A stretch of DNA of 64,000 bases from Chryseobacterium tructae (lineage in GTDB: Bacteria; Bacteroidota; Bacteroidia; Flavobacteriales; Weeksellaceae): assembly GCF_030409875.1 (NCBI RefSeq), contig NZ_JAUFQR010000001.1, positions 4,402,001 through 4,466,000 of the forward strand, read 5' to 3'. Both the position numbers and the translations under genes were made by a program. The notes under the pieces were generated by a model. That model was not told the origin of the DNA. It ran no database searches and was given only the letters and a program-made list of their open reading frames with translations. This document shows, piece by piece, positions 1-64,000 of the stretch (position 1 is its first letter; each line of letters opens with the position of its first letter).

Positions 1-127
1 TTTACTTTTCTGAAATAGAAAAGCAAAAAACCATCTATTCATCATACTTTTAGAATAAAGTTATCTTTATTCAATCCTGAAGTATGATACTGCCAGTTTA
101 TTGTAATAACATCTGTAAGTACCTTCT

Positions 128-487
128 TTAAAGTTTCAAATCAGAAGGTTTTCTTATACAGATATTGTTTCCTTTTACGAAGGCTTCCTCAATTTCATTT
201 TCAGAAATATCATCATCATAAATAGCGGTCACCATGTTACTGAACTTTGGGTTGGCTTTTACCTCATCAATACATTCCATGCTGTTTTTTCCGGGAATAG
301 TATATTTAATAAAAACGATCTCGGGAACTACAGCATCTTTATTATTCAGATATTCCATGAGACTTATACCGTTATGGAAACATTGAATTTTTATAGAAAT
401 TTTCAGCTCTTTAAATATATTTTTAAAAAAAATTAAAGTATTTTCATCGTTATCTGCTACAATTACGTTCAGAAATTCTTTATTCAT
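128..487 (-). CDS. Degenerate response-regulator receiver protein (119 aa)
   Basis: Single-domain CheY-like fold. Seen: the N-terminal acidic cluster (VADNDEN, residues 9-15), a beta-3 segment PEIVFIKYTIPGKN where receivers normally have an Asp phosphoacceptor, and a C-terminal KP dipeptide (CIRKPSDL) matching the conserved receiver Lys-Pro. The phosphoacceptor Asp position is Lys, so phosphorylation by a histidine kinase is unlikely; it may act as a pseudo-receiver. It overlaps the upstream AraC-type gene by 8 bp on the same strand, so the two are probably co-translated and may act together. Length is typical for a stand-alone receiver. Confidence 0.75.
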   Translation of the reverse strand: MNKEFLNVIVADNDENTLIFFKNIFKELKISIKIQCFHNGISLMEYLNNKDAVVPEIVFIKYTIPGKNSMECIDEVKANPKFSNMVTAIYDDDISENEIEEAFVKGNNICIRKPSDLKL

Positions 488-1061
488 ACTGCATTTTAGG
501 GTTTATTGCCGTGCTTTGGGCTCTTCTTCTTCTTCCTATGATCTTTTGAAACTGTGAGGGGGTAATTCCTGTCGTATTTTTAAACTGAGTACTTAAATGA
601 GCCACACTCGAATAATTCAGCTTATGAGCAATCTCAGTCAGGCTTTGCTTATTTCTTATAATCAGTGCTTTTGCATGTTCTATTTTCTGGAGAATAATAA
701 AATTCTCTATGGAAGTGTAAGCAACTTCTGAAAACAGATTGGAAAGGTACCCATAACTGTGATTCAGTTTTTCAGAAATATAAATGGATGCTTTTACCGG
801 AATAATTTCTTCGGAAAAGACTAGTTCTACAATGGCATCTTTTATTTTCTGTACCAAAGCTGTTTTCTGGCTTTCTATGATCTCAATACCATAATCTCCA
901 AGATTTTTCTTGAAAAGATTATGTTGTTCTTGCGTAAAGGGTTCATAGAACTCCACCTCACCGAAGTTCAGCAACCGGTATTTCAACCCGTGCTCCTTCA
1001 GCTTTTCGTCCAATACCTTTTTACAAAGGGCATTGAAATCAAATTTAACGTACATTTTCAT
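480..1061 (-). CDS. AraC-type helix-turn-helix transcriptional regulator (193 aa)
   Basis: The C-terminal half (about residues 85-175) is an AraC DNA-binding domain: two HTH units, with IEHAKALI...SLTEIAHKLNYSSVAHLSTQFKNTTGITPSQFQ giving the typical second-HTH pattern. The first 80 residues are not a recognisable sugar-binding cupin; they resemble the small unclassified N-domains of flavobacterial AraC regulators. The chosen ATG is the first of two close candidates (MKM...). It is transcribed with the degenerate receiver gene, overlapping it by 8 bp. Target genes cannot be inferred from the sequence. Confidence 0.85.
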   Translation of the reverse strand: MKMYVKFDFNALCKKVLDEKLKEHGLKYRLLNFGEVEFYEPFTQEQHNLFKKNLGDYGIEIIESQKTALVQKIKDAIVELVFSEEIIPVKASIYISEKLNHSYGYLSNLFSEVAYTSIENFIILQKIEHAKALIIRNKQSLTEIAHKLNYSSVAHLSTQFKNTTGITPSQFQKIIGRRRRAQSTAINPKMQYE

Positions 1062-1161
1062 CCTGGTATAAGTAAGCCTATTTTTTTAGTAAATATAACA
1101 ATTTATTTCAATTAAATGTGAAATAGAAAATATTTTTTTAACATAATATAAATACGCAAAA

Positions 1162-1187
1162 ACTCCTGTATTCGAAAATACAGGAAT
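1162..1187 (-). terminator. Rho-independent terminator
   Basis: Inverted repeat TCCTGTAT (1164-1171) / ATACAGGA (1178-1185) with a 6-nt loop, followed on the minus strand by a run of T. It lies about 170 bp downstream of the GNAT gene stop at 1357. The 1062-1356 gap holds nothing else I can support. Confidence 0.6.
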
Positions 1188-1356
1188 TTAAACACTAAGG
1201 ATGAAAAAAATATACTGATAAAAAGCTATGTTAGCTCAAAACCAAGCATATGAATGTATTATTAAATAAGTGATTTGGTTCTGAAACAAAGATGATTCAA
1301 AAATAGAAATCACCTGTTATAGAATTACGGGATAAAGTTACAAAATTTTAAGTCAA

Positions 1357-1860
1357 TTATTCGTGAATTAGGAATTCCATTAAGAAATCATCCATTACAA
1401 ATCCATTCCCAATATCGAATACTCCCTCACCGTAAACCTTGTAGCCTTGGGACTCATAGAAGTTTCTTGCAGCATTATATTTATTTACATTAAGGATAAT
1501 TCTCTTATTACCGTTTTCAGAAACTTTATCATTTAAAAACTGAAGTGCCTTTTTCCCCAATCCTTTTCCTTTGCTTTCCGGAACCAGATAAATCCGGTGA
1601 AGCTTTGTGGTTTTATCTTCATAATGATGTTCATATCCAATAAATCCTTCATAAGAATCATTATTTTCATCTAAAATCAGATAATAATGATAGTTGGGAT
1701 TCTGAAGATGACTTCCAATCTCTTGTTCCGAATACATTTCAGAAAGCATATATTCCATTTGTTCTTCTGAAAGGATTTCTGCATAGGCATTTTTCCATGA
1801 CCTTTTTGCCAGATCCTGAATCAAGGGAATATCCTCCCTTGTTGCTTGTATTAATTTCAT
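1357..1860 (-). CDS. GNAT family N-acetyltransferase (167 aa)
   Basis: Acyl-CoA-dependent N-acetyltransferase of unknown substrate. Seen: the N-terminal GNAT helix region (IPLIQDLAKRSWKNAYAEI), the motif A segment LHRIYLVPESKGKGLGKKAL containing the pyrophosphate-binding Q/R-x-x-G-x-G/A-like loop (SKGKGLG), and a motif B region (ILNVNKYNAARNFYESQGYKV) with the usual N-x-A-x-x-F-Y-E-x-x-G-F/Y pattern. Full length for the family. Separated from dapA upstream by a strong terminator, so probably monocistronic. Confidence 0.88.
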   Translation of the reverse strand: MKLIQATREDIPLIQDLAKRSWKNAYAEILSEEQMEYMLSEMYSEQEIGSHLQNPNYHYYLILDENNDSYEGFIGYEHHYEDKTTKLHRIYLVPESKGKGLGKKALQFLNDKVSENGNKRIILNVNKYNAARNFYESQGYKVYGEGVFDIGNGFVMDDFLMEFLIHE

Positions 1861-1881
1861 ATTTTATGGATTATGATTAAA

Positions 1882-1911
1882 AAAAGTGAAAAGCCTGAAC
1901 TTTTCACTTTT
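1882..1911 (-). terminator. Rho-independent terminator after dapA
   Basis: Perfect 12-bp inverted repeat AAAAGTGAAAAG (1882-1893) / CTTTTCACTTTT (1900-1911) with a 6-nt loop and flanking A/T runs. It lies between the dapA stop (1986) and the GNAT start (1860), on the strand of both genes. Confidence 0.8.
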
Positions 1912-1985
1912 ATATTTGATTAATGATTTTTCCCGTTAAATAGTTGAAATACATAAAGAACTTCAACGTTTAGCGTTTTCATCCA

Positions 1986-2857
1986 TTAAATGTTTGCCAT
2001 TTCAGCTTTAATTTTTGCATAAAGTCCTTCTGATGCCTGAACTAATGGAAGTCTCAGATAATTTTTGATAATTCCTTTTTCAGTAAGTACTACTTTAATT
2101 CCGCAAGGGTTACCTTCTGCAAAAATCAATCGGGTAATTTCAACCAGTTTATTGTGAATCTCATAAGCTTCTTTTATTTTACCATCAAAAGCCAACTGTA
2201 CCATAGTTGAGAATTCTTTTGGATACCCCTGTCCTATCACAGAAATCACACCATTTCCACCTGCTAATGTTACAGGAAGTGTAAATTCATCATCTCCGGA
2301 AACCAACGAGAAGCCTTCCGGTTTTTTTCTAAGAATGTCAAAATACTGCAAGATATTTGGTGCAGCTTCTTTAATCATTAATAGATTCGGGAATTCTTTG
2401 CAAGACGAATTGTTGTATCTGCATCAATATTTTGTCCTGTTCTGGATGGAACATTGTAGATGATAATATTTTTACCCGTAGAAGCTAATGCTTTATAATG
2501 TTGGTAAAGACCTTCCTGGTTTGGCTTATTATAATATGGAGACACAGAAAGTACAGCTTCAAATGCAGAAAGATCTGCTTCTTCAATCTGTTTCTTGACC
2601 TCAAGAGTATTGTTACCGCCTATTCCTAAAACTAAAGGAAGACGTTTATTATTCACCTTAATGATATGCTCAATTACCTGTTTCTTCTCATCATCAGAAA
2701 GCGTTGCGGCTTCAGCCGTAGTTCCTAATACTACCAAATAATTGGTTCCGTTATCAATGTTATAATCAATCAGTTTTGTTAAACTGTCGAAGTCAACGGA
2801 TAAATCTTCATTAAAGGGTGTTACCAACGCAACACCTACTCCTTTTAAAATGCTCAT
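1986..2857 (-). CDS. dapA: 4-hydroxy-tetrahydrodipicolinate synthase DapA (one-base frameshift in this sequence)
   Basis: Condenses pyruvate and aspartate semialdehyde, the first committed step of lysine/diaminopimelate synthesis. The N-terminal part carries VALVTPF, the GTTAEAATL pyruvate-binding loop and YYNKPNQEG / YNVPSRTG; the C-terminal part carries the Schiff-base lysine in MIKEAAPN and the VSGDD motif. The frame breaks at about 2396: the minus strand reads CTTGCAAAGAATTCCC, and adding one G (AAGGAATTC) restores a continuous 290-aa protein (RLAKEFPNLLMIKEA), the normal family length. As read it gives two pieces, 2378-2857 and 1986-2378. Because dapA is normally essential the break is probably a sequencing error. 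Confidence 0.92.
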
Positions 2858-3052
2858 CTGTTCGAATTATTTTTGCCAAATTTAATCATTTACAATAAGA
2901 ATTTATAATAAATAATAATGTTTTATTATACATATAGTTATATTTGCATATACTAAAAGATATTATGAAATCGCTATACCTTAGATTGTTTACAAAAACA
3001 TTGAAATAACCAGCGATTGCATATGACCTTTATAAAAAATAATTTACAGCAT

Positions 3053-3811
3053 ATGAAAAATAAATTCTTGTTACTAGGAATTGCTCTGGCATCTCTTACT
3101 GCATGCAAAACGGCTTCTACGCCGCAGCTTGTGAATGTAAAGACCCAGAAGAATATTTCTATTAATAATGAGCTAAAGAATGATGAGGAGTTTGTAAAAT
3201 TTATTGAACCTTATAAGCAAAAATTGGATAAAGAGATGAACCAAAAAATCTCACATACCAATACAGACCTTACCAAACAGGGAGATAACAGCAATCTGGG
3301 GAATCTTTTAGCAGATTATACACTTGAAGGAGGTGATGAATGGACAAAAACCCATCTTAAACAAAATGTAGATGCAGCTCTAATTAATATTGGAGGAATT
3401 CGTACCACTATTGGGAAGGGCGATATTATGCTGAAAAATCTTTTTGAGGTAATGCCTTTCGAAAATGAACTGATCATTGTAAAGATGAAAGGAGCAGATT
3501 TATCGGGGCTTTTTCAATATTACGCAAAAACACAGGTGAACAATCCGGTTTCCCATTTATATATTGAAACGAAAAACGGACAATTAACCCAATCTTTAAT
3601 TAACGGAAAAGAAGTAGATCCGGGGAAAGACTACTACATTGCCACTTCAGACTATCTTGCTCTGGGAGGTGACAATATGAGTTTCTTTGCAAAAGGAGAA
3701 TCAATTCCTACAGGAATTAAACTTAGAGATTTATACATTGATTATTTCAAAAGAAATCCTGAGATCGTTTCTCCTACAGATGTACGTTTAAATTTTATCG
3801 GTAAAAAGTAA
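3053..3811 (+). CDS. 5'-nucleotidase C-terminal domain lipoprotein (252 aa)
   Basis: Corresponds to the C-terminal substrate-binding domain of UshA/NT5E-type 5'-nucleotidases, as a separate polypeptide. Seen: a lipoprotein signal (MKNKFLLLGIALASLTAC, lipobox LTAC), the segment SNLGNLLADYTLEG, NIGGIRTTIGKGDI and the ATSDYLALGGDNM motif typical of the domain. I place the start at the ATG at 3053 because it begins the lipoprotein signal; an upstream in-frame ATG at 3017 would put 12 polar residues ahead of it. Its stop overlaps the start of the metallophosphatase gene (TAATG), so the two halves of a split 5'-nucleotidase are made together. Confidence 0.88.
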   Translation: MKNKFLLLGIALASLTACKTASTPQLVNVKTQKNISINNELKNDEEFVKFIEPYKQKLDKEMNQKISHTNTDLTKQGDNSNLGNLLADYTLEGGDEWTKTHLKQNVDAALINIGGIRTTIGKGDIMLKNLFEVMPFENELIIVKMKGADLSGLFQYYAKTQVNNPVSHLYIETKNGQLTQSLINGKEVDPGKDYYIATSDYLALGGDNMSFFAKGESIPTGIKLRDLYIDYFKRNPEIVSPTDVRLNFIGKK

Positions 3812-4761
3812 TGGATAGAAAAAGTTTTTTAAAAGCAATAGGTGGTGGATCTTTAGCAATGGCTTTAGCTCCCAATATGATGATGGCGGAAGAATTAAAA
3901 ATTCTTGACTTAAAGTCTGCAAATAAACTAACCATTCTTCATACCAATGACCAGCACAGCAGAATAGAACCTTTTGATGCAAGTTATACAAAAAATCCTA
4001 ATCAGGGAGGTTTTGCAAGAAGAGCCAGCTTAATTCAGCAAATCAGAAATCAGGAAAGCAATGTTTTGCTTCTTGATTCAGGAGATATCTTTCAGGGAAC
4101 GCCTTATTTTAACTTTTTTGGTGGTGAGCTGGAGTTCAAATTAATGTCCATGATGAAGTATGATGCTTCTACCATGGGAAATCACGATTTTGATAATGGG
4201 CTTGAAGGCTTTTTAAAAGTTCTCCCCAATGCACAGTTTCCTTTTATCTGTTCAAATTATGATTTTAAAAATACCATTCTGGACGGAAAAACATCTCCAT
4301 ATAAGATTTTTAACAAAAACGGAATCAAAGTTGGGATTTTTGGAGTAGGCATTCAATTGGATGGGCTGGTAGGTAAAAAGCAATATGCAGAAACGGTTTA
4401 TTCTAACCCGATTGAGGTAGCACAACATTATTCAAACTTTTTAAAAAAAGAGCAGAAATGTGATCTTGTCATTTGTCTTTCACATATTGGATATGATTAC
4501 AAAGATGAACCGAATAAAATAAGTGATAAAATTTTAGCTGCCAGCACAGAAAATATTGACATTATTCTGGGTGGGCATACTCATACATTCTTACCAGAAC
4601 CTCAGACATTCACCAACAGACAGGGCAAAAATGTTCTTGTTAACCAAGTGGGATGGGCAGGGCTTCTTTTGGGTAGAATAGATTTTTATTTTGATACAAA
4701 CAAAAACATACAACATATTTCCTGGAATAACCAGGCGATTGACAGCAGCATAATAGCATAA
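3811..4761 (+). CDS. 5'-nucleotidase-type metallophosphatase (316 aa)
   Basis: Catalytic half of a split UshA-like 5'-nucleotidase/2',3'-cyclic phosphodiesterase. Metallophosphoesterase motifs in order: LHTNDQHSRIEP (D-x-H), LLDSGDIFQGTP (GD), MGNHDFDNG (GNHD), LSHIGYD, and GGHTHTF (GHTH). The N-terminus MDRKSFLKAIGGGSLAMALAP is a Tat- or Sec-type export signal, so it acts in the periplasm or at the surface. It overlaps the preceding lipoprotein stop by 1 bp and is followed after 1 bp by porZ; the order matches a conserved flavobacterial operon. Confidence 0.92.
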   Translation: MDRKSFLKAIGGGSLAMALAPNMMMAEELKILDLKSANKLTILHTNDQHSRIEPFDASYTKNPNQGGFARRASLIQQIRNQESNVLLLDSGDIFQGTPYFNFFGGELEFKLMSMMKYDASTMGNHDFDNGLEGFLKVLPNAQFPFICSNYDFKNTILDGKTSPYKIFNKNGIKVGIFGVGIQLDGLVGKKQYAETVYSNPIEVAQHYSNFLKKEQKCDLVICLSHIGYDYKDEPNKISDKILAASTENIDIILGGHTHTFLPEPQTFTNRQGKNVLVNQVGWAGLLLGRIDFYFDTNKNIQHISWNNQAIDSSIIA

Positions 4762-4762
4762 C

Positions 4763-7017
4763 ATGAAAAAACTCTCTCTAATTTCTCTTGGTATTTTAGC
4801 CTCTCTGCAGTTTACAAAAGCGCAGATCATTTCGTCAAAAAAATGGGCAGATCTCTTTTCTTATAATAATGTCTTAGCGATGAAGGAAGACAATGGGAAA
4901 ATTGTAGCTGCTACAGAAAACGGGATATTTTATTATACCATATCAACAGGAGAAATTACGAAGTTGTCTAAAGCAAATGGTCTTCATAATATAGGGATAA
5001 CAGCCTTTGATTATGATCCCAAAAGTAAAACAGCGCTTATTGGTTATGAAAACGGTGCCATAGATGTAGTAACATCTAATGAAGTAAAATATATTGTTGA
5101 TATTCCTATTGCTGCAGGCTATAATGGAAATAAAAAAATTAATCATATCTCTATTTCTGGAGATAAAGCAGCAATTTCCGTAGGGTATGGAGTATCTATT
5201 TTTAATATAAAAAAGAAAGAATTTGGAGATTCTGCATTTTTCCTGAGTGGTGGCGTATTTGAAGCCAGTAATGAAGCTACAATTTTCGGGAACAAGGTAT
5301 ATTCTGTAACGAACTCTGGTTTGAAGAGCCATGAAATGAATAATACTTTCCCGGCATATTCTACATGGGTGACTGAGATTCCCGGAGCATTCAAACATAT
5401 CGACTCTGAATCAGAATTAGCATTTTCTTCTGCTACGGCTGCATTCATCTACAATAATGGAGCTCCTATACAATTACCGATCAACCTTGCAAATATTAAG
5501 GATGTGGTTGTAACAGATAGTAATATCGTAGTTACAGACAGCAGAGTATATACTTTTGGACTTAATGGAACTTATGCTAATGCTGTAGATTTTGGAGAGC
5601 AATGTAACACCTCTATCGTAGCAGGTGGAAGACTATTTGGAGGAACTGTATTATCAGGAATAAAGGATGAAAGTAATCATACTTATAAACCGTCAGGTCC
5701 TCATTTTAATTTTGCTCATAAAATAAGCCTATATGAGAATAACCAGATTCTGGTTTCCAGTGGTGCAAGAGCCGGAAGATATAACTTCCCTGTAGACAAT
5801 CCTAAAAGACCTGGTTTTTATTATTTTAATGGCACAGAATGGATCTATCCTTCTTATTTTAATACATTTCCAGGAGAAATAGATATTTTAGATGCTATTT
5901 TAAACCCTCTTGATCATAGTGAAGTACTCTTCACCAATTATACTATGCTAAATCAGGGAATTTATAAACTAAAATACAATACAACCAATAAAGATTTTGA
6001 TTTTGTAAAACGCTATAGCGTACAAGCTACAGATTATAGCCGACGAACTGTAGGTCTTGCTACCGATACAAAAAATAATATTTTTGCAACTTTTGCTTTT
6101 AATGATGGTGGCCCAGCGGTAGCCATGTATGATAAAGCTACCGATGATTTTGTTCTTAAAGTTTTTGCTTTCAAAAGCCCTGCAGTACAAAAGCCGGTAG
6201 CATATGAAAATATGTTATGGATTCCTTTACCAAGAGCTAACTCTTTTTGGGTATATGATTATAAAGACGCGGTCAACCTTTCCGATGATACAGATTATAT
6301 ACTAAAGGAATCAAATGGGTTTTCAGCTAATGCAGCAGGTTCAATATGTGTAGCTTTTAGTAAATCAGGAGATGCATGGATTGGTACAGACAGTGGCCTA
6401 AGAATTTTATCTAATGCTGCTAAAGAAATAAAAAGCCCAGAACCTAAAGTTGAGCCAATCATTATAGAGCAAAACGGTCTTGGTGAGGAACTTTCAGAGA
6501 TTCGAGTATTCTTCAGGTGGAAGTGGATGCAGGAGATTACAAATGGGTTTCTATAGAAGGTGGTGGTGTTTATTATCTTTCAGCAGATGGCCAAAAGACC
6601 ATAAAACACTTTACCATGGAAAATTCTCCTCTTCCTACCAATAGTGTTACCGATATAAAGGTCGATAGAAAAACAGGAAAGGTATATTTTGTAACGTATA
6701 ATGGGATTGTAACCTATCAGGGAGATGTATCTGATGTAACTTCCGGTTTCGGAGATGTAGTAGTGTATCCTAATCCTGTTGTGTATTCTAATTTCAAAGG
6801 AAAAGTTACCATCAAAGGATTGGCAGAGAAAACCAACATCAGAATTACGGATGCTGCAGGAAATGTTGTACATTCGGCAGTAGCGCGAGGAGGTTATTAT
6901 GAATGGGATCTTAATAATCAGAAAGGTACCAGAGTGGCATCAGGAATTTACTTTGTATTAATGACCAATGAAGATGGTTCTGATAAAGCGACAGCCAAGA
7001 TAGGCGTAGTCAATTAA
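4763..7017 (+). CDS. porZ: PorZ-like type IX secretion protein (two-component-propeller fold, sorting domain; one-base frameshift)
   Basis: PorZ belongs to the type IX secretion attachment complex at the cell surface. Seen: signal peptide (MKKLSLISLGILASLQFTKAQ), beta-propeller repeats throughout (ENGIFYYTISTGEITKL, IGYENGAIDVV, WIGTDSGLRIL, YKWVSIEGGGVYYL) and a C-terminal domain with VVVYPNPV and ASGIYFVLMTNEDG, the Por secretion/type A sorting signature. The frame breaks near 6492-6494: CTTTCAG should be CTTTTCAG, giving EELFRDSSILQVEVDAGDY and a 751-aa product. As read, two pieces result: 4763-6556 and 6517-7017 (the latter from a GTG). The following recO start overlaps the stop (TAATG), as in related genomes. 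Confidence 0.88.
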
Positions 7018-7703
7018 TGAATACACAAAACTGTTTTTTACTTTCATTCATCAAATATGGGGAGAACGATGCAGTGTTGCATTGTTTTACTGAAGAGGAT
7101 GGTTTTCAGTCTTATTTTCTAAAAGGAATTTATTCCAGAAAAAATAAAAAGAAAGCCTTCCTACAACCCTTGAATAAACTTAACTTCTCCATTAGCCCTG
7201 TAAGAGGTAATGGAATACCCACGATCTCAAAATTTGAACTTGTAAAAAGTAATGATGTGTCTGCCGATATCAAGGCCGGTACTGTCATATTCTTTATTGC
7301 AGACTTTTTGAATCAGGTTTTAAGACTTGAAAATAAAAATCCTACTATTTTTCTGAGTATAGAAAGCTTTATTCATGAACTTGAACAGCAAAACTATCAG
7401 TGTCATTTGTTGTTTTTGCTTGTCATATTAAAAGTACAAGGTGTTGCTCCATTAATAGATGAAGGCAACTTTTTAGATCCGGAAACCGGAACATTCTCTC
7501 CAATTCTAGCCCATCAGCTCTTCAATGAAGAAATATCTATAATCTGGAAGAACATCATCAGTGCTGAAAATCTTTACAGTGTAAAAATACATTCTTCCTT
7601 AAGAAAAGATTTTCTGGACAGTCTATTGGTATATTACCATTACCATATTACAGATTTTAAAAATCCTACATCATTGGAAGTCATTCAACAGATATTTGAA
7701 TAA
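7017..7703 (+). CDS. recO: DNA repair protein RecO (228 aa)
   Basis: Recombination mediator that with RecR loads RecA on SSB-coated single-stranded DNA. Seen: an N-terminal OB-fold beginning NCFLLSFIKYGENDAVLHCFTEEDG (matching the family pattern 'vL..r.y.E.d.iv.lfT...G') and KGIYSRKNKKKAFLQPLNKL, followed by a helical domain. The usual zinc-finger cysteines are absent, as in many Bacteroidota RecO proteins. Length is normal. It starts within the porZ stop codon (TAATGA), so translation is coupled, and it is convergent with the glycosidase gene at 7831. Confidence 0.9.
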   Translation: MNTQNCFLLSFIKYGENDAVLHCFTEEDGFQSYFLKGIYSRKNKKKAFLQPLNKLNFSISPVRGNGIPTISKFELVKSNDVSADIKAGTVIFFIADFLNQVLRLENKNPTIFLSIESFIHELEQQNYQCHLLFLLVILKVQGVAPLIDEGNFLDPETGTFSPILAHQLFNEEISIIWKNIISAENLYSVKIHSSLRKDFLDSLLVYYHYHITDFKNPTSLEVIQQIFE

Positions 7704-7830
7704 TATAAAGGCAAAGAAAGCTGATTGATAAAGTATAAAAGACAACTTACAGTATTTCCCATATATGTTTTTGTTTTTTACAACCTCATCTATAGAAGTA
7801 TTCTTCACTATTTCAGCTTCCTCAACCTTT

Positions 7831-10499
7831 TTAATTTTTTTTATCTTCTTCAACATCTTCGGGCATTTCTGTTTCAGATTCAGCGATCTCTTTTTTGGAA
7901 AACCTTGGCTGTAGTATTTTGGCAATAAGTCCTGTCCAGCCTGTTTGATGAGACGCTCCTACTCCACGACCATTATCCCCATGAAAATATTCATAGAATA
8001 GAATATAATCCTTAAAGTCAGGATCGGATTGAAATCTTTCATACTGGCCATGAACAGGTCGTTTCCCGTTTTCATCTTTCAAGAATATCTTAGCCAGCCT
8101 TTTGTTTAAAGAATCTGCAATCTGATCCAAATTCGAATATTTTCCACTTCCGGTAGGATATTCAACCAGAAAATCCGGGCTATAATAAAAGAAAAACCGC
8201 TGAAGACTATCAATAATCAGGAAATTGATAGGAAACCAAACCGGGCCTCGCCAATTGCTGTTTCCTCCAAACAATCCACTATCACTTTCTGCTGGAGTAT
8301 ACCTTACACTATAATCGGTTTCATTGAGATTTATTGTATAGGGATTCTGTTCATATTCCTTAGAAAGTGCTCTTACTCCATATTCACTTAGGAATTCATC
8401 GGGATTCAGCATTCTGGCCAGCAATCTTTTTAATCGATGTCCTCGCAACAAAGATAAAAGATGTTTAGAATCCTGCCCTTTCACTTCCCATCTTGAAACT
8501 AATGCTGCTAATTCCGGTTTATTATCCAGTACCCATTTCATTCTTTCTTGAAATTAGGTAAACTTTCTAACATTTCGTCATCTATCACCTCAACAGCAAA
8601 CATGGGAATTAATCCTACAATCGTTCTTAATCGTAAATACATATGAGTACCATCATTGGAAGCAATAGCATCATAAAAGAATTCATCTTCTTCATCCCAT
8701 AGGCTAAATTTTTCATCCCCCATATTATCTAATGAATTGGCAATGGCCAGAAAATGCTCAAAAAATTTCATCGCCATTTCTTCATACACATTATTATACA
8801 AGGCCAGTTCCAATGCAATCCGCATCATATTCAGGGCAAACATGGCCATCCAACTTGTTCCGTCCGACTGCTCCAACTGTTCTCCATTGGGTAAAACGGA
8901 ATTTCTATCAAAAACACCTATATTATCAAGCCCTAAGAATCCCCCTTCAAAAATATTATTTCCATTGATATCTTTTTTATTGACCCACCAGGTAAAGTTC
9001 ATCAACAGCTTTTGAAAAGCACTTTCTAAAAATTCCAGATCTGGCTTTTCTTTTAAATATTCATCTATTTTAAATACTCTGAAAACTGCCCATGCATGTA
9101 CCGGAGGATTCACATCACTAAAATTCCATTCATAAGCAGGAAGCTGCCCGTTGGGATGCATATACCATTCAAACAGAAAAAGTTTAAGCTGATGCTTCGC
9201 AAAATCCGGATCAATTAATGAAAAGCTGATGGTATGAAAAGCGAGATCCCAGGTTGCATACCATGGATACTCCCACTTGTCGGGCATAGAAATAATATGC
9301 TCATTATTAAGATGCTTCCAATCATAATTTCTTATTTTTTCCCGGGATTTAGGCGGGGGCATTTCTGCCGGATCACCTTTCAGCCATTTTTCGACATTAT
9401 AATGGTAAAACATTTTATTCCAAAGCATTCCGGCAAATGCCTGTCTTTGTATTAATTTTTCATCCTCGGACTTAATTCCTTTCTGTATATCAGCATAAAA
9501 CTCATCTGCTTCTTTATGTCTTGCCTCAAAAGTAGATTCAAAATCACTAAATGGATCTTTTAATTCCTTATCAGAAATCCTGAATTCATATACTTTGGAT
9601 TCTTTAGCTTTAAAATAATCATCAATAAAAAAAGAAGCTTTTGTCCCTGTATTGCTAGGGTTGATTGATTGAGAATTGCCGGTAAGAATAAAATCATTGA
9701 TCCCGTCTTTACAATATCCTGACCCATTGGAAGACTGATAAAGCCTTTGATTATTGGTCTCATTATCACAAAATAAGGTCTTTAAAGATTGTTTTGCATA
9801 CATATTCTTTACTTCAAGATCCTGATGATTGATCCTTATATGATTGGCTTCCTCAGCAGATAATTGAGGTTTGTAGTCATCATATCCCCAATTCCAAGTA
9901 TTTCTAAACCAGATTGTCGGTAAGATGACGAGAGCTGCATCCTTTTCGGCTTTATTAACAATGGTTAGTCTAACAAGAATATCGTTCTGACTTTCTTTCA
10001 CATATTCAATAAAAATATCAAAGTATTCGTTCTGTTCAAGAATTCCGGTATCGATTAATTCATACTCAGGTTCATTTTTGCTTCTTTCAGCATTGGTATT
10101 AATCAAATCATCATAAGGAAAAGCATTTTGAGGATACTTATACAACATCTTCATATAAGAATGAGTAGGTGTTGAATCCAGATAATAAAAATACTCCTTT
10201 ACATCTTCTCCATGATTGCCTTGTCCATTGGTAAGTCCAAAGAACCGCTCTTTAATCATTTTATCTTTTTTATTCCAGAAACCAACAGAAAAAACAAGCT
10301 TTTGAAGATCATCACAGATGCCACAGATGCCTTCCTCACCCCATCGATACGTTTTGGCTTCCGCTGTATCATGGCTGGTATAGTTCCATGCATCACCATT
10401 TTCACTGTAATCTTCACGAACAAGCCCCCATTCACGATTACTGACGTAAGGTCCCCATTTTTTCCATGAAATATCCGAAACTCTCTGTTTTTCTGACAT
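7831..10499 (-). CDS. MGH1-like / GH63-family glycosidase (889 aa restored; one-base frameshift)
   Basis: Probable alpha-glucosidase-type enzyme of the (alpha/alpha)6-barrel GH63/MGH1-like group. Seen: GTSWMAMFALNMMRIALELA, WDLAFHTISFSLIDPDFAK, LPAYEWNFSDVNPPVHAWA and, in the C-terminal part, NWRGPVWFPINFLIIDSLQ and GVGASHQTGWTGLIAKI, all typical of the family. No signal peptide, so cytoplasmic. The frame breaks at 8544-8546: minus-strand AAGAAAGAATG should be AAGAAAAGAATG, giving LPNFKKRMKWVLDNKPELA. As read the pieces are 8538-10499 and 7831-8541, overlapping by 4 bp. The C-terminus after LQPRFSKKE is acidic and low in complexity. Confidence 0.86.
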
Positions 10500-10579
10500 A
10501 AGCGTTAATTATGAGTAATAAGTAATTTGTTATAAAATGTATTGATAACAATAATTCTTAAACTTTAAACCAAAAAATC

Positions 10580-11388
10580 CTATCCACCTGTAGAGAAACT
10601 CTCAAACGTAGTCATTCCTCCATCAACGAAAATACTGGTACCGGTAATATAATCAGCAAGATCACTGGCCAAAAATGCAGCCAGATTTCCTATATCCTGT
10701 GGTTGTCCGATTCTGTTATAAGGAATAAGTGTGAGAAGTGAATTGAGTGCTTCCGGTGTACTCCATGCATCTTTATTGATGGGTGTTTGGATCGCTCCCG
10801 GACAAATAGAATTAACACGGATTTATCTGCTCCATATTCCTGAGCTAAAGTCTGCATCAGCATTCTGATTGCTCCTTTACTGGAAGCATAATTTGCATGC
10901 CCTGCCCAGGGAATAATTTCGTGTACAGAACTGATATGAATAATTTTTCCACAGGCAATAGAACGAGATGGATCTATTCCTCTGCGGAGAAATTCCTTAA
11001 TCGCTTCCCTCGCACAAAGAAACTGCCCGGTAAGGTTAATTCCTATTACAGCGTTCCATTGGTCTAAAGTCATTTCAGTAAACTTAGCATCTTTCTGAAC
11101 TCCGGCATTATTGACCAAAATGTCTACAGTTCCAAATTCCGAAATGACATTCTGAAACATCTTAATCACCTGATCTTCCTGAGAAACATCACATTGATAT
11201 GTAATTCCCTGTCCTCCCGCCTCTGTAATTTCTTTCAATACAGATTGGGCTTCACCCTGAGATCTTGGTGAAGAATGATTAACAATAACAATGGCGCCTG
11301 CTGAAGCTAATGATTTTGCAATGCCGGAACCAATGCCACTGGAAGCTCCTGTAACTACTGCAACCTGATTGTGAAGTGATATTTCCAT
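10580..11388 (-). CDS. SDR-family oxidoreductase, glucose 1-dehydrogenase type (269 aa restored; one-base frameshift)
   Basis: Classical short-chain dehydrogenase/reductase. Seen: the Rossmann motif [10 protein letters not shown] (residues 13-22), NNAG (about 91-94), catalytic Ser in HISSVHEI, and YASSK carrying catalytic Tyr and Lys. The frame breaks at 10822-10824: minus strand GATAAATCCG should be GATAAAATCCG; in the restored frame the family C-terminus appears ([18 protein letters not shown], then [19 protein letters not shown] and [18 protein letters not shown]), ending with TAG at 10580-10582. As read, translation runs into an unrelated tail and stops at 10690. Confidence 0.9.
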
Positions 11389-11460
11389 ATTTGTAAATTG
11401 ATGTTACTCAAAGTTATGGAAAGAAATCAGCAGTAAAAAGATTATAATTTTAAAATTTTA

Positions 11461-11937
11461 TTAAAGTTTTTTATGCATAAGGTATTGAGGCCCGCTTCTT
11501 CCGACTCTCGTTTTACCATCATAGATATAACCTGCCTTCAAATAGATATGATATGCTGAATCATTTTTCTGATTAACAGCCAAAACGATTTCATCACAAT
11601 GTTTAAAATGATCTCTTACAAATTCATCTAGTTTCATCATTGCTACCTTTCCTATTCCCTTGCCCTGCATATCGGGATTTACAGATAAAGATCTCACTAA
11701 AACGGAATTTTTATTATCTGTAAGCTCAAATTTATCCTCACCAAAATCAAGTACAAAGAAGCCTGCAGCTGTAGTATCAAACAGGATGGTAACAGGAAAC
11801 GCATCATGTCCATTCCTTTCCCCAATATTTTTCAGGGCTTTGTCTACTGTAGCAGTAAAACGCTGCTGTTCTTCATCTAAACCATAGCTAAGCTCAGAAA
11901 GATGTTTTTCAGGCCTAAAAAATTCTAACCTTACCAT
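11461..11937 (-). CDS. GNAT family N-acetyltransferase (158 aa)
   Basis: Acetyl-CoA-dependent acetyltransferase of unknown substrate. Motif A is clear: LVRSLSVNPDMQGKGIGKVAMMKLDEF with the CoA pyrophosphate loop DMQGKGIG; motif B is VLAVNQKNDSAYHIYLKAGYIYDG. Normal length. It follows the DUF1684 gene with only 2 bp between them on the same strand, so they are likely one transcript. Confidence 0.88.
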   Translation of the reverse strand: MVRLEFFRPEKHLSELSYGLDEEQQRFTATVDKALKNIGERNGHDAFPVTILFDTTAAGFFVLDFGEDKFELTDNKNSVLVRSLSVNPDMQGKGIGKVAMMKLDEFVRDHFKHCDEIVLAVNQKNDSAYHIYLKAGYIYDGKTRVGRSGPQYLMHKKL

Positions 11938-11939
11938 AA

Positions 11940-12557
11940 TTAGTGGTGATAAATATCTTCATACATTACCCCTGCCCGTATTTCTATCGGAAGTTTATTT
12001 TCCTCAGGAACAATAGGGCAATTATAATCGTAAGCATTATAAGCGCAATATGGATGATAAGACTGGTTAAAGTCAAGAACAATGGTATTTCCTTTTGGAA
12101 TTTTCAGATCCAGGTACTTTCCACCGCCATATGTTTCTTTTTCATTCGTTGCATCGCGGAATGGCAGAAAAAGGTCATTTTTATATTTTTCCTGTTTGAT
12201 CAGACCCAGGCTTTGATACAATGTTAATGTATAAGGCTTTCCATCAAATTGGAATGTTGCTTTTCCGTATTCTCTATAGGATTTTGTTTTTCCTGAAGAC
12301 GTTGGCAATTCAAAAGGCTGAGGATTTTTAGTCTTAACAAATGTAGCGATCACACGATATTTCATATCAATCGGAAAAAATGGATGCTTTTTAAAATTCT
12401 TAAAATTATCTCCACGTAAAGGAGTTTCCTTTGGATCCAGGTATTCTTTATCAAGATCTTTTTGGAATTTTTTTACCGCGATTATTTCTTTAGAATCTAT
12501 TTTTTGTGAAAAGACCAATAGGGGTAACAGTAAAAAGATCAAAATATATTTTTTCAT
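11940..12557 (-). CDS. DUF1684 domain secreted protein (205 aa)
   Basis: Function unknown. The N-terminus MKKYILIFLLLPLLVFSQ is a Sec signal peptide. The rest matches the DUF1684 pattern: a KFQKDLDKEYLDPKETPL start, FFPIDMKYRVIATFVKT, GGGKYLDLKIPKGNTIVLDFNQSYHPYCAYNAYDYNCP and PEENKLPIEIRAG. The Cys-containing YNCPIVPEENKLP segment is the most conserved part of the family. Co-oriented with the GNAT gene 2 bp downstream. Confidence 0.82.
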   Translation of the reverse strand: MKKYILIFLLLPLLVFSQKIDSKEIIAVKKFQKDLDKEYLDPKETPLRGDNFKNFKKHPFFPIDMKYRVIATFVKTKNPQPFELPTSSGKTKSYREYGKATFQFDGKPYTLTLYQSLGLIKQEKYKNDLFLPFRDATNEKETYGGGKYLDLKIPKGNTIVLDFNQSYHPYCAYNAYDYNCPIVPEENKLPIEIRAGVMYEDIYHH

Positions 12558-12689
12558 GCGCTTTTAAATTATAAGTAAAACTATGAATTTTCAGAGTATG
12601 AAAAGTTAAAACTATACTAAAAAAGCATAATCTGTTTTAAATAAAATCCTGCCTTACAAACATAGCATGCTTTTTGACCTCCACAGCCC

Positions 12690-14270
12690 ATGGATAGAAA
12701 GAGTTTCATCAAAACGGGCTTACTTGCCGTTTCAGGTTTTTATTTTCTGCAATCGGATCTTCTTCAAGCTGCTGAACGAAGAACCAACAAGGTAAAAGAA
12801 ACTGTAGATGCTCCTATTATTATCGTTGGAAGTGGCTATGGGGGTGCTGTCTCGGCTTTGCGTCTCTGTGAAGCCGGAAAGAAAGTTGTTTTACTGGAAA
12901 TGGGGCTTAATTGGGAAAAAGCAAAAATTCCTTTTTCTAACCTTTTGAAACCTGGGAAAAGTTCAGCTTGGCTTAAAAAGAAAAGCATTGCTCCTTTCAT
13001 GAATTTATTTTCTCTGACTCCTTTTACCGGAACCCTGGATCGTCTGGACTTTGAGAACATTAACATTTGGGTAGGAAGGGGTGTGGGCGGAGGTTCATTG
13101 GTTAACGGCGGAATGGCAGTCACTCCCAAAGAAAGTTACTTTAAAGAGGTTTTCCCTCATCTTAATGTTGATAAGTTTTATAGTTATTATTTTCCTCTGG
13201 TACGAGAGGAACTCAAAGTAAATGTGATTGATGAACAATTCTTAAAAGACTGTCCCTATTATAAATTCACCAGAGTAGGTGAAGAAGAAGCCCATAAAGC
13301 AGGATTCAAAACCATACGGGTACCCAATGTATATGATTTTAAATATATGGAAAAAGAATTTCGAAATGAAGTTCCCCGCTCTGCCCTTAACACGGAAGTC
13401 ATTTATGGAAATAATCATGGAAAAAACAGTTTAGATAAAACCTATCTGAAAAAAGCACTGGCAACCGGAAATCTTGAAATACTGGATCTTCATTGTGTTG
13501 ATCATATTAAACTGAATGATGATAAAAGCTACACATTACATGTTCATCAAATTGACACCTCAGGAAATAATGTTGCAGATAAAGTTTTCAATTGTAAAAA
13601 ACTGATTCTCTCTGCCGGAACTATGGGAACCCTACAACTTCTGTTACATTCCAATGCAGTAAATAACCTTCCAGTTCATGAAAAAATCGGAAAGAATTGG
13701 GGAAACAATGGCAATTTTATGACTGGTAGAAACTGGGTAAAGCCATTATCCGGAGGCACAGGTTCTAAACAATCTACAATTCCTGTGGGCGGAATAGATA
13801 ACTGGGATGATAAAGACCATCCATTTTTCACTGAAATTGCTCCTTTGCCGATGGGAATGGATGTCGCTACGGCATTATATTTACTCATCAACAGAGTAGA
13901 TAAAAAAGGTGAAGTGCTTTATGATACTATTAATCAGAAGATGATCTTGAATTGGGATGAAAGCAATACCGTCAAAATGAGAGAGAATGCCAAATATTTT
14001 ATCCGAAAAATGAATAACGCCAATGGGGGTACCAGAAGTCATCTGTTATTCAAGAATGGTTTTGGAGCAGATATTTGTTATCATCCACTTGGCGGCTGTG
14101 TTTTAGGTGAAGCCACCAATGAATTTGGAAAACTAAAAGATCATGAGAACCTGTATGTATTGGATGGCTCTTTAATTCCCGGAACAATTGGAGTCAATCC
14201 GTTTGTAACGATTACAGCCATCGCAGAATATTGTATTGAAAATCTCATCAAACAAAAGGAGTTTTCTTGA
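12690..14270 (+). CDS. GMC-family FAD oxidoreductase, cholesterol-oxidase-like (526 aa)
   Basis: FAD-dependent alcohol oxidase. Seen: an export-type N-terminus (MDRKSFIKTGLLAVSGFYFL), the FAD-binding motif IIIVGSGYGGAVSALRL (about residues 43-59), GRGVGGGSLVNGGMAVTP, and the C-terminal HPLGGCVLGEATNEFG ... YVLDGSLIPGTIGVNPFVTITAIAEY characteristic of cholesterol oxidase-type GMC enzymes, with the active-site His of CYHPLGG and Asn of GVNP. The substrate is not certain; it may oxidise another sterol or long-chain alcohol. Convergent with aadS, with 2 bp between the stop codons. Confidence 0.87.
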   Translation: MDRKSFIKTGLLAVSGFYFLQSDLLQAAERRTNKVKETVDAPIIIVGSGYGGAVSALRLCEAGKKVVLLEMGLNWEKAKIPFSNLLKPGKSSAWLKKKSIAPFMNLFSLTPFTGTLDRLDFENINIWVGRGVGGGSLVNGGMAVTPKESYFKEVFPHLNVDKFYSYYFPLVREELKVNVIDEQFLKDCPYYKFTRVGEEEAHKAGFKTIRVPNVYDFKYMEKEFRNEVPRSALNTEVIYGNNHGKNSLDKTYLKKALATGNLEILDLHCVDHIKLNDDKSYTLHVHQIDTSGNNVADKVFNCKKLILSAGTMGTLQLLLHSNAVNNLPVHEKIGKNWGNNGNFMTGRNWVKPLSGGTGSKQSTIPVGGIDNWDDKDHPFFTEIAPLPMGMDVATALYLLINRVDKKGEVLYDTINQKMILNWDESNTVKMRENAKYFIRKMNNANGGTRSHLLFKNGFGADICYHPLGGCVLGEATNEFGKLKDHENLYVLDGSLIPGTIGVNPFVTITAIAEYCIENLIKQKEFS

Positions 14271-14272
14271 AA

Positions 14273-15139
14273 TTAAGGAATGGCTTTTACTTCGGTAAGA
14301 TAGTTCCGGATATCATTTTCGAGCCGAAGAGGATAGGTAAAATGTAATCTTTCTGCTAAAACTTTTCCAAGTTCATGGACAAGATCAGCAAAAGCAAACA
14401 AGGCCGTCCAGTTTTCCTCAATATCACTTCCTGAAAAAGTAGCTTCTACCCTATTCCATAATTCTGGAGAAAGATATTTTTTGAAGAGTCTTCCGTGTTT
14501 GTTGGTGGTTATATTATTCCAGTCATAGGAGCTTGCAATATACCATTCGATTAAAGGAACTAAGTAATCTGTCCTCAATATATTTTCAGACATGAATTTA
14601 GCATAGAAAAGATCTCCTCTTTTAAGACATTTTGCCACATAAGTTGTATCCCACCAAAAATCATTAAGCAACTGAGAAAATTTCTTTTCTGTTGGCTGAT
14701 GGATCATAATAGATTGATACGTGGGATTCTTTATATCTTTCGTAAGACTATCTTTATCAATCAAAACTTTATATCCCAGATCCCAATCATCAGGAAGTAC
14801 TTCCTCCTGAACTTCCTTACAAAATTCAGAGACCTGGTACAGTTTGAAATCCACTTTTATATGGTCTTTGTACAACACCATCTTCATGGCATGTTTTCCA
14901 TCAAAGACGGTATCATTTTCTTCGATCATGGAAATGGGTTCTCCAAAAAGCTGAATCCATTCATGATGGTCTTCGTAAGCCTGTCTGCTTTCAAAAACGA
15001 GTTCTACATCAAGGTCACTAAAGTCATCTACCGGAGCATAGGGATTTACCAGTGAGCTGGTTAAAAGAACAGCCCGGACATCCGGATTGTTTTCTGCCCA
15101 ATGAATAATTTGTTCCAGCTTTTCGTCCCTTACTTTCAT
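14273..15139 (-). CDS. aadS: Aminoglycoside 6-adenylyltransferase, AadS-like (288 aa)
   Basis: Nucleotidyltransferase that adenylylates aminoglycosides such as streptomycin. Seen: the nucleotidyltransferase motif AVLLTSSLVNPYAPVDDFSDLDVELVF (G/S-S-x9-12-D-x-D, here DLDVE), KVDFKLYQ (third acidic residue), and a C-terminal all-helical region (WYIASSYDW, HGRLFKKYL) matching the AadE/AadS family. Length equals the family norm. It is common as an intrinsic chromosomal gene in Chryseobacterium and nothing mobile flanks it here. It is the second gene of an apparent pair with the 137-aa gene ending 1 bp upstream. Confidence 0.9.
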   Translation of the reverse strand: MKVRDEKLEQIIHWAENNPDVRAVLLTSSLVNPYAPVDDFSDLDVELVFESRQAYEDHHEWIQLFGEPISMIEENDTVFDGKHAMKMVLYKDHIKVDFKLYQVSEFCKEVQEEVLPDDWDLGYKVLIDKDSLTKDIKNPTYQSIMIHQPTEKKFSQLLNDFWWDTTYVAKCLKRGDLFYAKFMSENILRTDYLVPLIEWYIASSYDWNNITTNKHGRLFKKYLSPELWNRVEATFSGSDIEENWTALFAFADLVHELGKVLAERLHFTYPLRLENDIRNYLTEVKAIP

Positions 15140-15140
15140 A

Positions 15141-15554
15141 TCAATAAGATTCTGATATTTTTACACGATAGACATCTGAGGAATTTCTTTTTATAGATTC
15201 CACAAAAAAGCCACCCTCTTCAGGGATCACTTCTTTAAGATCGAAACTTTTACAATCCTTTGGTAATCCTGAAAAGATTAAAGTAAACCAAAAATCCTGC
15301 ATAAAAGGTACAGGCGTCCAGTAAGGAGAAATTGAAATATTCTCCGCATGAATCAGTTTACTTCTATGCTCAGACTGGTTATCAAAAAGATAGGTTGAAT
15401 GCCAGATCCTGATCAGATTTCCTAAAAATGGAGAGGCAGGAAAACAGCAGTGCACGATCACCTGTTTCTCTTCTTCTACTTTTGTCTGAAGAGCTTCCAG
15501 GAGTTCTTTTGCAATGACCGGCTTTATAACGATTTCTTCCAACTTTATAAGCAA
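15141..15554 (-). CDS. Hypothetical protein (137 aa)
   Basis: No family recognised. No signal peptide or membrane segment; a mixed alpha/beta composition with conserved-looking aromatic and proline residues (HCCFPASPFLGNLIRIW, ISPYWTPVPFMQDFWFTLIFSGLP). It lies one base upstream of aadS on the same strand, so they are likely co-transcribed, but a functional link to aminoglycoside resistance is only inference. Confidence 0.65.
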   Translation of the reverse strand: MLIKLEEIVIKPVIAKELLEALQTKVEEEKQVIVHCCFPASPFLGNLIRIWHSTYLFDNQSEHRSKLIHAENISISPYWTPVPFMQDFWFTLIFSGLPKDCKSFDLKEVIPEEGGFFVESIKRNSSDVYRVKISESY

Positions 15555-15616
15555 TAAGTGATGAGCAATGAATAATGCTGTTTATGCTGCTTATTATTCA
15601 TTGCTCATTATTAATA

Positions 15617-17122
15617 TTAGTATTCTAATTCTAGCTTTTCCTTCGTATATTCTCTTACTTTTTCAGTAAGCTCAGGATTCTCTGCCAGTTTTTGGCCATA
15701 TGACGGAACCATTTCCTGCAATTTGTCTTTCCATTCTCCGTGAAGCTTCTCAGGGAAACATTTTTCAATAACGTTAAGCATTGCCTGTACTGCTGTGGAT
15801 GCTCCCGGTGATGCTCCTAATAAAGAAGCAATTGTACCGTTTTTATTCACTACTACTTCAGTTCCGAATTCCAGTTTTCCTCCTAGTTTATCATCTTTTT
15901 TAATGATCTGAACTCTTTGGCCTGCTACTTTCAATTCCCAATCATCTTCTTTAGCATCTTTAATAAACTCTCTTAAATGCTGCATTCTTTGCGATTTGGT
16001 CATTGCTACCTGCTGGATAAGATATTTAGTCAAGGGAAGATTATGCCACCATGCCCCAAATAAAGATTTTAAATTTTTGGTATTAACGCTTTCTGGCAAA
16101 TCCAGATAGCTTCCTTCTTTAAGGAATTTTGTAGAAAATCCTGCGAAAGGGCCAAAAAGAAGTGCTTTTTGACCATCGATGATTCTAAGGTCAAGGTGAG
16201 GAACAGACATTGGCGGAGCATCTACTGTTGCTTGTGTGTATACTTTAGCCTGGTGTTTTTCTACCAATTCTTGATTATGAGTAACCAACCATTGTCCGGA
16301 AACCGGAAAACCTCCATATCCTTCACTCTCTTTAATATCTGAACTATCCAATAGTGGAAGCGCATATCCTCCGGCACCAATGAATACAAAGTCTGCAGTC
16401 ACCTCTTGTTTATGGCTGTGGATTCTGTCCTTTACCTTCATATCCCATTTTCCATCTTCCCTAGGGCTAATATCTTTTACTTCGTGATATAAGAATACTT
16501 CAACTTTTGAATCCTCTAAAAGGTGTCTTCCCATTTTTCTGGTCAATGTTCCAAAGTTAACATCAGTTCCCATATCCATTTTGGTAGCCGCCATTACTTC
16601 AGACTTATTTCTTTTGCTCATGACCAATGGGATCCATTCTCTCAGCTTATCATGATCTGTAGAAAATTCCATTCCGGAAAAAAGAACAGATTCAGACATT
16701 TTATCATGACGTTTTTTAAGATACTCAGCATCTTTTTCACCAAATACCAAGCTCATGTGTGGGCAAGAGTTGATAAAATCTTTTGGTTCCTGGATATATC
16801 CTTTCGTTAGTAAATATGCCCAAAACTGTTTTGAAATTTCAAACTGCTCAGCGATACTTTCTGCTTTCTTGATATCAATAGTACCATCCGGATTTTCCGG
16901 TGTATAATTTAGCTCACAAAATGCGGAGTGACCTGTTCCGGCGTTGTTCCAAGCTGCTGTACTTTCTTTAGCAAACCTTCCTAATCTTTCGAAGATGGCA
17001 ATTTCAAGTTTTGGATCAAATTCATGAAGCAGCGTGGCTAAAGTAGCGCTCATGATTCCGCCCCCTATCAGTACAACGTCGTATTTAGGTTTCGGTGTTC
17101 TGCTTGTAAGCGATTGTGACAT
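15617..17122 (-). CDS. mqo: Malate:quinone oxidoreductase (501 aa)
   Basis: Membrane-associated FAD enzyme that oxidises malate to oxaloacetate and reduces quinone. Seen: the Rossmann FAD motif DVVLIGGGIMSATLATLL, FERLGRFAKESTAAWNNAGTGHSAFCELNYTP, FIGAGGYALPLL, GFPVSGQW and the C-terminal LGASPGASTAVQAML; all are Mqo hallmarks. The ATG at 17122 (MSQSLTSRTPKPKYDVV) is preferred; a 30-residue upstream extension to 17212 is AT-rich, lysine/phenylalanine-rich and does not match the family. Monocistronic, with a short AT-rich gap to the 137-aa gene. Confidence 0.95.
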   Translation of the reverse strand: MSQSLTSRTPKPKYDVVLIGGGIMSATLATLLHEFDPKLEIAIFERLGRFAKESTAAWNNAGTGHSAFCELNYTPENPDGTIDIKKAESIAEQFEISKQFWAYLLTKGYIQEPKDFINSCPHMSLVFGEKDAEYLKKRHDKMSESVLFSGMEFSTDHDKLREWIPLVMSKRNKSEVMAATKMDMGTDVNFGTLTRKMGRHLLEDSKVEVFLYHEVKDISPREDGKWDMKVKDRIHSHKQEVTADFVFIGAGGYALPLLDSSDIKESEGYGGFPVSGQWLVTHNQELVEKHQAKVYTQATVDAPPMSVPHLDLRIIDGQKALLFGPFAGFSTKFLKEGSYLDLPESVNTKNLKSLFGAWWHNLPLTKYLIQQVAMTKSQRMQHLREFIKDAKEDDWELKVAGQRVQIIKKDDKLGGKLEFGTEVVVNKNGTIASLLGASPGASTAVQAMLNVIEKCFPEKLHGEWKDKLQEMVPSYGQKLAENPELTEKVREYTKEKLELEY

Positions 17123-17634
17123 AATTTTAAATTTTAGTTCAAATTTCGGGAAAAGTTTTAAAAAGAGAAACGCGTTTAACGATTTTAACACGTTATTTTT
17201 TGAGTTAAACACACTTCTTAATTATGCAACATTATCTCATGGAAAGTATCGATAAAGTAACATTGAAATGATTAATAATAACAATTGCAAATATTAAATT
17301 TTTATTAAGATTCATTATTTTTTACCTCTACTATAATTCACCAAAATGTAAGTAATTATACCCTTTATTTCTTATTTAAATTTAAGTTCATTTAAGTTTA
17401 TAACATAAAATACTTTAACCATAATGGTTTACGTTAATATATTTTTTCAAAAATAGGTGAAAATTATTTACAAATAAAAAGATAAAACTCACATTTTATT
17501 GATAAAAACATAATTTAATCGATTTAATTCTATAAAAAAATCATAAAATAACCATTTTTTATACGTACCTTTCAATTGATTTAATACCATATTCCTGTGT
17601 ATTTAATTAAAATTATTTCGTAAACATAGTAAAG
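17123..17634. other. AT-rich intergenic region
   Basis: About 510 bp between the divergent mqo and surface-protein genes, very AT-rich. A weak -7-like box TACCTTTC (17566-17573) may serve the surface-protein operon. I see no RNA structure or further gene. Confidence 0.4.
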
Positions 17635-18740
17635 ATGAAAATTGTTAACTTCGTAAGTACATTTTTCGCAACAGTGGCATTAGCCCAAAGCGGAAGTGTA
17701 GGAATCAACACGTCCAAACCGGACCCCAGTGCAATTTTGCATATCGAAAACTTCAATGGTGTTTCTGCAACGGCCACTGCCACAATATCTGGCGGAGCCA
17801 TAAATGGAGTTACCATTACCAACGGCGGAAGTGGGTACACTACAGCACCTACTATTAATTTTTATGGTGGCGGATCTATTGTAAATGGCGGCACAAAAGC
17901 ACGTGCTACAGCCAATCTTACTAATGGTACCATAACCAGTATCACTATTAATAATGGAGGAAGTGGCTACACAAGCACGCCAACAGTAACCATCTCAGGA
18001 GGAAATAAAGGAATACTTTCCCTAACCTGAATATTACAAATCTTGGTAGTACAACTTCTCCCGTTCCTTCTCCTGCTGATGCTCTTATTGGCTTTAATGG
18101 CGGCAATAATACCAATAATAAAGCCTTACATATTTTTAATGGCACGACTAAACAATGGCAAAGTACAATTGATGCTGAAAATACCCCTAAAGTTGCTTAT
18201 TTAGATTTCACGGGAAGTCTTTCGGCATTAGATAATGCTGTTGCCGGTGCCAACACTCAATTATTGGTTAATCCTCCGGCAATCTCCGGTGTATCCAACA
18301 TCAATGGTTTTAAAATTGTTCAAAATACAAGCACAGGAGGCTATTCTCTGGTTCTTCCTCAGGGAAACTACCTGGTAGAAGTAAATCTTAATTTAAATTC
18401 ACCTCAAGAAAGTCCTTCCGGGCAAGGTGGTACAGCTCCTCTTTCCGGTAGTACTTATTATCTGATGGGGTATTTTATAGATTTTACCAACGATCAGTAT
18501 AATAACACAACCAATACATTTGTATCAGGAGCTAATACAAGAAAAGAAGTCCCGATTGTTTCTAAAGTAAACACCAACCATTTGGCGACATGGTCTTACT
18601 ATTATACTGTACCGGCTAATGCTAACGCCAATATCATTGGAGGGCTAAGATTACGACTGGGACGAATGCAAAATAGTACTTTTTATGATCTAGTCAATGT
18701 AATGCCAACCGGATCCTATATTAAAATTTCACAACTTTAA
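17635..18740 (+). CDS. Secreted surface protein with GGSGYT repeats (368 aa restored; one-base frameshift)
   Basis: Function unknown; a secreted adhesin-like protein of a family common in Chryseobacterium. Seen: a short signal peptide (MKIVNFVSTFFATVALAQ), the SVGINTSKPDPSAILHIE start shared with the next two genes, then two glycine-rich repeats (ITNGGSGYTTAPTI and INNGGSGYTSTPTV, about 35 residues apart). The frame breaks at 18017-18019: ATACTTTCCC should be ATACTTTTCCC, giving GNKGILFPNLNITNLGS and continuing to the stop at 18740. As read the pieces are 17635-18030 and a downstream open frame in a different phase. First gene of a three-gene tandem array. Confidence 0.72.
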
Positions 18741-18751
18741 AAACAAAACAC

Positions 18752-19573
18752 ATGAAAAAAGGTTATATCCTCCTATTATTAATTATAGGGCAAATATTAT
18801 ATGCGCAAGTAGGAATTGGGAAAACCGCATTAAACGCCTCAGCTGTATTGGAAGTATCTGAATCTACCAATAAGGGAGTTCTTCTTCCAAGGGTTGATAT
18901 CATAGACATATTGAACAATAGTACTCCTGTAGCTAATCCCGCAGAAGGTCTTATCGTCTACAATAAAGGAAACTCCATTAGTCCTGGTCTTTATATATGG
19001 AAAAACAACAGATGGACTCAGATGGCTGATACCTATAATCTTGTAAGTTATATGATTCTTCAACGTTCTACAGATTATACGATGCTGGGAAATCTTGCCA
19101 ATGGTACTTTTAAAAATTTCACGGATGCTTCTTTTACAGTACTCTCAAATGATATCGGAGCATCTTACAACACCACATCAGGAGCAATTACGCTTCCTGG
19201 AAACAGTGGCTATCTGGTTAATATATGTCTTAATATAAAGACTACATTGGAAAGTAACACGGCTGGAATTGGAGGCACTCCTATTCATTTGCATCAATAT
19301 CTTGTAAAACTTGTTGACCCAGTTTCGGGCACTCAATATGGAAAAACGATAAGCATCAATGCACAATCCATAGCAAGTAATAAAACCCATACCTTAAATA
19401 TGAGTTTTTCCTTTGTTTCTACTTCCACAACTCCTATTACATTAGTTCCGTCTATTGCTCATGATGCAGGAGGAACTTATCAATCGGGATCAGGAGGAAC
19501 CACTCCCAATAACGGAGAAATTATTATTACCAATACTAAAGTTGATATTCAAAGATCAGCCCTTAATCAATAA
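18752..19573 (+). CDS. Secreted surface protein, tandem paralogue 2 (273 aa)
   Basis: Signal peptide MKKGYILLLLIIGQILYAQ followed by VGIGKTALNASAVLEVSESTNKGVLLPRVDI, ANPAEGLIVYNKG and GLYIWKNNRWTQ. This N-terminal block (vgInt..pnasavLdi.s.nkGvLlP) is a shared module of flavobacterial surface proteins; the C-terminal domain is a beta-rich region with no known family. It lies 11 bp after paralogue 1 and 11 bp before paralogue 3, consistent with one transcript. No T9SS sorting domain is visible. Confidence 0.75.
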   Translation: MKKGYILLLLIIGQILYAQVGIGKTALNASAVLEVSESTNKGVLLPRVDIIDILNNSTPVANPAEGLIVYNKGNSISPGLYIWKNNRWTQMADTYNLVSYMILQRSTDYTMLGNLANGTFKNFTDASFTVLSNDIGASYNTTSGAITLPGNSGYLVNICLNIKTTLESNTAGIGGTPIHLHQYLVKLVDPVSGTQYGKTISINAQSIASNKTHTLNMSFSFVSTSTTPITLVPSIAHDAGGTYQSGSGGTTPNNGEIIITNTKVDIQRSALNQ

Positions 19574-19584
19574 TTAATATTACA

Positions 19585-20361
19585 ATGAAAAAACATATTT
19601 ATATTGCTTGTATGGCTATCATGCTATTAAGTACGTCCATAAAAGCGCAAGTTGGTATTAATACAAGCACTCCTAATGCAAGCAGTGTCTTGGATATTAA
19701 TTCATCCAATAAGGGAGTACTTTTCCCTCAATATGATCTTACTGTACTCAACAGTACAACCACGCCAATTGCTAATCCTGCAGATGGTCTGATGATTTAT
19801 AATAAAGGAGGAGTTTCTACTTTTCCCAAAGGATATTATGTATGGGTCAGAGATCAATGGCAGCGTTTTATACTTGCAGGAACAGAGCCTCAATCGATGT
19901 CTTTAATCATCAATTCTGGTGTCTTAATTCCTACCGGAAGTACTAATAATACCCTTACCAATTTTACTGTAGCAGCTAATAAAATTACAGCAGCTTCACT
20001 AGGGACAGATACGTCTACGATTACTTTACCAGCTGGTACCTATATCCTTCGATATTCTGTAGATTCCAGTAATGCCAATAACAATAACGGAACTACCAAT
20101 ACCCAATATCTTTCTCAAAATTTCACCTGTACACGATCATATATGATTAATGCAGTAACGGGAACAAATATTACAGAAACCAATAGGATGTGTCAGTTAT
20201 CAAGCTCTTTTACCTTTTTTCAGGGAAGCTATTTTTTAACTTTAACGGCTCCAACCACTATTCGTCAAAAATTTGAATTTGATACGGGAAACGGATTTAC
20301 GGCCAGTAATCTGAATATCCGTTCTTCATTGGCTCTTATTATCACTAAAATGAGCCAATAA
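19585..20361 (+). CDS. Secreted surface protein, tandem paralogue 3 (258 aa)
   Basis: Same module as the preceding gene: signal peptide ending SIKAQ, then VGINTSTPNASSVLDINSSNKGVLFPQYDL, NPADGLMIYNKGG and KGYYVWVRDQWQRF. The C-terminal beta-rich domain (about residues 105-258) aligns only loosely with paralogue 2, suggesting a diversifying surface domain. Last gene of the array; two hairpins follow its stop. Confidence 0.75.
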   Translation: MKKHIYIACMAIMLLSTSIKAQVGINTSTPNASSVLDINSSNKGVLFPQYDLTVLNSTTTPIANPADGLMIYNKGGVSTFPKGYYVWVRDQWQRFILAGTEPQSMSLIINSGVLIPTGSTNNTLTNFTVAANKITAASLGTDTSTITLPAGTYILRYSVDSSNANNNNGTTNTQYLSQNFTCTRSYMINAVTGTNITETNRMCQLSSSFTFFQGSYFLTLTAPTTIRQKFEFDTGNGFTASNLNIRSSLALIITKMSQ

Positions 20362-20364
20362 AAA

Positions 20365-20391
20365 AAGACTTAAGTATAGAACTTAAGTCTT
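20365..20391. terminator. Hairpin downstream of the surface-protein array
   Basis: Perfect 10-bp inverted repeat AAGACTTAAG (20365-20374) / CTTAAGTCTT (20382-20391), 7-nt loop. The run of A before it is a T-tract on the minus strand, so it may also terminate gpsA transcription. Confidence 0.6.
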
Positions 20392-20405
20392 CAATATAAT
20401 TTAAA

Positions 20406-20438
20406 AAAACAGGGTTCTGTTTACAGAGCCTTGTTTTT
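20406..20438 (+). terminator. Rho-independent terminator (bidirectional)
   Basis: Stem AAAACAGGGTTCTGT (20406-20420) pairs with ACAGAGCCTTGTTTT (20423-20437) through Watson-Crick and G-U pairs, with T- and A-rich flanks. It ends at the gpsA stop and can serve both convergent transcripts. Confidence 0.6.
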
Positions 20439-21477
20439 AATTAAGTTTTGCTGTGAGTTTCTTAAACTGTTTTTCTGCATTTTTACCTTCATAAAGAATA
20501 GCATATACGGTATCAATAATCGGTAATTTCAGATTTTTCTGTTTTGAAGTCTTATAAATAGATTGTGCAGCATAATATCCTTCTGCCACCATATTCATCG
20601 ATTGGATCGCTGATTTCACAGTATATCCTTTTCCGATAAGATTTCCAAGGTTTCTGTTTCTTGAGAAAAGTGAATAAGCAGTTACCAAAAGATCTCCCAG
20701 ATAAGCACTTTCATTTACATCTCTTGGAGCTTCATAGATTGCCTCCAGGAAAATTTCCATTTCACGGATCGCATTGGATACAAAAACAGCCGTAAAATTA
20801 TCTCCATACCCTAATCCACTTGCAATTCCTGCTCCGATGGCAAAAATATTCTTAAGAATGGCACTGTATTCATTTCCGAGAATGTCTTTGCTCGTTTGTA
20901 CCTTAATGAAATCTGAGCTGAAAATTCCTTCCAGCTTTTCTGCTGTTTCATCTTCTACCGTAGCAATGGTAAGATAAGAAAGTCTTTCCATCGCAACTTC
21001 TTCAGCATGACAAGGCCCTGCAATTACTGCCTGATTCCTAAAACCAATTTTAAATTCATCACGCAGATAATGGGCTACCACATCATTTACCTTAGGAATA
21101 ATCCCCTTAATTGCAGAAACAAAGATCTTATCTGAATAATCACAAGTCATCTTGTCCATTGTATCGGAAAGATAAATGGAAGGTGTCGCCAATACAATGA
21201 CATCACAGGCAGAAACCAGTTCGTTGATATCTGTGGTCAATTTTAAACTCTTCAGGTTAAAATGAGCAGCGGTAAGATAAGTCGGGTTATGTCCACGAAG
21301 CTCAATCGCTCCTTTTACAAACTCACTTCTTACGCACCAGTGCACAACTTTGCAATTTTCAACAAGCATTTTTACGATAGCAGTTGCAAAACTTCCGCTT
21401 CCTACTACTCCTACAGAAACATCCTTTTTAGTCTTTTTTGGATTCGAAGATTCTGAAATAATTTTCTTTTTAGCCAT
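20437..21477 (-). CDS. gpsA: NAD(P)H-dependent glycerol-3-phosphate dehydrogenase (346 aa)
   Basis: Reduces dihydroxyacetone phosphate to sn-glycerol 3-phosphate for phospholipid synthesis. Seen: the Rossmann motif GVVGSGSFATAIVKML, DVIVLATPSIYL, VSAIKGI, AVIAGPCHAEEVA (GP-x-x-A/H-E), the catalytic Lys region SAILKNIFAIGAGIASGLGYGDN and RNRNLGNLIGKG. The ATG at 21477 (MAKKKIISESS) is chosen; the longer frame to 21510 adds 11 residues without family support. A Lys-rich N-terminal tail precedes the Rossmann fold. Confidence 0.94.
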   Translation of the reverse strand: MAKKKIISESSNPKKTKKDVSVGVVGSGSFATAIVKMLVENCKVVHWCVRSEFVKGAIELRGHNPTYLTAAHFNLKSLKLTTDINELVSACDVIVLATPSIYLSDTMDKMTCDYSDKIFVSAIKGIIPKVNDVVAHYLRDEFKIGFRNQAVIAGPCHAEEVAMERLSYLTIATVEDETAEKLEGIFSSDFIKVQTSKDILGNEYSAILKNIFAIGAGIASGLGYGDNFTAVFVSNAIREMEIFLEAIYEAPRDVNESAYLGDLLVTAYSLFSRNRNLGNLIGKGYTVKSAIQSMNMVAEGYYAAQSIYKTSKQKNLKLPIIDTVYAILYEGKNAEKQFKKLTAKLN

Positions 21478-21701
21478 AATTGGAATGTGAACTGCAAATA
21501 TATTAAACATAGATTTAACAAGATGCCTGAAGGTATGATAAAAACGATTTTCTGAAAAAAATAATGCATCAACACAATTAAATATACAATTTAACGTTAG
21601 ATACAGAAAAAACTGAATTTTAACTAAGAATAACTAACAAACCTTATTTTTAATTAAATTTACAGCCCTAAAACCGTTTTAAATATTCTAAGAGAGGAAA
21701 T

Positions 21702-22736
21702 ATGAAAAAATTTCTAAACAGCAAGAAGAACGTAAACATTCTCCTGGGAGGACTTTTACTAGTAGTTTTTGCACAAGGTATCTTTATTGCCAAGCTCTTC
21801 TCAGAAAGAGATGACAAAATGTATGAGGTAAACCTTGTAAAAATAAACACTGAAAAAGACAGTGTAGATTACCTGAAAATGAAAACTGATCTTACTCTTG
21901 TAGATCAGACAGTTTCTCAACTGAACTCTTTCCTGAAGTCTAAAGACATTTCGAATGAAAAGCTCATGATGCTTGATCAGGACAGTATTGCCAATTCTAT
22001 TTACCTTTCCAAGCAAGCCAACCGATATAGCCAATATCTGATGGATCTGCAGAAAAAACTGATGCAGGTTCCATTGGGAATGCCTACTGATGGATATATT
22101 TCATCTAATTTCGGAATAAGAAAAAATCCAATTCCATTTAAAACTGTTTTTGCTTCGGTAAGGCCAAGTGCTGCTACCGAAGCTAAATCTGTTGCTGTGG
22201 CAGCTCCAAAACCTGAAGTAAAAGCTGAGCCTGTAGAAAAAATTGTTGAGCTTACAGACAGCTATGGAAATAAAAGAGAAGTGAAAGTAATGGTAACTCC
22301 AAAAGCGGCGCCTGTAGCTTCTGCACCGGCAGCCTCAGCTCCTGCTACAAAAGCAGTTGCTGGAACAGCCACTTCTAAAACAGCTCCTATGGAAAAAAAT
22401 AATCCTCCTGCTGAAGCGGATCAGATGCAGTTTCATAAAGGATTGGATATTGCTGTTGCATTCGGTTCTGATGTAAGGGCAGCCGCTGCCGGAACGGTTA
22501 TTTTCTCCGGACAGAAAGGAGGTTACGGAAACTGTGTCATTGTTTCTCATGGAAATGGATTAGCAACACTTTATGGCCATTTATCACAGCTTGTTTCTAA
22601 AGTGAATGATAAGGTAAAAGTAGGTCAGGTAATTGCAAAATCCGGAAATTCAGGTCGCTCTACCGGCCCTCATCTTCATTACGAAGTACATAAGAACAAT
22701 ACTCCGATAAATCCGAGATTGTTTATGAATCTATAA
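21702..22736 (+). CDS. M23 (LytM) family metallopeptidase, membrane-anchored (344 aa)
   Basis: Peptidoglycan endopeptidase or a LytM-domain regulator of cell division or envelope. Seen: an N-terminal transmembrane anchor (about 10-30: NILLGGLLLVVFAQGIFIAKLF), a helical segment likely coiled-coil (about 45-120), an Ala/Pro/Lys-rich linker (150-235), and a C-terminal LytM domain with HKGLDIAVAFG (zinc His and Asp), VSHGNGLATLYGHL and GPHLHYEV (H-x-H). All four metal/catalytic positions are present, so it is probably active. Confidence 0.9.
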   Translation: MKKFLNSKKNVNILLGGLLLVVFAQGIFIAKLFSERDDKMYEVNLVKINTEKDSVDYLKMKTDLTLVDQTVSQLNSFLKSKDISNEKLMMLDQDSIANSIYLSKQANRYSQYLMDLQKKLMQVPLGMPTDGYISSNFGIRKNPIPFKTVFASVRPSAATEAKSVAVAAPKPEVKAEPVEKIVELTDSYGNKREVKVMVTPKAAPVASAPAASAPATKAVAGTATSKTAPMEKNNPPAEADQMQFHKGLDIAVAFGSDVRAAAAGTVIFSGQKGGYGNCVIVSHGNGLATLYGHLSQLVSKVNDKVKVGQVIAKSGNSGRSTGPHLHYEVHKNNTPINPRLFMNL

Positions 22737-22741
22737 AAAAT

Positions 22742-22767
22742 AAGGCTGCCCAATCATGGACAGCCTT
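22742..22767 (+). terminator. Rho-independent terminator
   Basis: AAGGCTGCCC (22742-22751) pairs with GGACAGCCTT (22758-22767), 6-nt loop, followed by TTTTATTTTTATT. It lies directly after the M23 peptidase stop. Confidence 0.88.
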
Positions 22768-22807
22768 TTATTTTTATTATGCAATATCTGTAAACAATAG
22801 AAGTTTG

Positions 22808-23485
22808 TTATGGAAATTCAAGATTTAAAAGTTTTTTAGTCTTTCTATTGAATACAAGGTTAATAAAAGGAAACTTAGTATCTCTCTTACCTACTTCCCG
22901 GATTAATATTGTACTCCCTAAATTCGAATCATCAAAAAATTCAAATCCCTGAAATTGTATTTTTTCAATGGAGCCCAATTTTGAATCTATGTCAGCAAGT
23001 CCATCTTTTAGGAGCTTATCCTGCGGTTTAAATTTAGGATCAAACATTTCAAGAATTTCATCATAATTTTTATTTATTAAAGCCGAATTCAACCTATCAA
23101 TTTCAGGATAAATATTTTTAATTTCATCTAATTCTTCTTTAGAAAAGGATTTCAAAATATTGGTACCATCAGATAAAATTATTTTTGTTTTAATGATATC
23201 ATATTTTTCTGCATTTTGGTTTTGATAAATTATATAGGCAATATTAGCAGCATTTGATATTGATCGATCAGGCTGCCTATTCATAAGCTCGCTTCCTTTA
23301 ATGCTTAACTCAAAATAATTATTACTTTTACTATTAAAAAATTCTGCCCCTTTTATAGTCTCTACACTACCTCCATAGAATTTTTGAACTTCTTCAATGG
23401 ATTTTTTATCTTCGGGTGTTGTGGCTATTTTGCTACAACTCATCAAAAGCAATAATAAAAAAGGTAAAATTTTAATTGATCTCAT
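22808..23485 (-). CDS. Hypothetical lipoprotein (225 aa)
   Basis: No domain family recognised. A lipoprotein signal MRSIKILPFLLLLLMSC with lipobox LMSC predicts membrane anchoring. The body is Lys/Asp-rich, mostly helical at first (KKSIEEVQKFYGG) and beta-rich at the end (IEKIQFQGFEFFDDSNLGSTILIREVG), resembling small lipoproteins with a DUF-type cystatin-like fold; this is only an impression. It stands alone between terminators. Confidence 0.75.
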   Translation of the reverse strand: MRSIKILPFLLLLLMSCSKIATTPEDKKSIEEVQKFYGGSVETIKGAEFFNSKSNNYFELSIKGSELMNRQPDRSISNAANIAYIIYQNQNAEKYDIIKTKIILSDGTNILKSFSKEELDEIKNIYPEIDRLNSALINKNYDEILEMFDPKFKPQDKLLKDGLADIDSKLGSIEKIQFQGFEFFDDSNLGSTILIREVGKRDTKFPFINLVFNRKTKKLLNLEFP

Positions 23486-23622
23486 ATTGGTTATTCTTTT
23501 ATTGATTAAAAATCAGTACCATTTCAAAGCCTTATACAAAAGGAATTTTAAAGAAAAGCACCAGCCAGAAAAGCGAAATCAAAGATATACAAATTGTTTA
23601 CCCTTTCAATTCCAAATATAAA

Positions 23623-23653
23623 AAAAGTACATACATTGACTGTATGTACTTTT
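23623..23653 (-). terminator. Rho-independent terminator
   Basis: Perfect 13-bp inverted repeat AAAAGTACATACA (23623-23635) / TGTATGTACTTTT (23641-23653), loop of 5, followed on the minus strand by a run of T. It ends the MBL gene transcript. Confidence 0.88.
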
Positions 23654-23665
23654 GAAAATTACTTT

Positions 23666-24838
23666 TTATTTTAAAATCTTAAGAGTCCCTTTAGGATGAG
23701 TGAAAGTACCGTCTTTTCCGGCAATATTAGAATACACTATATTTTTGTTGTAATCCTGAATATGAGTTACATTGAATCCCAGGTGAGGTTCATGCCAATA
23801 CACCATAAAAATATTCTTTGCTACTTCTACTGCAGTATATTCTACAGTATCTGTACTGTTTATTGAACTTCCGGCAGTTCCGGTAAATGTCATTGTTTTA
23901 TTATCTTTAAAATCTAAAAGGAATTTTACCGCTCCAAAGTCAACTTCTACCTTCTTCCCGATGACCGGATATGGTGATTTTAAATCCCAATCCATTTCGC
24001 CCAAGAAAACTTTTACGCCCATTTCCAATTCATCTTTTCCGGGAAGATTAGGAAATCTCTTTACCATAAAATTTACAATGGAAGATGAAGTTTTATTTTC
24101 AGTAACGGCTTTCTTGTAATTTTCAAGATACGCTTTTACGAAATCCAGAGAGGCTGGAGACAAAGACTGTTTTGCAAAATGTGATGGAATAACCTGTTGA
24201 GGTCTTAGAGAACTCATTGCAGCAATCTGTCCGATCCATTGGTCAATAGCTTTTACATTCTGAGTATCTGCCATCCAAAGATGTGAATCTATGGAAACTG
24301 AAATTCCGCCTGCAATCGTTTCGATAGATGGAATCCAAAGAAAGCTGTGCGCCGGATCTTCAGGATTTTGTTTGATTTCAATTTTGTTTCCTTCAAGATC
24401 AGGGATGGAAGTAACAGCTTCCGGAATAATGATTTCTGATGGAGCATCTGCTTTTAACTGTGGTTTCCAAACAGCCATTTTATCATCCTTTGAAGCGGAA
24501 ATAAGATAAGCCGTCTGTGCTGTAGAAATAATTCTTACGTTAGGAAAAGCTTTTTTAATCACGTCCAATCCAAAATAGAAATCCGGATCACTGTGAGAAA
24601 TAAAAACGGTCTTCAAATTTTTTCCGGTTGCTTTTATTTCTTGTACTAATTGTTCAGCATATTGCTTTTGAAACTGAGCATCAATAAGCATGGCATCTTT
24701 GTCTCCATAAATAAGGGTAGACGTAATTGGAAAAATAGCCTTGGTTCCGGGATTGTATACTTTTACTTTCAGATTTCCTGCAAATATGCTGATGAAACCC
24801 AGAATGGTCATTAATGATAATAACTTTCTTTTTAACAT
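23666..24838 (-). CDS. Secreted MBL-fold protein with a degenerate metal motif (390 aa)
   Basis: Signal peptide (MLKRKLLSLMTILGFISIFAG) and a metallo-beta-lactamase fold: LIYGDKDAMLIDAQF, VFISHSDPDFYFGLDVI, GGISVSIDSHLWMADTQN and VIPSHF. The usual H-x-H-x-D-H reads H-S-D-P-D-F, so two metal-ligand His positions are replaced (Asp, Phe); activity may be altered. The C-terminal 130 residues are a beta-rich domain resembling MoaF/lipocalin-like modules (YWHEPHLGFNVTHIQDY). It ends an operon led by the Rrf2 regulator and the NAD(P)-binding oxidoreductase gene, 15 bp upstream. Confidence 0.8.
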   Translation of the reverse strand: MLKRKLLSLMTILGFISIFAGNLKVKVYNPGTKAIFPITSTLIYGDKDAMLIDAQFQKQYAEQLVQEIKATGKNLKTVFISHSDPDFYFGLDVIKKAFPNVRIISTAQTAYLISASKDDKMAVWKPQLKADAPSEIIIPEAVTSIPDLEGNKIEIKQNPEDPAHSFLWIPSIETIAGGISVSIDSHLWMADTQNVKAIDQWIGQIAAMSSLRPQQVIPSHFAKQSLSPASLDFVKAYLENYKKAVTENKTSSSIVNFMVKRFPNLPGKDELEMGVKVFLGEMDWDLKSPYPVIGKKVEVDFGAVKFLLDFKDNKTMTFTGTAGSSINSTDTVEYTAVEVAKNIFMVYWHEPHLGFNVTHIQDYNKNIVYSNIAGKDGTFTHPKGTLKILK

Positions 24839-24853
24839 TTTGTTCTTTTTAGA

Positions 24854-25507
24854 TTAATAAGCGGCTGTAAAACGTTCGCGGATATGGTTGTTCTGCTCAA
24901 GTTCATCCACCAAAGCTACCGCTACATCTTCTACTGAAAGACGGCTTCTTCCTTCTGCATCGAATACAGGAGTTTCCAGTGATGTTCTGTATTTTCCTGT
25001 TCTTGAGCCTACGTTAGCCTGATTCATTTCTACTGCAGGGCTGAAGAACGTCCAATCTAAAGTATTATTTTCTTTGATCTTATTTAAATAATCTCTTGCA
25101 GCGGTTGCTCCCGGTTTGTAAGCATCCGGAAAGTCAGGGGTGTCTACAATCTGAACATGATCCGGTGTGTAAAGACTTCCTGCTCCTCCTACAACGATCA
25201 GTCTTTTTACTCCTGACTCTTCTACTGCTCTTTGAATATTTTCAGAACCATTCAAAAAGTCGTTGTAAAGATTAGGGTTTGTCCATCCTGCATTGAATGC
25301 ACTGATTACCGCATCACTTCCTTTTAATGCATCAGCTAATTCTGCCACATTATTTACATCTACGCTTTTTGCTGTTACATTTTCTTGTGTTTTTACCTTC
25401 GATGCGTCTCTTACTACAGCTTCAACTGCATATCCTCTCTCTGCTAATTCTGCTACGATGTGTGCTCCTACAAATCCTGTTGCACCAATTACTGCTACTT
25501 TTTTCAT
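24854..25507 (-). CDS. NAD(P)H-binding oxidoreductase, NmrA-like SDR (217 aa)
   Basis: Atypical SDR of the NAD(P)-dependent epimerase/NmrA-like type. Seen: KVAVIGATGFVGAHIVAELAERG (G-x-x-G-x-x-G), the acidic/basic cofactor segment VRDASKV, GSDAVISAF, LIVVGGAGSLY, and DWTFFSPA. No Y-x-x-x-K catalytic pair is obvious. A 19-bp palindrome (25533-25551) upstream matches one in the rrf2 promoter, so this gene is probably under Rrf2 control in response to oxidative or electrophile stress; the stimulus is inferred. Confidence 0.87.
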   Translation of the reverse strand: MKKVAVIGATGFVGAHIVAELAERGYAVEAVVRDASKVKTQENVTAKSVDVNNVAELADALKGSDAVISAFNAGWTNPNLYNDFLNGSENIQRAVEESGVKRLIVVGGAGSLYTPDHVQIVDTPDFPDAYKPGATAARDYLNKIKENNTLDWTFFSPAVEMNQANVGSRTGKYRTSLETPVFDAEGRSRLSVEDVAVALVDELEQNNHIRERFTAAY

Positions 25508-25532
25508 AATGTTTTATTTTTTTTAATTAAAT

Positions 25533-25551
25533 TGTAATAAATTTTGTTACA
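25533..25551. promoter_or_regulatory. Palindromic operator (TGTAA-N9-TTACA), copy 1
   Basis: TGTAA (25533-25537) and TTACA (25547-25551) with a 9-bp spacer, 26 bp upstream of the oxidoreductase start. The same arrangement recurs at 26013-26031 over the rrf2 promoter. Inferred binding site for the Rrf2 protein. Confidence 0.65.
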
Positions 25552-25568
25552 TTTAAGGGTAAAAAATT

Positions 25569-25978
25569 TTATTCGAACTGATCTGCGAATTTTTGCAAAG
25601 ATTTGTCTCCTAAAAAGTTACTTACCAACTGATCTGTCTCTTCAAATAATGTATTTAAATGACTATTGATTTCTTTTCCTACACTACAGGCAGGATTAGG
25701 ATTTTGATTTTTCTTTCCCAATACTTCTGTATTCTTTACGGATCTGTAAATCTCAGAAATTGTAATATTTTCTGCGTCTTTTGCAAGCTGACTTCCTCCT
25801 TCTTTTCCTTGTCTGCTGATAATCAAACCTGATTCCTTTAATACACTGATTTCTTTACGTACAATGACAGGGTTTACATTAATACTCCCGGCAATCCAAT
25901 CAGAAGTAAGCCACTCCTGAGGACTTTCGCCAATAAGGTCATGATATGTATTGCCGTAGCAAATCTTGTATTGTTCAT
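25569..25978 (-). CDS. Rrf2-family transcriptional regulator (136 aa restored; one-base frameshift near the N-terminus)
   Basis: Winged-helix repressor. The family N-terminus is visible only in a second frame: an ATG at 25978 begins MNNTRFATAIHIMTLLAK, and the rest (SPQEWLTSDWIAGSINVNPVIVRKEI, GLIISRQGKEGGSQLAKDAENITISEIYR) is in the frame that otherwise starts at 25994. Restoring one base in the run at 25925-25927 (minus strand GGCGAAAGTCC to GGCGAAAAGTCC) joins them. One Cys is present (NPNPACSVG), short of an Fe-S cluster set, as in the NsrR-unlike YwnA/HypR-type subgroup. The strong promoter at 25992-26021 fits the ATG at 25978. Confidence 0.85.
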
Positions 25979-25991
25979 TGTAATTACTCTG

Positions 25992-26021
25992 CAAAGATAC
26001 ACAAATTTTAATTGTAACAAA
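25992..26021 (-). promoter_or_regulatory. Bacteroidota promoter of rrf2
   Basis: On the minus strand: TTTG (26018-26021), 18-bp spacer, TATCTTTG (25992-25999), matching the TTTG/TAnnTTTG consensus. The palindromic operator overlaps the -33 box, predicting autorepression. Confidence 0.8.
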
Positions 26022-26031
26022 ACATATTACA
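26013..26031. promoter_or_regulatory. Palindromic operator (TGTAA-N9-TTACA), copy 2
   Basis: TGTAA (26013-26017) / TTACA (26027-26031), spacer 9, identical in layout to the copy at 25533 and overlapping the -33 box of rrf2. Confidence 0.65.
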
Positions 26032-26043
26032 GTTAAATTTTTC

Positions 26044-26994
26044 TTAAAGGATTAATTTATCCAGATCCAGCAGTAAATAATTGATGTTTTGATTGATGGT
26101 TCTTGTTGCCGATTGCATCTGATTGAGCATAGCCGCCCGATTATGAAGATCATCTGCCCTATAAAATCCACCATCACTGAAAATAACAGACTGATCTGCT
26201 GCCGCTTTATTATCATCAAATTGATAATGCAGCCATCTTTCTTTCATATTTCCGATAATGGATCTTTCTTCCCTATTGGAAAATTTTTTCTCAGTATACA
26301 TATACCATATAAACGGCGGAAAGTTTGGAGATTCAAGTTTTCCACGCCATATATCTCTCAAAAGGTTTCTCTGATGAATAAATTCTACTTTTTTTCCTTT
26401 CGGATTAAGAGTTGCCAAACCGAAGCCTGCTCCCAAAACCCCACCTCCAATTCCAATAGCATTATCCCAGCCATCGCTTTTCACAATTCCACCGGCAATA
26501 GATGAGGCTGCTCCTGCAATAATTGAATATAAGATCAATTTATTATTTCTGGATGAATTAAGATTATCTACATAATTGCCTATTTGTGCTACTCTCTCCC
26601 CTTCACAATCAAATTCTGCTGCAACGGCATCCAATTCTGTCAAAGCAATTGTAATTCTGCTGTTGATTTTGCTTTTAAGCTGTAAAATTTTAACCTGAGA
26701 AGCCAGAGATGAGTCTTTTTTAAGATCAATAATTTTATGGACTTCATCCAGGTTATTCAATGCATTTAAGATCAGAATACTCTGGTCGGAAAACATTTCT
26801 TTAAGCCCATTATTAGCTGTTAAAATAGAATCGGAGTTGTAAGAAGGAACTTTATTACCGTAATTATACTTAAAGGGAGCTTTACAATAGCTGTCCTTCA
26901 AGGTAAGTATATTCTGTTGGATGAGCTGATTCTTCTTGGAAACACAAGAAGTAAGCAGACCCAAAGCGATAAAGAGGGAAAAAAGCTTTTTCAT
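26044..26994 (-). CDS. Hypothetical lipoprotein with a glycine-rich segment (316 aa)
   Basis: Lipoprotein signal MKKLFSLFIALGLLTSC (lipobox LTSC). The middle (about 155-200) is a small-residue run, IIAGAASSIAGGIV...AIGIGGGVLGAGFGLATL, resembling glycine-zipper membrane segments. Flanking regions are helical (LKSKINSRITIALTELDAVA). No catalytic motif. Single gene on its transcript; a Bacteroidota outer-membrane or periplasmic lipoprotein of unknown role. Confidence 0.75.
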   Translation of the reverse strand: MKKLFSLFIALGLLTSCVSKKNQLIQQNILTLKDSYCKAPFKYNYGNKVPSYNSDSILTANNGLKEMFSDQSILILNALNNLDEVHKIIDLKKDSSLASQVKILQLKSKINSRITIALTELDAVAAEFDCEGERVAQIGNYVDNLNSSRNNKLILYSIIAGAASSIAGGIVKSDGWDNAIGIGGGVLGAGFGLATLNPKGKKVEFIHQRNLLRDIWRGKLESPNFPPFIWYMYTEKKFSNREERSIIGNMKERWLHYQFDDNKAAADQSVIFSDGGFYRADDLHNRAAMLNQMQSATRTINQNINYLLLDLDKLIL

Positions 26995-27086
26995 GCAAAC
27001 TAGTTTTTGTGCAATACTGAATCATTGTTAGAAATCATCCATTAATTTCAATATAATTCATCAATACGAATATAATACAAATAAAA

Positions 27087-27112
27087 AAAATTACCTGAAA
27101 TCAGGTAATTTT
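27087..27112 (-). terminator. Rho-independent terminator (bidirectional)
   Basis: AAAATTACCTGA (27087-27098) / TCAGGTAATTTT (27101-27112), perfect 12-bp stem, T-tracts on both strands. It follows the FKBP stop at 27134. Confidence 0.88.
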
Positions 27113-27133
27113 TTAATCTATTTTTAAGCTGGA

Positions 27134-27568
27134 TTATTTAATACCCAGTAATTCTACTTCAAAAATAAGAGTACTGTTTGGTCCGATCTCTTTGCTGATT
27201 TCCTGATCGCCATATGCTAAATGCGGTGGAATAATCAGTCTCCACTTACTTCCAACAGGCATTAGCTGAAGTGCTTCCGTCCAACCTGAAATCACTCTGT
27301 TCAGTGGGAAAGATGCCGGAGTACCTCTTTTTACAGAGCTATCAAAGACCTTTCCGGCGATGGTAGTTCCATGATAATGGCATTTTACAGTAGATTTAGG
27401 CCCTGGTTTTGCACCTTCACCTTCAGTGATAATTTCATATTGCAAGCCGCTTGGTAATTGAACAACACTTTCTCTCTTACCGTACTCTTCCATATATTCT
27501 TTACCGTCCTTAAGGTTTTTTTCGGCTAATTCTTTTTTACGCTTAAATAACAAATCTGCTACTCCCAT
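27134..27568 (-). CDS. FKBP-type peptidyl-prolyl cis-trans isomerase (144 aa)
   Basis: Cytoplasmic proline isomerase/chaperone of the FKBP fold. Seen: an N-terminal helical extension (about 1-35, rich in Lys/Glu), then VKCHYHGTTIAGKVFDSSVKRGTPASFPLNRVI, GWTEALQLMPVGSKWRLIIPPHLAYGD and STLIFEVELLGI, which carry the drug/proline-binding aromatic and Asp residues (Y, F-D, V-I, W, Y-G). No signal peptide. Upstream is a TATCTTTG -7 box. Confidence 0.93.
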   Translation of the reverse strand: MGVADLLFKRKKELAEKNLKDGKEYMEEYGKRESVVQLPSGLQYEIITEGEGAKPGPKSTVKCHYHGTTIAGKVFDSSVKRGTPASFPLNRVISGWTEALQLMPVGSKWRLIIPPHLAYGDQEISKEIGPNSTLIFEVELLGIK

Positions 27569-27582
27569 ATTATAATTTTTTA

Positions 27583-27590
27583 CAAAGATA
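27583..27590 (-). promoter_or_regulatory. -7 promoter box of the FKBP gene
   Basis: TATCTTTG on the minus strand, 15 bp before the start codon, matching TAnnTTTG; the -33 region is only TTTC. The rest of the 27569-27874 gap shows no gene. Confidence 0.6.
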
Positions 27591-27874
27591 AGGCTTTTTT
27601 AGAGTTGAAAGATGGGTGCTGAAAGACCGAAATCTAAAATTCATCTCATGAAATGGCTATCAGCCTTTTTCTAAATCCTTTTGCCAATCAGGTTTAACAA
27701 ATTACATTAATAACTAATTATCAATACATTAAATGAAACAATAGTAAAAATTCAAATTTTACGGTATTCCATTTTGCCAGCCCTTTTATCAGGCTTACTT
27801 AAAATTCAAATAATTGTAATAATCTCTTAACACAAATTCCGAAACTTGGCGTTATAATTGGATTTAAAAACTAA

Positions 27875-28888
27875 ATGCCAAATCCGATAATATATAATAA
27901 GAAGTTTGATGAACTTAATGAAGAGGAGAAAAAACTTCTTGAGATCAATAAGAAATCAATTGCAGATTTTGTTGAACAATCCTCTTCCATTAGTGATGTC
28001 AATTATGCTACAAGAAACGCTCATGCGAAAACTTATGCCGTAGCCAGGGGAACATTTTGGGTAGATCCGTCTATTCCGGAGTTTTTTAAACCTTTTTTTG
28101 ATAGTGAAAAATTTGATTTATTCATAAGGCTTTCCAATGCACAAATGAAGATTAAAAACTCAAAAAGAGATCTTCCCGCTTATGGTTTTGCTGTTCAGAT
28201 CAGAGATGAAAATAATAACCTGCTCTCCAATTATCCATTGGCGAACTTTCCGCTATTCCCGGTTAATTCTGTTTCTACCTTTTTAAAATTGTTTACAGCC
28301 ATTAATGAATCTTATATCAAAAGCTGGAGCAGTCTGTTTTCTTTGATCATGCAAATCATCAAAACCATTCCATCTGTTTTAACAGTTTCATTTATCAGAA
28401 ATGCTTTAAAATTGTTTAGCAAGAGAAATGATTTTATCCTCTCTTTTGACTATCATTCTGTGGGGGCTTATCGTCTCGGTGATTATATGATGAAAATAAA
28501 GCTGAGCCACAAGTCTGTTAATAAGAATATGGATAAAAGACAAAATATGAAAAAGGCTTTAAAAAATTATTTCCAGAATAATGATTTTACGGCGGATGTT
28601 TTGATTCAGCTTTGCTATGATCTGAAAGACCAGCCTATCAATAAGCTTAATACAGAGTGGAAAAATTCGCCCTATATTAAAATTGGTGAGGTTAAAATAG
28701 AGAAGAACTCTTTATTGGATCCCCGTGATTGTAGCAATGAATTGCTTTCATTCAATCCTTTTGAGAGTAAAACGATATTCCAGCCTGTAGGAAAGATCCA
28801 AAAATTACGGGATGGCGCTTATAAAGTATCTATTCAGACCCGAAGAAAGATCAATACCCTTTTGCATGGAAAAAAGAGTGAGTTATAG
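27875..28888 (+). CDS. Catalase-superfamily protein, clade not assigned (337 aa)
   Basis: Shares the haem-catalase core. Seen: RNAHAKTYAVARGTFWVDP (the H of HAK aligns with the catalytic distal His), LFIRLSNAQMKIKNSKRDLPAYGFAVQIRDENN (aligned to the RFS...D..RG.A.K region) and NYPLANFPLFPVNS (with the distal Asn). It lacks the length and C-terminal flavodoxin-like part of classical catalases and resembles the small catalase-like or allene-oxide-synthase-like proteins. Proximal Tyr is not obvious. Haem binding and peroxidatic activity are plausible but unproven. Single gene. Confidence 0.75.
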   Translation: MPNPIIYNKKFDELNEEEKKLLEINKKSIADFVEQSSSISDVNYATRNAHAKTYAVARGTFWVDPSIPEFFKPFFDSEKFDLFIRLSNAQMKIKNSKRDLPAYGFAVQIRDENNNLLSNYPLANFPLFPVNSVSTFLKLFTAINESYIKSWSSLFSLIMQIIKTIPSVLTVSFIRNALKLFSKRNDFILSFDYHSVGAYRLGDYMMKIKLSHKSVNKNMDKRQNMKKALKNYFQNNDFTADVLIQLCYDLKDQPINKLNTEWKNSPYIKIGEVKIEKNSLLDPRDCSNELLSFNPFESKTIFQPVGKIQKLRDGAYKVSIQTRRKINTLLHGKKSEL

Positions 28889-29144
28889 ATTTTTTGGCTG
28901 TTAACCTTTTAAAATACTATGAATACACAAATTAATTCCACTTACATACAACCCCTATATATTTATGTGGTTAAATATCATCACCACACAGTCAATACAA
29001 AGAGCATTTGTATGCATTTTCATTGCTGAGAATCTTTGATTCTCTTGCGTCTTAAAACAGTTAGTTTTATAATTCTTTGCGCCCTTTCGTTTTCCAACAA
29101 TAAGACTTTCTTAAATATTGCTGATTATACAGATCTTTATTCTT

Positions 29145-29558
29145 TTACTTAAACTTTCGTTCTTCCTCTTTTATAGCCAGATCATTAATGCTTGCATATC
29201 TTTTAGCCATCAAACCGTTTTCATCAAATTCCCAGTTTTCATTACCATATGCTCGGAACCAATTTCCTTCTTTGGTTTGGTATTCATATTCAAAACGAAC
29301 AGCAATACGGTTTTCTGTGTGTGCCCAATATTCTTTCTTCAATTTATAATTGAGCTCTTTTTCCCATTTCTTCTGAAGAAATACAACAATTTCTTCTCTT
29401 CCATTGACAAATGTATCTCTGTTTCTCCATTCGCTGTCTATTGTATAAGCTTTGGAAACTTTTTCAGGATCCTGACTGTTCCAGGCATCTTCTGCCATTT
29501 GAATTTTTTGCTTCGCCGTTTCAAGAGTGAAAGGAGGAAGCGGATGTTTCTGTTCCAT
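29145..29558 (-). CDS. DUF1348 / nuclear transport factor 2-like protein (137 aa)
   Basis: NTF2-like alpha+beta barrel of the DUF1348 subgroup. Seen: [67 protein letters not shown] and [31 protein letters not shown], all standard for the family. Function unknown. It starts 3 bp after the TetR gene stop on the same strand, so the regulator probably controls its own operon. The 28889-29144 gap shows nothing I can support. Confidence 0.88.
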
Positions 29559-29561
29559 TGT

Positions 29562-30089
29562 TTAAGGGATTAAATTGGTGATTATTTTTTTTGATTTTTC
29601 AATCAATTCATTCGATCTAAATAGCTGGCTTTCTATAATACTGCTTTCAAAAAGCATATAGATATGATCGGAAACTACCTTATCTTTTATCAATTCTAAA
29701 AAATAATTCCTAAGATCTGATTTGTGAGACTGAATCACATTCAGGATTTTAACATTATCCATGGGGATTTCCGATAAAATATTAAGAAAACTACAGCCTC
29801 TGAAGCTCTCTTTTCCATTCATATAAATCAGAAAATCAAAAGCGCTAATAATCTTTGAATGGAGGTTTTTTGACTGGGCAGAAAAAGTATGAAGTTCATT
29901 AAACCAATACGTATGTCTTACGTTCAGAAATTCTACACAAAGATCTTCCTTCGATTTAAAATGAAGATAAAAGCTTGCTTTGGCAACCTCCGCTTCTGAA
30001 ATAATCTGGTTAATTCCTGTAGAATTATATCCTTGTTTGGCAAATAAACTGAATGTGGTTTCTATAATTCTTTCTCTTGGAGTCTTCAT
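29562..30089 (-). CDS. TetR/AcrR-family transcriptional regulator (175 aa)
   Basis: N-terminal TetR HTH: RERIIETTFSLFAKQGYNSTGINQIISEAEVAKASFYLHFKSKEDLCVEFL (residues 4-54). The rest is the helical ligand-binding domain. The ATG at 30089 (MKTPRER) is chosen because it gives the standard family start; the longer frame to 30140 adds a hydrophobic tail and would run over the -7 box. A palindromic operator lies just upstream. Gene 2 of the unit is DUF1348. Confidence 0.9.
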   Translation of the reverse strand: MKTPRERIIETTFSLFAKQGYNSTGINQIISEAEVAKASFYLHFKSKEDLCVEFLNVRHTYWFNELHTFSAQSKNLHSKIISAFDFLIYMNGKESFRGCSFLNILSEIPMDNVKILNVIQSHKSDLRNYFLELIKDKVVSDHIYMLFESSIIESQLFRSNELIEKSKKIITNLIP

Positions 30090-30109
30090 ATTATTTTTAT
30101 TCTGTAAGG

Positions 30110-30117
30110 CAAATATA
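30110..30117 (-). promoter_or_regulatory. -7 promoter box of the TetR operon
   Basis: TATATTTG on the minus strand, exact TAnnTTTG match, 20 bp before the TetR start. Confidence 0.7.
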
Positions 30118-30134
30118 GAACAAAAAAACACAAT

Positions 30135-30148
30135 AGACAAACTTGTCT
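30135..30148. promoter_or_regulatory. Palindromic operator for the TetR regulator
   Basis: AGACAA-AC-TTGTCT, a perfect inverted repeat with a 2-bp centre, in the -33 region of the TetR promoter. Inferred autoregulatory site. Confidence 0.65.
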
Positions 30149-30247
30149 GTCTGTTCTTTTTTTTTAGATGGAAGATAGAAGATGGAAGATAGAGGTACTG
30201 TTTGTACTGTTGATAACTATTCAGCTTCTTATTATATTATTCCTGCT

Positions 30248-30366
30248 AAAATGCAGATCAGTTATTCTTTCGTCTATAAGAACTTCCCTCTTCCAGCCTC
30301 CATCTTCCATCCTTATCAAAATGCTCATTCGTTAAAATACAGATCAATTAATCTTTCGTCTATAAG
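30248..30366. repeat. Imperfect direct repeat pair in an intergenic region
   Basis: Two about 33-bp copies (30248-30280 and 30334-30366) share AAAAT[G/A]CAGATCA and CTTTCGTCTATAAG. They lie between the TetR promoter and the terC-type terminator, in a stretch with no credible coding. Origin unknown. Confidence 0.6.
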
Positions 30367-30394
30367 GTCTTCCAGCTCCCATCCTCTTCTCCAC

Positions 30395-30425
30395 AAAAAA
30401 GCCCCCAAGATTAATTCTCAGGGGC
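30395..30425 (-). terminator. Rho-independent terminator of the Ter operon
   Basis: GC-rich stem GCCCC...GGGGC (30401-30425, two internal mismatches) followed on the minus strand by TTTTTT. It lies 23 bp after the TerC-type stop. Confidence 0.8.
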
Positions 30426-30447
30426 AATAATTTATATATCAATATAC

Positions 30448-31485
30448 TTAGTCCAACTTCTCTTTTTCCTCTTCTTTATCAGGAAACATAATGGATAGAA
30501 TAACCGAGATCACCAATACACCCCCTACAATTCCTAATGAAATCGGTGATGAAATATGATACCATGGTGCAATAAGCATTTTAACTCCAATAAATGACAG
30601 GATAATAGCCAATCCATAAGGAAGTTTGCTGAACATATGAATAAAGTTTGCCAATAGGAAATATAATGATCTAAGACCTAAAATCGCAAAAATATTTGAT
30701 GTATAAAGAATAAATGGATCATCTGAAATGGCGAAGATCGCTGGAATAGAATCTACAGCAAAAAGAACGTCTGTAAACTCGATAACTCCTACTACCACTA
30801 ATAGCGGTGTTGCCATTTTAATCCCGTTCTGAATGGTGAAGAACTTATCTCCATCATAATTGTCAGAAACTTTCCAGAAGCTTTTAATCAACCTTGCTCC
30901 CGCAGTATTGCTGTAGTCTTCATCATCGTCATCGTCTCCGTCGCCCCACGACTTGATCCCAGCATATACAAGGAATAAACCAAATAAGGTCATTACAATA
31001 TTGATTTTCACTGGAGTTCCGAAAATATCCATTTCAGGAAGATAAGTAAGATTGATCAATCCCACACCTGCAAAAATGAATATCGCTCTGAAGATCAATG
31101 CTCCAATAATTCCCCAGAAGAGAACCTTATGATGAAGGAATTTCGGCACTTTAAAGAACCCGAAAACAAGAATAAATACAAATAAATTATCTACGGAGAG
31201 GGCTTTCTCAATCCAGTAAGCCGCCTGATACTGGGTAAACTTCTCTACTGCCAGTGCATGGCTTTCAGGGGTTCCATCTGTATTGAAAACCCAATATACC
31301 ACTCCTGAAAAGACCATGGATAATGAAATCCACACGATAGTCCAGATCGTAGCTTCCTTAGACGATACTTCATGACTTTTTTTGTTGAAGATTCCTAAAT
31401 CCAGAAGCAGCATGATAACGACTGTTATCGCAAATCCCCACACCAGACCTGGGTGCAGTTCTAAAATACTTTGATGTTTTTCCAC
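30448..31485 (-). CDS. TerC/Alx-family integral membrane protein (345 aa)
   Basis: Polytopic membrane protein (about 7-9 hydrophobic segments). Seen: WGFAITVVIMLLLDLGIFN, SLSMVFSGVVYWVF, the family signature LSVDNLFVFILVFGFFKVP, VVGVIEFTDVLFAVDSIPAIFAIS and SLYFLLANFIHMFSKLPYGLAIIL, with the conserved membrane-embedded Asp residues. TerC proteins act in metal/tellurite tolerance and manganese export. An acidic cytoplasmic loop (GDGDDDDDEDYS) precedes TM segment 5. Last gene of the Ter operon. Confidence 0.92.
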   Translation of the reverse strand: MEKHQSILELHPGLVWGFAITVVIMLLLDLGIFNKKSHEVSSKEATIWTIVWISLSMVFSGVVYWVFNTDGTPESHALAVEKFTQYQAAYWIEKALSVDNLFVFILVFGFFKVPKFLHHKVLFWGIIGALIFRAIFIFAGVGLINLTYLPEMDIFGTPVKINIVMTLFGLFLVYAGIKSWGDGDDDDDEDYSNTAGARLIKSFWKVSDNYDGDKFFTIQNGIKMATPLLVVVGVIEFTDVLFAVDSIPAIFAISDDPFILYTSNIFAILGLRSLYFLLANFIHMFSKLPYGLAIILSFIGVKMLIAPWYHISSPISLGIVGGVLVISVILSIMFPDKEEEKEKLD

Positions 31486-31572
31486 TTGACTAATGTGTTA
31501 TTATATGATAAAAGCAATAGATGTACAAAGTACAAATATTGCTATTTTATTTACATTTTGATGTATAGACAA

Positions 31573-32181
31573 TTATAAGTAATTCATCTGAACCGTTTGG
31601 ATCGTCTGCTCCAGTTTTCTATCAGCAGTTGGATCTCCAATGGCGTTGAATTTCCATTCTCCGTTTCTTCTGTAGAAAACTCCCATTACCATCGCAACAT
31701 GTCCTTTGAAAGAAGCATCATTAGCGATATCATATTTAGCAAAAACTTCTTTTACATTGGTAGGAGTTCCTTCATAAATACGGATAGAAGCAAAAGGAAT
31801 GGTTCCGAAATCCTGCCCTTTATAGCTGTTCAATACCATTGCCACGTGATCTACATTAGCATCCAGATTACTAAAATCTACAGTAATCACTTCGTTATCT
31901 AAACCATCATCACCGTTTACGTCACCTGTAAGATCGTCTCCACTGTGTCTTACAGATCCATTTTTGGATTTCAGGTTTCCGAAATAGATTACTTCTGTTA
32001 CATTTTTGTTTGAATCGTATAAAATACAGCTTCCATCTAAGTCTACTGCTTCTTTTTTAGTTCCGAATAGTCCTTTTTTTTCAATTGCTCCCCAGTTGAT
32101 TCCTACACAAGCTTGGGAAAGTTCAGCTCCGTTTTCTTTTTTAAGGTTGATTCTCTGACCTTTTTGTAAGTTGATAGCCAT
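31573..32181 (-). CDS. TerD-family protein (202 aa)
   Basis: Calcium-binding TerD domain of stress operons. Seen: MAINLQKGQRINL, VDLDGSCILYDSN, DDLTGDVNGDDGLDNEVITVDFSNL (the Asp-rich Ca-binding strands) and YRRNGEWKFNAIGDP. It belongs to the Ter operon, 88 bp upstream of the TerC-type gene. A second TerD gene lies at 34389. Confidence 0.93.
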   Translation of the reverse strand: MAINLQKGQRINLKKENGAELSQACVGINWGAIEKKGLFGTKKEAVDLDGSCILYDSNKNVTEVIYFGNLKSKNGSVRHSGDDLTGDVNGDDGLDNEVITVDFSNLDANVDHVAMVLNSYKGQDFGTIPFASIRIYEGTPTNVKEVFAKYDIANDASFKGHVAMVMGVFYRRNGEWKFNAIGDPTADRKLEQTIQTVQMNYL

Positions 32182-32246
32182 CTTTTTATGTTTAGTTGTT
32201 ATTTACATTTTTGCGAAAATATCATTCGCTTTTTTCAAATTTCGTT

Positions 32247-33194
32247 TTACTGATTATTCAGGTTTAAATTAAGCATTGCCCGCAGAATATTCGTTTCTTC
32301 ATCAAAGTCAAATATTTTGCTCATAATATCTATATTTTCAAGATTTCTTAGATAATCTTTCAAGACAGCTTCTACCTCGGGAGGTAAATTGCGTTTTCTT
32401 TCATTCATAGTATCTTCCAGCTGTTCATTTTTATTTTTCAGCTGATCAATAATGGTACTTTGATTCGATTGATTCTCAGAAATATCAAGTTTATCCAGTT
32501 CTTTGTCGAAAAGATAAAGCTTTTTATCATCCACACTGAAAATAAAATGATCATCTGTCTGAAAGATCTTGAAAAGTTCATATTCATGGGTTCCAATAAG
32601 ATAGCCACAAACAAAACGGACTTTAAATCCTTGTATATTTAACCTTCCCAATAGTTTTCTCTCAATGGAATAATCTCTGTATTGATAAGCGGGAAAATTT
32701 TCAGCTTTTAGCAGAGATTCATCTGCTTCTGTTCTGTAAAATTCTTTAGCATACTTTTTATGAAAATACAATACATTATCCCAATTGGCTGTAAAAATAT
32801 CTTCTGTAAGGTCTTTATACAAAGTTTTCAAGTGTTGTGAGAATATACCACTGTACATTTTCCTGTCAGTCTGAAAACTATCTACCTGTCTTTCTTCAAA
32901 GCTTGAAATATATTTTTTATTGATGTCAATTTCATTAAGAACCGCCAGCATATCATTTTCCTTTTGCCTTTTTATCTTCGTCAAAAGTTCTATGAGACTG
33001 TCGGTATACTGCAGGTGAAAAAGTTCCAGTTTATTATAATCCAGAGCCGTATTTTCCTGGAACAGATTGTGGATAATATCAGTTTTGATGTAAATCGATA
33101 TTATGTCAATATGTTCAAAAAAATTAGCCAGAAGCTTAAGTCTTGTTAACCTTCTTCTGCTCTGTGACAATATGGTTGCTGCATCTTCCCCCAC
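32247..33194 (-). CDS. Uncharacterised Ter-operon protein (315 aa)
   Basis: No family recognised. Largely helical, with charged segments likely to form coiled coil (about 250-290: DQLKNKNEQLEDTMNERK). No signal peptide or membrane segment. It starts from GTG at 33194 (no in-frame ATG upstream; TAG stop 9 bases before). It is tightly placed between a TerD gene and the TelA gene, 16 bp after the latter, so it is probably a cytoplasmic partner of the Ter system. This is the only operon member I cannot assign. Confidence 0.68.
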   Translation of the reverse strand: MGEDAATILSQSRRRLTRLKLLANFFEHIDIISIYIKTDIIHNLFQENTALDYNKLELFHLQYTDSLIELLTKIKRQKENDMLAVLNEIDINKKYISSFEERQVDSFQTDRKMYSGIFSQHLKTLYKDLTEDIFTANWDNVLYFHKKYAKEFYRTEADESLLKAENFPAYQYRDYSIERKLLGRLNIQGFKVRFVCGYLIGTHEYELFKIFQTDDHFIFSVDDKKLYLFDKELDKLDISENQSNQSTIIDQLKNKNEQLEDTMNERKRNLPPEVEAVLKDYLRNLENIDIMSKIFDFDEETNILRAMLNLNLNNQ

Positions 33195-33210
33195 CTTAGT
33201 ACCCTAAAAA

Positions 33211-34386
33211 TTAACCTCTGACATTTGCTTTCAATTCGTGCTCCAATGTCTGAAGATCCTGATCCAGCTTTCTTCTATTGTCAGCTCCTTGTTTCTGAAT
33301 CTGTTTCACTTCATTTAATGTATTGATCAACATTGAAGTTGTTTCTCTTAATGTTTCCACAGATACAATAGTTTGTTCATTAGCTCTCGCTACATTCACT
33401 GAGTTCTGACCGAGACGCTCTGCATTCTTTCTTAAAATTTCTTCTGTAGTAGAAGATACTTTCTGCTGAATTTCAATACTCTGCTGCTGTCTGTACATCG
33501 CAACGGCAAGTGAAAGCTGATTTTTCCATAAAGGAAGCGTAGTGGTAAGAATAGTCTGTGCTTTTTCTGCAATAGAAACGTTGTTATTCTGAACCAATCT
33601 AATCTGAGGAAGTGACTGCATCATGATTACACGCACCACTTTAAGATCAGCCATTCTTCTGTCTAATCTTGCAATGAAATCTCTCTTATCTGCAATCTGA
33701 TAGTCCTGAAAATTCTGTGGAGCAGTTTCCATCTGAGCTAACTCGACAGCGGCTCTTTCCATTCTGATATTTCCTGCAATCACAAGTTCTTCAATTTGTT
33801 TGATAGAATTTACATTGCTTTCAAAAATCGTCTGAAGAACTGCGTTATCCTTTGTAGAAGTAATGATTCCTGCATTTACTTTATATGAGATCTGCTCAAT
33901 ATTGTTAATGATTTTATCATATTTTGTAAACAGGTTTTCTACCTGAGTTATTACCTTCTTCATGAATGGTAATTTGCTCAGGAAGCTTTTTACTTTATTT
34001 CCATTAAGCTCTTCTACGTCTACATAGTTCAGCTCTACCAACAGGTCATTGATAAGCCCTCCAACTTCTCCCGAGTTTGATCTTCTTACATTTCCTAAGA
34101 AGCTATCACTCTGGTTAGTTAATGTTTTCTGAAGTTCTGCTCCAAAATTCACAATAGATCCCGGATTAGCTTCATCAATAGAGTTGGCTAAAACTTCATA
34201 TTTTTGGCGTTCTTCCGACTGTAATTGAGTCAGGTTTACATTTCCCTCTCTATCTACAAGCACTGCTGGTGCTGCATTTTGAACAGGCTGCGCCGGTGTT
34301 GGCGGAACCATTGGTGTAGGTTCAAATGTTCTAAGAGGTTCAATTGATCCAAGTGGATCTATAGGTTGATTTTCTTGATTGTCCAT
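33211..34386 (-). CDS. TelA-like toxic-anion resistance protein (391 aa)
   Basis: TelA/KlaA family. Seen: a Pro-rich N-terminus (about 20-50), LNYVDVEELNGNKVKSFLSKLPFMKKV, FTKYDKIINNIEQISYKVNAGI, and a long helical region (about 190-330: MADLKVVRVIMMQSLPQIRLVQNNNVSIAEKAQTIL, WKNQLSLAVAMYRQQQS) typical of the family. It is implicated in tellurite and envelope-stress tolerance. It sits 2 bp from the second TerD gene. Confidence 0.92.
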   Translation of the reverse strand: MDNQENQPIDPLGSIEPLRTFEPTPMVPPTPAQPVQNAAPAVLVDREGNVNLTQLQSEERQKYEVLANSIDEANPGSIVNFGAELQKTLTNQSDSFLGNVRRSNSGEVGGLINDLLVELNYVDVEELNGNKVKSFLSKLPFMKKVITQVENLFTKYDKIINNIEQISYKVNAGIITSTKDNAVLQTIFESNVNSIKQIEELVIAGNIRMERAAVELAQMETAPQNFQDYQIADKRDFIARLDRRMADLKVVRVIMMQSLPQIRLVQNNNVSIAEKAQTILTTTLPLWKNQLSLAVAMYRQQQSIEIQQKVSSTTEEILRKNAERLGQNSVNVARANEQTIVSVETLRETTSMLINTLNEVKQIQKQGADNRRKLDQDLQTLEHELKANVRG

Positions 34387-34388
34387 AA

Positions 34389-34946
34389 TTACTTTTGATA
34401 AATTGATACAAATTTCTCAAGGCCGTCTCTTTGTCCTGCTCCTACAGCCTCAAATTTCCATTCTCCATTTCTATTGTAGATTCTTCCGAATTCTACAGCC
34501 GTTTCGATGGAAAAGTCTTCGTCTAATTCATATTTTAAGATCTCTTCATTCGTATCGGTATTGAAAATTCTGATGAAAGAATTTCTTACCTGCCCGAAGT
34601 TTTGTCTTCTTGAATCAGCGTCGTGAATGGTTACTACAACTGTAATTTCCTTTATTGAATCATCAATTTTTGTAAGGTCGATCTTAATTTGCTCATCATC
34701 TCCCGATCCTTCTCCTGTAAGGTTATCTCCAGTGTGGATTACGGCTTTGTCCGGAGACTCAAGGTTATTATAAAAAATAAAGTGATTATCTGAAACTAAT
34801 TTTTTGTCGTCACCTAATAAAAATAAAGAAGCGTCAAGGTCAAATGCAGTTCCTGTAGAAGTATTATTGATATCCCATCCTAAACCTACAGTGAATTTAG
34901 GTGCGTTGATGTTTTCTCTTTGTCCTTTTTGTAAGTTAATAGCCAT
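34389..34946 (-). CDS. TerD-family protein, second copy (185 aa)
   Basis: Same fold as the gene at 31573: MAINLQKGQRENI, VGLGWDINNTSTGTAFDLDASLFLL (TerD signature), DNLTGEGSGDDEQIKIDLTKID and IYNRNGEWKFEAVGAG. It overlaps the upstream phosphoribosyltransferase gene by 11 bp, so translation is probably coupled. Two TerD paralogues flanking TelA match the organisation of Ter stress operons. Confidence 0.94.
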   Translation of the reverse strand: MAINLQKGQRENINAPKFTVGLGWDINNTSTGTAFDLDASLFLLGDDKKLVSDNHFIFYNNLESPDKAVIHTGDNLTGEGSGDDEQIKIDLTKIDDSIKEITVVVTIHDADSRRQNFGQVRNSFIRIFNTDTNEEILKYELDEDFSIETAVEFGRIYNRNGEWKFEAVGAGQRDGLEKFVSIYQK

Positions 34947-35760
34947 AATATAATTCCGTTTGTGTTAAAGTATTGATGTTATTTTTATATTCTTTTATTA
35001 AATGATAATTGTTACTGATGGCAAGCTCCAGCAGGAGGTCCATCTGTTCCTTTTTTACTTTAGACGTAAGATAATCAAAATTACTTGAATCCAGGCCTAA
35101 AATATATTTTACAATCCTTGTATTGAATTGAAAACTGGATTTATTCATTACTTCTACAATATGCTTTACATTGCTTACCGCATAATAATTGAAAAAGTTC
35201 TCAATTTTAGGATCGAGATCAAAATTCATCAGTTCAGCATAATACAGGAACATAAAGTCTGCTTCCACATCGTATTCATTCAGGATTCTGTTCACCGTAT
35301 ATTCATGACTTCCGGTAATTTTTATATCGTCTATAAAAATACAAAGTTTTCCTCGTAAAAAGTCTTTATCAATATAATAAGTATCATTGGCTATCAGATT
35401 TTTACGATCTTCAAAATTAAGATTCCCATAATCTGTAATATAAGTATGATTTCTATTAATTTTAGATAAAATACTGGATTTTTTTTCTTTCTGAAACAGA
35501 TAATAATCTAGATATTTTTTAAAATAAAAACATAGAAAATTGGAAGCTGTAGGAATCGCCATATAAGGACTTGGAAGTACTACGATTTCTTTATCTGTAT
35601 TGAAAAGCTCTTCATTTTCGGAAACAAATCCGTCGAATAATTCTTTTGCAAATTTTTCAGCATACGACTTATCGCCATATTTGAAATAGCTGTATTCTGC
35701 CGGTGAGAAAGTAAACTCATCCGCTGAATGAATGTGGTGTAAGCTGTACCTTTTGTTCAT
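34936..35760 (-). CDS. Phosphoribosyltransferase-like Ter-operon protein (274 aa)
   Basis: Seen: GKLCIFIDDIKITGSHEYTVNRIL (the PRPP-binding V/I-D-D-x-x-x-T-G loop of type-I phosphoribosyltransferases). The N-terminal LHHIHSADEFTFSPAEYSYFKYGD and the middle YYIDKDFLRG are typical of the Ter-associated PRTase subgroup. Ter systems are known to carry such genes with HAD hydrolases, proposed to make a nucleoside-like metabolite; the product is not known. Neighbours: HAD gene 8 bp upstream, TerD gene overlapping downstream. Confidence 0.8.
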   Translation of the reverse strand: MNKRYSLHHIHSADEFTFSPAEYSYFKYGDKSYAEKFAKELFDGFVSENEELFNTDKEIVVLPSPYMAIPTASNFLCFYFKKYLDYYLFQKEKKSSILSKINRNHTYITDYGNLNFEDRKNLIANDTYYIDKDFLRGKLCIFIDDIKITGSHEYTVNRILNEYDVEADFMFLYYAELMNFDLDPKIENFFNYYAVSNVKHIVEVMNKSSFQFNTRIVKYILGLDSSNFDYLTSKVKKEQMDLLLELAISNNYHLIKEYKNNINTLTQTELYYGY

Positions 35761-35768
35761 GTTTATGG

Positions 35769-36437
35769 TTAGTGTTTAAGTAAATATGCGCTGAACCCGA
35801 AGTCTGTAGCTCCTTTATAATCGGCAACAGGATTGTCTCCGATGTGCAGGATCTGGCTTAACGGAAGATCCTGATCTTTAATATTTTTCTGTACTTCCTG
35901 AAAAATAAGCGGGTTCGGTTTTGAACAGTTGATTTCGTCTGAATAAATATGGAAATCTATATACTGATCCAGGTTTTCATGAATCAGGAACTTTCTCATT
36001 GTTTTTCCTTTGATAAATCCTGTGTTACTCAGTATATTGATGGTTTTTCCTTGATTTTTAATATTATCAAAAAAATCATGAATATCATCAAAAATAATAA
36101 CAGGTTTATATTCTAAAAACAATTCTTCACTTTTTACATAAAACTCGTTCAGCTTTTCTTTGTTTAAAAGCTTTATATCCACATTCAATGCGCCAAGAAT
36201 CATCAGATAAATCTCAAAAGTGTCTATATTCCCGCCTGTAACCTCATTAATTGTATTACAAAGATCGTCGTAATATTTTACAGCTTTAGCAACTTCATCA
36301 ATGGGTTTGTCTACATTAAAAAACGAGGCGAACAGCTCAACTCTTTTTGCTTTAAATTCAGGATGAGATTTGATTAGGGTAAGCCACAAGTCAAAGGAAA
36401 AATGACAGTGGTTGTGAATGTCGATATCTGTTTTCAA
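35769..36437 (-). CDS. HAD-family hydrolase, Ter operon (222 aa)
   Basis: Seen: N-terminal HNHCHFSFDLWLTLIKSHPEF (the DxxxT motif I in the variant FDLWLTL; the nucleophile Asp is D-L-W), ILSNTGFIKGKT (motif II Thr/Ser), KPNPLIFQEV (motif III Lys), and LHIGDNPVADYKGATDFGFSAYLL (motif IV GDxxxxD). First gene of the operon and of the Ter biosynthetic pair with the PRTase; the substrate is unknown. Probable promoter in 36438-36600, but I cannot place one with confidence. Confidence 0.88.
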   Translation of the reverse strand: MKTDIDIHNHCHFSFDLWLTLIKSHPEFKAKRVELFASFFNVDKPIDEVAKAVKYYDDLCNTINEVTGGNIDTFEIYLMILGALNVDIKLLNKEKLNEFYVKSEELFLEYKPVIIFDDIHDFFDNIKNQGKTINILSNTGFIKGKTMRKFLIHENLDQYIDFHIYSDEINCSKPNPLIFQEVQKNIKDQDLPLSQILHIGDNPVADYKGATDFGFSAYLLKH

Positions 36438-36611
36438 TATATTTTAAGTTAAAAGTTTTATTTAGCTTTCTTGAAAAAGATTTAAAATTTATTAATCATC
36501 AACAAGTGTTTAGTTCTCTATTCTTCCCAAAGATAAAATTTTTATCATAAATGTGTTACTTTGTATCTCCGTTTTAAGATATTTTATGATTTGAGGGAAA
36601 AATAAAAAAGA

Positions 36612-36638
36612 AGGACTGTAGATTTTTCTTACAGTCCT
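36612..36638 (-). terminator. Rho-independent terminator
   Basis: AGGACTGTA (36612-36620) / TACAGTCCT (36630-36638), 9-nt loop, followed on the minus strand by TTCTTTTTTA. It ends SulP transcription. The 36438-36758 gap shows nothing else. Confidence 0.82.
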
Positions 36639-36758
36639 GTTATCATTATAGAGGTTAGTTATTATAATTTGATTCAAAGTTGAAGGCTTAAAGTTACTTG
36701 CTTTTTCACTTTTCATCTCACTTTTCAAATCTCTTCCTCTTGTCTCACTTTTTACGTT

Positions 36759-38296
36759 CTACTTTTCCGGTATTACCTTATACGTAGGGTCTTCCTGAAT
36801 ATTGACTTCTACTACGGCTTCGGCATTTTGTAACATTTTGCGGCAGTCTTCACTAAGATGACGAAGTAATATTATTTTTCCTTGCTGTTTGTATCGTTTT
36901 GACAATTTATCTACTGCATCAATGGCACTCATATCTACAATACGGCTTTCCTTAAAGTCTACAACAACTTCTTCAGGATCATTCATAGGATCAAATTTAT
37001 CAGCAAAGGCCGTTGCAGAGCCAAAAAATAATGGGCCATATATTTCGTAATGCTTAACACCATTATCATCAGTATATTTTTTGGCACGGATTCTCTTGGC
37101 ATTATCCCATGCAAAAACTAAAGCGGAAATAATCACTCCTACCAACACAGCAAGGGCAAGATTATGCAGAAGTACGGTAATTAAGGCTACGGTAACTCCC
37201 ACAAATATGTCCGACTTCGGCATTTTATTCACAATTCTAATCGAAACCCACTGAAAGGTACTGATAGCCACCATCATCATTACCCCTACTAAGGCCGCCA
37301 TCGGAATTTTCTCAATGATTGGTGCTCCAAACAGAATAATCAATAAGATCATGATAGAAGCAATAATTCCCGACAGGCGTGCTCTGGATCCCGCGTTCAG
37401 ATTCACTAATGTCTGGGCAACCATTGCGCATCCTCCCATTCCACCAAAAACCCATTGGTAATATTAGCTAATCCCTGTGCTACTGATTCTTTGTTGGCAC
37501 TTCCTTTCGAATTGGTAATCTCATCCACCATAGATAAAGTTAACAATGATTCAATAAGACCTACCCCAGCCATAATTAAGGCATAGGGGAAAATTATCTG
37601 CAGGGTTTCCAGAGAGAAAGGAATCTGTGGGATATGAAAACTTGGAAGATTGCCACTGATATGTGCAATATCTGCTACGGTTTTCGTCGGAATATTAAAT
37701 CCAAGAACTACAGCAAATACAACAATAATAGCAGCCAAAGAAGCAGGAACGGTTTTGGTGAGTTTTGGAAAGAAGTAGACTACGGCAATAGTAAGTGCCG
37801 TTAAACCTCCCATAATGTATAAAGGTACTCCCTGAAGCCAGTTTACAACTCCATTGGCATTTGTAATTTTAAACTGCTCAACCTGCGCCATAAAAATAAT
37901 GATTGCCAATCCGTTCAGGAATCCATACATAACCGGTTGTGGAATAAGCCTTACAAATTTGCCTAGTTTAAAAACCCCAACAAGTATCTGAAGTATTCCA
38001 GCCAAAGCTACTGTAGCAAAAAGGTATTCGATCCCGTGAGATTTTATGAGCGCAATCAAAACTACAATCGTTGCTCCGGCTCCTCCTGAAACCATTCCCG
38101 GCCGGCCTCCCAAAACAGCTGTTACCAACCCCATCAGACAGGCAGCATACAATCCGGTAAGGGGCGAGAGCCCTGCCAGAATTGCAAATGAAAGCGATTC
38201 GGGAATCATGGTCATAGCTACCGTAAAGCCTGCCAATAGTTCATTTTTATAATTTATTTTCTTCGATAAATCGAATAAGCTGATTGTATTTTTCAT
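36759..38296 (-). CDS. SulP-family inorganic anion transporter (512 aa restored; one-base frameshift)
   Basis: Sulfate/bicarbonate-type permease: about 10-12 membrane helices and a C-terminal STAS domain (VDFKESRIVDMSAIDAVDKLSKRY). Seen: AGFTVAMTMIPESLSFAILAGLSPLTGLYAA (SulP signature), FLNGLAIIIFMAQVEQF, and GGMGGCAMVAQTLVNLNAGSRARLSG. The frame breaks at 37446-37450: GGGTTTTTGG should have six T (GGGTTTTTTGG), restoring ITNGFFGGMGGCAM. As read the pieces are 37406-38296 and 36759-37439. No regulator adjoins. Confidence 0.92.
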
Positions 38297-38906
38297 TGCA
38301 ATGCAAAGGTAAATACTTACTGAATGGTATCCAATTTTTCTCTTTTACCTTTTATTATTCTTTTTTATTTAGGATAATTCACACTTCTGTTCAAATAATA
38401 TGTTAATTTTAATTAAAATTCGTCCATAAACAAACTTTTTTATATTTCTCTTTGTCTTCGCTTTTAATTTTTGTTTAAATTTGAAAGCAATTAAGCAGAT
38501 TATTTGGTACTAAAGAAGATATTCTAAACATAAGAAACTGGTTGTCAACACACATACAACCATTCAACACAAAAGCTTAACGTAAATAGAATTGCATGAA
38601 ACAAGTTTAATAGGCTATATATTATTTACACAAATGGTAGAAAAAAGAAGTTTGAAAAAGAAGATGAGCGATTACCCGTTGGAAATAAAGCCTATACCTA
38701 AAATATCTTTTTAAGATTAAGCTGTCCTAACCTATTTCCAAAGACTTTATAAGTCGCATTAAGGAATTCAATATTTTGAATGTATCCTGTATTCTCTGAT
38801 TTCAAAATTAAGTGAATTACACGTTGTAATTATAGAATAATATATATCACCTATTTTGCGTTTTCTTATGCATAAGTTTTAATAATATAGATAATATTAA
38901 ATAAAA
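38297..38906. other. AT-rich intergenic region with a candidate peptide
   Basis: A 610-bp gap, AT-rich, between the divergent SulP and HTH genes. The only coding candidate is the 26-codon frame at 38634-38714; no RNA or repeat is recognised. Confidence 0.4.
38634..38714 (+). CDS. Candidate short peptide (26 aa)
   Basis: An ATG-initiated 26-codon frame rich in Lys, ending in SDYPLEIKPIPKISF. No recognised family and only weak initiation context. It is mentioned because the C-terminal part is hydrophobic and proline-containing like a peptide product, and it lies upstream of two HTH genes. It may be a chance frame. Confidence 0.2.
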   Translation: MVEKRSLKKKMSDYPLEIKPIPKISF

Positions 38907-39332
38907 ATGTTATACAAAGAAATCCATATTGGAAAGTTTATTAAGGAGAGGGTTGATGAAAATGAAATAACCATGGAGAGGATATGTAAATTCCTGGACA
39001 AAGATGAAGATGCTATAGAAAGGATGTACAACAGTAGATCAATAGAAGTGGATCTTCTCCTGAGATGGAGTAAATTATTAGAATATGATTTTTTCAGGCT
39101 CTATAGTTCACATTTAATTTTATATGCTCCGCCTGCAGCAGCCAATAAAAGTCCGCAAAAATCTGACAAGATCCCTTACTTCAGAAAAAACATTTATACT
39201 CAGGAAATTAAAGAATTCATCATGAAAAGGATTCTTTCGGGGGAAATGACGCAGAGTGATGTCATTAAGGAGTATTCTATTCCTAAAAGCACCCTTCACA
39301 GGTGGCTTCAGAAAACGGATATTAACGGATAA
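38907..39332 (+). CDS. HTH-domain protein, regulator or transposase-derived (141 aa)
   Basis: Two parts: residues 1-70 (EIHIGKFIKERVDENEITMERICKFLDKDEDAIERM) look like an XRE-type HTH, and the C-terminal part carries a transposase-type HTH, FIMKRILSGEMTQSDVIKEYSIPKSTLHRWLQKTD. No catalytic domain, so it is not an active transposase by itself. It precedes a related HTH gene by 11 bp; the pair ends at a strong terminator. Confidence 0.75.
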   Translation: MLYKEIHIGKFIKERVDENEITMERICKFLDKDEDAIERMYNSRSIEVDLLLRWSKLLEYDFFRLYSSHLILYAPPAAANKSPQKSDKIPYFRKNIYTQEIKEFIMKRILSGEMTQSDVIKEYSIPKSTLHRWLQKTDING

Positions 39333-39343
39333 ATTAACAAGAG

Positions 39344-39694
39344 ATGCGTCCCAATTATAAAAAGATATACCTGGACATGCTCAAAATGGAGTATCCTGAT
39401 AAACTAAAAGATCCTAAGATAAAGGAACTTCTCGGAAAGCTGGATACCAGTGAAGATGTACTGAAGTTCAATGACAGACTTTTCAAACCTTCTAAGGAAA
39501 GCCAGAGAAACAATCAAAAACTTAAGACTTACGACAAAAAAACGATGCTTAAGCTTCTTGAATATCAAAAGAAGCATGGTCATTCTACCAGTTATATGTC
39601 TAAAAAATACAAGATAAGCAGAACAACTCTCTCAAAATGGAAACTCATGTTTGAGGAAGAGCTGGATGATGCCATGAAAAAAGCCGATAAATAG
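39344..39694 (+). CDS. HTH-domain protein (116 aa)
   Basis: Charged helical N-terminus (MRPNYKKIYLDMLKMEYPDKLKDPKIKELLGKLDT) and a C-terminal HTH of transposase/Trp-repressor type: TMLKLLEYQKKHGHSTSYMSKKYKISRTTLSKWKLMFEEEL. The second HTH protein of the pair, probably a DNA-binding partner of the first. Its stop is inside the terminator stem. Confidence 0.75.
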   Translation: MRPNYKKIYLDMLKMEYPDKLKDPKIKELLGKLDTSEDVLKFNDRLFKPSKESQRNNQKLKTYDKKTMLKLLEYQKKHGHSTSYMSKKYKISRTTLSKWKLMFEEELDDAMKKADK

Positions 39695-39709
39695 TATATC
39701 GGCTTTTTT
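39677..39709. terminator. Rho-independent terminator (bidirectional)
   Basis: Perfect 13-bp stem AAAAAAGCCGATA (39677-39689) / TATCGGCTTTTTT (39697-39709), loop of 7, T-tracts both ways. On the + strand it ends the HTH pair, on the minus strand it follows the Y7 RNA element. Confidence 0.9.
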
Positions 39710-39710
39710 T

Positions 39711-39838
39711 ATAAGGTAATAATAAGAAAAACTCGGGGCACACGTAAGCCGGAGTCGAACCGGATAGCCTTGCCGGAGTAACCGACTTCGCTATTCCTCC
39801 CCAATAGGTACGATGAAGTTTTTTCTAACGACACTTAT
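39711..39838 (-). ncRNA. Y RNA-like element Y7
   Basis: Minus-strand RNA of about 128 nt. Lower stem ATAAG/CTTAT (39834-39838 with 39711-39715), bulged U, GU/AC pair, CGUUA motif, then upper stem AGAAAA(A)ACT/AGTTTTTCT (39817-39826 with 39725-39733, one bulge). The apical part has a T-arm (CCGG-loop-CCGG, 39749-39763) with the TTCGA loop sequence and a D-loop-like AGTCGGTTA (39779-39787), so it is tRNA-like, but here in D-then-T order. A bidirectional terminator follows at 39677-39709. Confidence 0.7.
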
Positions 39839-40000
39839 CATTTAGAAAGGAAGCTGGAAGTGGGAAGAAAGGAGGTTGTTAAAGTCTGAAAGAATAACTT
39901 GTCGGACTTTTTAGAAAATTACGATACAAAGATGAGTTCTTCCTCCCCGCTTTTGGCTTCGTTTATTTAATTTTTTGTAAATATTTTATTTTAAATAATA

Positions 40001-40140
40001 AAACAAGGCGACAGGTAAATAGTGATGTCGTGCTCTAACCAGCTGAGCTACTCTTCCTGTATTTTGAGTGGAAGAGACGGGACTCGAACCCGTGACACCG
40101 TCGTGATGAATGAAGTAGCACTATTCTACGGCACTTGTTT
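40001..40140 (-). ncRNA. Y RNA-like element Y6 with permuted tRNA module
   Basis: About 140 nt. Lower stem AAACAAG/CTTGTTT (40134-40140 with 40001-40007), bulged U, GC/GC, CGUAG motif, upper stem AATAGTG/CACTATT (40119-40125 with 40018-40024). Apex, 5' to 3': T-arm ACGGG-TTCGAGT-CCCGT (40077-40093), 7-bp perfect acceptor-like stem CTCTTCC/GGAAGAG (40070-40076 with 40051-40057) capped by a 12-nt loop, TA, D-arm GCTC-AGCTGGTTA-GAGC (40032-40048). That is the exact geometry of tRNA T-arm/acceptor/D-arm, cut open at the anticodon side. It lies 50 bp after the SUKH gene stop. Confidence 0.82.
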
Positions 40141-40189
40141 GTTTTTATTTTTCTTCTTCAGCTATATAGGCTTTAACGATAGGATGAAC

Positions 40190-40984
40190 TCAGGATTTTT
40201 CAGGGTGATACCTTAACCCAAAACTACTCCAACCAGAAGACCAATAGAGAATTCTTTCTTTCAGACAAGGAATATCTTTGGTTTCATCATATTTAAAATT
40301 TTCATCAAATATTTGCTGAACCTCATCAATAAGTTCCGGATAAAACATTTGGTCTTCTTCATCAAAGACCTCTATATGAATATCAAGATGACTCATTAGC
40401 TCATTTAATAAATAAGTTCTGAAATCCCAGCCCATAACAATAATATCAGAAGACCCCATAGAAATAATTGGCTTCCATTTAAGATTTTCATCGCTTACAA
40501 TATATCGAAAACCCGTCAAAGGTAAAAGAGCCGGAACATGAGAAAACCATTCTTCAAAAATTTCTATTCTCTTATCCAAAGATTCAGGTTTTAATCCCCA
40601 CGACTTCAGCCAAACCTGACTTTTTTCATCAACATCGTACTTCAGCCAATTATAAGAGCTTTTTATTATTTCCTCAACTTCCTTTTCATCAGCAAGCCAA
40701 TTATAGAAAAAAGAACATTCTTCTATAATCAGTTCTCCTTCATCTTCATATTCAACAATTTCTTTTTTGTCGATAGTATGAAGAATTTTTAGAAATTCTT
40801 TGTGTTCAGGTGTAAAACTGACCTCATATTTTCTCTCAACCTGATCAATCTGCTCTTCAGAAAGCCCTTGCCATCTGGCACCATAAAATCCTTTAGGACA
40901 ATTTTCATCATCTACAGACCACAATTTTTCTGTACGTTCTTTGACCCAGTATAAAAATTCAGTCAGATTACTTGGTATATCCAT
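40190..40984 (-). CDS. SUKH (SMI1/KNR4)-like protein (264 aa)
   Basis: SUKH fold: GLSEEQIDQVERKYEVSFTPEHKEFLKILHTID (N-terminal helix pair of the SMI1/KNR4 family), AFLPLTGFRYIVSDE-type central strand (here LLPLTGFRYIVSDENLKWKPIISMGSSDIIVMGWDFRTYLL), and an acidic C-terminal half. SUKH proteins are often immunity or regulatory adaptor proteins. It is embedded in the Y RNA array: Y5 precedes it by 22 bp and Y6 follows by about 50 bp, on one strand. No toxin gene adjoins. Confidence 0.72.
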   Translation of the reverse strand: MDIPSNLTEFLYWVKERTEKLWSVDDENCPKGFYGARWQGLSEEQIDQVERKYEVSFTPEHKEFLKILHTIDKKEIVEYEDEGELIIEECSFFYNWLADEKEVEEIIKSSYNWLKYDVDEKSQVWLKSWGLKPESLDKRIEIFEEWFSHVPALLPLTGFRYIVSDENLKWKPIISMGSSDIIVMGWDFRTYLLNELMSHLDIHIEVFDEEDQMFYPELIDEVQQIFDENFKYDETKDIPCLKERILYWSSGWSSFGLRYHPEKS

Positions 40985-41005
40985 TGTTATTAATTTTAAA
41001 AATAA

Positions 41006-41105
41006 AAAGAGGCAAGATTCGAAAAGACTTGTACAAGATCACTTTCATGACCTTCTGGAGTTGAACCAAATTAAACCGAAGTAAGCCTTTTCTACGGCAC
41101 TCTTT
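41006..41105 (-). ncRNA. Y RNA-like element Y5
   Basis: About 100 nt. Lower stem AAAGAG/CTCTTT (41100-41105 with 41006-41011), bulged U, GC/GC, CGUA motif, upper stem GAAAAG/CTTTTC (41087-41092 with 41021-41026). Apex: T-arm-like TTTGG-TTCAACT-CCAGA (41054-41070) and a short hairpin GGTCA/TGATC; no acceptor or D-arm. Ends in a T-rich tract. It begins 9 bp after Y4 ends, so both are probably processed from one precursor. Confidence 0.75.
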
Positions 41106-41114
41106 CTTATATAC

Positions 41115-41260
41115 AAATCAGGGTAATTTTTTTAGAATCGTTCATGCATTTGCTCTACCTGCTGAGCTACCTCTCCTTTTCGAGGGAAAAGGCAGGATTC
41201 GAACCTGCGACCCAATGTTTATTCAATCTCGAAGTATGATTCTATGACGACACCTGATTT
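41115..41260 (-). ncRNA. Y RNA-like element Y4 with permuted tRNA module
   Basis: About 146 nt. Lower stem AAATCAGG/CCTGATTT (41253-41260 with 41115-41122), bulged U, GU/AC, CGUCAU motif, upper stem AGAATC/GATTCT (41238-41243 with 41134-41139). Apex, 5' to 3': T-arm GCAGG-TTCGAAT-CCTGC (41192-41208), acceptor-like stem CTTTTCC/GGAGAGG (41185-41191 with 41170-41176, seven pairs including G-U) capped by an 8-nt loop, TA, D-arm GCTC-AGCAGGTA-GAGC (41152-41167). A near-complete tRNA body joined at the acceptor ends. Confidence 0.84.
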
Positions 41261-41316
41261 TTAACTTTTTCATTTGTATTCGTTTCAAGTAAGATCCCTT
41301 ATGAACATTTGAAAAC

Positions 41317-41445
41317 AGCAAGGCAATCAGTCAAACAGACTCGTATTAACGGTGTGCTATCTTTACACCACGTACTTCCGCACAACAGGACTTGAACCTA
41401 TACCTCTGTTACCCCACGAAGTAATTCTGTTTTACGGCACTTGCT
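41317..41445 (-). ncRNA. Y RNA-like element Y3
   Basis: About 129 nt. Lower stem AGCAAG/CTTGCT (41440-41445 with 41317-41322), bulged U, GC/GC, CGUA motif, upper stem AAACAG/CTGTTT (41427-41432 with 41333-41338). Apex: T-arm ATAGG-TTCAAGT-CCTGT (41385-41401) and a hairpin GGTGT/ACACC in D-arm position (41351-41369); the acceptor-like stem is weak. It begins directly after the 73-aa gene's stop (41447), so it is encoded in that transcript. Confidence 0.77.
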
Positions 41446-41446
41446 T

Positions 41447-41668
41447 TTAATTTTTCCATTGGGTTCTTCTGTATTTCTTCCAGTTTCGCTGAAACTTGGT
41501 ATCCTTTGCGTTTACCACTTCTAAACCATGTGGAAAACAATATGAACACCCCAGGTCATCTCCGTGTTGGATTCTTGAAATCTGTATGCCGGAAATTTTC
41601 TTCGGAAAATCAATCCATTCATCTTCATTGATTCCGAATTTTTGTCTTAATGTTTTAATTTTTTTCAT
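41447..41668 (-). CDS. Hypothetical protein (73 aa) in the Y RNA unit
   Basis: No family recognised. Basic, soluble, with a CSYCFPHG motif (Cys-x-x-Cys ahead of a His) at about residues 42-49 that could bind metal. It is the first gene downstream of the inverted-repeat promoter at 41747-41782, with a possible 13-codon leader frame at 41687-41728 in between, and Y3 begins within 2 bp of its stop. Position in an RNA operon suggests an RNP-related role, but only by context. Confidence 0.55.
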   Translation of the reverse strand: MKKIKTLRQKFGINEDEWIDFPKKISGIQISRIQHGDDLGCSYCFPHGLEVVNAKDTKFQRNWKKYRRTQWKN

Positions 41669-41746
41669 GAGTATTGAGTATTAACCTCAATACACTGCTT
41701 CTTTAAGATCTGCTTTATAACTATTCATGGTTATTAGTTTATGTTA

Positions 41747-41782
41747 CAAATTTATAGGGTTACTGCGCATTCTTTTTACGCA
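41747..41782 (-). promoter_or_regulatory. Inverted-repeat promoter P3 (73-aa gene and Y3-Y7 unit)
   Basis: TGCGCA (41764-41769), 7-bp spacer, TACGCA (41777-41782), then 9 bp to the minus-strand -7 box TAAATTTG (41747-41754, exact TAnnTTTG). The repeat occupies the -33 region. The same layout occurs at 41964-41999 and 45993-46028. Confidence 0.78.
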
Positions 41783-41797
41783 GTTCTTTTTTTTATA

Positions 41798-41877
41798 AAA
41801 CCAAGCAATAAATCATAAGAGTAATTAATGTTTCAATTGGAAGTTGACGATGAAACTCTTATTAACGGCATTGGTTT
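41798..41877 (-). ncRNA. Y RNA-like element Y2
   Basis: About 80 nt. Lower stem AAACCAA/TTGGTTT (41871-41877 with 41798-41804), bulged U, GC/GC, CGUUA motif, upper stem ATAAGAG/CTCTTAT (41856-41862 with 41815-41821), then a small apical hairpin GTTTCA/TGAAAC. No tRNA-like module. It starts 5 bp after Y1 ends and precedes promoter P3 by only about 16 bp. Confidence 0.78.
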
Positions 41878-41882
41878 GTTTT

Positions 41883-41951
41883 TACTGGGTAATTTGACGA
41901 AAGACACTGTCAGTTTTGGAATCGAAGTAAGTCTTTCTGACGACACCGGTA
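41883..41951 (-). ncRNA. Y RNA-like element Y1
   Basis: About 69 nt, the shortest. Lower stem TACCGG/CCAGTA (41946-41951 with 41883-41888, one mismatch), bulged U, GU/AC, CGUCA motif, upper stem GAAAGAC/GTCTTTC (41931-41937 with 41899-41905), small apex. Its 5' end lies 13 bp past the -7 box of promoter P2, so it is very likely the first transcribed segment. Confidence 0.75.
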
Positions 41952-41963
41952 CTATTAACACTG

Positions 41964-41999
41964 CAAAATTACATTGCAGGTACGCATCCTTTTTACGTA
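41964..41999 (-). promoter_or_regulatory. Inverted-repeat promoter P2 (Y1-Y2)
   Basis: TACGCA (41981-41986), 7-bp spacer, TACGTA (41994-41999), then 9 bp to the minus-strand -7 box TAATTTTG (41964-41971). The predicted transcript start falls just ahead of the Y1 lower stem. Confidence 0.78.
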
Positions 42000-42009
42000 G
42001 TTTATTTTT

Positions 42010-42543
42010 TTAATAGGAAAATAATGATTTTATCAGTTCAAAAAATTTGACAACGCCTAAAATAGGAAGTGATATCAGAAATACTATCAATGCGGCAATA
42101 CATATTTTATTTACAAAACTTGCTGGGTTTTCAATTTCTGAATACTTTCCTTTCTCTCTGTTTTTAGGTTTAAAATCAGGAATATGCTTTGTTTTTTTGA
42201 GGCTATCTTTCTCAAGTTCAGCAAAAATATTCATGGCATATTCATTAAGCTGAGCCTTACTACCTCTGAAAACAATATCTTTTAAAATAGCATTTCCGGA
42301 ATTGCTTAATGTCTTTCTGTAAAGCTCAACAGCTTTTTCCATTTCCTCATTTTCAGGTTCAGACAAAATCCAGAACTTTCCGGCTTCATCAAGAAATCCT
42401 GCGTTATAATAAATCTGGCCTAATTTAGTTCTCAAAGAAAGATCATCTGGAAACTGATTGATTAAATTTCTTAATCTGTCACAAGCTTTTTTCTTTTTCC
42501 CTTCTTTCAGATCCAGTTCTACTTTATCAAACAAATTTCCCAT
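42010..42543 (-). CDS. DUF6584-like TPR protein with C-terminal membrane segment (177 aa)
   Basis: An N-terminal TPR-like helical unit (KVELDLKEGKKKKACDRLRNLINQFPDDLSLRTKLGQIYYNAGFLDEAGKFW) and a single C-terminal transmembrane segment (ICIAALIVFLISLPILGVVKFF). Matches the DUF6584 description as I know it; function unknown. Last protein gene before the Y RNA array, in an all-minus-strand set that starts at the Ro60 gene. Confidence 0.68.
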   Translation of the reverse strand: MGNLFDKVELDLKEGKKKKACDRLRNLINQFPDDLSLRTKLGQIYYNAGFLDEAGKFWILSEPENEEMEKAVELYRKTLSNSGNAILKDIVFRGSKAQLNEYAMNIFAELEKDSLKKTKHIPDFKPKNREKGKYSEIENPASFVNKICIAALIVFLISLPILGVVKFFELIKSLFSY

Positions 42544-42553
42544 AGTTTAATTT

Positions 42554-43231
42554 TTATTCAATGCCGGACATATGTTTTGAAATTTTTTCAGCATTATTAA
42601 TATTCATTTTTTTCAAAATTTCTAAAATTCTATTTTTAAAACGAAATTGATGTTGGATCACTTTTCCCAACTCGGTTTGAAACTCTGATTCTTCAACTTC
42701 AAATTTTATTTTTACATTTTTTACCTCATTGATATTGGCGTCTGTATAATCTGAAAAACTAATCACTCCGTTTTCTCTTTTATACAAAATCCAAGGATGT
42801 CCAATCCACATTTCTGCCCAGCCGAAAGATCTATTATCAACCACTTTCTGCCAATTTTCTACATTCTCAAGATCCCCACAACAACTTGGCTGAATAAGCA
42901 CCTCATCATCTTTTTTTAGCACGACTCCACCGTCAAAAGATAGGACAAATCCATTCTCATCGGGATCATCAAATTCTACTTCGCTCAGTTTTGCCGCTAC
43001 AATAGCCTGCAAACTTTCGTCATCAATCGTTTCAATATCTACCAAATTGGAACCTTTTTGAATGCCATTAAAATTAAGGGTAAGTCGGGAAGCTGTTTCT
43101 GTCCATTTTAAAAACCATTCTTCAGGATCGGGATAATCCGCAATTTCAGGTAATTCAAAGTCTTCTTTGGCATACTTTAATGGATTAACTTCAATGGTAT
43201 TAATAAGCTCTATCATATTGTATCTCTTCAT
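42554..43231 (-). CDS. Uncharacterised Ro60-linked protein (225 aa)
   Basis: No family recognised. Acidic, soluble; seen IADYPDPEEWFLKWTETASRLTLNF, FVLSFDGGVVLKKDDEVLIQPSCCGDLENVENWQ, WIGHPWILYKRENGVISFSDYTD. The composition recalls SMI1/KNR4 or immunity-like proteins but no motif proves it. An alternative start at 43216 would drop 5 residues. 10 bp ahead of the TPR gene on the same strand. Confidence 0.62.
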   Translation of the reverse strand: MKRYNMIELINTIEVNPLKYAKEDFELPEIADYPDPEEWFLKWTETASRLTLNFNGIQKGSNLVDIETIDDESLQAIVAAKLSEVEFDDPDENGFVLSFDGGVVLKKDDEVLIQPSCCGDLENVENWQKVVDNRSFGWAEMWIGHPWILYKRENGVISFSDYTDANINEVKNVKIKFEVEESEFQTELGKVIQHQFRFKNRILEILKKMNINNAEKISKHMSGIE

Positions 43232-43236
43232 TTATT

Positions 43237-43318
43237 AGCCCCGATTGCAGCGACATCCTTTTTCTGAATTGGCCTAAACCAGGGGAAAAAGATATAGCGG
43301 AAAGCGGGAAAAAGCTTC
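43237..43318. repeat. Dispersed flavobacterial intergenic repeat (one copy)
   Basis: Minus strand: GAAGCTTTTTCCCGCTTTCC at one end and GTCGCTGCAATCGGGGCT at the other, with a central inverted region. I recognise this as a sequence type repeated in many flavobacterial genomes; only one copy is in the window. Confidence 0.5.
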
Positions 43319-43352
43319 TAATATACTAATTTTTATGAGGCTTATTTTATTT

Positions 43353-43760
43353 TTAAATTTCTATGAATAGCTGAGCTCTTTTTTGAATAACATTTTCCAC
43401 GAATCTTTTAAAAACAGGATAATAATATTCTTCAAAATCCTGATCTGCCTTTTGACTATTCTTTATGGATTCTAAAGTTCTCAGAAAATCATCAGCGTCT
43501 ATTTCTTCGGTTTCATGATCACACCATCCTATACACTCTGTGTAATGCCTTACAAATTCGGGCAATTGTCTGTATTCACATAAAGGAATTCCTTCATAAT
43601 ACCAATAATTAAGGTAGCTTCCGAAGCTGCCGCCGCCAAAAGTTACAGATTCTTTTTGTCCTTCAAATTCTGTCCACAATGCATATTCGGCACCACAATC
43701 AGGGGCTCCGCAAACAGAGCATATACAGAGGTGGGTAAGATCTTCTACGATTTTTTCCAT
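43353..43760 (-). CDS. Hypothetical Cys-rich protein (135 aa)
   Basis: No family recognised. Near the N-terminus LTHLCICSVCGAPDCGAEYALW holds four Cys spaced C-x-C-x2-C-x4-C, a probable zinc ribbon; the rest is acidic and aromatic-rich. The ATG at 43760 (MEKIVEDL) is preferred because the longer frame to 43799 would overlap the upstream gene and add an unrelated tail. Part of the Ro60-led gene set. Confidence 0.58.
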   Translation of the reverse strand: MEKIVEDLTHLCICSVCGAPDCGAEYALWTEFEGQKESVTFGGGSFGSYLNYWYYEGIPLCEYRQLPEFVRHYTECIGWCDHETEEIDADDFLRTLESIKNSQKADQDFEEYYYPVFKRFVENVIQKRAQLFIEI

Positions 43761-43786
43761 ATTAATGATAATGAATTGGGTATAAT

Positions 43787-44368
43787 TTAACTGATACAAA
43801 ATCTTCCTTTTCGGACAAATACTTCATAATAATCCCAGGCATTAAGCTGGTTAATTTTTTCCAGAACATCTGTTAATCTTTCCCGTTGTCTGGATTTCAG
43901 ACCTGTCTTCAGTACATCATCTGTGCAATATTCATGTATCTTATTTCTAAATTCAGGGCTCATTACATGCTGACGCATTTTTTCCAGAACCTGCATTCTA
44001 ACGGTTAACAATAATTCATCCTCCCAGTCCTTTTGTTCTTTTTGAACATACATGGTATCATACCTTTCAAATTCAAACGGAGAAAAGCTTGTACACCAAT
44101 CACCCCAGAGGTATTCTTCAGAACTTCCAGTAAAGATCTCCATGGTATTGCCATCAATCGTAATGACTGAATCCATATTCATCTGGTCATCTTTTATAGA
44201 TTTAATCCATTCTTCAGCATCCTGATGAATCTTTAAACCATGGAAGTTTACTACAAAAAAATCTTCTCCATAATCGAAGCATAGTGATTTCTTAAATTTG
44301 AATTGAAAAGATTCTTTCCCTATTCGTACAACATTTACAAACACGGGATATTTATTGATAATCTTCAT
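43787..44368 (-). CDS. Hypothetical protein (193 aa)
   Basis: No family recognised. A beta-rich N-terminal half (YPVFVNVVRIGKESFQFKFKKSLCFDYGEDFFVVNFHGLKIH) followed by a helical C-terminal half (LLLTVRMQVLEKMRQHVMSPEF, LKSRQRERLTDVLEKIN). Soluble. 46 bp after the Ro60 stop on the same strand, so probably co-transcribed. Confidence 0.6.
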   Translation of the reverse strand: MKIINKYPVFVNVVRIGKESFQFKFKKSLCFDYGEDFFVVNFHGLKIHQDAEEWIKSIKDDQMNMDSVITIDGNTMEIFTGSSEEYLWGDWCTSFSPFEFERYDTMYVQKEQKDWEDELLLTVRMQVLEKMRQHVMSPEFRNKIHEYCTDDVLKTGLKSRQRERLTDVLEKINQLNAWDYYEVFVRKGRFCIS

Positions 44369-44414
44369 GCGTTTATTTTTTAAAAGTTGAGGATCATTGA
44401 AAATGCAGTGCCTT

Positions 44415-45931
44415 TTACAGCACTACTTTTTCAATCATTTCGATAGCTGATTTTTGATCTTCCAAGGCATTCAATACATCGAAAATCTTGTCTGACCAGC
44501 CCGCAATGAGATATACATCATTTCTTTTGACATCAATAGGCTGTCTGCCGTATCCTGCCAAATCAAAAATATAAAGTTTAGCATGAGGAGCTATCGTCTT
44601 ATACTTGCTCCATGTATCTTCAAAAGAGTTTCCTCTTCCGCTGCTATCCCACATTTGTGTATCGGTAAACAGCATTACTTTATCTACGATTTCTTTTCTT
44701 TTGATCAAATCTTCGATCACCAGATAACCATTCGTAGAGTATCCTACTTCGCCTTCTCGTTTGTAGAAGGCATCTACATTGTTCAGAATGCCTTGTTTGG
44801 GCATTGCAACACGCAACCATCGGTCACCAAAGATTCCTGTAGTCACATTCTGACACTTCGACTGTAGAATCATAGACATCAGTAAACCGATATCATACAA
44901 CAACACTTTGCTCTTAGGAGAAACCGATTTCTGCATAGAACCTGAAACATCGGCCGCAATCACTACCGAAGTACTGAATCCGAACCTTTGATATTTTGCG
45001 CACTTACCACTACAGCTTCTTCCAATGCACTCCAAACAGAGGATAGATAAGGGGAATCAATTTTTTTTAATTCTCTGTAGGCAGCCAGAAAGCGGAATGG
45101 CAATTGTTTTGAATTGCGCACTGCTTTTTCATCTGACAAATAACTACAAACCTTGCTCATGGCCTCAGGAGATACTCCTGCTTCAAGAATATTTCTTAGG
45201 TTTCGCAAAGTAGCCATATATCCTAGTTTATTACTGAAAATCAGTTCTTCCCATTTGCTTTTGAAAGCCTGTTTCTTTTCAGTTTCATTGGCAAATTTCG
45301 TCTGACCCAATACTGAAAGTTCTACTTCCCATGTATAAGGAGTTTCTAAAATATCATTGACAATCTTGTTGAAAGTAGTCTGTTGATTTTCATCTTTTGC
45401 TTTTGGATGAACCAGAAACAAAGCATCTTTTAAGGTTACTTCTCCTTTTCTGTTGTATTTAGCAAACTGATATTCATCAAATTTATTGAAAGATTTTACC
45501 AGACCTTTCTGGATTTGCTTTGACAATCTGTTCAGTTTTTTGGTATCTGCTCTTTCATTAGCGAGTTGATAATATGCTAGTAATTCTGTAATTTCATCAG
45601 CTCTCTGAACCACACCCTCTACAGTTCTACTCACCAGATCTGTACCGGAAGTTTCCTTCGCTAATTCTGTGGCTAAAACTAATGGAATGGAACGCAAATG
45701 CATATCTTTTCTTGCATATACAGCTAGCTTTGCAACAAATTCAGGATTATTTTTCTGAATCAGAGATTGTATTCTCTCTAATCTGTCATTTCCTTTTTCG
45801 TAAGTAATATCTGACAGTCCTGTTGTCACTACAGCACTGTACAATTCTTCTGCCGGTGTCATCACATATGCTTTCGCACCTTCGTGGTTGGTTACCTCTA
45901 TTTTTTCTTTTCTTAGAAAGTTAAATTTCAT
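44415..45931 (-). CDS. rsr: Ro60-like RNA-binding protein (TROVE + vWA; 505 aa restored; one-base frameshift)
   Basis: Ring-shaped Ro60 autoantigen orthologue that binds Y RNAs and misfolded RNAs and, in bacteria, tethers nucleases. The N-terminal part is a helical-repeat TROVE module (EFVAKLAVYARKDMHLRSIPLVLATELAKETSG), the C-terminal part a vWA domain with MIDAS motif DVSGSM (about residue 327) and MLFTDTQMWDSSG. The frame breaks at 44983-44984: minus strand AAAGGTTCGG should be AAAGGTTTCGG, restoring NIKGFGFSTSVVIAADVSGSM. As read the pieces are 44963-45931 and 44415-45035. The promoter with the shared inverted repeat is at 45993-46028. Confidence 0.93.
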
Positions 45932-45992
45932 GAGTTACTGTTTTTATTGTTAAACATAGGAAGAGTTTTTACTTCCTCTCTGATTTCTGATG

Positions 45993-46028
45993 CAAAGTAA
46001 GAACAGTATTACGCAGTCTTTTTGCGTA
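45993..46028 (-). promoter_or_regulatory. Inverted-repeat promoter P1 of the Ro60 unit
   Basis: TACGCA (46010-46015), 7-bp spacer, TGCGTA (46023-46028), then 9 bp to the -7-like box TTACTTTG (45993-46000; one mismatch to TAnnTTTG). The start codon of Ro60 follows 62 bp later. Confidence 0.78.
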
Positions 46029-46165
46029 GATTGTTTTTTTGAAAAAATTTTATTTTTTATTTCAAAAAGCTTAAAAAAGAGATTTGAAATTCTTGTAGAT
46101 TTTGCTGATGAGAGAGGTTTTTAAGTTTTGGCTAAAGCCAATGGAATTTGATGGTTTATTTGTTT

Positions 46166-46290
46166 GGCCGGGCTAAAGCCCGCCCCTATTGATGTTGATA
46201 TCTGTATGAATAATTGACGTTTAATCCACAGGATGGGCTAAAGCCCACCTCTATTGATGTTGATATCCGCATGGATAATAGATGTTTAAC
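46166..46290. repeat. Two copies of a GGGCTAAAGCCC repeat
   Basis: Copies at 46166-46223 and 46232-46290 share GGGCTAAAGCCC[G/A]CC, CTATTGATGTTGATATC and a GTTTAA end; a lone TGGCTAAAGCCA lies at 46130-46141. The palindrome and dispersal suggest a REP/MITE-like element. Confidence 0.75.
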
Positions 46291-46296
46291 GATAAG

Positions 46297-46366
46297 ATCT
46301 TTTATCTTTTATCTTTTATCTTTTATCTTTTATCTTTTATCTTTTATCTTTTATCTTTTATCTTTT
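46297..46366. repeat. Tandem repeat (ATCTTTT)x10
   Basis: Ten perfect copies of the 7-bp unit ATCTTTT. It ends about 60 bp upstream of the -7 box (46427-46434) of the VOC gene, in a region with no gene. Confidence 0.95.
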
Positions 46367-46426
46367 ATCTATGATTCATTTTTATGAAAGAAATCGTTAT
46401 TATAAGGCTGTTATAAGAGTCTTTTC

Positions 46427-46434
46427 TAGCTTTG
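46427..46434 (+). promoter_or_regulatory. -7 promoter box of the VOC operon
   Basis: TAGCTTTG, exact TAnnTTTG match, 19 bp before the VOC start. No clear -33 box. Confidence 0.55.
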
Positions 46435-46453
46435 TTGTATTAAAATTAAAGCT

Positions 46454-46900
46454 ATGATTAAAGGATTATATGAGACCCACGTTCAGGTAAGTGATTTGGA
46501 AAAAGGTATTCAGTTTTATACTGAAGTGTTGGGATTGAAATTGGCTCATAGAGATGAAACAAGACCTATAGCCTTTCTTTGGGTTGGGGAAGGAAAGGAG
46601 TTTATGCTTGGATTATGGGAGCAAAAAGAAAACCTTCAGACAAGGCATTTTGCATTTACAAGTACTCAAGAGGACATTTTGAATTATTCCGTGGAGTTTT
46701 TAGAAAATAAAAATTTAAAACCTTATAATTTTTTGAAGAATGGAAGTGTAGAACCTATGGTATTTGCATGGATGCCTGCGTTAGCCATCTATTTTAATGA
46801 TCCGGATGGTAATCAGCTGGAGTTTATTTCCATTCTGGAAGGAGACAGTAAGCCTGGGCTGGGCGTACTTTCTTATGAAGAATGGATGAATCTTCAATAG
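46454..46900 (+). CDS. VOC-family (glyoxalase-like) protein (148 aa)
   Basis: Vicinal oxygen chelate fold: KGLYETHVQVSDLEKGIQFYTEVLGLKLAHRDE (first beta-alpha-beta with the metal His in ETHVQV), FLWVGEGKEFMLGLWE, and AIYFNDPDGNQLEFISIL (the DPDGN-x-x-E metal-Glu motif). Fosfomycin- or bleomycin-type enzymes share this pattern, but the target is unknown. First gene of a VOC-AraC-MFS transcript. Confidence 0.9.
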   Translation: MIKGLYETHVQVSDLEKGIQFYTEVLGLKLAHRDETRPIAFLWVGEGKEFMLGLWEQKENLQTRHFAFTSTQEDILNYSVEFLENKNLKPYNFLKNGSVEPMVFAWMPALAIYFNDPDGNQLEFISILEGDSKPGLGVLSYEEWMNLQ

Positions 46901-46909
46901 AACTTAAAA

Positions 46910-47746
46910 ATGAATTCAGATATCCTTCACACACAAGATATCAGTCGGTTTCTGGCTGCAGTTCCGCAAAAGAATAATGATTATATTGTTTTGCTGTGTT
47001 TGAAGGGCTATACTTCGATCAAAATCGGGCATCATAGTTTTGAACTTGGCCCGACTATGATCGCTATTCTTTCCCCGGGCAGAATATTTTCGACAGAAAA
47101 AACATCAGCTGATCTGGAAGTGATGCAGCTGCATTTTGATCAATCATTTCTCAACAAAACGTTTATACGGGAAGAAGTTATCAATCAGCTGCTGGAACTC
47201 AATCCCGACTACCCGCCTGTATATTCTCTTGAAGACTCTTTCCCACGAGTTTTGGAAAAATTCAAATGTATAGAAAATGAACTGATGACACAATCAGCCT
47301 ATCATCTGGATGTTGTACGCCTGATTACTCTTGAAATCCTATACGAGTATAACAGAGCCTGCGAATTTTGTCTTCTTGGTTTTAAAAAGAATATGAACCG
47401 TAATTATCAACTTACCTATGAGTTCAAAAAACTGGTGGATCAACATTTTATCCATTGGAAAACAGTGGCAGACTATTCTTCATTTTTAGGAATCAGTGCC
47501 AAGCATCTTACTGAAGTTGTAAGAATTGAAACCGGAAGCACCGCCTTACGCATTATCCATGAAAGACTATTACTAGAAAGTCAATATTTACTCAAGCACA
47601 CCACTTGTTCTATAAAAGAATGTGCTTATCAGCTAGGCTTCGAAAGCCCCTCTTACTTTACTCGTTTTTTTAAAAATAATACCGGCATGAATCCGAATGC
47701 TTATCGCTCTCAGCCGCAAAATGTGATAGACAAACCACCGTTTTGA
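46910..47746 (+). CDS. AraC-family transcriptional regulator (278 aa)
   Basis: N-terminal cupin-like domain (KIGHHSFELGPTMIAILSPGRIFSTEK) and a C-terminal double HTH: WKTVADYSSFLGISAKHLTEVVRIETGSTALRIIHERLLLESQYLLKHTTCSIKECAYQLGFESPSYFTRFFKNNTGMNPNAYR. Standard length. 9 bp after the VOC gene and 55 bp ahead of the MFS gene, so it probably regulates both. Confidence 0.93.
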   Translation: MNSDILHTQDISRFLAAVPQKNNDYIVLLCLKGYTSIKIGHHSFELGPTMIAILSPGRIFSTEKTSADLEVMQLHFDQSFLNKTFIREEVINQLLELNPDYPPVYSLEDSFPRVLEKFKCIENELMTQSAYHLDVVRLITLEILYEYNRACEFCLLGFKKNMNRNYQLTYEFKKLVDQHFIHWKTVADYSSFLGISAKHLTEVVRIETGSTALRIIHERLLLESQYLLKHTTCSIKECAYQLGFESPSYFTRFFKNNTGMNPNAYRSQPQNVIDKPPF

Positions 47747-47801
47747 TATTGTCATTTTTTACCCTTCTTATGAAATTTGCAATCATCTATTTTATGATTA
47801 T

Positions 47802-49219
47802 ATGAAGGGTACAAACAATCAATCAACTACTTTAGACAATACCTCATGGTATGCCTTATTCTCCAATGGAAACGGAATAAAAGCCATTACTTTAGCATTG
47901 GGAGTTATGCTCCATGCTACGAATGTCTATCTTGCAACTACCGTGATGCCGTCTATTATAAAAGAAATCGGCGGATTAGAATATTACGCCTGGAATACTA
48001 CTTTATTTGTTGTAGCATCCGTAATTGGTTCTGTGGTTTCTGCCAATCGGATATCCAAACTGGGACCCAGAAAGTCTTATCAGACTGCTATTATTATTTT
48101 TTCATTGGGCACTTTACTCTGTTCATTAGCCACATCTATGCCCATTTTATTATTCGGACGTTTTATACAGGGACTTGGAGGTGGATTGCTATTTGCGCTG
48201 TCTTATGCAATGATCAGAATTATATTTAAAGAAAATTTGTGGCCGCGTGCTATGGCTCTTGTTTCCGGGATGTGGGGAATTGCTGCTTTTTCCGGTCCTT
48301 TTATTGGAGGATTTTTTGCAGAACATGATAAATGGCGATGGTCATTTGGTTCTCTTTTGATTATATGCCTGATTATATTGATTATTGCATCAACCATTCT
48401 CCCTAATAAAAAAGGTAAAAGTATAGCTCCATCCGTTCCTGTTTTAAAGTTATTGATGCTCGTTCTGGCTTCTTTTTCTGTTTCTGCAGGAAGTATTTTT
48501 GAAAACAGTCTGCTGAATATTACAGGAGTTGTGCTTGCTCTTTTTTTCCTATATGTTGTAAAAGTCAGTGAAAATAAAAGTTCCGGGGCACGACTTCTTC
48601 CTTCTGGATCTTACCTGCTTTCATCTCCATTAGGAAAAGTATATGCTGTCATGTTTCTTCTGACAATTGCCACTTCCATAGAGATTTTTGTTCCTTATTT
48701 TGCCCAGATCCTTAATGAATTCACCCCTATTCAATCAGGATACCTTACGGTACTGATTGCTATTGGCTGGACTCTATCCTCTTTGATATTTTCCGGGATA
48801 AAGTCTCAATTTTCTAACCAATTAATTCTTACAGGATGTATTATTATGCTAATAGGGCTAGCTGGACTTACCTTAATTTCATTTCCCATCAACATAACAC
48901 CTATTTCCAAACTCATTTTGAACTGTTTATTCCTACTGGCAATAGGAATGGGAGTTGGAGCCGGATGGCCTCATCTATTAACCCAAATATTCTCTTTGGC
49001 ACCTAATGGTGAAGAAGAACTTACCTCAGCTTCCATAACAACGGTACAACTTATCGCTACTGCATTTGGAGCAGCTCTTGCAGGGCTAGCCGCAAATATT
49101 GGAGGCATTACAGTTCCTGGAGGGATAGAAGGTACACAAAATGCATCTTTAGTTTGTATGGTACATTTTCACTGGCTCCTTTTCTTGCTATTATTGTTCT
49201 TGTCTCTGGTAAAAAATAA
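47802..49219 (+). CDS. MFS transporter (472 aa restored; one-base frameshift near the C-terminus)
   Basis: Major facilitator, probable drug/organic-solute exporter (DHA-type): about 14 membrane segments; signature-like GPRKSYQTAIIIFSLGTLLCSLATSMPILLFGRFIQGLGGGLLFAL (motif A/B region) and GMWGIAAFSGPFIGGFFAEHDKWRW (motif C-like). The frame breaks at 49148-49150: GCATCTTTAG should be GCATCTTTTAG, giving NASFSLYGTFSLAPFLAIIVLVSGKK and a stop at 49217-49219. As read the frame runs on to 49247 with a mismatched tail. Confidence 0.9.
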
Positions 49220-49251
49220 ATGTTTATTAAATCTATTGTCATGCTAACGAA

Positions 49252-49280
49252 CATCGGCAAGCCTTTTAGGCTTGCCGATG
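49252..49280. terminator. Rho-independent terminator (bidirectional)
   Basis: Perfect 12-bp stem CATCGGCAAGCC (49252-49263) / GGCTTGCCGATG (49269-49280), loop of 5, between the convergent MFS and SWIM genes. Confidence 0.88.
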
Positions 49281-49289
49281 TCTTTATAT

Positions 49290-50638
49290 TTAATGTACAA
49301 GATTTATTATTTTCTTTACTGCCAGAACATGTTTACAAGGCCCTCTTTCACCTTGATACTTGCTAAACCATTCACAGGTACAGCGTTCTTTATCTTCTTC
49401 AAGAATTACAGTATGATGTACTCCCGTGCCTTCTACCCTTGCCTCAGTTCTTTCTTTAGTATTATTTAAAATTTCCACTTTCCCATCTTCAATTAGCTTT
49501 TCGGCATTTTTCATGCGAGGGTTCAAACCTAAGATACGACTTAACTTAAAAGGTAATCGGCGGTAGAAAAATTCATTTTCATCAAGGTCATATCCGAGTA
49601 AGCCCATTGCGGCCAATCTTTTTGTTAAATGATCTGTTTTGCTCAAACTAAGATTCTCTTCTATTGCCAGAGTTGTTGCATTGAATGACTGATTGGCATA
49701 AGCATATTTATCTAATGCATCCATCCATTCATCAGGGATTTCAGTTGTAAGGCTGTTCAATACAGCACCTTCGCCTGAGAATCCACGCCAGCTTTCTCTT
49801 GATAAAGAAAAACTGAATCTTATATTTCCCATATAAAGCTGCCAGGTCGTAGATTGCATATTCGGATGTGGAAATACCTGCATAGCATCAATATAAGGAA
49901 GCAGAGGCTCCAGCAAACGAAGCCTGTGAAGGCCTCCAATACAAACTGCATCAATCGATCTTACCGGAGAAACATAGGTTTATTCCCTCTTACTATCAGG
50001 TAATAATCGGACTTCACGACCCCTTTCGGCATTCCTCTGAACAACTGTTGGGTCTGAATCTTATTAAAGGTATGTTGTTTTTCAGATTCGGAAAGATAAA
50101 TTTGTACTGTTCCCAGACCTTTGATCCATTTTATCGGTAGCGGAACTTTTCTTTCCACTACTTTTTTTTCTTCTTTATACAGTCCTACTTCTTTTTCTCC
50201 CACAGAAAGCATGATCTGTTCATTAGGACGAATGCTTCCCAAAGCAGTGATCATCGTCTGATTAAAATCTACATTGGTTGTTCCGTTTTCTAGAAACTCA
50301 CCATCCAATCCGCCAGGAAGGACATCCACACGGGCATATACTCCGGCACAATGAGAAAAACCTTCAAAACGAAGTCTTTCATTCCCCGCAGTCACGATCG
50401 GGTCTTTAAGAAGTGTCATTTGAAATGGTGATAGACTGAAACTCGATTTCACAATATTGGAAAGTGTAATCAGGCAACGAGCCAATATAAAAGGTTGTTT
50501 CACATTCCCCCAGAAAAAACAGGGGACATCCGTTTTTTTCTGTATCTCGCTGTATTGCGCAAGAAACAGTTCTTCAAGAGCATCTTTCTTTACGAATGAG
50601 GATGATCTTGAATAATTATAAGTAAGCATATCTTCCAT
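49290..50638 (-). CDS. SWIM zinc-finger protein (449 aa restored; one-base frameshift)
   Basis: A C-terminal SWIM zinc finger: CTCEWFSKYQGERGPCKHVLAV (Cys-x-Cys...Cys-x-His). The upstream part is a conserved domain found in SWIM-operon proteins (LTYNYSRSSSFVKK..., PCFFWGNVKQPFILARCL). The frame breaks at 49970-49972: CCTATGTTTCTCC should be CCTATGTTTTCTCC, joining GNKPMFSPVRSIDAVCIGGLHRLRLLEPL. As read the pieces are 49961-50638 and 49290-49916. It closes an operon with the two DUF6493-type genes; these sets are sometimes found with MoxR ATPases and vWA proteins, but neither is here. Confidence 0.88.
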
Positions 50639-50642
50639 AAAT

Positions 50643-53339
50643 CTATTTTTTTAGAAGATGATTGCAGATTTTTTTCAGGCTCGAGTTTTCTTTCCAGTCG
50701 TTAAGTTTTTCAATTACTTTTTTATTAGCTTCCGACTGGTTTAAAGCTAATACTTCATGGTAAACTTCCAACAGCTTCTTCAGATTGGTAACAGGTTGAT
50801 CCATCTGAAGGAGAATATTAGAAATTAATTCTTCCAATGCAATATTATGATTTTTACTGACATTCAGCATCTGATGTTGAATAAGATCTGTAAATCTTTT
50901 TACCGGTGCCCATTCCAGTTTTTCGTGCGTTCCGATCACTTTTCCTAGTTGTGCATTGTCTATCATCTTATGAGAGACATGTTCCAGCCAGATTTCTGCA
51001 GCAGTTCCACGGATTGTTTTATCACCATCCAGGAAAATAGTTCCCAGAAACAGATATCCCATTTCCGCTAAAGGCTTTTTAACCTGATAAAGGGCTTGTG
51101 CCGTATTGAGTACCAGATTTCTTTCGTAGACTTCTGCAATACCTGAATAGAAAAGACAGCTTTTAATCACTTTAGCCAAAGCATTCCCCAAGGTATTCGG
51201 AAAGCACCACATCATCCCTATTGTTTCAGAAAGCTCCCTTGGCTCAGCAATAAAATACTCCAAAAGCAATGGTTCTTTTCTTTTTTCAACGTGATATTTT
51301 GGAATGGTAATATTCAGCTCAGCCGGATAATAGGAATTTTTCTTGCTATCAATAGTTTTCCATTGATAAGTCCCTGAGAAGAATTCAAAGGGAATTGTAT
51401 CATATCCAAAACTGCTAAATTCTTTAAAAACAGTTCCCGGAGAACGTGTAATTCCAGCGGTCATCCACCATGCAGGATGTTCAAACTTTCCTTTTGGCTG
51501 TGCATTTTTACCAAAGAAGAAAAACAAAAGCTCTTTATATTCTCCTTTTAGTTTTGCTTCAGCAAGTTCTAATGCTTCAGAAGTATTATCTAAAGCACAT
51601 CGTTGTAACGCCAACTGCATATCCAGATGGTGAGGTTCTATATCCTTATCCTGATATACCTGCAGTCTTTCTACCAAAGTGACAGGACAGATCCAACAAG
51701 GAGCATGGGTAATGGCAAATAGTAAAGGAACGCTGTCCCCAGCATTTATTTTTTCATAAGTATATATTGCCAATTCTTTAAAAGCTTTCATTACAGGACT
51801 TTCTGCTCCCACTTTTGCAATGGGACCAAGCTTTTTTTGGTAGTTTAAATAACCTTCTCTTGCAGCTTCCTCGTTACTGGTTTTATGATATATTTTTTCC
51901 AGATTTTTAAGTTGATCAGGATATTTTTCTAATAAACTTAATCCATAATTAATAATGAGATTGCATATCAGGACATTCAAATATGGAACTTCCCATTTTG
52001 CAATGGTTTTACAGGCTTTAAGAAATACGGGTTCTATTAATTTTACAGACTCTTCATTGATATCATTAGCAAAGCGGGCAAAGCCGGACAAAGCCGTATC
52101 ACAATGATGGCTGTATGGATCTTCTATGGCTAAAGGAAGGAAAAACATCAGATCTTCAAAGCTCTCCAATACCTTAACTTTATTTTCTTCTGTAGTTAAA
52201 GATATCTTTTCTGAAACTATTGCTTCCAGTTCCTGAAGTTCTTCCTCTATATATGGATCTAAAAGCGTCCGTACATTCGTCAGAATATTATCTGAATAAT
52301 GAGAAAGCGATTCCTTTATCGTTTCGGATGGAGGAATATATTTCAGAATAATCTTTGCTGCTTTTGACTGTATGCTGTCATCTTTGCTTACAAATGCAGA
52401 AGTTAAAGCAATTCCTAAGATTTCAGGATCAAGTTTTTTATGTTGAAAGATCTTTTCTGTTAAAGTAAGGCTGGCCATCACCACTGTTTTAACTTCCTGA
52501 CTCAACAAATTAGGAAGATAATGAGCAAATTCATCATTTTTAAAAGCAGGGCTTCCTACCATTTTCTTCAAATGTATAAGAATAGTATTGACTGCTTTTG
52601 ATTGTGAAGAAGCCAATCCGGCTAATAATTCATCCTGAAGTCCTACCAATTCATCCTCTGATGGTTTTAAAGCTGTAAAAGCATCCATAAACCAACCTGT
52701 TACATTCTTATTAAAATTTCTGTTGGAAGCCAGTAGACATTCTCTTAAAAATCTTTTTCTGTCAACCTTTTGTTCTGTAACAAGTTTTTGCACCAATGGG
52801 AACCATTCTCTCTGGAATGGTAATGATTTGGATGGATATTCACACAGATACCAAAAATGGGTATTGAGTGTTTCGGGATGCTGATCGAGATCTGCCGGAT
52901 AATTGCTCAGGTGATGTCCCAGCAACTCTGGCTTAGGTTGAATATAGCCTTTTTCTGCCCAGCCTAAAATATGCTGATAATTGAAAGCTGTAAACTCGGC
53001 ATCAACAGAATCATTGATAAAGTCGGAAAACCAATCTGGGCATCCCCATTCTAAGATCTGCTCTGTTTGTTCTATATTACGAAAAAGACTCCAGTAATTT
53101 TTACCAAAGTTTTTTTGATCCATACAAACAAATGATGCAATATCAATAATTGAATGTTGATTTACAGAACCTGCTGTATGGTAAGAATTTTTAGTCATGA
53201 TGATCTTGTTGATCTCACGATCTATTTTTTTTATCGTAGGTACTAATGTCTGCTTTTCTTCTGCAGTAAGCTGCTTTAGAAAAGGGACTATCTCATGTAT
53301 TTTTTCCTCATTAAGGATCTCATAAAGTCTTTCTTTCAT
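50643..53339 (-). CDS. DUF6493-type large repeat protein, copy B (898 aa)
   Basis: A large helical, probably HEAT-like protein without catalytic motifs. Seen: the N-terminal LYEILNEEKIHEIVPFLKQLTAEEKQTLVPTIKKI, repeated pairs of amphipathic helices, and a C-terminal block EYFIAEPRELSETIGMMWCFPNTLG / GKVIGTHEKLEWAPVKRFTDLIQ. Paralogue of the next upstream gene; the last 20 bp of that gene overlap this one's start. It is 4 bp from the SWIM gene. Confidence 0.8.
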   Translation of the reverse strand: MKERLYEILNEEKIHEIVPFLKQLTAEEKQTLVPTIKKIDREINKIIMTKNSYHTAGSVNQHSIIDIASFVCMDQKNFGKNYWSLFRNIEQTEQILEWGCPDWFSDFINDSVDAEFTAFNYQHILGWAEKGYIQPKPELLGHHLSNYPADLDQHPETLNTHFWYLCEYPSKSLPFQREWFPLVQKLVTEQKVDRKRFLRECLLASNRNFNKNVTGWFMDAFTALKPSEDELVGLQDELLAGLASSQSKAVNTILIHLKKMVGSPAFKNDEFAHYLPNLLSQEVKTVVMASLTLTEKIFQHKKLDPEILGIALTSAFVSKDDSIQSKAAKIILKYIPPSETIKESLSHYSDNILTNVRTLLDPYIEEELQELEAIVSEKISLTTEENKVKVLESFEDLMFFLPLAIEDPYSHHCDTALSGFARFANDINEESVKLIEPVFLKACKTIAKWEVPYLNVLICNLIINYGLSLLEKYPDQLKNLEKIYHKTSNEEAAREGYLNYQKKLGPIAKVGAESPVMKAFKELAIYTYEKINAGDSVPLLFAITHAPCWICPVTLVERLQVYQDKDIEPHHLDMQLALQRCALDNTSEALELAEAKLKGEYKELLFFFFGKNAQPKGKFEHPAWWMTAGITRSPGTVFKEFSSFGYDTIPFEFFSGTYQWKTIDSKKNSYYPAELNITIPKYHVEKRKEPLLLEYFIAEPRELSETIGMMWCFPNTLGNALAKVIKSCLFYSGIAEVYERNLVLNTAQALYQVKKPLAEMGYLFLGTIFLDGDKTIRGTAAEIWLEHVSHKMIDNAQLGKVIGTHEKLEWAPVKRFTDLIQHQMLNVSKNHNIALEELISNILLQMDQPVTNLKKLLEVYHEVLALNQSEANKKVIEKLNDWKENSSLKKICNHLLKK

Positions 53340-55854
53340 GTGTTTTAATTTGATGTATAATTTTTTTCAGGTTATTCTCATTTTCCCATTCTTTTAAAAC
53401 TTCTGCAACTGTTTCGTTTACCTCAGTTCTGTTTTGGTTCAGCAACTCATAATAGAGTTCTAAAAGTTTTTTGATATTAAAAACCGGTTTTTCAACTGTT
53501 GAAAGAATGGATATCAACAGTTTTTCAAAAACCTGGTTATGTCTGGCACTCAGATTAATAAACCCAGAAAGGATATCTGTAAATCGTTTTACAGGTGCCC
53601 ATTCAAAATTGATCTTCTTGCCTATGATAATGCCCAGTTCCAGAATATTAAAATCCTCCGAAACCGCCTTGTTTACTAGGGCTTCAAAAGCCATACCAGA
53701 GAATGTTTTATCTTTGTGAAACAATCCTGCCGACAGAAGCAAATAATGCACATCCTGAAACGGAAGATTAAGTTTCATCCAGGAATCCAGGAATTCTATA
53801 TTTCCTTTTATGTCATACTGATAGGCAGAACAGGATAAATCACCATTGTATTTTCCTGCAGCTAATGATCCCGAAAAATAAGGGGTGGTATATAAAGCAC
53901 GAATCAGATCATCCTGGTACATCGTATGGTAAGAATTGAAAATATGATCCAGAAATGAAGCATTTTCAGGAAGTTCTTTAGTATTTTCAATAGAGATTAA
54001 TGACTCAGGAACTTCTTCTGTTCCATTCCATTTATAGATCTTTTTATATCCCAGCTGCCAGTCGAAGCTGCCATCAAGAAATTCTTTTTTATAGCGTTCT
54101 GAAAAATAGTTTTCCTCCCAAATTGGCTTAAGAAGATCAAAATATTCCTCATTAAGCTGCTCTTTTGCATATTGTTCTCCTTTTTTCAGATTCTCTTTTT
54201 TCACCCGAAGTAAGGCAATCTCCAGATCAAAAGGAATAGGCTTCTCCTTTTGCAGTTGATAAATTTTTAATTTATCTACAAGAGTATTCACCGTAATCCA
54301 GCAAGGTGTATGCTCCGGAACCGAAAGTAACGGAAGTTGTTTATTCTCTTTTAAAAATTCAAATATCCCTAAAAGAAGCTTTTGATATGCTTTAAAAATA
54401 AAGGGTGTTCTTTTCTCACTCCAGTTTTCAAGCGTAGGGAAGCTTAAATAGGCATCCGATACTACTTTCGATTTATTTTTCTGTTTCAGCAAACCATAAT
54501 TAATCACAAAAGTCGCCATCAAATGTTGGAATCCTACCGCTTCTTTTCTTTTGAATGCTGCATTAAAAGTAGGTTCAAGCTGATTAAAATTTTCTTCTTC
54601 AAAAGTATCGTTAAATCTTATCAAAGCATCCAAAAACAGATCAATATGGTAAATCTCATGATTATTAAAGATCTGAGAAGCCAGGAAAATAAAATCATCT
54701 GTAGCTTCTATAGGAGTAATAGGCTGTGAAATATACCATGAAGCCTCTTCATAGCTCTGCATTTCTTTCCTTTCAAGAATCTCATTTCCTTTCAAGAATT
54801 TCGCCAGCAAAGATTGAGCATCAGAAAGAAGGGATGCTGTATAAAATGTCAGTTCTGTTTTTATTTTTTCTGATCGAGGATCTCCGTATTTAACAATGAG
54901 CTTTGCTCCTTTAGTTTGAAGTGTTTTGTCTTTATTCAAAAAGACAGGCATCAAAAACAAGCATACTGTTTCATGATATTTTTTATCATCTTTTGCTATT
55001 TTTTCCAGTACCTGAAGCAATGCATTGACAATATTCTTCGTTGGAAGGGTCATTAAAGTTGCTGCAGCCTGTAGAAAGTCTTGTGTTTTAAAACCTTTTT
55101 CTGCAACGATCAAATTGATAATCTTTAAGACTCCCGGAAACAAGGAATGTTGTGTGGAATGAAAGATCATAAATACTTCATCCTGTAAATTCAGAATTTC
55201 TTTATGAGTAGGTTCCAGATAAGCAAAAGCTTCCAGGAACCAGGTATTATGTTCTTTTGAAAAATTAAAATTGATTGCAGCAAGACTGGCTTTCAATATT
55301 CTTGAACGGTCAATTTTCTTTTCTTCAACAAGGTTTTTTAAAATATCTTTCCAACTTCTGCTTTGATAAATAGATGTAATACTGCATTCATGCTCAAACA
55401 AATACCAGATATGGGATTCCAGAGTTACCGGATAGGTAAACAGTGTTTCTTCTGTCCTCGATGATGAAGAAAGCAAAGAAGCCCAGATTTCATCCTGAAG
55501 AGTCAGATAACCTTTCTGTTCCCATTCCAACACTTTCAGATAATCGAATCCATTGAGAAACAGATGACTCTCTCCAATCCAATCAGGAATATCGGTTTCA
55601 AAAAGTTCATCAACAAGTTCTACCGGAATGGAATGGAATCCCGGTCTCATCTTTTCATATTCCTCCTTCGTTGTACTGCATGCCAAAGCAGCCAACACCG
55701 ATATCGTATTGTGCCCCCATTCTTTATTGATGTGTTTCTTCAAAATGGCAGCGACTACTCTTTTATCTTTAGGTGTAAGCTTTTTAAGGAAAGGAATAAT
55801 TTCCTTGATCTTATAGTTTAAATATATAACCTTAAACTGCTCGTCAATAAGCAT
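53320..55854 (-). CDS. DUF6493-type large repeat protein, copy A (844 aa)
   Basis: Same architecture as copy B: KIKEIIPFLKKLTPKDKRVVAAILKKH at the start, helical repeats through the middle, and near the end GIIIGKKINFEWAPVKRFTDILSGFINLSARHNQVFEKLL, matching VKRFTDLIQHQML in copy B. A tandem duplication that has diverged. First gene of the DUF6493-DUF6493-SWIM operon. Function unknown; the fold suggests protein-protein scaffolding. Confidence 0.8.
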   Translation of the reverse strand: MLIDEQFKVIYLNYKIKEIIPFLKKLTPKDKRVVAAILKKHINKEWGHNTISVLAALACSTTKEEYEKMRPGFHSIPVELVDELFETDIPDWIGESHLFLNGFDYLKVLEWEQKGYLTLQDEIWASLLSSSSRTEETLFTYPVTLESHIWYLFEHECSITSIYQSRSWKDILKNLVEEKKIDRSRILKASLAAINFNFSKEHNTWFLEAFAYLEPTHKEILNLQDEVFMIFHSTQHSLFPGVLKIINLIVAEKGFKTQDFLQAAATLMTLPTKNIVNALLQVLEKIAKDDKKYHETVCLFLMPVFLNKDKTLQTKGAKLIVKYGDPRSEKIKTELTFYTASLLSDAQSLLAKFLKGNEILERKEMQSYEEASWYISQPITPIEATDDFIFLASQIFNNHEIYHIDLFLDALIRFNDTFEEENFNQLEPTFNAAFKRKEAVGFQHLMATFVINYGLLKQKNKSKVVSDAYLSFPTLENWSEKRTPFIFKAYQKLLLGIFEFLKENKQLPLLSVPEHTPCWITVNTLVDKLKIYQLQKEKPIPFDLEIALLRVKKENLKKGEQYAKEQLNEEYFDLLKPIWEENYFSERYKKEFLDGSFDWQLGYKKIYKWNGTEEVPESLISIENTKELPENASFLDHIFNSYHTMYQDDLIRALYTTPYFSGSLAAGKYNGDLSCSAYQYDIKGNIEFLDSWMKLNLPFQDVHYLLLSAGLFHKDKTFSGMAFEALVNKAVSEDFNILELGIIIGKKINFEWAPVKRFTDILSGFINLSARHNQVFEKLLISILSTVEKPVFNIKKLLELYYELLNQNRTEVNETVAEVLKEWENENNLKKIIHQIKTHERKTL

Positions 55855-56262
55855 AAATTCATTCTTGCCCGGCTAAAATAAAGAAATTTGATTGTCCGGA
55901 AGTAAATTATCCCTAAAAAGTGAATTTTTTAACAAAATTTTAAGTTAATAAAAGTACTTCTATCACTTGTTTTGACTCAATATTGAGTTCTCCCATTGTA
56001 AAGATATATGAAATAAAAAATCATTAAAGCCCGTCTAAAGCTGGTACTTTTATTAATATATTTTTGAAAAAAGACTGAGGATTGAAATGAAAAAATGAAA
56101 ATTACGATTCAGTTATCAAATCACAACATATTCATAATTTACTGAAAATCAATAATATCAAGTCATTTCTATATGCAAAGTACTTTTTACCTCTACTTTC
56201 TGTCTTACAATGTTATTGAAAAAGAATATATTCATAATCTTCAAAAAAAAAATAAATTAATA

Positions 56263-56291
56263 TTTGTAAATCATTAAAATTTATATATTTG
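56263..56291 (+). promoter_or_regulatory. Bacteroidota promoter of the MarR operon
   Basis: TTTG (56263-56266), 17-bp spacer, TATATTTG (56284-56291), an exact consensus match, 36 bp before the MarR start. The remaining 55855-56262 is AT-rich and shows no gene. Confidence 0.82.
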
Positions 56292-56327
56292 CAAAATAAA
56301 ATTACTTGACAACTCAAATACTTTTCA

Positions 56328-56753
56328 ATGATAAGCTCTGAATTATTATTTTTAATGAACATCAACAAACTCCAATCGGTTATTGCCCGAAAATTTGATT
56401 CCCTGAGTATGCATGGATTGGGTTTTAATGATTTTGTGATTCTTTATATCCTTAGTCAATCTTCTGAAAGTAAAATGCGCAGGATTGATCTGGCTGAAAA
56501 AATAGGAGTTACGGCTTCTGGTATCACACGTTTACTAAATCCTCTGGAAAAAATAGGATTGGTAGCAAGAGAAACTAATGAAAGAGATGCCAGAGTAAGC
56601 TATGTTGTTATTACTCCTAATGGGAAGAAAATATTTGAAGAAGCGAAAGTAATTGCTGAACATTCAACTAAGGATATCATTTCCTCAAAAAAAAACAAAG
56701 CATTGCAAACAGCAACCGAACTTTTATCCGAGTTGGGTGGAAATATTAAATAG
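56328..56753 (+). CDS. MarR-family transcriptional regulator (141 aa)
   Basis: Winged HTH: GLGFNDFVILYILSQSSESKMRRIDLAEKIGVTASGITRLLNPLEKIGLVARETNERDARVSYVVITPNGKKIF, with the wing D-x-R-x-x-x-V motif (DARVSYV). Normal length. First gene of a three-gene operon with the GIY-YIG and alpha/beta-hydrolase genes; probably an autorepressor. Confidence 0.92.
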   Translation: MISSELLFLMNINKLQSVIARKFDSLSMHGLGFNDFVILYILSQSSESKMRRIDLAEKIGVTASGITRLLNPLEKIGLVARETNERDARVSYVVITPNGKKIFEEAKVIAEHSTKDIISSKKNKALQTATELLSELGGNIK

Positions 56754-56759
56754 ATCAAT

Positions 56760-57104
56760 ATGAAAAATGCTATAAAACAACAACTTCGTGAAAAAGCGAA
56801 AAACCATGTTATTACAATGGGCGTACTTACTGTGAAAAATAATATAACCGGAAAACAATATATCAAAGGAGCATTGAATCTGGAAGCCCTGGTGAATAAA
56901 ATGAAGTTTGTATTGCAGAGTGGTTTATACACCAATGCTCAGCTACAACAAGACTGGAATGAATATGGAAGTGAAAATTTCAGTTTTGAATTTATCACCG
57001 TCATCCCTACTCAGGAAAATAAGTATGTTAATTACCGTCAGGAGATCTTAAAGGCAGAACGAGCTGCTCTATCGGAAATTGACACAGAACTTTACAAATT
57101 ATGA
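56760..57104 (+). CDS. GIY-YIG-type nuclease-family protein (114 aa)
   Basis: Matches the compact GIY-YIG-derived family: MGVLTVKNNITGKQYIKGALNLEALVNKMKFVLQSGLYTNAQLQQDWNEYGSENFSFEFITVI. The GIY is GVL and the YIG is YIK, and the conserved Arg is uncertain, so nuclease activity is doubtful. Starts 6 bp after MarR and overlaps the hydrolase start by 4 bp (ATGA). Confidence 0.75.
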   Translation: MKNAIKQQLREKAKNHVITMGVLTVKNNITGKQYIKGALNLEALVNKMKFVLQSGLYTNAQLQQDWNEYGSENFSFEFITVIPTQENKYVNYRQEILKAERAALSEIDTELYKL

Positions 57105-58000
57105 ACCATATTGCTAAAATAAACGGAGTTGATCTTTGCTATGAAATCTTAGGAGCGGAACATCAACAGACTATAGTACTGATTTCAGGCTTAGGCAGCC
57201 AGATGATTCGCTGGGATGATCCATTTTGTCAATTATGGGTACAACAGGGTTTCAGGGTGATCCGGTTTGATAACAGAGATTCGGGGATTTCTGTTTTTCA
57301 TTCTGAGAACCCATTGCATTTTACCGGAAATTATCAGACTTTTTTGTCTAATATGAAGGCAGAAGATATTCCCTATTCCCTGTTGGATATGACAAAGGAT
57401 GTAACTGGCTTACTTGATTATTTACAGATTGATAAAGCACATTTTGTAGGCAGATCCATGGGCGGAATTATTGCCCAATTATTAGGGTCGTACTATCCTG
57501 AAAGGGTTTTATCATTAACCATTATCATGTCAACATCTCTGAATCCGGCTTTACCTTCTTCTAATCCGGAAGTTATGGCTATGATGATGAAACCTCCAGT
57601 GGATCCCATTGCAGATAAAGAAGGCTATATCAAGGATAAACTATTTTTTGCCAAAAGAATTTCAGGGGATTTATATAAACTGGATGAAAACTTAGAAATA
57701 GAAATGATTGAGGAAGAACTTAATCGCTCAACAACAAAAGATGGTATTATAAGGCAACTGCTGGCTATAGCTACTTATCAGTATGATCAGGAAGTTTTAA
57801 CGAGAATCAAAATTCCAACTTTGGTTATCCATGGAAGCCAGGATCCTATTTTTCATCTGGATTGTGGAAAAGATATTGCAGATTGTATTCCCGATGCACA
57901 ATTTATGCTGATTGAAGGTATGGGGCATTCTATTCCACAGGAACTCTATTCCTCCATATTTCAAAAAATTACAGGATTAACCTCAGAGATTGGAGCATAA
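57101..58000 (+). CDS. Alpha/beta hydrolase (299 aa)
   Basis: Alpha/beta-hydrolase fold: GLGSQMIRWDDPF, nucleophile elbow VGRSMGGIIAQLLGSYYP (G-x-S-x-G: GRSMGG), acid and base in VIHGSQDPIFHLDCG and EGMGHSIPQEL (Asp and His). Substrate unknown; family members hydrolyse esters or haloalkanes. Overlaps the preceding GIY-YIG gene by 4 bp. Convergent with the helicase gene. Confidence 0.9.
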   Translation: MNHIAKINGVDLCYEILGAEHQQTIVLISGLGSQMIRWDDPFCQLWVQQGFRVIRFDNRDSGISVFHSENPLHFTGNYQTFLSNMKAEDIPYSLLDMTKDVTGLLDYLQIDKAHFVGRSMGGIIAQLLGSYYPERVLSLTIIMSTSLNPALPSSNPEVMAMMMKPPVDPIADKEGYIKDKLFFAKRISGDLYKLDENLEIEMIEEELNRSTTKDGIIRQLLAIATYQYDQEVLTRIKIPTLVIHGSQDPIFHLDCGKDIADCIPDAQFMLIEGMGHSIPQELYSSIFQKITGLTSEIGA

Positions 58001-58013
58001 CTTTCAGGCAATA

Positions 58014-59996
58014 TTATTGTTTAAAAGTTCTTTCTACTTCTGTCAACCCCATTTTTTCCAGATGTCTGTAGATGGTTGCCGGAGTAAGGTTGCGTTTTTC
58101 AGCAATTTCAAAAGGGGGCATTCCTTTATCAAATAGCTCAAAAGTGATAATATGTGTCGGCTTTTTAACAACTATTGTGGAGGTATCCATTTCAATTTCT
58201 TTATCAAATAAAAGTACATCCAACAGATAACAGGCTTTTAATCTTTCTATGTATTCTTCGAGATCTTGCAAAAAGAGTCTCGTTTCTTCATTGATTTTTT
58301 TTAAGCCTTTAGTTCCTACCATAACCGAATAAAGACTTTTCAAAGGCAATAAGAACTTTTCCGCAGTATTTTTGTAGAAAAAGCTCACAGCACCCTGGCA
58401 TTTTTCTTCCATCTCACTCCATTGAATTTCTCCGGCTATAAAATCGGCTAACTTCAAACGGATTACTCTTTTAAACTTTTCAGATACTTTAAAAAGATGT
58501 TCGCTTTCTCTATCCAATTCTTCAAGCAAAGTATTTACTTTTTCCTGATCCGGAATCGCTGTCATTAAAGCTATCTTTTCCCAGTTCATGACAGCTTCTT
58601 TTATCCACGCTGCATCTACTGTCATCTGAACTTTATGCAATGTATAATCATATTTTTCATGTTCAATGATCTGTACAAGTTTGTCATTGGCATTAGTAGA
58701 CATTTGAAAATCTTCAATTCTATGATCTTTGAATATGGCATTCTGTGAAATTTCAGATTTCAAAACAATACCACTCAATGTTCTGCAACGACTCAACGCA
58801 ACATATACCTGTCCACTGGCAAAGGATCTTCCGGCATCAATGATGACACGATCAAACGTTAATCCCTGACTTTTATGAATCGTAACGGCCCAAGCCAATC
58901 GTATAGGATATTGCTCAAAACTCCCCAATACTTCTGTTTTAATGTTTTTATCAGCATCAAGGGTATATCTTTTCTGTTCCCAGACTTCGGTGGTTACTGT
59001 AATCTCTTTTTTACTTTCATCTAGCACAGCCTTTATGGTATCTTCATCGAGATAGGAAATTTCTGCCAGCTTTCCATTGTAAAAGTTTTTATCAGGCGAT
59101 GAATCATTTCTTATAAACATAATCTGAGCACCTACTTTCAGTTCCAATGTTTCATCAATCGGATATTGGGTTTCTTTAAACTCCCCAATCACTGAAGCTT
59201 TGTAAAATAGCGATTCGCACTCCAGCTCTCTCAGTTTTTTCTGATTAATATGATCTGCGATACGATTGTGAGAACATAAATGAATATAGGTTTCATTTTC
59301 AGGTTCAAACCCGGGATTGTATCTGGAATTTAATTTTTCAAAATCCAGTTCATGGAAGTCAGCATGCCGCACGGCATTGAGTATTTCCAGAAATTCTTCA
59401 TCCTGCTGACGGTATACTGTTGTTAATTCTACAGTGATTAGTCGTACATTTTGCAAAGCTTTCGCCGAAAAGAAAAAAGGAGTTTCATAGAATTTTGACA
59501 AAATCTTTTCAGAATCGTCTCTTACCACAGGGGGCAATTGATATAAATCTCCTATTAATAACAACTGGACTCCTCCAAATGGCAGCTGATTTCGTCTTAC
59601 TCTTCTTAAGGAATGATCTATCATATCCAGTAAATCAGCTCTTAGCATGGATACTTCATCAATAATAATCAATTCTATTTCCCGAAAAAGATCAAGTTTT
59701 TCTTTTCTGTACTTAAAATGGGGAAACAGTTCATTGATATTCATCGCAAGATTAGGGTCAACAGGTTCTGTAGTAGGAACAAATGTTCGTGAAGGAATAA
59801 CAAACAGTGAATGTATGGTTACCCCGCCGGCATTAATCGCTGCAATCCCGGTAGGAGCAACAATAATGTATTTTTTATGGGTCTTTTTTACAAAATCATT
59901 CAGGAAGGAGGTTTTTCCTGTTCCTGCTTTTCCTGTCAGAAAAACACTTCTGTTGGTATGTTCCAGTAGTTCGACAAGTTCCTCCAAGGGATACAA
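58014..59996 (-). CDS. Pif1/RecD-like helicase with C-terminal HTH (660 aa)
   Basis: SF1B DNA helicase. Motifs: Walker A GKAGTGKTSFL (residues 22-32), VAPTGIAAINAGGVTIHSLF (Ia), IIIDEVSMLRADLLDMID (Walker B), LLIGDLYQLPPV (III), VTIHKSQGLTFDRVII (V) and YVALSRCRTL (VI). A C-terminal HTH (FELFDKGMPPFEIAEKRNLTPATIYRHLEKMGLTEVERTF) is the family's wHTH. It lies just ahead of the nuclease/ligase cluster on the same strand. Confidence 0.92.
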   Translation of the reverse strand: MYPLEELVELLEHTNRSVFLTGKAGTGKTSFLNDFVKKTHKKYIIVAPTGIAAINAGGVTIHSLFVIPSRTFVPTTEPVDPNLAMNINELFPHFKYRKEKLDLFREIELIIIDEVSMLRADLLDMIDHSLRRVRRNQLPFGGVQLLLIGDLYQLPPVVRDDSEKILSKFYETPFFFSAKALQNVRLITVELTTVYRQQDEEFLEILNAVRHADFHELDFEKLNSRYNPGFEPENETYIHLCSHNRIADHINQKKLRELECESLFYKASVIGEFKETQYPIDETLELKVGAQIMFIRNDSSPDKNFYNGKLAEISYLDEDTIKAVLDESKKEITVTTEVWEQKRYTLDADKNIKTEVLGSFEQYPIRLAWAVTIHKSQGLTFDRVIIDAGRSFASGQVYVALSRCRTLSGIVLKSEISQNAIFKDHRIEDFQMSTNANDKLVQIIEHEKYDYTLHKVQMTVDAAWIKEAVMNWEKIALMTAIPDQEKVNTLLEELDRESEHLFKVSEKFKRVIRLKLADFIAGEIQWSEMEEKCQGAVSFFYKNTAEKFLLPLKSLYSVMVGTKGLKKINEETRLFLQDLEEYIERLKACYLLDVLLFDKEIEMDTSTIVVKKPTHIITFELFDKGMPPFEIAEKRNLTPATIYRHLEKMGLTEVERTFKQ

Positions 59997-60041
59997 TTTT
60001 TATCAAAGGTAAATTATAAAAAATAAAATAGTACATAAAAA

Positions 60042-60069
60042 AGAGACTGAACGCTTCGGTACAGTCTCT
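60042..60069 (-). terminator. Rho-independent terminator
   Basis: AGAGACTG (60042-60049) / CAGTCTCT (60062-60069) with a T-tract on the minus strand, 28 bp after the exonuclease stop at 60097. Confidence 0.85.
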
Positions 60070-60096
60070 AAATATCAATTATTATCTATTTGCATT

Positions 60097-60648
60097 TTAA
60101 TTATTCTGCAGGCACCAATGCAGAATCTTGGCAATATTTCTTGCATCATCCACTCCTCTGTGATGAGTTCCGTCTAATTTAAATCCAAGTTCATTCAATG
60201 CTCTTTGCATGCCTACACTTTTTCTTACCGTAGGATGAGTCTGTCCGAATAATGTTTTGACATTGATATGGTCATCACTTAAAGGATAATCCACATAAAA
60301 TCTTCTGGCCTGGTTCTGAAGCATATTCAGATCATAGTTTCCATAGCTTGCCCAGGTCAGTTCTTCTGAGTCATATTCTGCTCTCAGAATATCAAATGCA
60401 TCATCCAGCATGATTCCCTCATTATCCAACATATTTTGGGTAATAGTGGTAAGTCCCGTACAAAACGGACTCACTTTCGAGTATTGGGGTTTTATTAAAA
60501 TCCCTTCATTTTGAGAAATTTTACCGGTTTTTGCATTCATGATACAAACTCCGATTTCGATGATCTCACTTTCCTGACCTCTCGGCGGGTAGTTTTCCCA
60601 ACATGTGGCTTCAAGGTCTATAATGAGTATATTTTCTGTTGTTTTCAT
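60097..60648 (-). CDS. ERI-1-like 3'-5' exonuclease, copy 1 (183 aa)
   Basis: DEDDh exonuclease: IIDLEATCWENYPPRGQESEIIEIGVCI (ExoI, D-x-E), LTTITQNMLDNEGIML, WASYGNYDLNMLQNQAR (ExoII Asp), and LDGTHHRGVDDARNIAKIL (ExoIII H-x4-D). ERI-1/KapD-type enzymes trim RNA and double-stranded RNA ends. A second copy lies 69 bp upstream; the two are a tandem pair. Confidence 0.92.
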   Translation of the reverse strand: MKTTENILIIDLEATCWENYPPRGQESEIIEIGVCIMNAKTGKISQNEGILIKPQYSKVSPFCTGLTTITQNMLDNEGIMLDDAFDILRAEYDSEELTWASYGNYDLNMLQNQARRFYVDYPLSDDHINVKTLFGQTHPTVRKSVGMQRALNELGFKLDGTHHRGVDDARNIAKILHWCLQNN

Positions 60649-60717
60649 TGTTTTTTATTTAATGTTAAAAGATGGAGCCTATATATTATTTAAAGTTTGC
60701 TGCTTCCATCCAAATGA

Positions 60718-61263
60718 TTATTCCAAAATCTTATTGAGAATTTTGGCGGTATTATAAGCATCGTCTGCTCCGCTGTGATGATTTCCGTCGAAATCCATTT
60801 TCAGATGATCAAGAGCTCTTTTCAAACCAATAGATTTATACAGTCTGAAATGTCTTTTGAATTCATACATCACATCAAGGTATTGCCCTGAAAAAGGGTT
60901 TTCTATTCCAAGCCAGTCGCTCTGTTCGATGATCTGCTCTCTGTCAAAATTTCCATAACCCGCCCAAGTGAGAGATTCAGGATTGTATTCATCTCTGATC
61001 TTTTCGCAGGCTTCTTCAAAATAGATTCCTTTTTCTTCTATCAATTGTGGTGTAATTCCTGTTAGCTTAGTACAAAATCTATTGATTTCTGATCTTTCGG
61101 GAATCACATAAATGCTTTGTTTTTGGGAAATGGTTTTGGATATCAGATCCAGCTTACAAATTCCCATTTCGATAATATCTACTTTTTGTCCGATTGGAAT
61201 CCTGTCGTTTTCCCAACAGGTTGCTTCCAAATCGACAATTATTATTTCATTGGTTGTTTTCAT
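60718..61263 (-). CDS. ERI-1-like 3'-5' exonuclease, copy 2 (181 aa)
   Basis: Paralogue of the gene above: IIIVDLEATCWENDRIPIGQKVDIIEMGICKLDLIS, LTGITPQLIEEKGIYFEEACEKI, WAGYGNFDREQIIEQSDW, FDGNHHSGADDAYNTAKIL. The ATG at 61263 (MKTTNEIII) matches the copy-1 start; the longer frame to 61302 would add 13 unrelated residues. DEDDh residues all kept. The tandem pair may handle different RNA substrates. Confidence 0.9.
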   Translation of the reverse strand: MKTTNEIIIVDLEATCWENDRIPIGQKVDIIEMGICKLDLISKTISQKQSIYVIPERSEINRFCTKLTGITPQLIEEKGIYFEEACEKIRDEYNPESLTWAGYGNFDREQIIEQSDWLGIENPFSGQYLDVMYEFKRHFRLYKSIGLKRALDHLKMDFDGNHHSGADDAYNTAKILNKILE

Positions 61264-61414
61264 GGTTGTGTAAAATGTATTAATGAGAGCTGGGGAAGCC
61301 AATCAATTAGGCAACAAAGATCCAAGATGTCATAGCTATGACATCATTTAGGAATTGATCCATTTCAGAATATGCTCTTCTTTTAAATTCTTTCCATCCA
61401 GACTCTCTTGCCTC

Positions 61415-61978
61415 TTATTCTCGAGGCTCAAATGGTGGTGTCCATTTTTTCTTTTTCATAATTTCCTTGACTTCTTCGTAGGAAATCGGATAAAAATCGT
61501 GGCAATCTACTCCAACATCGAAACTCAATGCCATTTCATCGTCCGGCAATGTCCCGTGTGAGTGCCCGTATAGCTGCCAGACACCGCGGTGTGAGCCATT
61601 CCAGGTACGCATGGCGTAATGAAAAAGAATAACTTTCTGCTTTCCATTGTTGCTGTCCGGTTCATCAATTTTCAATTCATGATAATCTCTGATGGAGGCA
61701 AATCGTTTAGGATACGTTAAAGCGGCTCCTTCGTGATTGCCTTTAATCAAATGAATATTTCCATTCAACTGATCTAAAATTTCCTTTGTAAAATCAGGCT
61801 TCCCTAGGCTGAAATCTCCTAAATGGTAGACTGTATCTCCGGGATTGATTCTTTCATTCCATCTTTTGATCAGTTCCTGATTCATCTGCTCCATAGACTC
61901 AAAGGGTCTTTCGGAGAATTTTATAATATTTTCGTGACCAAAGTGATGGTCGGCTGTGAAAAATATATTGGGTTTCAT
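61415..61978 (-). CDS. Metallophosphoesterase (187 aa)
   Basis: Calcineurin-like phosphoesterase: FFTADHHFGHENI (D-x-H), GDTVYHLGDFSLG (GD), LIKGNHEGAAL (GNHE), LFHYAMRTW and LYGHSHGTLP (GH-x-H). Close to the small bacterial phosphoesterases that act on nucleic-acid 2',3'-cyclic or mono-/diester ends. Placed between exonuclease and RNase Z-like genes, it may process RNA ends; substrate not shown. Confidence 0.88.
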   Translation of the reverse strand: MKPNIFFTADHHFGHENIIKFSERPFESMEQMNQELIKRWNERINPGDTVYHLGDFSLGKPDFTKEILDQLNGNIHLIKGNHEGAALTYPKRFASIRDYHELKIDEPDSNNGKQKVILFHYAMRTWNGSHRGVWQLYGHSHGTLPDDEMALSFDVGVDCHDFYPISYEEVKEIMKKKKWTPPFEPRE

Positions 61979-61998
61979 TGTTTTTTAATTTTTTTTGT

Positions 61999-62085
61999 TA
62001 CCACCCCGTCAAATCCTAGATTTGACACCCCTCCGGAGGGGAATATCATGTCTTCAACTGAAATGATTGTGAAGGGTGGAATCTT
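61999..62085. repeat. CCACCCCGTC-type intergenic repeat, copy 1
   Basis: ACCACCCCGTCAAATCC...GATTTGACACCCCTCC, an inverted-repeat element, then a CTTCAA[C/T]TGA tail. Matches the copy at 63051-63140; both are between minus-strand RNA-processing genes. Confidence 0.75.
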
Positions 62086-62092
62086 AATTTTT

Positions 62093-63034
62093 TTAATTTT
62101 GAAATGCTTGATAAAAAGCAGTTTCAATTTCTTGTTGATCGTTTTCAGTATATCTTCTTGAAAAGTGAATCGGAATGGCCTCTTTTACCTTGCACTCATT
62201 CATAATTTTTCCTGATGCAGAGGCAAAACTGTGATAATTAATCTTTGCAAATTCCTGATCCGAATCCTTGTAAAATGTTTCAATATAGACTTTATCTGCA
62301 TTATTGAAGACTTCTTTTATCTTTTTATAATTGTCTTCATCAGCAGCATGATCCATGATTACTCCTAATTTGTAACCTTCATTTCTGGTCAGCAAATGAA
62401 ACAAATCTGATGCTTTATACAAAGTTCCTTCTATTTCAATTTCTTTATCCGAGTCATTATTTTCAAAGGCTGCTTTCAGTTCACTGATCCATTTTCCTTT
62501 CTTAAAATCAGAAGCATTTTCATGAAAAGTAACAGTATCCTTTTCTTTAAACAGGTACGCAATGGAATCTGTTTTGTGATCCAGAATGGCAAAATCTACA
62601 TTTACATATTCATCTTCAAAAAGGAAATGCTGAGTCTTTACATATTCAATATTCCAGTAAGGAGGACGAATTGCATAAACCTTAATTTCTTCCTTGGAAA
62701 TAATTTCATGGATTTGATATTCAATTGCATTTTCATCTATTAAATTCCACGTGTAAGATTTTAATCTTGCTCCAATTTGTTCATGAATATTTTGCGGCCC
62801 GCAGATAATCACTTTTTCTCCACTTCCAATCTGATGTCTGAAAATACCATCAAAATTGGCAAAATGATCGATATGGGTATGGCTGATGAATATCGCTGAT
62901 ATTGTCTGCGCTTCCTTTACCGTTAATAAACTTGCTTCTCCGCAATCACATAAATAGTGCTTTGCTGAGTTGGGAACTTTTATTAATATACTGATGTCTT
63001 CTTTTAAAAGACTTTTTATTTCTGCTTGTAACAT
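62093..63034 (-). CDS. RNase Z-like MBL-fold hydrolase (313 aa)
   Basis: MBL nuclease fold: HTHIDHFANFDGIF (the HxHxDH motif intact), LCDCGEASL, VIMDHAAD and, near the end, AIPIHFSRRYTEND, the HFS(x)RY motif typical of tRNase Z. It lacks the flexible-arm segment of canonical RNase Z and is probably a paralogue. The ATG at 63034 (MLQAEIKSLL) is preferred over the frame start at 63064. It is between the RNA ligase and a phosphoesterase on one strand. Confidence 0.86.
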   Translation of the reverse strand: MLQAEIKSLLKEDISILIKVPNSAKHYLCDCGEASLLTVKEAQTISAIFISHTHIDHFANFDGIFRHQIGSGEKVIICGPQNIHEQIGARLKSYTWNLIDENAIEYQIHEIISKEEIKVYAIRPPYWNIEYVKTQHFLFEDEYVNVDFAILDHKTDSIAYLFKEKDTVTFHENASDFKKGKWISELKAAFENNDSDKEIEIEGTLYKASDLFHLLTRNEGYKLGVIMDHAADEDNYKKIKEVFNNADKVYIETFYKDSDQEFAKINYHSFASASGKIMNECKVKEAIPIHFSRRYTENDQQEIETAFYQAFQN

Positions 63035-63050
63035 TGTTTCTTTCTTTTTA

Positions 63051-63140
63051 AACCACCCCGTCAAAAATTTTTAATTTTTGCCACCCCTCCAATGGAGGAA
63101 AATTTTCACGTCTTCAATTGAGATTTTTGTGAAAATTATG
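63051..63140. repeat. CCACCCCGTC-type intergenic repeat, copy 2
   Basis: ACCACCCCGTCAAAAATTTT...TTTTTGCCACCCCTCC and a CTTCAATTGA tail, the same layout as 61999-62085 with a different inner palindrome. REP/MITE-like. Confidence 0.75.
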
Positions 63141-63188
63141 AATATTCAAAGAATCTCCTCAAGGTATGGTTGAGTTTACATATAAAAA

Positions 63189-63216
63189 AGTTCCGGTAAA
63201 ATAAATTACCGAAACT
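63189..63216 (-). terminator. Rho-independent terminator
   Basis: AGTTCCGGTAA (63189-63199) / TTACCGAAACT (63206-63216), one mismatch, followed on the minus strand by TTTTTT. It ends the RNA ligase transcript 10 bp after the stop. Confidence 0.82.
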
Positions 63217-63226
63217 TCATCTTTAT

Positions 63227-63817
63227 TTAAACAATAAGTTCTTTTATCGCTTTTCTATGTATACCAAAATCAGATTTCCTGATCTTACACATACGATTAT
63301 CCGCTGTATGATGGAAAACAATACCTTCCATATTATTCTCAGGATTGCTCAAAAAGTTTTTGATACATTCAAAATCCAAACTTTCTAAACTCAGAATATT
63401 ATTTCCGTGTTTTACTAATAAATGACCTTTAATATTTTCAGGGTTTCCCTGTACTTTCTCACCAATAAGTTCGTAAGTCCCCTCTTCTACTTTGCCCGAT
63501 TCGGCCAATGCATTGAACCCTTCCCAGAAGTACTGGTCATCTTTTTTCTCCATGCTACACTCTACCCAATGCGGATGATGGCCTGTAGTAAGATCTGCTT
63601 CCTGACATGGAATTGCACCTTCAGGAGCTGTTTTACCTTTTTTGGCATCGTATCTTTTGTATAATTTACCATTGATCACTGCACATGCAGAACCATCAAA
63701 CTTTTGCGTAGCAATAGCTTTTCCATCAAAAACCCAATTGTTTTCAGGATTAATTTCGTTAATAACTCGTCCTAAATTATTTATATCTTTTTTGAATAAT
63801 GTACTTATCTTTTTCAT
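63227..63817 (-). CDS. RNA ligase (DUF5565-type; 196 aa)
   Basis: Covalent nucleotidyltransferase ligase fold. Seen: ATQKFDGSACAVINGKLYKRYDAKKGK (motif I K-x-D-G with the AMP-lysine, plus the KRYD segment), a likely motif III in TYELIGEKVQGNPENI, motif IV MEGIVFHH (E-G), and motif V CKIRKSDFGI (K-x-R/K). Members seal RNA ends. The ATG at 63817 (MKKISTLFKKD) gives the family start. It lies ahead of the RNase Z-like and phosphoesterase genes, forming an RNA-repair set. Confidence 0.86.
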   Translation of the reverse strand: MKKISTLFKKDINNLGRVINEINPENNWVFDGKAIATQKFDGSACAVINGKLYKRYDAKKGKTAPEGAIPCQEADLTTGHHPHWVECSMEKKDDQYFWEGFNALAESGKVEEGTYELIGEKVQGNPENIKGHLLVKHGNNILSLESLDFECIKNFLSNPENNMEGIVFHHTADNRMCKIRKSDFGIHRKAIKELIV

Positions 63818-63868
63818 TTTTAATTGCTTTAATGGCAAAAGCTCTTATTCATTGGCATCAATCCCAAA

Positions 63869-64000
63869 CTATGCTTTTGCTGAATTTAATTCTTCTTTCA
63901 CAATATCAATCACTAAAGAATTCAACTTTTTGTTGATCCTTTTCTGTTCTTCTTTTTCAATGGTTGTAAAAACTGCCGGAAAATCTTTTTCAAAATCTTC
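63869..64000 (-). CDS. Partial gene at window edge (C-terminal 43 codons)
   Basis: On the minus strand from the window end, an open frame reads EDFEKDFPAVFTTIEKEEQ... and ends ...SLVIDIVKEELNSAKA with TAG at 63869-63871. The N-terminal part is outside the window. Helical, charged; no family can be assigned. It lies 52 bp before the RNA ligase on the same strand. Confidence 0.6.
   Translation of the reverse strand, partial: EDFEKDFPAVFTTIEKEEQKRINKKLNSLVIDIVKEELNSAKA

Follow-up and report, generated by a model that had tools for sequence, protein, structure and literature searches.

Bacterial Y RNAs have been described from few species, and the excerpted part of PMC4726728 names Deinococcus, Salmonella and Mycobacterium, with PNPase as the partner. 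The same excerpt terms bacterial Y RNAs not homologous with those of vertebrates, where the Ro site is a 7-bp helix with one bulged C, faced by a bulge on the other strand. Two Y RNAs, yrlB and yrlA, are named for Salmonella in the excerpt of PMC7790460. YrlA possesses D, T and acceptor arms and a head that binds PNPase (PMC8394870, excerpt), and it superposes on tRNA in circularly permuted form (PMC11472068, excerpt). The excerpt of a review (PMC11277228) states that Y RNAs are part of the Ro60 RNPs of B. thetaiotaomicron, and that commensal Ro60 RNPs, among them those of a Bacteroides, have been linked to autoimmunity.

The Ro60 locus and its array

The window, i.e., the whole 64-kb stretch of Chryseobacterium tructae DNA analysed, contains a putative Y RNA array of seven elements spanning 39707-41954 on the minus strand. 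The first-pass annotation had placed the array downstream of a Ro60 gene on the same strand, and the coordinates agree. The features of the locus are as follows, all on the minus strand.

62093..63838, minus strand: metallo-beta-lactamase-fold gene and RLIG1-like RNA ligase gene, upstream of Ro60 (Pfam)
46012..46029, minus strand: operator-like motif in front of Ro60 (exact match)
44963..45931, minus strand: Ro60 (TROVE), N-terminal part of the broken frame (Pfam TROVE 1.5e-32)
44415..45035, minus strand: Ro60 vWA part, in another frame (Pfam vWA_Ro60 3e-6)
41964..42000, minus strand: operator-like motif and TAnnTTTG box before the first element (motif search)
41880..41954, minus strand: putative Y RNA 1 (Y1, class 1), short head without tRNA module, weak closing stem (R1 50.3 bits)
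41796..41879, minus strand: putative Y RNA 2 (Y2, class 2), short hairpin head (R1 59.0 bits; class alignment)
41747..41783, minus strand: second copy of the motif and TAnnTTTG box, preceding the 73-aa ORF and Y3 (motif search)
41447..41668, minus strand: 73-aa ORF inside the array (no Pfam match)
41314..41448, minus strand: putative Y RNA 3 (Y3, class 5), permuted tRNA-like head with capped acceptor (descriptor match and class fold)
41114..41261, minus strand: putative Y RNA 4 (Y4, class 0), permuted tRNA head with T-arm, capped acceptor and D-arm (class fold and Rfam YrlA match)
41003..41108, minus strand: putative Y RNA 5 (Y5, class 3), T-hairpin plus stem, without D-arm (R1 56.5 bits; class fold)
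40190..40984, minus strand: 264-aa ORF inside the array (no Pfam match)
39999..40142, minus strand: putative Y RNA 6 (Y6, class 4), permuted tRNA head with 5-bp T-stem, 7-bp acceptor and 4-bp D-stem (R1 49.0 bits)
39707..39842, minus strand: putative Y RNA 7 (Y7, class 6), T-hairpin head in non-permuted order, GGGG...CCCC (R1 50.2 bits; class fold)

Between 39600 and 42100, TG[CT]CGT occurs exactly seven times on the minus strand (13 matches on the minus strand and 12 on the plus strand across the window), and all seven matches possess a closing stem and a second stem, so that the annotated set of seven minus-strand elements with one common architecture is upheld. Y1 was entered into the clustering by hand and assigned to class 1 by that clustering; only 5/7 pairs of its closing stem form, yet it scores as listed with the covariance model R1. 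This model was built from joined arms, its E-values come from a shortened calibration, and five elements of the window belonged to its training set. At default filters R1 matches 5/7 elements in the window, with no match to Y3 or Y4, and with filters off two are matched strongly. Elements are apparently missed because long heads exceed the reach of the model, and genome tallies made with R1 are therefore lower bounds. In the whole genome to which the window belongs, R1 gives 3 matches, all at the Ro60 locus.

The Ro60 frame is broken within 44963-45035. Among the matches listed, Ro60 of relatives is a single open frame, often of 506 aa; the frame is intact in the relative at locus L005 and broken, at a different position, in the near relative at L003. 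Because the sulfate-permease gene of the window is split as well as Ro60, assembly indels are likely, and they are the likely cause of the broken frame; a dying Ro60 locus could instead be responsible. Upstream of Ro60, the metallo-beta-lactamase-fold gene was found at 22/80 loci and the RLIG1-like ligase at 14/80, counts that include loci with less than 10 kb of upstream sequence. PADLOC gave no match to Ro60, and the SWIM gene alone matched among ten proteins.

Covariation of the handle and classes of heads

In the shared handle a closing stem is followed by a single bulged U, another two pairs, CGU and a second stem, on which the variable head sits. The bulged U and the UG[C/U]CGU motif of the first-pass annotation are both present but are not separate features, the bulged U being the first letter of the motif, and its next two letters, G and C/U, form pairs with the [G/A]C that precedes the 3' strand. 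A first descriptor search recovered 6/7 window elements, whereas shuffled strands gave 1.6 each on average; its extra matches, two on the minus strand (39536, 33508) and one on the plus strand, were taken as chance. In 36 gap-free cores, selected by pairing and left after manual removal of five from an original 41 (in some cases for an apparently out-of-register second stem), 88.5% of cells are paired compared with 64.0% when shuffled and at most 53.2% when slid, and the covariation score is 0.737 versus 0.257. Owing to that selection, a second set of 482 matches was collected with no criterion other than the motif of the 5' strand. Of these, 372 possess a perfect 6-bp partner carrying the matching purine and 26 one carrying the opposite purine, whereas controls gave 59 perfect partners with another member's 3' side and 10 when shuffled. 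Covariation of the handle is strong, also at one pair that was unused in finding the elements, and RNAalifold recovers the identical bulged stem unaided. The stems thus vary in sequence and still pair, as had been proposed, and the stems are conserved in relatives as well, a positive outcome for the annotation's own check. Folded singly, the elements reach only modest stability (z -0.43 to -3.23). The modelled closing stem is missing from the minimum-energy fold of 39842-39707, and the second stem from that of 40142-39999, in which the closing stem does form; the head structure of Y5 is recovered in its minimum-energy fold. Two features expected of a bacterial Y RNA, a conserved terminal stem with a bulge like that of the Ro60 site and a location beside the Ro60 gene, are therefore found here.

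In the genus and its neighbours, the heads sort into 11 conserved classes, which include permuted tRNAs that, like YrlA, have no anticodon arm, T-hairpin types, plain hairpins and, in other species, a 23S rRNA-like head. The latter, found in 24/148 genomes of the genus, matches 25-33 nt of 23S rRNA in the helix 69-71 region, and its class carries a UAACUAUAA loop. Class 4 heads are 99.1% paired, with double changes at 15 pairs compared with 3.8 when shuffled. Double changes occur at 20/32 pairs of the class 5 fold (Y3, of which the window copy has a poor D-loop) and at 18/30 pairs of the class 6 fold (Y7), and class folds were obtained for the heads of classes 0, 3 and 5. Example members of classes 0, 4, 5, 9 and 10 score 50-72 in tRNA matching, compared with at most 42 in 200 shuffles, and those of classes 1, 2, 3, 6, 7 and 8 do not rise above shuffles. 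The heads could not be matched to single tRNA identities, no class among 0, 4, 5, 9 and 10 keeping one best isotype. Chen is said to have described, in 2014, a tRNA-like domain in at least one bacterial Y RNA of a locus; here such a domain is present in Y4 and Y6, and by class in Y3. Members with and without tRNA modules do lie side by side, Y3, Y4 and Y6 being permuted and tRNA-like, and Y1 and Y2 plain hairpins. The seven window classes keep their order: across 79 loci, 934 pairwise orders are as in the window and 33 are reversed.

Distribution, shared promoter motif and competing explanations

Among 148 genomes of the genus, the element is present in 96/105 Ro60-positive and 2/43 Ro60-negative genomes (Fisher 3e-25, a value that overstates independence because the genomes are related); the two Ro60-negative genomes with an element are 87% and 73% complete. 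Five of the nine Ro60-positive genomes without an R1 match were inspected (the other four being G017, G034, G063 and G133); four have arrays and one is a 3.5-kb contig. Among 296 genomes of the order, 22/25 Ro60-positive and 0/271 Ro60-negative genomes have the element, and a check that covered one of the three Ro60-positive misses, G324 (L234), gave R1 matches in a regional search. The co-occurrence check suggested with the annotation is thus positive at both levels. Arrays are present in 79/81 loci, with 2-13 members at 77 loci, and 284/456 gaps between neighbouring elements are shorter than 20 nt. In 20 further Ro60 regions of the phylum, judged by eye, 14 have three or more members and 6 have fewer. 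The annotation regarded a seven-member array as new; its size does look new, but it is not peculiar to this genome, being genus-wide with relatives in the phylum.

The promoter-linked motif common to Ro60 and the array is rare, with four exact copies in 5.6 Mb, three of them at the Ro60 locus, and two strict promoter modules lie within the array of the window. A TAnnTTTG box of its own within 80 nt upstream was not found before most elements: class 1 has 27 hits for 79 members and class 5 has 26 hits for 58 members, with hits rare in the other classes. Since the same motif is in both promoters, Ro60 and the RNAs would be made together.

We consider it probable, at roughly 0.86, that the seven elements are Y RNA partners of Ro60 with a common handle, separate heads serving as docking modules and a shared promoter motif. 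Co-occurrence, the same-strand downstream position, the bulged stem and permuted tRNA modules that match YrlA below threshold all support the Y RNA reading. The array would be driven by the two promoter modules that share the motif of the Ro60 promoter. Ro60 would grip the handle (a 7-9 bp helix, the bulged U, two pairs, an asymmetric loop and the second helix), leaving as docking modules the permuted tRNA mimics (Y3, Y4, Y6), T-hairpins (Y5, Y7) and plain hairpins (Y1, Y2). Ro60 would thereby form a family of RNPs in which heads may tether or present different partners, such as PNPase-like nucleases and tRNA enzymes, recruited for RNA decay or repair. More tentatively, and with somewhat less than even odds, Bacteroidota Ro60 loci may constitute an adapter library, in which one handle and lineage-conserved heads copying different RNAs (various permuted tRNA types, T-hairpins and, in some genomes of the genus, the 23S rRNA piece), all co-regulated with Ro60, aim this one ring protein at several RNA-processing machines or substrates.

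The heads might alternatively be decoys that mimic tRNA, or 23S rRNA in relatives, and absorb nucleases or modifying enzymes while Ro60 merely stabilises them, which we regard as unlikely. Differing tRNA-like heads side by side and the 23S-like head in relatives would suit decoys. However, the anticodon arm, the usual target of tRNA-attacking nucleases, is missing from the heads; class order is kept across many species, unlike in an arms race; and two window members have no mimic head. For YrlA, a similar idea involving an anticodon nuclease has been put forward (PMC7790460, excerpt). Decoys are compatible with the elements being Y RNAs.

It is improbable that the elements, instead of being free RNAs, serve the intervening small ORFs as structured 3' ends or as processing signals, a reading suggested by the 73-aa and 264-aa ORFs and by the finding of only two strict promoter modules in the array. 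Most inter-element gaps, at under 20 nt, are too short for an ORF; the ORFs are present in only 43/80 loci (inside the array in 37/43) and 18/80 loci (inside in 18/18), compared with arrays in nearly all; and the heads and the Ro60 co-occurrence would be left unexplained. Several copies with tRNA-like parts could also indicate a tRNA-derived repeat or mobile element family accumulated beside Ro60, which is very improbable given that every R1 match of this genome is at this locus, that class order and covarying stems are conserved, and that 41/43 (genus) and 271/271 (order) Ro60-negative genomes have no match. Least probable of all are permuted tRNA genes maturing into working tRNAs: a T-arm, 7-bp acceptor and D-arm do occur in permuted order, but the anticodon arm is absent, ARAGORN finds no tRNA within the window, and the genome has its own tRNA set.

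Significance and comparison with known systems

If the elements are Y RNAs, arrays of differing heads on one handle would make the question of what a head binds testable head by head in one organism, and the shared motif offers a route to the regulator and the inducing stress. Head diversity suggests an adapter set that could link one protein to different RNA-handling partners, and a 23S-like head would mean that Y RNAs mimic more than tRNA. Neither Y RNAs nor their mimicry of tRNA is new in itself. What looks new, against the open-licence literature, is the size of the array, the diversity of its heads, the rRNA-like head and the shared control; titles and abstract starts there yielded no earlier account of arrays like these or of a Y RNA resembling 23S rRNA.

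The elements resemble YrlA (Rfam RF02553; Salmonella, Deinococcus) in their Ro60 neighbourhood and in the long stem formed by paired ends. Y4 and Y6 further share its T-arm, loop-capped acceptor and D-arm, with the circular permutation seen in PDB 6CU1 (PMC11472068, excerpt). RF02553 matches both significantly (Y4, 36.6 bits, E 9.3e-6; Y6, 37.6 bits, E 4.7e-6), though under its gathering cut-off of 69 bits, at which nothing was found in the window or in 12 scanned of the 20 phylum regions; because scores fall below the cut-off, the elements are not filed under RF02553. Unlike YrlA, they form a seven-member array with differing heads, of which two are not mimics and one is an unpermuted T-hairpin; in the Y6 class most acceptor loops are long and rich in A, whereas the Rfam model has a short acceptor cap.

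The handle is also like the Ro60-binding stem of vertebrate Y RNAs, with a terminal helix of ~7 bp in which a single pyrimidine bulges out and the bases facing it are unpaired (PMC4726728, excerpt), but the bulge is a C there and a U here, with two covarying pairs above it. The Rsr-Y RNA-PNPase complex of Deinococcus, RYPER, would be a model for head-mediated tethering; the excerpts (PMC4726728, PMC8394870) name a single Y RNA in it. Finally, the rsr-yrlBA-rtcBA operon of Salmonella likewise brings Ro60, Y RNAs and an RNA ligase into one neighbourhood (PMC7790460, excerpt), whereas the ligase here is RLIG1-like and lies ~17 kb upstream, together with RNase_T-type exonuclease and metallo-beta-lactamase-fold genes.

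The array elements and their common handle

A pattern scan of the window for TG[CT]CGT gave exactly seven minus-strand matches within 39600-42100. This agrees with the first-pass annotation, which had described seven minus-strand elements with closing and second stems, and its placing of the array downstream of a Ro60 gene on the same strand holds for all seven. Y1 to Y7 each carry the motif and the stems.

41954-41880, minus strand: Y1, TG[CT]CGT and stems
41879-41796, minus strand: Y2, TG[CT]CGT and stems
41448-41314, minus strand: Y3, class 5, TG[CT]CGT and stems
41261-41114, minus strand: Y4, class 0, TG[CT]CGT and stems
41108-41003, minus strand: Y5, class 3, TG[CT]CGT and stems
40142-39999, minus strand: Y6, class 4, TG[CT]CGT and stems
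39842-39707, minus strand: Y7, class 6, TG[CT]CGT and stems

Judged from sequence, Y1 to Y7 are very probably Y RNAs. The nearest relatives of the window's Ro60 are Chryseobacterium records. The only solved structures matched by sequence to L005:10001-11518, in the Ro60 locus of a relative, were 9l5y and 9kop ('TROVE domain-containing protein', E 2e-27).

The common stem core, or handle, opens with a closing helix, followed by a single unpaired U, a G-C pair and then either C-G or U-A; CGU and a second helix come next, and after them usually UACUUCG. RNAalifold, given no structure, recovers the same bulged handle. Among 36 cores, which were selected through pairing and hand-trimmed so that their pairing counts are biased, 88.5% of handle cells are paired vs 64.0% with shuffled partners, and both-sided changes occur in 18/19 handle pairs. 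Two checks are free of this bias. The pair at motif position 3 was left out of the first scan's criteria; among 614 matches, some of which arose by chance, there are 250 with C-G, 239 with U-A, 29 with U-G, 16 with C-A and 80 that do not pair. When sites were chosen by the 5' strand alone, 372 of 482 could pair perfectly over 6 bp and had the matching purine; the same sites gave 26 with the wrong purine, 59 with another member's 3' side and 10 with a shuffled 3' side. The stems covary across elements, as had been proposed.

Arrays in relatives and co-occurrence with Ro60

A refined descriptor, which Y1 of the window escapes, was run on 81 loci: the window itself plus 80 named records, most of them from Chryseobacterium. 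The sequence downstream of Ro60, taken to a maximum of 5.1 kb per locus and adding up to 401 kb, yielded 566 forward elements. The remaining 1241 kb yielded 64 on the forward strand; there were 94 reverse-strand matches, and 1643 kb of shuffled sequence gave 86. The range is 2 to 13 members over the 77 loci with 3.5 kb or more of downstream sequence, 55 of which hold 5 to 8; chance at the background rate would give about 0.3 per locus. Clustering placed 535 of 567 sequences in 11 classes (0 to 10), each of at least 11 members. The commonest class string, 1 2 5 1 0 3 4 6, occurs in 5/79 loci, and the window's, 1 2 5 0 3 4 6, is second (4/79). Relative class order is conserved though exact strings vary, pairwise order agreeing with the window in 934 cases and being reversed in 33. 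One record titled as a Limnohabitans MAG (L080), probably mis-binned, has a Ro60 locus and array resembling Flavobacterium ones.

Co-occurrence with TROVE, the Pfam domain used as Ro60 marker, had been suggested as a check and is found at both genus and order level. R1, a covariance model built from the joined handle arms with five window elements in its training set, matches 98 of 148 genus genomes, and TROVE is present in 105: both occur in 96, TROVE alone in nine, the RNA alone in two and neither in 41 (R1 in 96/105 with TROVE vs 2/43 without). The two RNA-alone assemblies are 87% and 73% complete; of five TROVE-alone genomes inspected, four have arrays and one is a 3.5-kb contig. Of the 296 genomes of the order, 25 have TROVE and 22 have R1 matches, each of the 22 with TROVE as well (22/25 vs 0/271). 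In the phylum, TROVE is present in 28/395 genomes; among 20 Ro60 regions drawn from these 28, three of which belong to the order, manual reading of descriptor matches gave at least three members in 14, and R1 matched in 12. Some organisms appear both among the named records and among the genomes, so neither set is independent of the other.

A shared promoter motif and the surrounding genes

The sequence CTRCGYAAAWARNNTGCG has four exact copies in the 5.63-Mb genome.

Before Y1: exact copy
Before a 73-aa ORF and Y3: exact copy
Before Ro60: exact copy
G000 C1:4488382-4488399 (L242, window's genome), 22 kb past the window: exact copy, before ORFs of 153 aa and at least 350 aa

Allowing one mismatch adds a single fifth place, and the reversed pattern has one match in the genome at up to one mismatch. 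A looser form has 99 matches in the 158 kb of arrays from 79 loci; the other 1469 kb, read on the same strand, have 95. TAnnTTTG, which we take to be the Bacteroidota -7 box, follows 92 of these 99 array copies, at a spacing of 27-29 nt in 91 of the 92. The 81 loci hold 104 copies of the strict module, 94 of which fall in the array region; shuffled sequence holds none. A motif of like kind stands at the Ro60 promoter in the window and, among those listed, in six relatives. Because the motif is common to both kinds of promoter, joint regulation of Ro60 with the array is probable. Additional modules on the Ro60 strand 2.2-8.7 kb upstream in nine loci (L009, L010, L014, L018, L024, L035, L036, L041 and L076) hint at a wider regulon.

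The genes around Ro60 fit, by inference, a role in RNA repair or quality control.

Upstream of Ro60: SWIM, two DUF6493, PIF1-like, two RNase_T-type exonuclease, phosphoesterase, metallo-beta-lactamase-fold and RLIG1-like ligase genes
Downstream: TerD and phosphoribosyltransferase genes

The window's Ro60 frame is broken inside 44963-45035; it is intact in L005 and other relatives, and broken at another place in L003. A sulfate-permease gene, and possibly the SWIM gene, is also in pieces. The split regions (44963-45035, 36759-38296 and 49290-50638) look as in an assembly with indels. A Flavo-1 RNA (RF01705, 67.2 bits) lies at 43233-43315 on the plus strand, between two island genes and opposite to them in strand. 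Two small plus-strand genes with weak HTH matches (38907-39694) face the array end and are present in 58/80 loci; they may be regulators or transposase-like remnants. Just past the window, at C1:4470629-4472947 of the same genome, is a tRNA gene cluster with some members odd in sequence.

Variable heads and comparison with YrlA

The heads, the variable ends of the elements, differ between classes, and the earlier description of members with and without tRNA modules is borne out by Y4 and Y6, with permuted tRNA arms, and Y1 and Y2, with short heads (a small hairpin is seen in that of Y2). In class 4 (Y6), the arms stand in permuted order: a 5-bp T-stem, a 7-bp acceptor, two unpaired bases and a 4-bp D-stem, the acceptor ends being connected by a mostly long A-rich loop. 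Class 4 cells are paired in 99.1%, and in at most 54.5% after sliding the partners. Class 0 (Y4) has the same arms. Class 5 has an extra stem at the would-be start of the anticodon stem, and its copy in the window, Y3, has a poor D-loop. Class 3 (Y5) retains the T-hairpin and a stem; class 6 (Y7) has a T-hairpin, CCGG-UUCGACU-CCGG, after a two-part stem in unpermuted order, and a similar head occurs in two Ro60 loci (L223 and L225) of another family of the phylum.

Class 8, not present in the window's array, has members of about 208 nt in which a stretch after the handle matches the sense strand of the 23S gene of the window's genome (25-33 nt, 88-100% identity, 16/16), a gene recognised from its 6-7 copies and rRNA-like sequence. 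The matched stretch takes in the helix 69 loop and the strand after it. The motif occurs in 20/80 named loci (for example L009:13604-13833) and 24/148 genus genomes, all 24 with TROVE; the consensus fold has double changes in 13/61 pairs. Outside this stretch the head yielded no additional match to the same rRNA operon at E <=0.05, and Rfam LSU had no match in the single example scanned.

The boldest reading is that such arrays could be a library of adapters, the rRNA-like head included; it is testable, and we put it somewhat below even odds. Y RNAs are a known kind, among which a diverse-headed array under shared control looks new. The Rfam YrlA model, for the bacterial Y RNA with a permuted tRNA-like domain, gives E 9e-6 with Y4 and E 5e-6 with Y6, both well under its cut-off. 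Permuted tRNA mimicry is already known for YrlA (PMC11472068), which Y4 and Y6 resemble in carrying permuted tRNA arms.
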